A DNA stretch of 34,075 bases. It comes from Priapulus caudatus (lineage: Eukaryota > Priapulida > Priapulimorpha > Priapulimorphida > Priapulidae). The notes under the pieces are model-generated. The model had not been told where the DNA came from and searched no databases. It saw only the letters and a program-made list of their open reading frames with translations. Positions 1 through 34,075 of this stretch are shown in pieces; the first letter of the stretch is position 1; each line of letters begins with the position of its first letter. Position numbers and translations under genes: made by a program. The stretch spans positions 649,721 through 683,795 of the forward strand of contig NW_014577147.1 in NCBI RefSeq assembly GCF_000485595.1, in the 5' to 3' direction.

Positions 1-342
1 CTTGATGCCTTTTAAAATTGCCTCGGTGGCTCGGTGCCCATCCATTTTAGAGAAAATTCAAGGCAATTTCTCACATGCCCCCAATTGCCTTGCGCCTCTT
101 GTCACTTAATTCGAGGCCTGCCCGAACCTGAACCCTAACCCTAATCCTAATCCTAATCCTAACCCTAACCCTAACCCTAACCCTAATCCTAACCCTAACC
201 CTAACCCTAACCCTAACCCTAACCCTAATCCTAACCCTAACCATATCAAATACTGACCAGGGTACGTTCTGAACTTCTGGTATACCGGACCGTACTCAGT
301 GTACGTTCTGGCAGTACCCTGGGGGACATAGACCCTATGAGC
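1..342. mobile_element. right end of a telomere-repeat-bearing DNA transposon (copy 1)
   Basis: From about 131 to 342 this matches the right end of the complete element at 4521-7160: a (CCCTAA)n array, then CCATATCAAATA, then a terminal repeat with GGTACGTTC words, ending GGACATAGACCCTATGAGC. The left end is off the window, and 1-120 has no counterpart in the other copy. The expected 3' TSD would be AATACTAAT (343-351), which cannot be checked here. Confidence 0.7.
131..240. repeat. interstitial telomere-like array (CCCTAA/TCCTAA)n
   Basis: About 18 hexamers, mostly CCCTAA with interspersed TCCTAA variants, on the + strand. It sits inside transposon copy 1 and not at a chromosome end, because DNA continues on both sides. 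Confidence 0.95.
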
Positions 343-557
343 AATACTAATAGTAATACACTGTAGACTAGTGGTGCACTTGTCACTGAATATAATCTCG
401 TGAGACACGAGATCATCAGAGCAAGAATAGATATTCACACTCACATCACTGTCAGCAGTGTTGCTAACAGTAGCTCACCCCCAGTGAGGGACTGATAACT
501 TTTAAACTGGCATCAAGTACAAACTGGCATCAAGTACTATATGCAACAAACAACAAA

Positions 558-613
558 TTTTTGAGATACATGACGACAGGCCTATAGCCTGTCGTCGTCA
601 TGTATCTCAAAAA
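558..613. repeat. 56-bp near-perfect hairpin
   Basis: TTTTTGAGATACATGACGAC on the left pairs with the reverse complement ending at 613. The right arm has one extra GAC triplet, and the loop is only a few bases. It could be a small fold-back element or a structured RNA; there is no evidence for either. Confidence 0.8.
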
Positions 614-1101
614 TGTGTTATAGACCTACATCCTAAACACTATAGTGCCAGTAAACACCAGGCAGTTCGATTCACTAGCACACGCTGTGCGTTTTTGCAT
701 CATGTGTCAGTGTTCACTATTACATAGAGATTATAGGCCTTGCTGCTGCTAATTAATGTAAAAACTTTGTGGATGATTGGATTGATGAGTTGTCCTCTCC
801 TGCCTGTTTGTCTAAAGACTAAATGATGGTATATCAGGTTAATTATACCATAGTGCAAAAGTGTTTGCTGTAGTACCCAACTGTATAGTGTGTGTGTGCA
901 TGCACGATGTGACATAAATATTATGTGTGTGTCATGTATTGAATCAGTAGGCTAGCAATAATAATCCGATGTATATCTTGTTTCATTAAGCTTGTCGGAA
1001 CTGGATGAAAACTATAAAGATGGGGGCATCACCGATAAGGTAGGTTTTGTGCTTCATTGCCAGGACTCGATCAGGATTGCTTAAATTCTTAGTTATCATG
1101 A

Positions 1102-1192
1102 CAGGGTTCTCCCTACGTTGCGCAAACGGGGCGCGCGCGCCCCGTTTGGGAAAACTCCCCCCTGTTTGAATTTCATCCTGGGGAGAACCCTG
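1102..1192. mobile_element. 91-bp MITE, 12-bp perfect TIRs, 5-bp TSD CATGA
   Basis: Begins CAGGGTTCTCCC and ends GGGAGAACCCTG, perfect inverted repeats, flanked by CATGA at 1097-1101 and 1193-1197. A 24-bp GC-rich perfect palindrome lies inside. Its left 68 bp and right 18 bp match the two ends of the element at 4615-6938, so it is an internally deleted derivative. Confidence 0.9.
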
Positions 1193-2829
1193 CATGATCT
1201 ACAAAGCAGTGTTCTTATTTCCTAGTTTCTTGTGCACAATTACTTCACTGCAAAAATCGTGTTAATTCCTAATTCATTACAGCTCCTAGGGCAGTGTTTA
1301 AAATTGCAATAGGATTTTCATCTGGGATAGTCAGATTTACAGTGCTCACTATAGTTTAATGACACGAGTGTGTATTTGTCAAGAAAATTGAAAGAAATTG
1401 AAACGACTGCACCAACATTTGCGTAATTTATCCTGCAGGGAGGGTAATCCGAAAAGATAGTGTTGCGAAAACTAGAGGTGATGTGCAAAAGGTGAAGGAG
1501 TAAAAGCAGCACATGGAATTTCCTAATTAACCTTCTTCAACTCCTTTCCTAAAATTATCAGGTTGATTTACACAGGGCTTGACTTACACAGGGTTTGGAA
1601 CTCATGCCTGCCCGCTCGCCTGATCTTAGTAGGAATCCGTAAAGGCTAATAGCATGTCTTGGCTGAGTAGCCATGCTGGCATTGCCAGTAATACTCAAAT
1701 CCATAGCTACTTTTTGTGAGACTGATTCCATCTGATTTAAGTATAAAATTTGTGTGTGCAAATTGATTAAAATTAAATCCCAGTAACAAAGTAACAAAGC
1801 CTCTGAATGCATCTCAGTCTAAAAAAAAAATTCTGGGAGCCCCCCCTCCTCCCCCACAGACCCACCCACTCATACTTTCCTCCTATGCGCAGCTAACTGC
1901 ACGCCATAGCGCTTCAGCACCACAGTGACCACACTCTAGAGAATTGCAGGCTTGTAGATTTTTCAGGTCACCAGCCCCATTGGCTAATGAAGCTTGATTG
2001 AAAGTTTAGGTGAGCTTCAAACCCTGCGTACAAAAATAATCAGTGAGTTAGCAATCGAGTGGTGTCGCATTGACAGCACTGTAGGAGGCGATCTGATCAC
2101 GTAGGCATTAGTTGGATAGGTTCCCAAATTTATGTTCTCAGCAGTGTGTGGACTGAACATTGACAGAATATTCCTTTCCATTATTGTTTCTTTCAATGAA
2201 TGATTTCTTTAGGAAGTTTGAAACACCTTGCAAATGAGTCAGAGTATGTGTTGTTATTCTTGCTAGTGGTTTCAGGTAATCACAATCATACGGTGACTAT
2301 AGCCACTTTTACCATATTTCGTCATGTACACTATGAATATGTAATCAGCAATTTTATATAAATAAACTACCTCTAATTAAAATTTGCATTTTATTCCCTA
2401 CAAATTTATTTATTAGCATCATTAAAATGTGTTTCAGAAACGTGCTATTTAAGTTGCCAATGTGCAATTAACAAATATCTATTTAACGTCTTTCATTTAA
2501 TTTTTTCACTTGCGAGAATTGTTACCACTGGTGTAGTTACTGGCTGTTGTTGTCACTCCATCAAATATATGTTTATTTATGCAGTATCCCAAAACTCCAT
2601 TATAAAATCTATATGGTATCTTTCATTGCATATTTAAAGTGTCTACGTCACTAATCTCGTGAAATTTATAGTTGAAACCTTATTTTTGTAATTTTTTTAC
2701 ATCAAAAGTTACTAACGTTACTAAATATATCCTCAAACTCTCACCTGATAAAAATGTTTTTACATTGGTTAAATTTGAAAAAATCTTGACGATTTGAATT
2801 AGTGTTATTAACACTATTTACCCAGTACT

Positions 2830-3198
2830 GTACAGATACTGGCGTCTCTCGGTTGCTGCACTGGTTGCTGTGGTCGATGTCATCGTGATTTGTGTATGGT
2901 GCACAAAGTGGTGCCCAAACAGTTTCTGTTTTTATTTGTGTTAGCTATATAGAATATAGAATATAGGAAAAGTAAATAATATATCATTATGTTCATGTGT
3001 ACAGTATTATGTTTGAAAAATTTTTATTAAAACTGCGAAATGTTATTTGTGAATTAATTTCGCGAGTGCCTAGTTTCCCGCAAATGTTCACCTATCGGCT
3101 AGCTGCGTGTGGGCGCTACGCAAGAGCTTATCGAAAATGGCGGTTGTGTTCAAGTCGAGCGTTTGTGCATCGAATGCACCGGCAAATTAGGGCGTATA
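2830..3198 (+). promoter_or_regulatory. probable DNMT1 promoter / 5' UTR region
   Basis: This is the first less AT-rich, CpG-containing stretch upstream of exon 1. It carries the YY1-like AAAATGGCGG word and an open frame (2997-3212) without recognisable protein content. The promoter role is inferred from position only. Confidence 0.3.
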
Positions 3199-3204
3199 AT
3201 GAAG
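3199..3204 (+). CDS. DNMT1: possible DNMT1 start exon (ATG AAG)
   Basis: An ATG followed by AAG lies directly before a consensus-like donor (GTATAT at 3205). Spliced to 3551 it keeps phase 0 and gives M-K-N-F-W ahead of the DMAP1-binding-like exon. The upstream stretch contains an AAAATGGCGG word (3134-3143), which resembles a YY1 site. It is equally possible that translation starts at the internal ATG at 3578 or in an exon I did not find. Confidence 0.3.
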
Positions 3205-3550
3205 GTATATAAGCATGAAAAGTAAACAGAAACACTAATTGTATTTTCACACATTTTATTTTGCACAAATAACACACAAATATACTACTTGCTGGTGCTC
3301 GAAATTTGTGACGTACACAGTTTAAGGCTTATTGATACCATTTAGTATTGTTTTTTTCATAATACAACCATGGTCATTGTAAATAAGTTTTCTGATTTAT
3401 TTAGGAGATAATATAAATTATCTAGATATTATATTTAGATGATTCTTTTAATCATTTTAAACCCACTTCATTGCAACTATGCATTATTTTAATGAAAATT
3501 GAAATGGCTTCTTATTAAAATTACCAAATTTGCATTTTTTCAACATTTAG

Positions 3551-3658
3551 AATTTCTGGAAAAGCCGTGTTGCCTTAATGTTTGAGCATCTTCCCATATC
3601 TACACAGAAAGATCTACAAAATCTGGAGCAGGAACTGCAAGAAGAGGAGATACCAGTG
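3551..3658 (+). CDS. DNMT1: DNMT1 exon 1 (DMAP1-binding-like, N-terminal)
   Basis: Residues 1-36 of the joined frame. Acceptor TTTAG, donor GTATGT, phase 0 at both ends. The [16 protein letters not shown] stretch corresponds to the N-terminal leucine/charge-rich helix of animal DNMT1. An internal ATG at 3578 is an alternative start. Confidence 0.85.
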
Positions 3659-6600
3659 GTATGTTTTTTGATATTTCTAAAGTTAGCACAATCAGGGGTT
3701 ATATGGGTCCTGGTAAAACAGGGAAAGTACTGGAATTTTAATGCCATTTTTCATGCCTGGAAAATCCTGGATAATGAGCTATGATCCTGGAACATCCTTG
3801 AAATAGACCATTATTCATGTATTTGGTCCTAGAAAGTTAGCAATGAATATTTCCTAACTGTATGAGAGAATAACATTTTCTTCACGCAACCATTTGTTCA
3901 CCAATTGTTAATTGGATGATACAAGGCAGAAATATTTTATTCGGCTAAATTAAAATTATAAACCTAGTAATGAAATTGTAAGTCCTAAAAACTGGAAAAA
4001 TTGCTTATCTTTGGTTGTACAAACCTTTACAATGCTAAAAAGCACCTTGTTTTTAACATTAACATTCGGTTTCATTAGGTTTGCACATACATGAATCGTT
4101 CTTATCCTCCCAGCATCTTATATCTTCTGTTATTTTCTATACTATTATATAGACATAATGTATACATTACTTTGGTGGTAACTGGCCCATATGGACACAT
4201 CTGCAGGGTTCGAAATCCTAACGGGCCTGATGCCCGTATTTTAAGGTTCGGGCCTGCATTTCTAATACTAGCAGGCCTGACGGGCCCGTAGAAAATCCCC
4301 CCCCCCCCCGGCATCCAACTAGCAGCATGCACTAGTGATCTCAGCGCCGGATTCAAGAAGAAATGCGTACGCACAAGTGTGTACGCAGAAAATTTACAAC
4401 ACCTTACGCACAACTTTAGTTGGCATTCAAGAAACGTGCGTGGGATGTTCGGACGCACAGTGCAGCGTTGGCATACCAAAAATCGATAAATGGTTTTATA
4501 CAAACGTTACGTACAGTAACGCTGAGAGGGTCTATGTCCTCTAGGGTACGTTCCTCCCTGGGGTACTGCCGGAACGTACCCTGGGTACGGTCCGCTATAC
4601 CGGAACGTACCCTGCAGGGTTCTCCCTACGTTGCGCAAATGGGGCGCGCGCGCGCCCTGTTTGGAAAAACTCCCCCCTGTTTCAATCGTTGCGAATGTCT
4701 GTTTAAATTACCTACGCCCCGATTAAATTCCACCACAATAAAAGTTTGCCAGCGCGCGACCGTCAAGAAGTACTATTCGACCAGGACACCCGGCGTGTGT
4801 ATTTTTACAGTACCACGCATGCACTACAGACAATACAACAGTCAACCTGTCCCACACCTAACACTAACTGTACACCAAAGATCGTAGAGTGAACAAGATA
4901 AACCACTCATGCGAAATCACGTGCAATGACGTGTAGTACGCAATGGAGCGCCACGTCCGCCATTTTAGGAAGCAAAACCAGCTCCGCGTCTGTTTGATAC
5001 ATAGAAATAATATGGATAACCATGGTTAATATATATATGTATATTATAATATAATGTAATAGATAATATTTTTATGCCAATAGCTGTATCAAATCTCTCA
5101 TTCAAGTGTACAAAAATCTAACAATGATTCATAATCGGATGTTACTATGTAGTATGTACACAGTGCAGTGCCAGCTAGTGGTGTAGGGAAGTGACTATAC
5201 GCACGGCGGAGTTTAGAAGGGAGAAGGTGGTGGAGGAGGGGGAGAAGCTGGTGGAGAAGAAGGAGGGGATCGAGAAGCTGGTGGAGAGAGAGGAAGAGGA
5301 GGAGGGGGAGAAGGGAGCTGGTGGAGGAGGAGGGGGAGAAGGGAGAAGGGGAGAATTGTGTCGTAGCTACCGTCGCTTCTCCACCGAGCTTCTCCTTCTC
5401 CTGCCTCCTCCTTCTCTATCCACCTTCTCCCGCCTCCTTCCTCCCCTTCCTCCTCCACCAGGCTCCTACTTCTCACAACTCCGGTCACTCTCCACCTTTC
5501 CTTCTCTTCCCTTCTGCCGAAGACGTTCGCAGAATACCTCCTTCTGCAGAAATCGCACCAGCTTCTCCCCTCCTCCAACACCTCCCTTCCTCCTTCCTCC
5601 TCCCACCAGCTCTCCCTTTCTCCCTTCCTCGTTTTCTCCCCTCTCCTCTCTCCACCAGCTCTTGCTCCCCTCCTCTCCGTTCTCCATCAACACTCCTCTC
5701 TTCGGCTTCCCCCCTTCTCCACCCCTTCTCCTTCCCCTCCTCTTTCTTCCACCCTTCTTCGTCTTCCCACCAGCCTAATCCCTAGCCTCCCTGCCCTCCT
5801 GTTCTCCACCAGGCTCTTTTTTCTGTCCTTCTCCCCTTCTTCCTGTCTCTTCGGCATCCTACGCTCTCCACCCCTTCACCCTCCTCGCAGCCATCCTTCT
5901 CTCCCCTTCCCTCTTCTTCTCCCAGCGCAGCTCTCCGCTCCTCCCCTGTCTCCACCAGCTTCTCTCCTCTGTCTCCCTTCCTCATTCCTAGCTTATTGAG
6001 TCGGCCATACGCCAGCCGTGCGTATACGGCCATATTTCTGGAATTTCTCTTACCTCCACACGCCCGTGCGTATACTGTATAGTCGTCGCCAGCTGGTGTA
6101 GTGTCAGACAGTGAGCAAGTGGCACAGGCACTTCATTGGACCGTCTCAAACAAATAGATGGTCAAGAGACGAGCACTATACTGTCATCGTCATCTATAAT
6201 TTCATACGTATTACATGCGCTTTCTCCTTTTACCTCATTTTCGCCTATTACTTTGCTCGATAACTCTGCTGTAAAATGCCGTCTCTCTGTTAAATGCCTC
6301 CATACTGCAACAACACAAGTAACTACATCGCACGTACGCCCTGTGCACAAACAACTGCCACTGGTAACTACATGTATGCACGAAGATTTGCACAACTTCT
6401 TTTGCACATGGCGATCTTCAGACAAAAAAACGCACATGTTTTCTCAACCTTTCCCGTAATTCTTGGGGATCCTGACAGGAAAGACCGAAGTCGCGGCTTA
6501 CACTGACATTCTGCGCAATTTACAGCAGAACAGTAAGCCGAGGCTGACAGCACACAGCAGAGCAGTTGCTACAGGTAGCAGATACAGCAGCATCCGGGAA

Positions 6601-9600
6601 CTTCGTGGTGAACTTCGTCTTCCTCATAAATGGCGGTTTGTGCGGACCCATGAACTAAACTACGCTATCGATTGGAGAGGTGGTTTAGTCTTCTGCCCTA
6701 CGCGGACTATAGATCTTGCTGTAGCACCGACTCCCGCTGATGATCTTATATAGACAGAGTACGGCGGGCAATATACCGTTTATGGCGTCTGAGATAATTT
6801 ACGCATTAATTAGTGGTAGCGGTAAAAAACACGCCCGCCCTAGCGTCTTCCCCCCCTCTCCCCTCCGTCTCCCTCGCCCCTTAACACCCTCAGCCTCCGC
6901 CCATGTTAAACTTACTGCTTATCCTGGGGAGAACCCTGTCCTGGTACTATCTAATATGCCAGACCGTACGTACCTCGCCTACTCCACTAACGAGTCTAGG
7001 GAGTCGCCTACGCCTACTTCCTAACCCGAACCCGAACTCTAACCCTAACCCTAACCCTAACCCTAACCATATCAAATAGTGACCAGGGTACGTTTTTGTT
7101 TACCGGACCGTACCCAAGGTACGTTCCGGCAGTACCCTGGGGGACATAGACCCTATGAGCTACAGTAACATGTATCTTGTTGCATGTAAAGATTTACATA
7201 CTTTCCACACATTTTTCACTGTGAACAACAAAACATAATTTTCAGCTATATATATAGAAATTCTTAAAATGGATTTGGAAATGTTTTGTGAGATTTTATC
7301 AGAATATTGATAGACTCCAGATTTTATTGCAACAGATATCTGTGAACTACAATGACTGATATGCCTACTATGCCACCCTCTGCCTCCATTCAGGAACCTT
7401 TCCACGGTTGTGTCTAAAGACAAGCTCTCATAGCCATACGTAGTACCACGAGTCCTCCTTGGATAAGAAGAAACTTGCTTGTACTTTTCATACTTCTTTC
7501 TTCTTTTCAACTTTCCTACTAACTCGTTTCATATTATTGAAGACTTTTAAGGCATGCACCCTTTGACCTTCAGGTCAGTTCTTTTCTAAGTTACCAAAAT
7601 TAAGTACCCAGTTCCTTGGTCTTTGACTTCCTTTACTTAACTGGCATTAGTAGTAGAAGTTAGCAGTTAGTGTGTGATGAAGATGTGAATTGGCTAACAA
7701 CAAGTCTGCCTTGTCATTAGTTGCTAGCCAAGCTGTTGTGTGAAAAAGTGGCAAAAACAGTCCAGAACATTACTTATATATTCAATGTGTTATTTAACTA
7801 ATTTTCATACATCATAACACCGTACAGCCGTACACACTTAATTGGCTTGTGTGCAAATATTTGCCTTACAATACGTGTATTAGCCTAGGTGGGCTTAGTG
7901 ATGAGAATATATTGTCATAACAATGTTAGTTTCCATGATTATCTGATACTTTATGTATTATTGCTTTCTTATAGAAAGAATATTATAAAAATTTGAAGAA
8001 ACTCATTGGTGTATGGCCACTACCAGATGAGAATGATCAAAAGACAAAAGCTGTTACAGAAGACATGAATGGCAACGGTGATTGTGAAAGAAGTAATGGA
8101 AATGTGGTACGTTTAATTACCAGATTATGTAAAACTTGCAGCTGGTTATTAAATAAAATGTGACTACAAGCATGATCGAATGTGTCTTGAAACGTCCGAT
8201 GAGTGGTTTGAGAACATCATAATTTTTGTGGAATTCTTTATGTAGCAGATGGACGCAGACCACCCAAAAGCTCAAATTGAAGAAGATTGTGCTGATCATG
8301 GTCCGATGGAGGTTGAAGACTGCAAAGAAGCATCATCTGCACCAGTGAATGCTAAGAAGAGGCGGATTCAGAGAGGTAATAATCAAAGCAGTGATGACAG
8401 AAAAGGCAAGGACGAGAGGAGCACTAACAGGGAAGCCAAAGATAAAGACAATGAAGGAGGGATTGAGAAGAGAAAAACACGAAGTGCAGTGAAATCGCCA
8501 TCCAACCAACCAAGCATCACATCGATGTTTAGTAGAATGTATGTTTAGCTTTTACAGTTTCTTGTGACATTTTTAGATGGTTCATAAATTTTTGATGATG
8601 TGTACCTGAATAGCAATGATGCTTTCATCTGTTTTACTTAACCATTGTTCAAAATATTATTATCACATCAAGTGTACTTTAATCCTGTGTGATTTGATGT
8701 TTTGTTCAGCTCAAATAAACGAAAATCAGAAGCAGAAGGTGGAGAGGAAAAAAACGAAAACATAGAAAAGAGAGTGAAACCAGTTGATGCAGAAATCATA
8801 GAGGAAAAAGAAGTCAAGATACCAAAAAATGGGTGAGTTTTATAACTCGCTTTACAGTTGTAAACTTAATGTGTCAGTAAGTCAAGTAAACTGACTGATT
8901 GTGAGTGAACTGCAGCGTTGTGCCTCGATCATAAAAGCCCCAATGGTCTTCTCTCTTTATTGCTTGATTGTCTCATAGCGAGATGCAGAATAGTTCCACG
9001 GAGCCTTTTTTGAAACCGGAGACAAAGTCGCTGCCTCAGAAATGCAAGCAGTGTCGGCAGTTATTGGATGACCCTGACCTGAATCTGTTCACTGGGGACC
9101 CTGATGACGCAGTATGTATGGAGAGGCATATTATCAGGAACTTGCATCGTTTAATCTCAGATCCATTGATAACGACTGCAGCTACATTAATTCAATAGTG
9201 GTTTTGAATGTTCGAAACGCAGTTAACTAACACATACTCCAATTTTAGCATACCAATTGTAAATGTTGATGACAGTGTCGATGTAATTAAAGTGCATTAC
9301 TATTTATCCTTGACCTAAAACGAAAAAATGTTTCCAGTTCAAAAGAATAAATGAATATTTTCTTTCATTGTGTTTGCTAAAAATGAATTGATGATGTGAG
9401 TGATTAGCTTTGCTAAAGATAAGACAGAATTTTGTAATTTAGAAGTTTTTTCACTGTGATCAATGTTAGGTTGAAGAGTTTGTGGCACTGACAGATGAAC
9501 GATTGTCACTATTTACTGGGAACGAGGAAACCATATCAGAGTATGATGAGAGACCTCAACACAAGCTGACTGAGTTCAGGTATGTTATGTCTACCAAGTA

Positions 9601-12600
9601 CCATGGAATCATTTTTAAACAAATGATAGCTAACACTTCAAAAGTCTCTATCTCCACTTTTAGTTTTCTAGCGTGACCAGTGAGTTCTTATTATAATCAA
9701 CCTACATTTGAAAAGAACGAGAGAAGAATGGAGATGTTATAATCTATTGTCATTTTTTGTAGTCCAGAGAAACTCGGCTTTACTAAATTGAGGCCTATAG
9801 CAACTGTGCAGTTGCTTTTGGTAAAAACTAATCGGTTCTAATAGCCCCGGGTATTTATTAATAAAAAGGCGGGTATCTTCACTAATATATAGTTATTAAA
9901 ATACCTGCCAGTTATTAAATATATGTGATGAGAATATTACGTGGAGTCCAGAGTTCATTCTCCATTGCCAAGAAAATAACAATGACTGGAACATTATTTT
10001 TTTGTGATAGGTTAACATGATTCAGAAATGCCTATTTGTTAGTTGTTGACCTCTTTTTAATGGCTTGCAGTGTTTATGACAAGAACACACATCTGTGTCC
10101 ATTTGATTCCGGCCTTATTGAGAAAAATGTTGAGCTGCTATTCAGTGGTTATATTAAACCAATTTATGATGAGTCACCAGCAGTAGAAGGTAAATACACT
10201 GATTTATGTTTTAGTGATAGTCACTAAATGGGGTTCTTTAAAGCCATTTGAGTAGTCTTTATTTACTAAACTTGTTTCTATTGAAAACAGCATATGTTAA
10301 TGATGTATATAAGTCGTATGACCAGTAGCAATGGCAACCTTTGCTATGCTGTAAATAATAAGAGAGCAAAATGAAATCTTATCATTCTTCTTACTACTGG
10401 TGTGTTCTCGCTCCATGTCATGCCTTCACATTTCAGGAGGCATCAGCACACGTAACATGGGCCCAATCAATGAGTGGTGGACGGCCGGGTTTGATGGAGG
10501 AGAGAATGCTCTCATCGGATTCTCCACGGGTGAGACAAACTGACAAACAAAATGAGGTCGCAACTGAAGTCATCGACACAGATTACTAGATGCTGGTTAT
10601 GATACCATGATGGTCCTGGAATTATTTGCTTTGGAATTTCTGTATTATTGTCGTTAATTATCTGCATGGGTAAGAATAGGACTCTTGTTCATCTATTTCT
10701 TCCATATCAAAGTAAAGGTTATAATGACAAATAACAAGTTATAATCTTATCAGGAGTGAATAATAGAAATCTCTATTATTCACTCCTGATCTTATTGATA
10801 TGCTTGATGTACTTAGATAGCATATTTATTGTTAAATTGTCTTTTGTTTACCTTTATTTTTTCAGCATTTGCTGATTACATCTTAATGCAGCCCAGTGAA
10901 GCTTACGCACCTTACATAGATGCTGTAAAAGAGAAGATCCACCTGAGCAAGTGTGTAATTGAATTTCAAGTAAATAATATGGATGCAACATATGAAGACC
11001 TGCTCAATAAAATACAGGTAGCTGAAAAGTACTCGGTTACATTTGATAATTATATCATCTGTATTCTCATACTATTTTATTTATTTTGAATTCTTTAATT
11101 CTCATTCCAGGGAACTAGAACTAAATGTTTTCTATTTCGAACGGATTAATTCGATTTGGACTGGAACCAGGTTTTCACATTGTTCACTATATCTATTTTG
11201 TACTATTGACTGCACATCTATATAGCTGTAATATTTTGTTATGATTTTTCTTCGTTTATGCATTTTACATGGTGTTATTTTTCTTGGCAGACGACAGTAC
11301 CACCTGCTGGAAAGACTAGCTTCACTGAGGATTCTTTACTTCGACATTCACAGTTTGTTATTGATCAGGTACTGTACAGAGTTGTGACCTGTTTACTAAA
11401 GATTAATTTTGAGTTAATTAAGATTTTGTTTACTTAAGATTAATTTAAATTAGTAGGGATACTATATGATTATTTTTAAGAAAAATGTTTTGTTCCTAAA
11501 ATCGTAAGTGACTTTCAGTGATTCATATATCCTGCAGAAGATGTACAGTAAAACCTGTGTTAGAGGCCAACTTTATAAAACTACCTCTATAGAATGGCCA
11601 TCTGCCCATTAAAGGCATAATTCGACCATCGATTATGCAATTTTAACGAATGCTACAGTAACTGGCACCTTGTGTAGTTAATAAGTACATTACCTTATAG
11701 CCAAACGCGTATTAGTTTGTCCAATATCACTGCTGGTTACTAAGAAATGTCTAATTGAAATCCGCAGTCCAAGAAATCGGTTGTTGACAGTTACAAACCG
11801 CCATGCCGGCCGTAACCGGCCGTAACTGGCGAGGCGGTGTCATACAGATTATAGTGCACCGGACATTTTCGCACGTATGCTCGGCCGTCAGTGATTTCGA
11901 TCCTTGTAGTCTGAGTGCGCATTCCGTACGTTATGGTTTTACTCTTGGGATTCGGGAATAAATGAATATACGTTCTTGAGATTACAAGCAACATATAATA
12001 TGTGGCAACTAGGCAAATAATAACACTAGGCAAACAATTTACCCGGGACAAACAATTCGATGCTCAACATCCTGTAGCAACATGTGACGTCACCGAACCG
12101 AACTCGATGTTTATTTTGTTGGCCATAAATTTCGCGTTGTCGCCAGATTACCAAATTTACGGATTTCAATTAGACATTTCTTAGTAATTAGCAGTGATAT
12201 TGGACAAACTAATACGCGTTTGGCTATAAGGTAATGTACTTATTAACTACACAAGGTGCCAGTTACTGTAGCATTCGTCAACTTTGCATAATCGATGGTC
12301 GAATTATGCCTTTAAGGCCACGTGCTGTTTATCATACGTAATCATTATGCATGTTATGTGCAGGTTTGACTGTATTATTGTTACTTTTTGTAGGTTCAGA
12401 GCTACGATGATGCGGCAGAAGAAGACGAAAGCTTGCTGATCACCACACCATGCATGCGCTCACTCATTAAACTTGCTGGTCTCACTCTTGGTAATAGGTG
12501 AGCAATTCCCATTGGTGTATTGAGTTAGCCATGCATTTATAGATAGTAAGATGTCTTGCCAAGCCAATGAGTAGTGAATATATTATATTTATTCTGCATG

Positions 12601-13476
12601 GTTGCTTTTTTAATAGGCGTGTTGGTCGTCGAGGTGGCATCAGAAAAGAGGCAAAGAAGATGGCTGGACCAACGAAGGCGCAGACGACTCCACTCGTCAC
12701 CCAGGTTTTCGAGTTGCTGTTCAAGGGACAGATCGATGAAGGAAAGGCGGCCAAAGCTCCAAAAAGGAGAAGATGTGGTGTTTGTGAGGTGCATTACTGA
12801 TTCACTAAACTAGATATTTTGCATTGCTGCTATGGGGGTGGGCTAGGAATTTAGTGTTGGAAAACAAATCTTTCAATATGCTTTGGTGGCCTGCTTCAAA
12901 ATTCTGCATCGAAAATTGACTCTAATCTGTACCTATGTTTGTAATACTAGGTTTGTATTATTCATAGCAAAAATAATTACCATGCTCAAAATAAAACTAC
13001 AAATTTGCTTTAGTTGATACACATGTTGCCTTTGCAAAATAGTTTGGTAATATTATGCTTCACCATGTTCTAACTTAATAACAATCATTTTACCTGTTTT
13101 CAGATCTGTCAACTGCCAGACTGTGGCAAGTGTACTGCTTGTAAGGATAAGACTAAATTTGGTGGATCAGGGAAATTGAAGCAAGCCTGTGATAAGAGAA
13201 AGTATGTACTGCTGGTTAACACAATATTTGTTCTAATTATAAAGTATAATTGCACAGAAGGGCATCAAATGGATAAATTTGTGACATGATGGGCATCCTC
13301 CTCCTACTGCGAATGATGGGAGCTATAGAAGAAAGGAGATTGTAATCAAAGCAAGCGAAATGCCTGAAGGCATTACTTGGATCCGCCACCTTTGCATGTG
13401 GAATGACCAATAGTGAAACAAAAGTCATTGGTAGTGGTAATCTTGCCTTCATCGATATTGGCATCATTGACATTAA

Positions 13477-13540
<64 letters not shown>

Positions 13541-16500
13541 ATCTACTGTTGCTACTGCTGCTTTTTTGTTGTCCTGGTTATTCTTATACCCATAGTAGTA
13601 GTAGTAGCCTGCGAGATTATCTGAATTAACCAATCGCATCTGTTGTCTTTAGTTGCCCTAATAGTGCTGTCATGGAGGCAGAAGATAATGAACTGGACTT
13701 GGAGATGGACAATGAAGATGCCATGGATAAAAAAGCTCAAACCATTCAACGAACCCCTACAAAGAAGAAATGTCACCAGAAACAGAAGGTATTCTAGATT
13801 GAACATTCTAGCTCTCTTGAGGCAGTCCATATACCCTTATTCCTCAATGAGCAACATTGATTCATGTAAAACCTTTTATATATCTTGCATTGTGCAGTAT
13901 GTCATTGAATGTTCTCCCCCTGCCCTCTGCCCCTAATGTAGCATTTTTATTTTCATTCTTTAAAGTTTTTTGTGAAATGTCTGTGATCCAATCACATCCA
14001 GTCAATTAGTAGTAGTGACGAACCTATAGCTTTGCCCGTGATCTTTGAGGGTCATAATAAGTGTCGTTTTGGGAACAACAGACTAACTTATTCACTGTAA
14101 GTACTAACCACTACATATATATAGTCGTTCGTGTTTTAGTACATATTATTCACTCCCAACATGTACATATGGTTAATCCAGTGTCAAAAATCAATCCAGA
14201 TGTTCTAATTACAACGATGATGTGCAGTTCATAAATGAGCAAAATCATTGCAGATAACCCAATTTCAACAAATGACAACCAGAGGTTTTTAGTTAGTTTG
14301 TGTATTGCTAGACTTGCTTATAGTTAGATCATTTTCAGGAACCCATTCATTATTATTAATTGTATACGAGCCTGCAATGTCATACTTTTATTCAGGAGAA
14401 CAAGTCTTAACTTGCTTGCTTGCTAACTTAGTTATGATTGGGGATATATAAGCCCTAACTATCATTACTCGCAAAATACTGTCACAGGGTGCGAAATTAA
14501 CGCGAGTCCGGAGTCAAATACTCCCTGATTTTCTGTCGGACTCCTTAATTTGACATATATCAGGGAGTTTTACTTACGTGTACCACTGTGCGTGGTGGAA
14601 GTGCGTGGTACCATTAGAATCTTCCCACATATAAGCCACCTTGGCGATGTAGAGGGAGTTGTCAGGCACGTCTGGAGAGACTAGCACACAGTCGCCTACA
14701 GCCACCTATTGTGATACGTTAGAGACTTAGTCACTAGTATACAGTCACTACTCCTGCAAACCGTAACGTATTAACAACGTAAAACGAAACGTACGAACTC
14801 CCTGAAAATTCTGCTATACTAACTAGTTCGTTCCAGAGCACTGCCTCACGGAATTGCCGTATTTTTCCAGCAAATGTCCAAAGACAATTTGGCAGACGTG
14901 CAACCACATGAATCTTCAAAATAAGCACACGCGTTATTGTTAATATCTTTAGTTTTGAACTGCAGACTGCGGACTCCCTCATTTTGCTGCGGATTCCCTC
15001 TTTTTGAGGGCAGGGAGTCCATTGGACTCCCTTGTTCAAAAGTTAATTTCTACCCCTGCTGTCAGCACTAATACGCACATTGTAACTCATTGTAATTCTA
15101 ATTAGCAATACCACAACTGTTCACACACAAAAAAAAACATCTCAAATAATACCCGGGATATACTAATTCAATATACACACCATTTTATATTCTGTAGCAT
15201 TATGCAAACTAGCGCAAGAAAATACTTGGCGTGATCCAATTCCTTGAGTTCTATGAAGGTTCTCCCTTCATTTTCACCTGGGTGAGATTGTTCACTGGTA
15301 GCTGTCAGCTGCCTCATGCAGCTGCTCAATCGGTGCACAACTTTTTCATTCCTGAGCTCAACCTATTTTGCCCAACTACTCTAAACCCGAGGCTTGCTGG
15401 TGTCTGTGCTCTTCTACGAATTTTGTCATGTGTTGGCAGTTCCGTCTAGTCTCACTTGACTCCACGGTATCCTTAAAATCAATGAATATATTCTAATATT
15501 TTATTGTGACTTATACTTATTATTTGTAGCTAGTAATTTTGAAACACAATCTTATTAGGTAAGAGTTTGGTGATATATTTAGTTGCTGTTAGTAATTTCT
15601 TTTTACTTATAAGTTATAGTAATGCAAAAAATGTTTTTAATATTTTCATTTATTTGCCGGTATCTGTCTTGTCGTGAATATATGATCAAAGTCATACTTG
15701 TATACATCACACTGTCATTGACTAATTTCTTCCCACTGACCATGTATATAGACTACACTGAAGTGGATTGGAGATGAGAGGATAGAAGGAAGGAGGAAAT
15801 ATTATTCATCTGTCAAGATCAATGAGGAAGAGGTAAATTTTAATATTGTGGTATATTGGGTGAAAGATTAGGATATATTTGCACTGTTATATTTCAACCT
15901 TATTGTGAAAGGGTTATCACAAAGAATTGTTAATACATTTCGTTTTACATTGTTAATACGTTACGGTTTGCAGGAGTAGTGACTGTATACTAGTGACTAA
16001 GTCTCTAACCTATCCCAATAGGTGGCTGTAGGTGACTGTGTGCTAGTCTCTCCAGACGTGCCTGACAACCCCCTCTACATTGCCAAGGTGGCTTATATGT
16101 GGGAAGATTCCAATGGTACCAAGCACTTCCACGCACAGTGGTACACGTAAGTACAACTCTAGGAATGACATGCAAACCAAGATTTTTGGTTGTACTTATA
16201 TGTTTAATTCTTTATATGTTAATAGTCTTAACATTTCATTTACCTGCCACTTGTACTCTAATATATATGGAAGCGTTAATAGATACATATAGCTATTCAT
16301 TTGATTTTCTTTTACAACAAATATACGAGTGTAAGTGAACGTTTCTATGCCTTATTTACGTTGCTGTGATATATTCGTCTCATATGTGCATGTCTGAAAC
16401 AGTGCCATATCAATTTGCAGCCGAGGTGGAGAGACTGTTCTAGGTGAGACAGCCGATCCCAACGAGGTATTCATGGTTGATGAATGCGAGGACACGTGTC

Positions 16501-19500
16501 TGGAGTTTGTTGTTAGTAAATGTAATGTAAGTATGTTGATCGATCAGCACTAATTTCTTTCATTTATTAATCTATATTACTTATTTAATTTCATGTCGCA
16601 AATAGTGCCAGCATGTAGGAAAGTTAGGTGATTCACTCGGTCACTGTTTTTTACAACATTCTTGTGTTGTCATATTCAACCATTTAAACAATAATTATAA
16701 ATTATACTTTCGTTATTTATGTTGGTGAGACACTACTCACAACAGGACCATGCGTCATAACCCAATAAATTGTATTCAAATACATAGTGAATGATAAATT
16801 GACCATTGTTACCTGCAATTTTGGTTATGGACCCAAAACCTAATAATTTAGTTTTTCCATTAGCTTATGATTGTAATTAATTTACTATAACTTATGATAT
16901 AAAGCTGGTGGAGTGAAAGGCACGAAAAAGGCAGTGGCCAGTTTGAGGAATCTGGGAAAAAGTAGGGATGGATAAATTTCTTAGGTCAAAATTCGATATT
17001 TAATTAGACATAATTTCATATCAAAAACAAAAGATGTAATTGTGTTTGCAGCGCTATGTTTGAATTCAATTGCCATGAAACGAGAGGATGTTGCTGGAAT
17101 TCTGTTCAATTCCTCTTTTTAGCCAATAACAACAAATTCTCTTTAATTTTCAAGCTAGTTTAATTAGTAATATATCTACTAATAGTAATGAATAAATATC
17201 TAATTCTATAATAGATAACGATTGATAATATCTTAATGTTATAATTTCTTATGCAGGTAATTCATAAACTACCACCAAAAGACTGGCATATGCTAGGAGG
17301 CGAGGATGTGGATGCTGAAAATACATGGGAAGAAGATGGGAAGAACTACTTCTACAAACTCTGGTAAGATTTTCTTGTTTTCAACTCGTCTGATGTGGTT
17401 AGATCAAGTTAGTGCAATCACTGAAGTGTTTATCTCTCCGGCATCACACTTTCTCAGTATCTCACTAACACTCCTTTGCTCAAGCTAGTGATTGGGTTGT
17501 CGTTACTGGTTGTAGTTACCATTTTATTTACTCACCAGTCAGTCAGAGTTTTGGTCGTTGATGCGACCATTTTAGTTGCCAAAGCATGTATTTGCACATC
17601 GCGTTTGAAATGTGTCTATCGATGACAGGTATGACCCTGAGATGGCAAGGTTTGAAGATCCTCCCGATGCAACTGCACCTTCAAATGACCCCAAATTTTG
17701 CATATGCTGTGCCCGTACTGATGAGGTCAATCAGGTATCAGTTATTTAATTCTAGTTCCTAAAGTCTGACTGTTGCTTTTGGTCAATCAACGTAGCAGAA
17801 ATCAGTATACATGAATAGATGTATAGTTAAGTCCGTAGGTGCTAACATGGTGGTAATTCGACTATCTCATTGCGGTAAAATTGTTAGTTAAATGTGTTAT
17901 AGTTGACACATATCACTACTGTACAGCCAGTTGCAGTCAATGTCAAAAATTAATATAATTGCTGATAGAGAAAATTTAATTCAGCTGTTGTCTAGTTTCT
18001 CATAGCAGTAGTGTAAGTTCTTGCTTTTAAGCATTCACATGTGCTGTCTTTCAGAGGGAGTCATGTCAGAAGGGCACGCAGTTGCAGGAACAGCCTTCAG
18101 ACGGCAGAACATCGTATTCGATGGTGAAGAGAGATGGACTTGAGTACATGGTGGGAGACTGTGTGTTTTTAATTCCGGAAGCTTTCAGCTTTGCTGTTAA
18201 TCCTGCTAGCCAACCGAAAAAGAAGTACAAGAATAATGAGGCAGCTGTAAGTTGTTCATTGTTGTTCACGGTTTGAAAAATACATTGGCCGCTACTTAAA
18301 ATGTCATATATTGACTTAGCAGACTTACTATAATATATCTCAACATATCATTCTTATGTTATAGGTGTGTACTACCGTGACCCTGGAAAGGTTTTCTTAA
18401 TCAACTATTTATAACCTTTATGATATCTACGTGTGTGTGTGCGTGCATGCCTGCGTGCGTGTGATTATTAGCTCATCTGACATAGTCAGATGCAGCTTGT
18501 AGAATCGCATGATCGTCCGTCCGTGCGAGCGTCCGTCCGTCCGTCCGTCCGTCAACAGTTGGGCACAAATCTTAACCGCTCGACGTACGGTCACGATATT
18601 TGGGGACGGGGGGGATCGTCAAAACGAAGTTGGATAGGGCCGAGCTAGCGGGCAAGGCTCTTCAAAGGTTATAGAAGGTGTATAAAAGAAGGGGGAAACA
18701 TTCAATCTTAACTTAAGCATATAGGAAGGAAAATGGCAGAATTGCTGCGCCAAATCTAAAACATGGCTCTTACCTAGGCTCGTGATGTTGGATGTATGCA
18801 TCATGGTAGAAAGCCATCACTTGGCCGAAATTGAGACTGGTCATAGTGGTCAAGTTCAATGGGCACTAGGGAGATTTTAGAATTTTCTTAGATTGGACAT
18901 GGCTCTGACGGAGCGATTGACAAGACTTTTTCTGTTCAGCAGTGATTAAGCTTTTTAATTGGCATTATTGTGAAAGGACATAATATATTTTGCTGAATGC
19001 GAAGCAGTTAAGCTGTAAGATTACCCTTTTGGACCTCAAGAGGAGGGTTTAACATGGATTTTGTCGACTGTATGTTAGAAAGAATTTGAATGCCGGGTTG
19101 AGCAGTAGAAGGCTATAACATGCCTGGATTATTTGAGGCTACATGTCCAGTGAAATATTCAAGCTAATTTGGTTAAGGTTGCTCCTTAAATCGTCATATT
19201 TGTTATGGCATTCTGTAACTGTCAGTATGTTTACATGTACCGTATGCACTGCCAGTGCATTGTGTTGGTGGTACTGTGTAGTTTTTGCCTGCATTAATTG
19301 GTTACAGGTGCAGCTCTCTATTGCCAGCTGTAGGGCTTTGCGTAACGGTAAAATGGCATGAGTGCTTACATATTTCCCTGTCTGTTGCAATAGTTGCTTA
19401 GCTGACTACGTACGAATGGAGCTTGCATCTTTAATCTGAAGCACTTTAAACGTACGCGCCATCTCGTGGCAACTTTCATAACGATCCCAACGAACGTTCC

Positions 19501-22500
19501 TTTGAGAAGGTTCCTGATACCATCCCTGTGCATTCCACTGTTTCGGCGTGTATGTGAACACATTTGGGACTAATAGGGTTTACTAGAATCCCACCACTCC
19601 ACCACAGAGTCACCGCAGTAGACGTTAGATGAGCGCTGTCGCTCCGCGGCACTTGTTATTATTATCATTATTACTATTATTATTAAACTTTTTGATTAAA
19701 AAATCTATCTGCTTGTCCTAGCTCCTAACACATGTGTTAAAATTTCCATTGCATCAGGATGATGAGGAACTCTACCCCGAGTACTACCGCAAGGGTGGCT
19801 ATGTAAAGGGCAGCAATAGTGACATTCCAGAACCCTTTCGCATTGGCAGGATTGTAGAGATTTACTGCCCAAAAAAGATCTTTAATGGTGATGACGTCCG
19901 CCTAAAAATCCAAAAGTTCTACAGGTAAAAACGAATTTTCCTATGGTATGTAACTGAATAGTGAGGGTAGTTAAGACCAAGAACCAAGTTCTGTCTGAAT
20001 GTTGCTATAGCTTATGCATTCTTGTGGTGTTACGGTAATACTAGAGCGTCCTGGCACGCTGGCTGACACAGGTTGATTGTTTATTGGTGGTGTTGTTGGT
20101 AGGGCAGGCAGGCAGGGGTCGAAATTAGCGGTATCCCGATATCCGCGGGATAGTAGATTCTTGTGTTGGATACCAGATTTCAATGCTTGGTATCCCGCTG
20201 GGATAGTAAAAAAAAAATCATTAAAATCGGGATAGTGGTTGTTGAGTATATTTGCAAGCGTAATGGCCCAGTCACACGTACACGACGCAAGGCCCGCGCA
20301 CTGAAAAATTAGCAATTTTGGCCAGTGCGTTGTCTTTCGCTGGGTGTGCGTCAGCATTCGTTACTCGTTTGTCGAGCGCGCTGGACCAACGCTATGCATT
20401 CGTTGTCATTCGCTGTGTGCGTCAGGATTTTTGTGCATGCACAAAAATGTGCGCGGAGCTCGACGCATGAATGTACACGCCAGAAGGACGCCAGACACGC
20501 GCAGAGCGCGCTGGACCAATGCCATGCAGACACACGCGGAGCACACGCTGGGTATTCGTTGTCTGTTCGTCGGCTGAGGTGTAGCGAACACCTAGCGCAC
20601 ACCTAGCGCACATCTAGCGCACACCTAGCGCACATCTAGCGCACACCTAGCGTGCTTCTAACGCATGTCCAGCGAACATGCAGCGAATATGGGCGTGCTG
20701 AACGAGTGCTGAACGAGTCTGTAGCGCGCCCAGCGTTCTTCTAGCGTGTTCCTAGCGTGTACGCAGCATGTAGCCATGGGGTATATAAACGGGTCCCGCC
20801 CCCACCTCCTCATCATCACTTCTCCTCCGACCCTCGTGGGTGATGACAGAGGTCCCTGATGATCGTGTATAGAAGAACCACCTCAGAAGATGGAGGATCC
20901 CGACAGGATGCGACTACAATACGAAATCGCGGTTCTCCAACATCAGCAGAACCTCATGGAACTGGCACTAGCTTCACCAAGTCCATGTCATCAGGAGAAT
21001 GAGAAAGAGAAGAGGTCAACGGAGGTTCTGGGTCCGACCGTGGATCGGTAGGTGACGACAGTTTGACCTGTATGACCAGCTACTTGTTGAACTCCGTAAC
21101 GAAGACCAGGCAGCCTTCAAGACCTTCATGCGGATGCCCCCCGAGATGTTCGACGAGCTGCTAACCAGAATGGGTCCGAGGATCACCAAGCAGAATACAA
21201 CCTACAGAGAGCCCCTCGACCCTGGCCTGAAGCTTGCACTCACTCTGCGGCATCTTGCCTCTGGGACCAAGTATCACTCAATGTTTTATGGGTGGAGGGT
21301 GCCTCACAACACCATATCCCTTATCATGACCTGTTCGTTTGCTGACCTGACCGTTCGCTGGTTGTGCGTTGAATGCGCGGTGCATGCGCGGACCATTCGT
21401 TCCGTGCGCTAGCAACACGCTGTGCATTCGTTGGATTTTTTAACATGTGCGCCCTGTATACGCGCAGCGCGCTAGCAACACGCTGTGCATTCGTTGGATT
21501 TTTTAACATGTGCGCCCTAACGCTCTGTATGCGCCCTGTATACGCGCAGCGCGCTAGCAACACGCTGTGCATTCGTTATCAACTCGCTAGCTTCTCCCAA
21601 ATCCTGACAAAAGTTGGGCGCACAACGACGCACTGATCTTATTTTCCATTTTTTTATTAATTTTCAATGCGCGTCGCGTATATGTCAGGGTTCAACATTA
21701 ACTTTTTATTTCACTAGACCATCGGGCTAGTAACTGAGGAAACCCACTAGCCCTGACCTAACTTTCACTAGCCCAGACCCAGACCATTGTTATGAAAAAC
21801 TTTATTTAGATAAGAGTGTGTCATCGTATGAATTCATAGATGCTGTTTCCCGCGCTTTAAATCGCGCGTGGGCCGAGTTCACGTGCATTATTCGTATTCT
21901 ACCACGGGCATACACGAGCGCACGGTTTATCGATCGTCTACTGTGGCTGGCAGCAAGCCGCGTTATTGTTTTTGTCGAAGGGTAGACTGGTATCCGGTCT
22001 CACGCTCTGCTAGACAATGTACACGCTTTGCGACAAACAATGCGGCCGCGAACCAGTCTAGCCAGAAGTGACCTTTCAGTGCAATATATATGACCAATTC
22101 TAACACGACCAGTTGGGCTACTAGCACTCTGGTTGTATGCGACCGGACCAAGCATTTACCCGACTAGGTCGGTCGGACGTGGGTTAGTGTCGAACCTTGC
22201 GTATGTGTCACTGGGCCATAAAGCCCGGCGCACAAGTGTCGATTTTTATCGACAGTACCGGCGATTTTTATCGACAGCACTGTCGATAAAAATCGCCACG
22301 TGTGCGCCACCCGGCGACAATGCAACCATCTGTCAGCGACATACCACTGTATGAACTGTACGTGACCTGTTCAAACCACACCACGGGCGCTGCCATAATT
22401 TTGATCACGTGCTTCAAATCATGCATTTGATTGGTTAATCCAAAAACTGTTGCCTGAATCCGTCGCCTGGTCAGCGCACACGTAGCGATTTTTCAGCGAC

Positions 22501-25500
22501 TGGGCAACAAATATCAAACATTTTGATATTCCAGCGACGAGTTTCTGGCGTCAAAATCGGTGACGCCGTGCAGCGCACACGTGGCGATTTCTCGGCGCCG
22601 GTAATGTCGATAAAAATCGCCACGTGTGCGCCGGGCTTAAGCGTAGCCGATGTTGATCATAAATGTGATGCAGTGCTCGAAATAAGAAAAAAAATGTGGT
22701 TGTCCTGCGGACAACCCCGGCATCAAATCGGGTTGTCCGCAACAATTTCTGGTTGTCCCAAAAAAAATCCCCAAATCTCCTATTTTCAATCACATAATAA
22801 TATGGAGATGCGAGGAAAAACCGTCAAAACAGTGGCGACAGAGTTTTAACAAGGGGGCGCCAAAAACAGCGAAGCTGCACAAAATATTGGATGACTTACA
22901 TATTTCACTGGCTCCTCGCCATCCTGGCTCCACGCCCTTACACGGCTCCCTACCTCTGCAGCTCTGGCAATCTTTGTTTGCTGGACGACCATTGCGAAAA
23001 CGGCGGGCATTTTTGTTATGTAGTTTCTCTGGCCCAGTCAAATATGATATTTTGATTCACCTGCGTCTACTTCCAAGGAGGGGGTGAACAAAGCTGGCGG
23101 AATGCGGGGTAGGGCAGGGGTCTCCCCAGAAATATTTTGGAAACTTGGCTGTGCTCTCTGTTCCAATCGAGTTCACCTCTCATAAATCATAACAACACTG
23201 AACATATGATATTATACATGTTGGAAATAGCAGCTGGTCCCATAATTTTTATATTATCACGATTTAATTCACAACGATTAAGATTCTTGATGAGCATACT
23301 AGAAAACACTCGATTTGAAGTATGAAATGAACATTATTGTGGCCGAGCTAGCCTATACGTTAGGTTGCAGGGATATTGTCATTCAGATGCAAAATATTGA
23401 AAGCAAGAGGTTATACATCCATAGATTTAATTGGTACCAGCGTATATAAGATAGCCGAGTCGGTTAGGTTAGGTGTTAGGGTTAGAGATAGGGTTCTCTG
23501 GTTGTCCACCTGGACAGTGTCCTCAGAACATGGTTTAGGTGTCCGGCGCAAATTCCTGGTGCGTCGACAACCGGACAACGCTTATTTCAGCACTGTGATG
23601 TGTATACATTGTATCAAGCGAACCAGACAATGCGTCTAGACAATATGTCTGCAGTGTACTTGTCTGTGCATATCTGTGAATCTGTTTTCATGTTTTTATA
23701 TAATAATTACATTACATATTAATAATTTTCAAATGCTATTATTGCATATTTCAAGATTTTGGATACCAACATTGTTGAAATTACTATCAAAAAAATGGGG
23801 TATCAGATCTTTGGGGGATACTAGATTTCAATACCTGGTATCCTGAATGGATACCATAATAAAAATCTAATTTCGACCCCTGTAGGGCACCGAATTTTAT
23901 GCAGTATAACATGTATGCTATACATATACTAGGACAGGTTCTTTTAGTAAGATGTGAACCCCAAAGAAACTGGCCCTTTAAAATTATTATCTCTCAAATA
24001 AGTTGAAACATAAAAGCACATAGACAAATTAGGTCTCACCTATTTGCAGAGATTACTGATTACTCCAGTATAAAAAAAATACCGCAAGTTTGTTCTGTTA
24101 TCGTTTATAAAATAATAAATAACACGGTCACTTTCTTCAATGCAAGTTTAATACCATTAACAAAGGTAATTAAATCCCATTTTACTTAATGAAAGGTAAA
24201 GTAGAAATCTGGTTAGAATGAATATTGGAGTTTAATTGTCATTAATGTTTCACCAGTTGCTTATAAGTTTCACATTGCTAATCATTGTTTTCTTCTACAG
24301 GCCAGAAAACACACACAAGGGAGTTGTTGCAGGTTACCAGGCTGACCTGAACATGGTGTACTGGAGCAATGAAAGTGAGTTGCAGTGTATGCATAAATAG
24401 CTAGGTTACTGTAATTTACAATATCATGAACACACCATGGATGCAGTAAAAACCTTAGAGGTCATTTAAACGTTTGAATTAAAAAAAGTTACCCTGTAAT
24501 ATATTTTTGTGTTTTTGTTCTTGTTCATATATGTATTTGTTTTCTCCCTTACAGTTGCAACAGTTGATATGAAAGATGTGGTAACGAAGTGTACAGTTGT
24601 TAATGCAGAAAATCTCACAGAACCATTGGCGAAGTACAGTAGGAACAGAGCAGACAGGTTCTACTTTCGAGAGGTCAGCTTTTAGCTTATTTGTTTTTAC
24701 TTGTTTACCTGTGTAATTTCAACATTATCACTGATTTATTTGTATTGTTCAAAGGCTTGTAACGGTTAATCCATATATATAAGAAATGATTGCAATATTT
24801 CACTATAACTATTATTTTTGAGATTACATATTATGCCACATACTGATTCTCACAGTTCAATAGTAATTGCAAATTGAAATATTAGTAATTTAGTTCAAAT
24901 AATTACTGTGTATGTGATGTGATATTCACACACAAAAACATAAGCAATAGTGCAGGTCATAAATAATTGCCAACAACTGCATGTATTGGCAATTTTTTCA
25001 AATTGTGTTTAATTGTGTCATTTATTTTAGTTATGTCTCAAGTGATTTAAGCAATAATATTTATTGCTCAATTCTGAAATCTGAAATCTTAATTCTGTTT
25101 GAAATTAATAGTGAAGGCTAAAAGTATTTCCTGTAAGGACATTTTAAGATCGTAGCTAGACATATATACATAAAGATACTCTGCGATTCCCATACATGTA
25201 CAAATATTTGTTTCTGTAGGCATACAACCATGACACGAAAGAGTTTGAGGAGCCACCGTCTGAAGCATGGCTAATGGGTGCTAAAGGAAAGGTATCGGTG
25301 TTCTTTGTTGTCTTGAACTCTTCACACAGCTGCAAATTACATTCAAATCAGAGACTATTTGTGGTCGTATATTGACATCTGCCGAGATAAACAATAATAT
25401 TACTAATCTGAAATGTTGGCACTAGAAAAGTAACTGTTGTTTTGTGGAAATATTGCATGCTTTAAAAGGAGTTTTGTGAGCTGAGGAAACCGATGTTACG

Positions 25501-28500
25501 TGATCGCTCAAAACTCTGTGTAAAACCAAAAGTAAACTATAAGGCTGTATTTGCTGTGAAAGTGAATACTGTATTTGGAAATTTTGCCAGATCTGCTGCT
25601 ATATCATGTATTTCTTCAAACCTCTGTGCTTATCATAGTTGGCATAATATTTAACATTAATATTCAACATTGCTTATTATTTCATGGTACGCAATATGCT
25701 CTGCACCAATTTGAGTGTGGGATTTTTCAAGGCTATTTAACAAATTCTGTATTAATGTGTATTACTGATACTAATCTCCTTAATTCTGAAATAGGGTAGT
25801 AAAGGAAAAGGTAAGGGAAAGGGAAAAGGAAAGTCGTCTGCTCCCCCGGTGGAGGAAGAGAAGTCCGAAGAGGAAAAAGAGAGAGAACTGGGCTTCCGAA
25901 AACTAAGGTGTCTGGATGTTTTTGCTGGCTGTGGAGGTAAGTTTGCCACTCTCATGCATATGCACTTGCATAGCTATGTCATTGATTTGTTCGTAACTGG
26001 TGCAGTGGTGTGTTATGTGGGTTACAGTGAAACATGAGTAAATATGTTCAAACATACTAATCCATGTGTGTTATGACTATATGAGGAATTATGAGTAAAC
26101 AATATTTAATTGAATCTTATTCCATTCATGGATTCGTTATTCCATTATACAGTTAAACCTCGATTGTCCGAACGAGACGGGGGGGAGTATTTTGTTCGGA
26201 CAACTGATTGTTGGGATAACTGATGGTCTAGTTGCTTATTAAATATTCACGGGACCTTGAGATCTTGTTCGGATAATCCGAAATTCGGATAATTGATGTT
26301 TGGATAACCGAGGTTTGACTGTACATGAAATATCTTATTATTATACATCAACGAGTTATATCATTGATTTGAAAAAATATTTTTATCTGTAAAGGTTCAT
26401 CTGAAATTATTAAGTGGTTATTCAAAAAATAGTGATGATAATGATGATGATTAGTAGTAGTGTTGGTGGTTGTTGATGTGGCAGCGGAAGTAGTGCGGCA
26501 GCAGCAAGAACACTTCAGTTAAAAAAGAGCATTATATGCCAGATATTCCAGTAACTATGCCTTTTCAGATTTTTCCAAAGGTGCCTGTCACTAGATGACA
26601 GAAATTCATGCCATGATATAGCATGTTTCTAGTCACTGTTTCTGTGTACTAAATTTTGGTACATTCAGAATATGGTTCCAATGTTTATGCGAATAGGTCA
26701 ACGGTGTTCGTGCGACAGGATGAATGACATTTGTGGAATCAGTGATTAAATGTATATTTGACTCGGCATGTCATCATCTAGTGCCAAATTTCAAAAAGTT
26801 GCATCGTTGCTGGAACAGCTGTTCATGTTAAAAGCAGTAGTGACAGCAGCAGCAGCAGCATGAGTATTATGTGCAGTAGGTCTCACAAAGATATTAAAAT
26901 ACCTACCCACCTCCATTACAACAGAAATTTTTCACACGTACAGGTCTGTCTGAGGGCTTTCATCAGGCAGGCATTGCTGAGAGCAGGTGGGCAATAGAAG
27001 TGTTTGAGCCAGCAGCACAGGCATTTAGAATAAACAATCCAGGCTGCACTGTGTTCACTGGTGACTGCAATCTCCTGTTAAAGCTGGCCATGGAGGTAAG
27101 CACTCTTGGAGAAGCACCTTGCTTCTCTTGGGTTTTATGTCAACCAAATTTAGGTCCGACTATTACACCTGTTCACAATCTTAAATTCATCCTTTGAAAG
27201 CAAATCTTTACCTTATTTATACTACAATCGGGCCTTGCATTTTTTATGCAAGGCTATATGATTCCGTTTTTTAACCAAAACCAATAGCAAATTTGGTTCA
27301 CAAATGGGTTAATTTTTCACTAAATACAAATAACTGGGTACCAAACCTGACAAATGTCCAGATTAAACCCTGTTCTTGGTTGAAGATTAATTGTGTTTTT
27401 TAACAGTTATTAGTCAATTCATTGCCATTATATTCCTAACTTTGAAAAGGAAGGTGACTGTTACTCTCATGTTAGTATGAATCCCAAAGTTCAGTCAATA
27501 ATTTTTGTCTAGATTGTGTGAAATTGTTTGGTGCTCTACGTGGCTGTATGCATGTGATTGGCTACTTAGGGTGAGAAGACCAATGGCATTGGGCAGAGAC
27601 TGCCACAGAAGGGAGACGTAGAACTGCTGTGTGGAGGTCCCCCCTGTCAGGGTTTCAGCGGCATGAACAGGTTTAACTCGAGGGAATACTCCATGTTCAA
27701 GGTAAAACGTACAAGGATTAGTATAGACTCGTTAACAATTAATGGTAGTAATTATGGTGGCATAATTTTCAGTCACAGTATCAGAATTTACTGAAATGTA
27801 CAGTTTACTGTCGGTTAGTGGCCATCTTTACAGAATGGCCACCTGTTCATAGATCCATAAAAAGCTCCCATGCTTAAGAATATTTGTGTTATACTGTTAT
27901 AATATTGTTGAGAAGAGGAGTAAACCTACTCAACCTGGCCAAGTACCTCTGTGGCGGCCAAATCGCCCGGAGTCTTCCGTGAGCTCGTGCAATAAACGAA
28001 ATAGACACAGGAATTACTGGATACAGTCTCTTTATTGTGTATTTGCCATCAATTAAGACCCAATACAGCTCAAAATTTCAGTCAAACGTCCATCAATTCT
28101 ATCTAGTATCCGTAAATCTGCAAACGTGTACAAAAAACGTAATAAACAAACTGACAAGTAATAGAAAATAATCCTTTGACTTACTCCTTTACATAGACCT
28201 CACTGAAAGTTCGCAAACTCAGCCAAACGACTAGCCTGATATCAATATGGTGTTTCACCATTACGTGTACAAACAACAACAAATGACAATAAACTAATAT
28301 TTCATCCAGAAATATCACCCACAAACACAGGGATTGTGTAGAGATATTGCTAGGCTAAGCAACAACTCACAAGTTCACTGATCAATATCTAAAGGCCAAA
28401 AACTGGCTAAAATGCCCCTTCTACAGTGTGGGTTTCAGTAATAGTGGACTATGCGCTACTGCCACCTACTAATGCCTGCATGAACTAATCAAACTATCAA

Positions 28501-31500
28501 AGTTTCTGGCCAAACTTTGCACAGTTTTCAAACGTCTCTCACAGAAAAAGTATACAGTTTTAAACAGTACAAATTACATCAGTATGGTCTCTAGACATTA
28601 CTATTTCTCTACATCAACTAAATTACCTCTTATGTCATCCACGTTCTAAAACACCAGCGTTCAAAGCGGTCATCTGGAACGAAACTGTACCTCACATGCT
28701 CACAATGGCAAAAGCACGGATTCTCAGAAATAGGGTTCCACTGCGCACAATGAAATTCGGAATCGAGAGTAGCCCGAAAGGAGATTTAGGAATTGGCATC
28801 CACAACCTCTTAACTTTTAAGCGGGCTCCAACTCTACATAGCGGTTACTTCTCAAGTTTTTGTCTCAGGCTATCAGCATTCGCATATATGCTGTGCAGTC
28901 CGGCTGAAGAAAGTTATGATGACGACGACTTATTAATGACGATAATAGTATTGACACTGATGGTGATTAATTTACTGATGGTTAACCTGGTTTGGAATAG
29001 AAATCTGTAATTTTGTCATTCTGGGAATGACGTTTTTATTTATTATCTCTGTATGTGTGCTCTAGATAGCAGAAACAGAACTCTGTTGATATAGTCCAAG
29101 AGTGTAGAGAATCATCCCCTTCTTTCTCTTCTACCTTCTCCTGTCATTCATCATAGTTCTTCCCTCCATCGTTTTCCTCTAAACTTTCACCCTTATCAAC
29201 TTTCTCTCTCTTCTCAACCTCTCTTTCTCTCTATAACCCTTCTTCGCCCATTCCACCTCCATCTTCTTCTCCTTTTCTATTCGACTTTTCCCTACCAATT
29301 CATCCTTAGCTCCACTTATACTATACCCAGTATACCCATAATCGCTTTTCTTATACACATTCACAATTCGCAGATATAGCTAAAAATGCACGGCACAGTT
29401 TACAAAATTTCCACAATGAAATCAGAGCCTCTCACAATATATTTTAAACAAAGACTGGTTGTGTGCGCAGTGCCGGTTGATAGTGTGAAATTTGGTCACA
29501 GTGAATCTATTCGTTAGAAGATGTGAGTAGTAATCTGTAGGAATTATGTGAGGACCTTTCATTTCTTGCTTTTCGAGTTTTTATACTTTTATATCTATAG
29601 ATTTAGAAGTTTGGGAGGACAAGGTCTAAGTAGTTAATTATGTCAATTCATTGAAAATGTTGCTTTTGCTGTTTTTCTTTGCAGAATTCACTCATCGCAT
29701 CCTACCTAAGCTACTGTGACTACTATCGTCCGAAATTCTTCCTCTTGGAGAATGTCAGGAACTTTGTATCATTTAAGCGCAACATGGTACTGAAGCTGGC
29801 TCTACGTTGCCTTGTGCGCATGGGCTACCAGTGTACATTCGCAGTGCTGCAGGCGGGCCAGTACGGAGTGCCACAGACACGCCGCAGGTATCATTATCGC
29901 AACCACCGACATATTTACTAGCCAACTGTATGTGAAGCCGTGTGCTACTTTGTAAAATTCAAAAATTGCATGCAGTACAGTGTTCTCATTAGGAACCGGC
30001 CACCGGCCGAATTGACCGTCTACTCTGTAATTGGCCAGTTACAATTGGCTCAAGCAAGTATGATATTAAAAAAATAAAAAAACAAAATTTTTTTATTTGC
30101 ATTTAGTTTGTTCTAATTATTCTCCAAAGTGAAAGTGTTTTATGAGCTACTACTAATAAATCAGTTGAGTATATTTGTATGCATGTTATGTGCACAAGAA
30201 GCATTGTTTTGTTTTTGAGTAACGCTATTCACGTATTTAATTGTTTAACTCTTATAATTACTAAATCGTCATAATTTGGAAACTTTTGGTGAACTCTGAA
30301 TGTACCAGGAGAAACCAAATTGGAAAAAAGGACCATACTGTAATCCAAATGTGTCTGTTTACTGCAGCTCAGAATACACCAGATTGCATCTCAGAGCATC
30401 TAGGTTTAAAAAAAAAAAAATTCCCGAACACCCCGCCCGCACTCTTCCACGGCCTGTTGCAAAAGCATTTCGGCCTGTTGCTATAAAAGATAATGAAAAC
30501 CCTGACAGTAGTATTATGTTAATGCGTTTGCACATGGTGATGTTAGCTTGGTGATTTTCAAAAGAAATCAAATATGTTTAATCGCTGATAGTGATTAATG
30601 ATTCATTGGGTTACTTGCATGCTATATTGCAGAGCAATCATACTAGCTGCTGCACCAGGAGAAAAACTACCTTTCTACCCAGAACCCTTGCATGTGTTCT
30701 CTCCCAGAGCTTGTCAATTGTCTGTCATGGTTGATGATAAAAAGGTAAGTAAGGGAGACTGGTTATAGACATGTGTACAATATTTACTGGCTCATAAGGT
30801 GCATTAGATGCACCCAGAATAGTGGCACCTCCCTCCTTCATACTTACTCTAATACCATAAAATAATAGTCTATACCTATTGAATATTCTCGTGTATAAAA
30901 TGTCTCTCTTGAATATCTCAACATAGAGAGCAATACCTGCACTGTCTGAATTGATTCTGTACCAACAAAACTGTTCTTTGGCATAGTGATACACTTGAGC
31001 ATTCCCAATGACGTCAGGCGTTGACGTCATTCAGCAGGGATACGCATCTCAGAATTTCTCAAGAGATTAATAGATTAGCCAAAGTTGAGCACCAACCACT
31101 AGGTCTGAATTCCGCCTTGGCTGCGGGTTCCACATAAATAGATGTCGTGTGACATAAATACAGTAACGTAAAATGTTTTGTGATAAGAAAGTTACTTAAT
31201 ATAATGATCTGTAATGTTCCATGTCTTTTGCATCGAATACAGCATAATGTCAAGATGTCACCCTCTTCAAAGGCCAATGACACTGAAAACAATCTGTTTA
31301 ATTTAGTAGCATATTTAGTATCTGCAATTTACCTTCACCCCCCTCCCATTTCCATCAATTCATGTCGAAGGCTTTGCTGTTGTGTGTGTGTGGGGGGGGG
31401 AGGGGGGTTAATTTTTTGATTGTAATTAAGGCACTATTACAGCTTGCAATTGCTGCATCTGGCATCAAAGGCTAATGATGTCATATTCTTTTACTTAAAT

Positions 31501-31777
31501 GCATAATGTTGACAACTTGCACAAAAAACAATTGTATTGGTAGAGGATGCATGTAGAAATCTTCAATGTATCTAAGTCACTGGGATTCACCCTAATGCTG
31601 CAATGAAACATTACCTTTGTCCCACAGTTCAGCTCAAACATCACATGGACACAGTCTGCAGTGTATCGGACGATTACTGTCAGGGATTCCATGAGTGATC
31701 TTCCGCCAATTAAGAATGGAGCCAAAAATGATGAGATTGCCTATAATGGGGAGTCACAGTCACATTTCCAAAAAATG
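3551..31777 (+). CDS. DNMT1: DNA (cytosine-5)-methyltransferase 1, 30 exons, 3' end outside window
   Basis: Maintenance methyltransferase: it copies CpG methylation onto the new strand after replication, in the nucleus, using S-adenosylmethionine. Joined exons give 1296 in-frame codons with no stop, and all 29 introns are GT-AG. Approximate domains by residue: DMAP1-binding-like 1-80, PIP box about 168-175, RFTS 225-480, CXXC 533-575, acidic linker 577-600, BAH1 625-745, BAH2 805-965, Lys-Gly linker 998-1010, catalytic domain from about 1033. Visible catalytic motifs are I (FAGCGG), IV (PPCQGF with the nucleophilic Cys), VI (ENVR) and VIII ([10 protein letters not shown]). Vertebrate DNMT1 is about 1600 residues, so roughly 250 C-terminal residues (TRD, motifs IX and X) are missing here. 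Order and sequence match animal DNMT1 throughout, not DNMT3 or a plant chromomethylase. The true start codon is unsettled (see the first exon). Confidence 0.97.
4204..4300 (+). mobile_element. left end of a hAT-like element (CAGGGTTCGAAAT terminus)
   Basis: CAGGGTTCGAAAT is followed by repeated subterminal words of the GGGCCTG/CGGGCC type, the same architecture as the complete elements in introns 14, 21 and 28. No matching right end was found, so it looks truncated, ending near a run of Cs. Confidence 0.5.
5193..6084. mobile_element. third-level insertion with purine/pyrimidine minisatellite core
   Basis: Outer ends look inverted: GACTATACGCACGG at 5193-5206 against a reverse-complement GACTATAC...GCACGG at 6063-6084. 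They are flanked by similar copies of GCCAGCTRGTGGTGTAG (5170-5186 and 6088-6101). The boundaries are less certain than for the outer two elements. Confidence 0.45.
5207..5990. repeat. GA-rich then CT-rich variable minisatellite, inverted halves
   Basis: About 155 bp of degenerate GGAGAAGCTGGTGGA units on the + strand is followed by about 600 bp of the complementary type (CTCCACCAGCTTCTC). The halves can pair, and each strand is almost purely purine or pyrimidine. Long frames here are low complexity only. Confidence 0.85.
7022..7066. repeat. second interstitial telomere-like array
   Basis: Degenerate then perfect CCCTAA hexamers, adjoining CCATATCAAATAGTGACC exactly as in copy 1. This places the telomere-type repeat as a fixed part of the transposon's right arm. 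Confidence 0.9.
7975..8106 (+). CDS. DNMT1: DNMT1 exon 2 (end of DMAP1-binding-like domain)
   Basis: Residues 37-80. It starts [10 protein letters not shown], a basic helix continuing exon 1, and ends in a polar linker. Acceptor TATAG, donor GTACGT, phases 0/0. It sits after a 4.3-kb intron that contains nested transposons. Confidence 0.85.
8249..8538 (+). CDS. DNMT1: DNMT1 exon 3 (disordered linker with NLS-like run and PIP box)
   Basis: Residues 81-177, the largest exon found. Highly charged, with a basic run (KKRRIQR) suitable as a nuclear localisation signal. It ends with QPSITSMF (8507-8530), which lines up with the PCNA-interacting box of vertebrate DNMT1. Tandem acceptors TAG/CAG precede the exon, so it may begin at 8246 (one extra Gln) or 8249. 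Donor GTATGT, phase 2. Confidence 0.9.
8710..8832 (+). CDS. DNMT1: DNMT1 exon 4 (charged linker)
   Basis: Residues 177-218, Lys/Glu-rich, following directly on the PIP box (SNKRKSEAE). Acceptor TTCAG, donor GTGAGT. Entry phase 2, exit phase 2, consistent with its neighbours. Confidence 0.88.
8979..9111 (+). CDS. DNMT1: DNMT1 exon 5 (start of RFTS domain)
   Basis: Residues 218-262. Contains C-K-Q-C (codons at 9043 and 9052), the first zinc-ligand pair of the RFTS domain, then [10 protein letters not shown], a strongly conserved DNMT1 signature. Acceptor CATAG, donor GTATGT. Confidence 0.95.
9112..9469 (+). other. DNMT1 intron 5
   Basis: A 358-bp AT-rich intron in which I see no element. Confidence 0.8.
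9470..9579 (+). CDS. DNMT1: DNMT1 exon 6 (RFTS)
   Basis: Residues 263-299. It includes [14 protein letters not shown] and ends in PQHKLTEF, both conserved in the RFTS fold that targets DNMT1 to replication foci and can occlude the catalytic site. Acceptor GTTAG, donor GTATGT. Confidence 0.95.
9580..10070 (+). other. DNMT1 intron 6
   Basis: A 491-bp AT-rich intron with no clear element. A short GGGTAT/ATACCTGCC-type inverted wording near 9850-9910 may be a decayed repeat. Confidence 0.7.
10071..10189 (+). CDS. DNMT1: DNMT1 exon 7 (RFTS, second zinc-ligand segment)
   Basis: Residues 299-339. Contains [21 protein letters not shown]. In vertebrates the ligand pair here is Cys and His (Y-C-x-x-x-H). 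This sequence has Asp (GAC at 10078) in place of that Cys and keeps the His (10090). Acceptor TGCAG, donor GTAAAT. Confidence 0.96.
10437..10529 (+). CDS. DNMT1: DNMT1 exon 8 (RFTS)
   Basis: Residues 339-370. [20 protein letters not shown] is one of the most conserved RFTS stretches. Acceptor TTCAG, donor GTGAGA, phases agree with both neighbours. Confidence 0.96.
10749..10790. repeat. 42-bp perfect hairpin in intron 8
   Basis: Two 19-bp arms (ATCAGGAGTGAATAATAGA and its exact complement) around a 4-base loop, in the intron between exons 8 and 9. Too short to call a microRNA precursor without RNA data. Confidence 0.85.
10866..11017 (+). CDS. DNMT1: DNMT1 exon 9 (RFTS)
   Basis: Residues 370-420. 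[15 protein letters not shown] and YEDLLNKIQ align with the C-terminal half of the RFTS domain. Acceptor TTCAG, donor GTAGCT. Confidence 0.95.
11291..11368 (+). CDS. DNMT1: DNMT1 exon 10 (RFTS)
   Basis: Residues 421-446. [16 protein letters not shown] matches the RFTS helix conserved in animals. Acceptor GGCAG, donor GTACTG, phases 0/0. The following intron holds the nested pogo-like/TTAA elements. Confidence 0.94.
11546..12372. mobile_element. pogo/Tigger-like element with TA TSD (host of a nested element)
   Basis: Starts CAGTAAAACCTG and ends CAGGTTTGACTG (reverse complement CAGTCAAACCTG), with TA on both sides (11544-11545 and 12373-12374). CAGTnnAACC termini and TA duplication are typical of Tc1/mariner pogo-Tigger elements. 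Without the nested insertion it would be only about 125 bp. Non-autonomous. Confidence 0.8.
11613..12311. mobile_element. 699-bp TTAA-flanked element with about 150-bp TIRs
   Basis: Begins AGGCATAATTCGACCATCG and ends with its complement, flanked by TTAA at 11609-11612 and 12312-12315. The inverted repeats run for about 150 bp with few mismatches. TTAA duplication fits piggyBac or Kolobok superfamilies; no transposase is present. It sits inside the pogo-like element. Confidence 0.88.
12394..12497 (+). CDS. DNMT1: DNMT1 exon 11 (end of RFTS)
   Basis: Residues 447-481. [11 protein letters not shown], then [16 protein letters not shown], conserved at the RFTS C-terminus. The acceptor lies only 20 bp beyond the TA TSD of the pogo-like element, so the insertion sits next to the splice site. 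Confidence 0.95.
12617..12788 (+). CDS. DNMT1: DNMT1 exon 12 (RFTS-CXXC linker, first CXXC cysteines)
   Basis: Residues 481-538. Basic linker, then [11 protein letters not shown] and KRRRCGVCE, which starts the CXXC zinc finger that binds unmethylated CpG. Acceptor AATAG, donor GTGCAT. Confidence 0.95.
12789..13103 (+). other. DNMT1 intron 12
   Basis: A 315-bp AT-rich intron; nothing recognisable. Confidence 0.8.
13104..13201 (+). CDS. DNMT1: DNMT1 exon 13 (CXXC zinc finger)
   Basis: Residues 539-571. C-x-x-P-D-C-G-K-C-x-x-C-K-D-x-x-K-F-G-G-S-G then KQAC, giving the spacing of the two-zinc CXXC domain including the KFGG DNA-contact loop. Acceptor TTCAG, donor GTATGT. Confidence 0.96.
13478..13540. 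repeat. (GTT)21 microsatellite in intron 13
   Basis: 21 uninterrupted GTT triplets in the intron between the CXXC exons. It creates spurious poly-Val/Leu and poly-Asn frames. Confidence 0.99.
13653..13788 (+). CDS. DNMT1: DNMT1 exon 14 (last CXXC Cys and acidic autoinhibitory linker)
   Basis: Residues 571-616. Opens with NCPN (final CXXC cysteine), then an Asp/Glu-rich run and a Lys-rich tail. In vertebrate DNMT1 the CXXC-BAH1 acidic linker blocks the active site on unmethylated CpG, and the acidic character is kept here. Acceptor TTTAG, donor GTATTC. Confidence 0.93.
14485..15058. mobile_element. 574-bp hAT-like transposon carrying an antisense DNMT1 exon
   Basis: Left end CAGGGTGCGAAATTAAC; right end reverse-complements to CAGGGGTAGAAATTAAC (14 of 17 identical). 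CTGTCA is duplicated exactly at 14479-14484 and 15059-15064. Subterminal GGAGTCC/GGACTCC words repeat at both ends, as in hAT elements. No transposase. The centre (14566-14792) is a reverse-complement copy of DNMT1 exon 16 and its flanks. It lies in DNMT1 intron 14. Confidence 0.9.
14566..14792 (-). pseudogene. captured, reversed copy of DNMT1 exon 16 with flanking intron
   Basis: On the minus strand this reads like 15933-16157: about 88 bp of intron 15, the whole 125-bp exon and the GTAAGT donor. I count about 11 substitutions and one in-frame 3-bp insertion (an extra His codon) over about 225 bp, roughly 95% identity. Intron sequence is present, so the copy was made from DNA and not from mRNA. 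The exon part remains open; changes from the real exon include Pro to Ser and Lys to Thr. Confidence 0.93.
15752..15832 (+). CDS. DNMT1: DNMT1 exon 15 (start of BAH1)
   Basis: Residues 617-643. TLKWIGDE and [11 protein letters not shown] match the entry into BAH1. Acceptor TATAG, donor GTAAAT, phases 0/0. Confidence 0.93.
16022..16146 (+). CDS. DNMT1: DNMT1 exon 16 (BAH1 core)
   Basis: Residues 644-685. [20 protein letters not shown] and [14 protein letters not shown] are BAH1 core. At 125 bp it is not a multiple of three, so skipping it would frameshift BAH1 and everything after. It has a near-identical antisense copy inside the transposon at 14485-15058. Confidence 0.96.
16421..16526 (+). 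CDS. DNMT1: DNMT1 exon 17 (BAH1)
   Basis: Residues 685-720. [20 protein letters not shown] then CEDTCLEFV, conserved BAH1 strands. Acceptor TGCAG, donor GTAAGT. Confidence 0.96.
16527..17256 (+). other. DNMT1 intron 17
   Basis: A 730-bp AT-rich intron; no element or repeat seen. Confidence 0.7.
17257..17363 (+). CDS. DNMT1: DNMT1 exon 18 (end of BAH1)
   Basis: Residues 721-756. [15 protein letters not shown] and [10 protein letters not shown] close BAH1. Acceptor TGCAG, donor GTAAGA. Confidence 0.95.
17629..17734 (+). CDS. DNMT1: DNMT1 exon 19 (BAH1-BAH2 linker)
   Basis: Residues 756-791. [12 protein letters not shown] then FCICCAR, matching the conserved Cys-containing linker between the BAH domains. 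Acceptor GACAG, donor GTATCA. Confidence 0.95.
17735..18054 (+). other. DNMT1 intron 19
   Basis: A 320-bp intron; nothing recognisable. Confidence 0.7.
18055..18246 (+). CDS. DNMT1: DNMT1 exon 20 (start of BAH2)
   Basis: Residues 792-855. [20 protein letters not shown] is the BAH2 entry strand pattern, and a Lys-rich loop follows. Acceptor TTCAG, donor GTAAGT. Confidence 0.95.
18247..19757 (+). other. DNMT1 intron 20
   Basis: A 1.5-kb intron containing GT/GC-type microsatellite at 18430-18463, the CGTC array and an (ATT)n-like run near 19647-19685. The stretch from about 18466 (a CATCTGACATAGTCAGATG hairpin, then the CGTC array) to about 19130 is less AT-rich and may be an unclassified repeat. 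No coding content was recognised. Confidence 0.6.
18509..18553. repeat. (CGTC)n microsatellite
   Basis: About ten CGTC tetramers with one interruption (GTGCGAG), next to a short hairpin, possibly part of a dispersed repeat. Confidence 0.85.
19758..19924 (+). CDS. DNMT1: DNMT1 exon 21 (BAH2)
   Basis: Residues 856-911. [17 protein letters not shown] and [16 protein letters not shown] are BAH2 signatures nearly identical to vertebrate DNMT1. Acceptor ATCAG, donor GTAAAA. It is followed by a 4.4-kb intron filled with transposons. Confidence 0.97.
20583..20652. repeat. 12-bp tandem array (CTAGCGCACACC)n
   Basis: About six units alternating ACACC and ACATC versions, inside the Harbinger element, followed by decayed AGCG-containing units to about 20765. 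Confidence 0.9.
20889..21330 (+). pseudogene. PIF/Harbinger transposase (HARBI1-like) fragment, frameshifted
   Basis: Opens with ATG at 20889. The typical Harbinger lead WVRPW is readable near 21030 but in a different frame from the ATG, followed by [15 protein letters not shown], then [37 protein letters not shown] and [12 protein letters not shown]. This is the N-terminal part of the DDE transposase; frame changes are needed to read it through, and the catalytic part after about 21330 is replaced by tandem repeats. Non-functional. Confidence 0.8.
21400..21582. repeat. roughly 63- and 80-bp spaced tandem repeat, 3 copies
   Basis: The block GCGCTAGCAACACGCTGTGC followed by ATTCGTT recurs three times (about 21407, 21470 and 21550), with GGATTTTTTAACATGTGCGC after the first two. 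It replaces the rest of the transposase gene. Confidence 0.85.
21686..22199. mobile_element. 514-bp hAT-like element inside the Harbinger right TIR
   Basis: Left CAGGGTTCAACATTAAC; the right end reverse-complements to CAAGGTTCGACACTAAC (14 of 17). Flanks are CGTATATGT (21677-21685) and CGTATGTGT (22200-22208), eight of nine identical. Subterminal ACTAGCCC/GGGCTAG words. Its excision restores the Harbinger terminus, confirming the boundaries. Confidence 0.82.
22222..22637. mobile_element. 416-bp PIF/Harbinger MITE, TAA TSD
   Basis: AGCCCGGCGCACA start and TGTGCGCCGGGCT end, perfect TIRs, flanked by TAA at 22219-22221 and 22638-22640. Interior carries repeated TGTCGATAAAAATCGCCACG-type inverted words. 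It inserted exactly at the TAA bordering the Harbinger element at 20264. Confidence 0.9.
22671..23595. mobile_element. 925-bp hAT-like element, TSD TGATG
   Basis: Left CAGTGCTCGAAATAAG; the right end reverse-complements to CAGTGCTGAAATAAG. TGATG is duplicated at 22666-22670 and 23596-23600. Subterminal GGTTGTCC/GGACAACC words occur in several copies at both ends. No transposase recognised. Confidence 0.83.
24301..24374 (+). CDS. DNMT1: DNMT1 exon 22 (BAH2)
   Basis: Residues 911-936. It completes [10 protein letters not shown] and contains [13 protein letters not shown]. Acceptor TACAG, donor GTGAGT, and the phases fit exon 21 despite the large intron. Confidence 0.95.
24555..24673 (+). CDS. 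DNMT1: DNMT1 exon 23 (BAH2)
   Basis: Residues 936-975. [12 protein letters not shown] then RADRFYFRE, the closing strands of BAH2. Acceptor TACAG, donor GTCAGC. Confidence 0.94.
24674..25219 (+). other. DNMT1 intron 23
   Basis: A 546-bp AT-rich intron; nothing recognisable. Confidence 0.7.
25220..25291 (+). CDS. DNMT1: DNMT1 exon 24 (BAH2 end, start of linker)
   Basis: Residues 976-999. [13 protein letters not shown] then GAKGK, the lead-in to the Lys-Gly linker. Acceptor TGTAG, donor GTATCG. Confidence 0.93.
25292..25794 (+). other. DNMT1 intron 24
   Basis: A 503-bp AT-rich intron; nothing recognisable. Confidence 0.7.
25795..25936 (+). CDS. DNMT1: DNMT1 exon 25 (Lys-Gly linker and methyltransferase motif I)
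   Basis: Residues 1000-1047. An alternating Gly-Lys run joins the regulatory and catalytic halves; in mammals this linker is a site of acetylation control. An acidic stretch follows, then [12 protein letters not shown], the SAM-binding motif I. Acceptor AATAG, donor GTAAGT. Confidence 0.97.
26150..26321. mobile_element. 172-bp pogo/Tigger-like MITE, TA TSD
   Basis: Begins CAGTTAAACCTCGATTGTCC and ends GATAACCGAGGTTTGACTG, complementary termini, with TA at 26148-26149 and 26322-26323. Internal GTTCGGATAA words repeat. A classic short pogo-type derivative, in intron 25. Confidence 0.9.
26944..27095 (+). CDS. DNMT1: DNMT1 exon 26 (motifs I-III)
   Basis: Residues 1047-1097. [10 protein letters not shown] completes motif [20 protein letters not shown] is motif II, and [10 protein letters not shown] lies in the motif III region. 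Acceptor TACAG, donor GTAAGC. Confidence 0.97.
27096..27569 (+). other. DNMT1 intron 26
   Basis: A 474-bp intron; nothing recognisable. Confidence 0.7.
27570..27701 (+). CDS. DNMT1: DNMT1 exon 27 (catalytic motif IV)
   Basis: Residues 1098-1141. [17 protein letters not shown] contains the catalytic cysteine (codon 27645-27647) that attacks C6 of the target cytosine. Acceptor CTTAG, donor GTAAAA, phases 0/0. Confidence 0.98.
27702..29684 (+). other. DNMT1 intron 27
   Basis: A 2-kb intron. It holds a decayed relative of the pogo-like terminus (CAGTTTACTGTCGGTTAG at 27801, then GGCCATC), the 737-bp segment at 27950-28686, and a pyrimidine-rich stretch around 29115-29290. Short frames here (for example 28696-29010) match nothing. 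Confidence 0.6.
27950..28686. mobile_element. possible insertion flanked by 7-bp direct repeat GTACCTC
   Basis: GTACCTC stands at 27943-27949 and 28687-28693. The segment starts TGTGGCGGCCAAATCGCCC and contains an AATAAA-type word early on, reminiscent of a solo LTR, but the right end is not CA and no terminal inverted repeat is seen. Weak call. Confidence 0.3.
29685..29887 (+). CDS. DNMT1: DNMT1 exon 28 (motifs VI-VIII)
   Basis: Residues 1142-1209. [15 protein letters not shown] contains motif VI with its active-site Glu, and [14 protein letters not shown] is motif VIII. Acceptor TGCAG, donor GTATCA. Confidence 0.98.
29978..30504. mobile_element. 527-bp hAT-like element in intron 28
   Basis: Left CAGTGTTCTCATTA; the right end reverse-complements to CAGGGTTTTCATTA (12 of 14). 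Flanks GCAGTA and ACAGTA, five of six. GGCC-containing subterminal words (ACCGGCCA, GGCCTGTTGC) occur near both ends. No transposase. Confidence 0.65.
30633..30744 (+). CDS. DNMT1: DNMT1 exon 29 (after motif VIII)
   Basis: Residues 1209-1246. [20 protein letters not shown] and SPRACQLSV match the stretch after motif VIII. Acceptor TGCAG, donor GTAAGT. Confidence 0.96.
30745..31627 (+). other. DNMT1 intron 29
   Basis: An 883-bp intron. Apart from a GT run passing into a G-rich run at 31380-31410 I see nothing. Confidence 0.7.
31628..31777 (+). CDS. DNMT1: DNMT1 exon 30 (start of target-recognition region; last exon found)
   Basis: Residues 1247-1296. [20 protein letters not shown] and [10 protein letters not shown] lead into the target-recognition domain. 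The donor GTAATG is intact and phase 0, so the gene continues. No matching following exon was found in 31778-34075. Confidence 0.95.
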
Positions 31778-33400
31778 GTAATGATTTAAAGGGAGAGTTT
31801 ACTCTAGGTTCTAGGGTTATTTTCAGCTAATTTAGGTTATAATTGCGCTACATAAAAAGTTTCATGGTTCAATCACCATTAGAAATATTATTAAAAAATG
31901 TTTTAAAACTAACGACTACAGTTTGATTACAACGGCGGTGGCGCCACTCAAAGCGCATGATCTGATAAGTTGCGCAAAACCACTTTCCAACCAAGGGCTA
32001 CAGACCGAGGGTGTTTCTTATTTATCCATTTAAAAGCAAAAGGATTGTAATATCTTATAAACGACATATAGTTTCAGTTAAGGTTTTTTGGTTATATCTT
32101 TACTCAATAATATAGAGCTACATACAGCCGTGCCTGAGTAAATGATGGTAATATTTCATGGTTTATTTACCACACAATGGATTTGTTCAGTGAATGGGAA
32201 ACGCGAACTACGTATAATGAAATGTGATGCATGTTCGTGTGAAATTCTGCTTGATCAACGTTTTAATTCCAAGAGAAAGCGAATACTTCATACTTCATTA
32301 TATGCGGTATCTACGTGACTATATAGACAGAATATATGGGTCTATAAATCTATGCTAAGATAACCCCTCTTCATTATAAATTTATAACGTTTGCAAAATA
32401 TTATTATTCTCGCGAGATATTGCGCATGCGCGAGCACCGTTTCAGACGTGCAGTACGGCCAAAGGAAAAGTACGTATATATAGCTTGCCGAGGGAGAGAG
32501 GGGTGGAAAACTAAAGGAAGGTGGCAGGGAAGACAGTCGAGGGGCGGTAGAAAAAGAGGGAGGCTGGGTGTGCGACAAGGGAAACAAGGGAAAGGGCCTG
32601 CGGGAATGAAGTAGGAGTTTTGCACCCTGCAGTCTAGGGCGCATTCCTAATTATAAACACAGGTCTACTGATAAGAATTTATTACAGAAACCTCTGCTGA
32701 GATACACCCTGACCATACTAAATGCATTTTAATCACAACATCAAACTCCTCTGGTAAGATATTGCGCATGCGCTAAACAGTAACGTAGCCATGTTATGTA
32801 CTTAATGGTATATACAGCGGGAATCTTACATGCAAGGTCTGCTTCCTATTCTTAAATGATGTCTACTGATGGAATTTTGGCATATCAATCTATGCTAAGA
32901 TGACCCCTCTTCATTTTAAATTCATAATTTTTGTAAAATTTTATAATATTCTTGGGAGATAGTGCGAATGCGCGAGCACCGTTTCAGGCGTGCAGTACGA
33001 TCTAAGTAATAGTACGTAATATATACGATATGTACATATAATATATATACGAATGTACATATCTACCACAGATATCAAGAGCTACTGTAGAGCTAGCGAG
33101 AGTGAGAGAGAGAAAGAAAGAGTAATTATGTAATCACTTTATATAATCGTCGTTTAATGCAAATATTCAATGTACAAATTCCATTTCCTGCGAGAAATTC
33201 AGGCGAAGTCTTACTGAATGAAATTACAGTGCGTAAATATATATGTGGACATAAAGATGCATAGATTAAGATTATGTAATATATCATGATATCAGAGAGG
33301 TGGCTCGTGAATGTAATTATGAAACCTGATTGGAAATCAGTTAAAATCGCATCAGGCATAATTATACAGACAGTGCTACTATTACAAATTATCAGTCTCT
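31778..33400 (+). other. DNMT1 intron 30 or flank, with degenerate direct repeats
   Basis: No further DNMT1 exon was found. It contains the direct repeats at 32349-32458 and 32889-32999 and a weaker middle copy near 32680-32775. The rest is AT-rich. Confidence 0.6.
32349..32999. repeat. degenerate tandem/direct repeat with TGCGCATGCGC cores
   Basis: Two clear copies (TCTATGCTAAGATRACCCCT ... GCGCGAGCACCGTTTCAG) start 540 bp apart, with a diverged middle copy. Copies 1 and 2 contain the NRF1-like palindrome TGCGCATGCGC (32421-32431 and 32763-32773); copy 3 has TGCGAATGCGC. Copy 1 also has CTCGCGAGA. Confidence 0.75.
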
Positions 33401-33404
33401 AATC

Positions 33405-33990
33405 TCTGAGGCCGCTGCCGTCTGCTTTGACTCCCGCGACTGTGTGCTCTGGCGAGGAGGCTGCCCTAACGTGCCCGCAGGTCTTCGTGGGCTTTTCTGT
33501 CGCTCGTGGGCGGGCTGCCGCTGCCAGGACGCACGTGTGCGGACTTACGTGGACGACGGGCCAACGAACGTCGCGCTGGTAAACGCGCTGAGTTTGCCAG
33601 GGCTTGTCTCTCCGCCTTCGCCCCTGCTCAACCCCCCTCCCAGCGCGCTGCCTGCCCCTCGCCTGGCCGGCGCTCGGCTGACCGACGGGGGCGACGGGGT
33701 CCCGCACGAGACCGCCCGCCCCCCGCAGCGCCGTGGCCGACCGATGCGGTCTCGGCATGTCTCGGCCGCGTCGCGCAACACCAGCGACGCCACTGCTGGT
33801 CGGTCGGCGGCGCCGCGGCGAGCGAACGTCACCTCGAGGCGCGGGCGGGACGGCGCGTGCGACCGGCGGCCGCCGCCAGGCACCGCCCGCGCGCCCACCG
33901 TCCCGCCGACACCGCCTAAGCGTCGCACCGCTCAGAGCGAGGTGGCTGCCGCCCTACCGGCAGCACTCGCTTCCGCGCAACGAAGGGAAC
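33405..33990. other. sharply bounded GC-rich block of unknown nature
   Basis: Base composition jumps from AT-rich intronic sequence to very GC- and CpG-rich. Overlapping long frames are open on both strands, as expected by chance at this composition, and none resembles a known protein. It could be a CpG island, a ribosomal-spacer-like sequence, part of a repeat, or an assembly join near the contig end. I recognise no rRNA core. Confidence 0.5.
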
Positions 33991-34075
33991 ATTCTTCTCG
34001 CCAATTGGAAGGAGAGAAACTGAACATTACGACAGGAAGTCGAGTCGGGGAAAGATAATTGTTATTTCGAGAGGG

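Follow-up and report, generated by a model that had tools for sequence, protein, structure and literature searches.

In the human genome, Pace et al. (2009; PMC2671141) described 1,136 duplicons that interrupt transposable elements (TEs), 824 of them with a donor within 5 kb, and found signatures of repair in 39/39 of the proximal duplicons examined, with microhomology of 2-9 nt and deletions of 1-15 nt at the breakpoints examined. Two complete exons were among these duplications, and exon 7 of human ACSBG2 was copied in opposite orientation into an intron of its own gene (PMC2671141). Across 100 animal genomes, Tan et al. (2021; PMC8277862) collected 370 Pack-TIRs, of which 208 lie in hAT elements; among the 281 unique cases, 59.8% were intrachromosomal and 160 (56.9%) lay within 15 kb of the parent. 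These animal Pack-TIRs are mostly single-copy, with a median captured size of 224 bp and a median gap of 4.6% of the TE (PMC8277862).

Here we describe a miniature TIR element (MITE) in an intron of DNMT1 of Priapulus caudatus that carries, in antisense orientation, a segment of the same gene with a complete exon. The case shares with the vertebrate repair-mediated duplications an insert in a TE, one other place less than 5 kb away, microhomology and a small deletion (PMC2671141), and its geometry is that of the ACSBG2 copy; it differs from the set of Pace et al. in that the host is a priapulid rather than a vertebrate and the gene is DNMT1. With the metazoan single-copy Pack-TIRs it has in common capture in a TIR element near the parent and a small TE gap, as well as the captured size (~226 bp here), and, like the DNMT1 MITE, some Pack-TIRs include a coding exon together with adjoining intron (ERP44; PMC8277862). 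The ACSBG2 copy contributes, in antisense, to a fusion transcript (PMC2671141) and several Pack-TIRs of Tan et al. have transcripts (PMC8277862), whereas the DNMT1 copy is known here from DNA alone. Plant Pack-MULEs and other Pack-TYPE elements (PMC8903248) likewise hold host gene fragments in TIR elements, but Pack-MULEs pass through several rounds of transposition and often draw on sources on other chromosomes (as told in PMC8277862), whereas the DNMT1 MITE form was found once, beside its parent. Drosophila hpRNA loci (PMC10317233) offer a working analogy only, in that an inverted copy of coding sequence can give rise to a long duplex; siRNAs from those loci are proven, whereas at DNMT1 the second arm is an exon of the gene itself and the duplex is predicted.

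The kind of event, a proximal repair duplication or Pack-TIR that leaves an inverted exon in an intron of its own gene, is thus already in print. The first-pass annotation of this DNA had called the capture undescribed; this stands for the gene, since no report of DNMT1 capture by Pack or gap-repair events was found among the literature matches listed, and falls for the type of event. Priapulus is not named in the main text of Tan et al. (PMC8277862), and amplification of a DNA methyltransferase gene together with transposons in a wheat fungus (PMC6710886) is a different matter.

The window, i.e. the whole stretch of DNA that was analysed (34,075 nt), corresponds to C87:649721-683795 in an assembly of 385 Mb and 2952 contigs. 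A hand-joined translation of the visible exons was matched along its length by DNMT1 entries of the Protein Data Bank. With the 1064-residue version of this translation, the best match was the 1609-aa predicted P. caudatus DNMT1 (P0121), at 100% identity (rounded; a few residues differ at hand-made exon joins), followed by a match at 63%; a shorter query, searched under a length limit that left out P0121, returned DNMT1 relatives at 45-54% identity. P0121 was mapped on the window in 28 stretches, most of them 100% identical, with residues 1-14 and 209-250 unplaced, so that the numbering of coding exons is approximate. The gene runs out of the window, as the last mapped residue (1329) falls within the catalytic domain (1069-1522, Pfam scan). 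Residues 649-676 map to 15752-15835 and residues 676-717 to 16022-16147, the latter exon being bounded by an acceptor AG at 16020-16021 and a donor GT at 16147-16148 in the sequence. The first BAH domain (674-800) starts with this exon, hereafter the BAH1 exon. The first-pass annotation had named it exon 16; the exon is as described there, and its number is not, as the mapping makes it about the 17th-18th coding exon.

Table 1. Features of the DNMT1 locus, in positions of the window.
Feature	Position	Length	Strand	Basis or remark
Target site duplication CTGTCA, left	14479-14484		.	Exact match to 15059-15064
MITE copy with insert	14485-15058	574 bp	+	Family copies and terminal inverted repeats
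MITE left arm	14485-14558		+	38 other copies, 82-100% over varying lengths; aligned to consensus
Captured DNMT1 segment (~88 bp of intron, BAH1 exon copy, donor)	14565-14793		-	Alignment to parent; antisense to DNMT1
MITE right arm	14797-15058		+	39 other scored copies, 91-95%
Target site duplication CTGTCA, right	15059-15064		.	Exact match to 14479-14484
DNMT1 exon inside predicted duplex loop	15752-15832	81 bp, in frame	+	P0121 mapping and splice sites
Parental segment in DNMT1	15934-16159		+	Alignment and genome match
Parental BAH1 exon	16022-16146	125 bp	+	P0121 residues 676-717

The 574-bp element with terminal inverted repeats and an exact 6-bp target site duplication that the first-pass annotation had delimited was recovered at the same borders, and its terminal repeats are 17 nt long and imperfect (82%). 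Searching the genome with the element, as the first-pass annotation had suggested for copies with and without the exon, gave 78 matches, comprising the DNMT1 locus, the right arm at 39 places and the left arm at 38 of those (scores cover the best 40 of 1713 first-look candidates). The MITE is thus repeated, and the captured exon was present in 0/39 of the other scored copies; no match elsewhere covers the captured stretch. The spacer between the two arms measures 15 bp in 27/39 copies, 5-24 bp in 11/39 and 337 bp in one (L014), and the consensus without insert, built from 38 copies with L014 left out, is 351 bp long. Target duplications were exact over 6 bp in 22 of the 35 copies with a readable left terminus and, by eye, exact over 5 bp in five others. 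The CAGGG termini, we presume, resemble those of hAT elements. The hAT target site duplication is typically 8 bp, and the duplications of this family, at 5-6 bp, are not of that length. The long spacer of L014 (C16:639500-643500) is an insert in a copy of the same MITE; with ends resembling inverted repeats (ACCTCCGCC...GGCGGAGGT), it is probably a nested transposon. Considered as a second capture, it was dropped on account of these ends, read by eye as the inverted ends of another element.

The antisense copy had been put down earlier as matching 15933-16157 at about 95% identity, together with intron, exon and donor, and this match was borne out with slightly refined borders: in local alignment, the captured segment and the reverse complement of its parent agree at 216/226 positions, with 10 mismatches and one 3-bp insertion in the copy. 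Repeat finding returned the same inverted pair as ungapped arms of 204 nt (95%) and 31 nt (97%), the main arms separated by 1130 nt, in keeping with the distance of about 1.1 kb given before and with a donor nearer than 5 kb, as in the repair-mediated duplications. Relative to the DNMT1 exon, the copy reads P-to-S and K-to-T and has an extra His codon, changes that would be expected of drifting non-coding DNA. When the insert (14572-14797) was searched against the assembly, two matches were obtained, itself and the parental exon (E 1.2e-93 for the parent); no third copy was found in the assembly by this search, which skips very common words and depends on an assembly that may be incomplete. 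Because the insert matches only itself and the parent, the exon-bearing form of the MITE is single-copy in the assembly within these limits. The captured sequence stands between both ends of one TIR element whose arms are elsewhere joined without it and, as in single-copy Pack-TIRs, has a unique parent and keeps intron sequence.

Several other accounts of the copy were set aside. Chance similarity to the exon is excluded by the E-value of the match, and a retrocopy by the retention of the splice donor and of ~88 bp of intron ahead of the exon; given just two genome matches of the insert, a Pack element present in several copies and an origin from a second DNMT1 gene were likewise rejected, within the limits of the search. 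No repeats of at least 30 nt were found between the parental flanks and the MITE arms; a 23-nt stretch of the right arm (14936-14958) has 78% likeness to the parental side (15926-15948).

At the insert site, the MITE consensus reads GCAGGAGTCCGTGTG, and by eye ~6-15 bp of the MITE are missing, a deletion of at most 15 of 351 bp (4.3%). At the left junction, GAGT is common to the consensus MITE and the gene, with an extra G in the copy in the DNMT1 intron; microhomology of at least 4 nt arose in 1.6% of 20,000 simulated random junctions. Positions 14559-14571 resemble part of the left arm of the MITE itself, read in inverted orientation (12/13), and because of this likeness and the extra G the left junction is readable in more than one way, an additional template switch being possible there. 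The right junction has 3 nt of filler or, allowing for two later changes, 2 nt of microhomology (AC); it adds little, since microhomology of at least 2 nt arises at 16% of random junctions. The breakpoints as a whole, as read by eye, with GAGT on the left, a small MITE deletion and filler or AC on the right, are of the type seen in repair-mediated duplications.

Divergence was compared between the two parts of the element. The MITE part differs from the consensus at 14/332 sites, of which 5 are private or recur in a single further copy, and the insert differs from its parent at 10/226. Under a Poisson model with the rate from 14/332, the probability of 10 or fewer differences is 0.018 or 0.19, in the direction of a younger capture; with the rate from the 5 sites, that of 10 or more is 0.15 or 0.029, in the direction of an older one, and an intermediate figure for the MITE fits equal ages of insertion and capture. 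Divergence does not settle the order of MITE insertion and exon capture.

At the 10 mismatches, a CpG is present only in the copy at 6 and only in the gene at 0 (sign test 0.03), and the copy holds 12 CpGs against 6 in the parent (about 15931-16159). In P. caudatus all DNMTs are reported present and DNA methylation is predicted (PMC8821070). The exon region of DNMT1 may have lost CpGs to methylation-driven decay after capture, leaving the copy as a fossil of an older state, with the caveat that the sites are few and the direction of change is our reading.

The copy very probably originated in place, when a MITE resident in the DNMT1 intron broke and gap-filling repair copied a segment of the gene ~1.1 kb away. 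A non-autonomous TIR element of ~351 bp entered the intron with formation of the 6-bp target duplication, as its anatomy and its relatives show. A later break would have struck the MITE at about one quarter of its length; repair synthesis would then have changed template to DNMT1 ~1.1 kb downstream, copied ~226 bp in inverted orientation (the end of one intron, the BAH1 exon and its donor) and gone back to the MITE with the loss of ~6-15 bp. We infer the break, the template switch and the order of events from the anatomy, the microhomology and the copy number.

The first-pass annotation had instead proposed capture of DNMT1 followed by reinsertion in the same gene. On such a reading the MITE would have taken up the segment at another site, or while adjacent to DNMT1, and reached the intron by a later transposition, either a chance landing or a local hop. 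This is compatible with the dating and with the exact target site duplication that the element bears, and hAT elements such as maize Ac are known to hop locally. We nevertheless consider it unlikely, and favour in-place gap filling because a single MITE with the exon was found, against 39 other scored places at which the MITE lacks it. By simple arithmetic, a random landing ~1.5 kb or less from the parent in 385 Mb has a probability of order 1e-5. Multicopy Pack-TIRs that transpose do exist (four, 1.4%), but those published from frogs and alligators are always distal from the parent (PMC8277862). An assembly artefact, in which the inverted copy would be a mis-joined duplicate of the exon, is highly improbable: 10 mismatches and a 3-bp indel distinguish the two copies, the inverted one is enclosed in a MITE that has both its ends and an exact target duplication, and the window contains no N.

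Whichever way it arose, the inverted copy would allow the pre-mRNA to fold on itself, as the first-pass annotation had proposed for the exon and both splice sites, and folding of 14400-16300 with RNAfold agrees: 221/234 arm bases are paired with the opposite arm and 122/125 bases of the BAH1 exon are paired, both splice sites included. The predicted duplex has an energy of -409.6 kcal/mol, whereas 20 shuffled inserts average -96.6, and the whole region folds at -736.4 kcal/mol, or -414.9 with the insert left out. A stable pre-mRNA duplex over exon and splice sites is thus predicted. The element lies upstream of the preceding exon, and the ~1.1-kb loop would hold the whole of that exon; skipping of the BAH1 exon alone, for which a frameshift had correctly been anticipated from its length, or of both exons (206 bp) would shift the frame.

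Such a duplex could regulate DNMT1 under either origin. In some tissue or stage, pairing over the BAH1 exon might lead to skipping, A-to-I editing or endo-siRNAs and so to less maintenance methyltransferase, with a transposon-derived hairpin tuning DNMT1 in cis. There are precedents beyond the predicted pairing of arms, exon and splice sites. A pair of intronic Alus in inverted orientation forms a duplex, undergoes editing and makes a downstream exon alternatively spliced; for edited Alus, the distance to the inverted partner averages 682 bp when both share an intron, and ~2 kb in the 61 cases with a nearer partner in another intron (PMC2533698). A D. simulans hpRNA with ~200 bp of homology to Tapas exon 2 makes siRNAs (PMC10317233). 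Because inverted Alu pairs at comparable distances can alter splicing, an effect on DNMT1 is possible, but we regard a regulatory role as quite unlikely. The fold is automatic for an inverted repeat of such length and is no evidence of use, the copy has diverged from the exon, and another DNMT1 intron holds a further long hairpin (156-nt arms, 97%, at 11609-12315), so that having one is nothing special to the MITE site. With the arms 1.1 kb apart and an exon between them, splicing may outrun pairing. The BAH1 exon is also present in the predicted protein P0121 (a prediction, not RNA), and any effect of the duplex is for that reason probably partial or absent. The MITE-borne exon copy is most likely a neutral passenger.

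The locus adds a priapulid, and the gene DNMT1, to the cases of local gap-filling capture by TIR elements, and its record is unusually complete in that insert-free relatives, target duplication, parent and junctions are all legible. The locus also provides a natural test of whether animal pre-mRNA tolerates a long duplex over an exon and both its splice sites; should the duplex prove functional, part of the silencing machinery would itself be tuned by a transposon.

Further repeats were observed in the window. An open frame at 21056-21412 bears a by-eye likeness to what we take to be a fragment of a PIF/Harbinger transposase, and a Pfam scan of it gave no match. The hairpin at 11609-12315 is a foldback-like element of ~707 bp whose 156-nt arms, 97% complementary, are its terminal inverted repeats. 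A tandem array with an 11-bp unit (TAGCGCACACC-like) occupies 20571-20691 in a DNMT1 intron. A repeat family occurs in both orientations, with copies at 122-350, 4515-4614 and 7020-7168, the first and last of which hold short arrays of the telomere-like hexamer CCCTAA.
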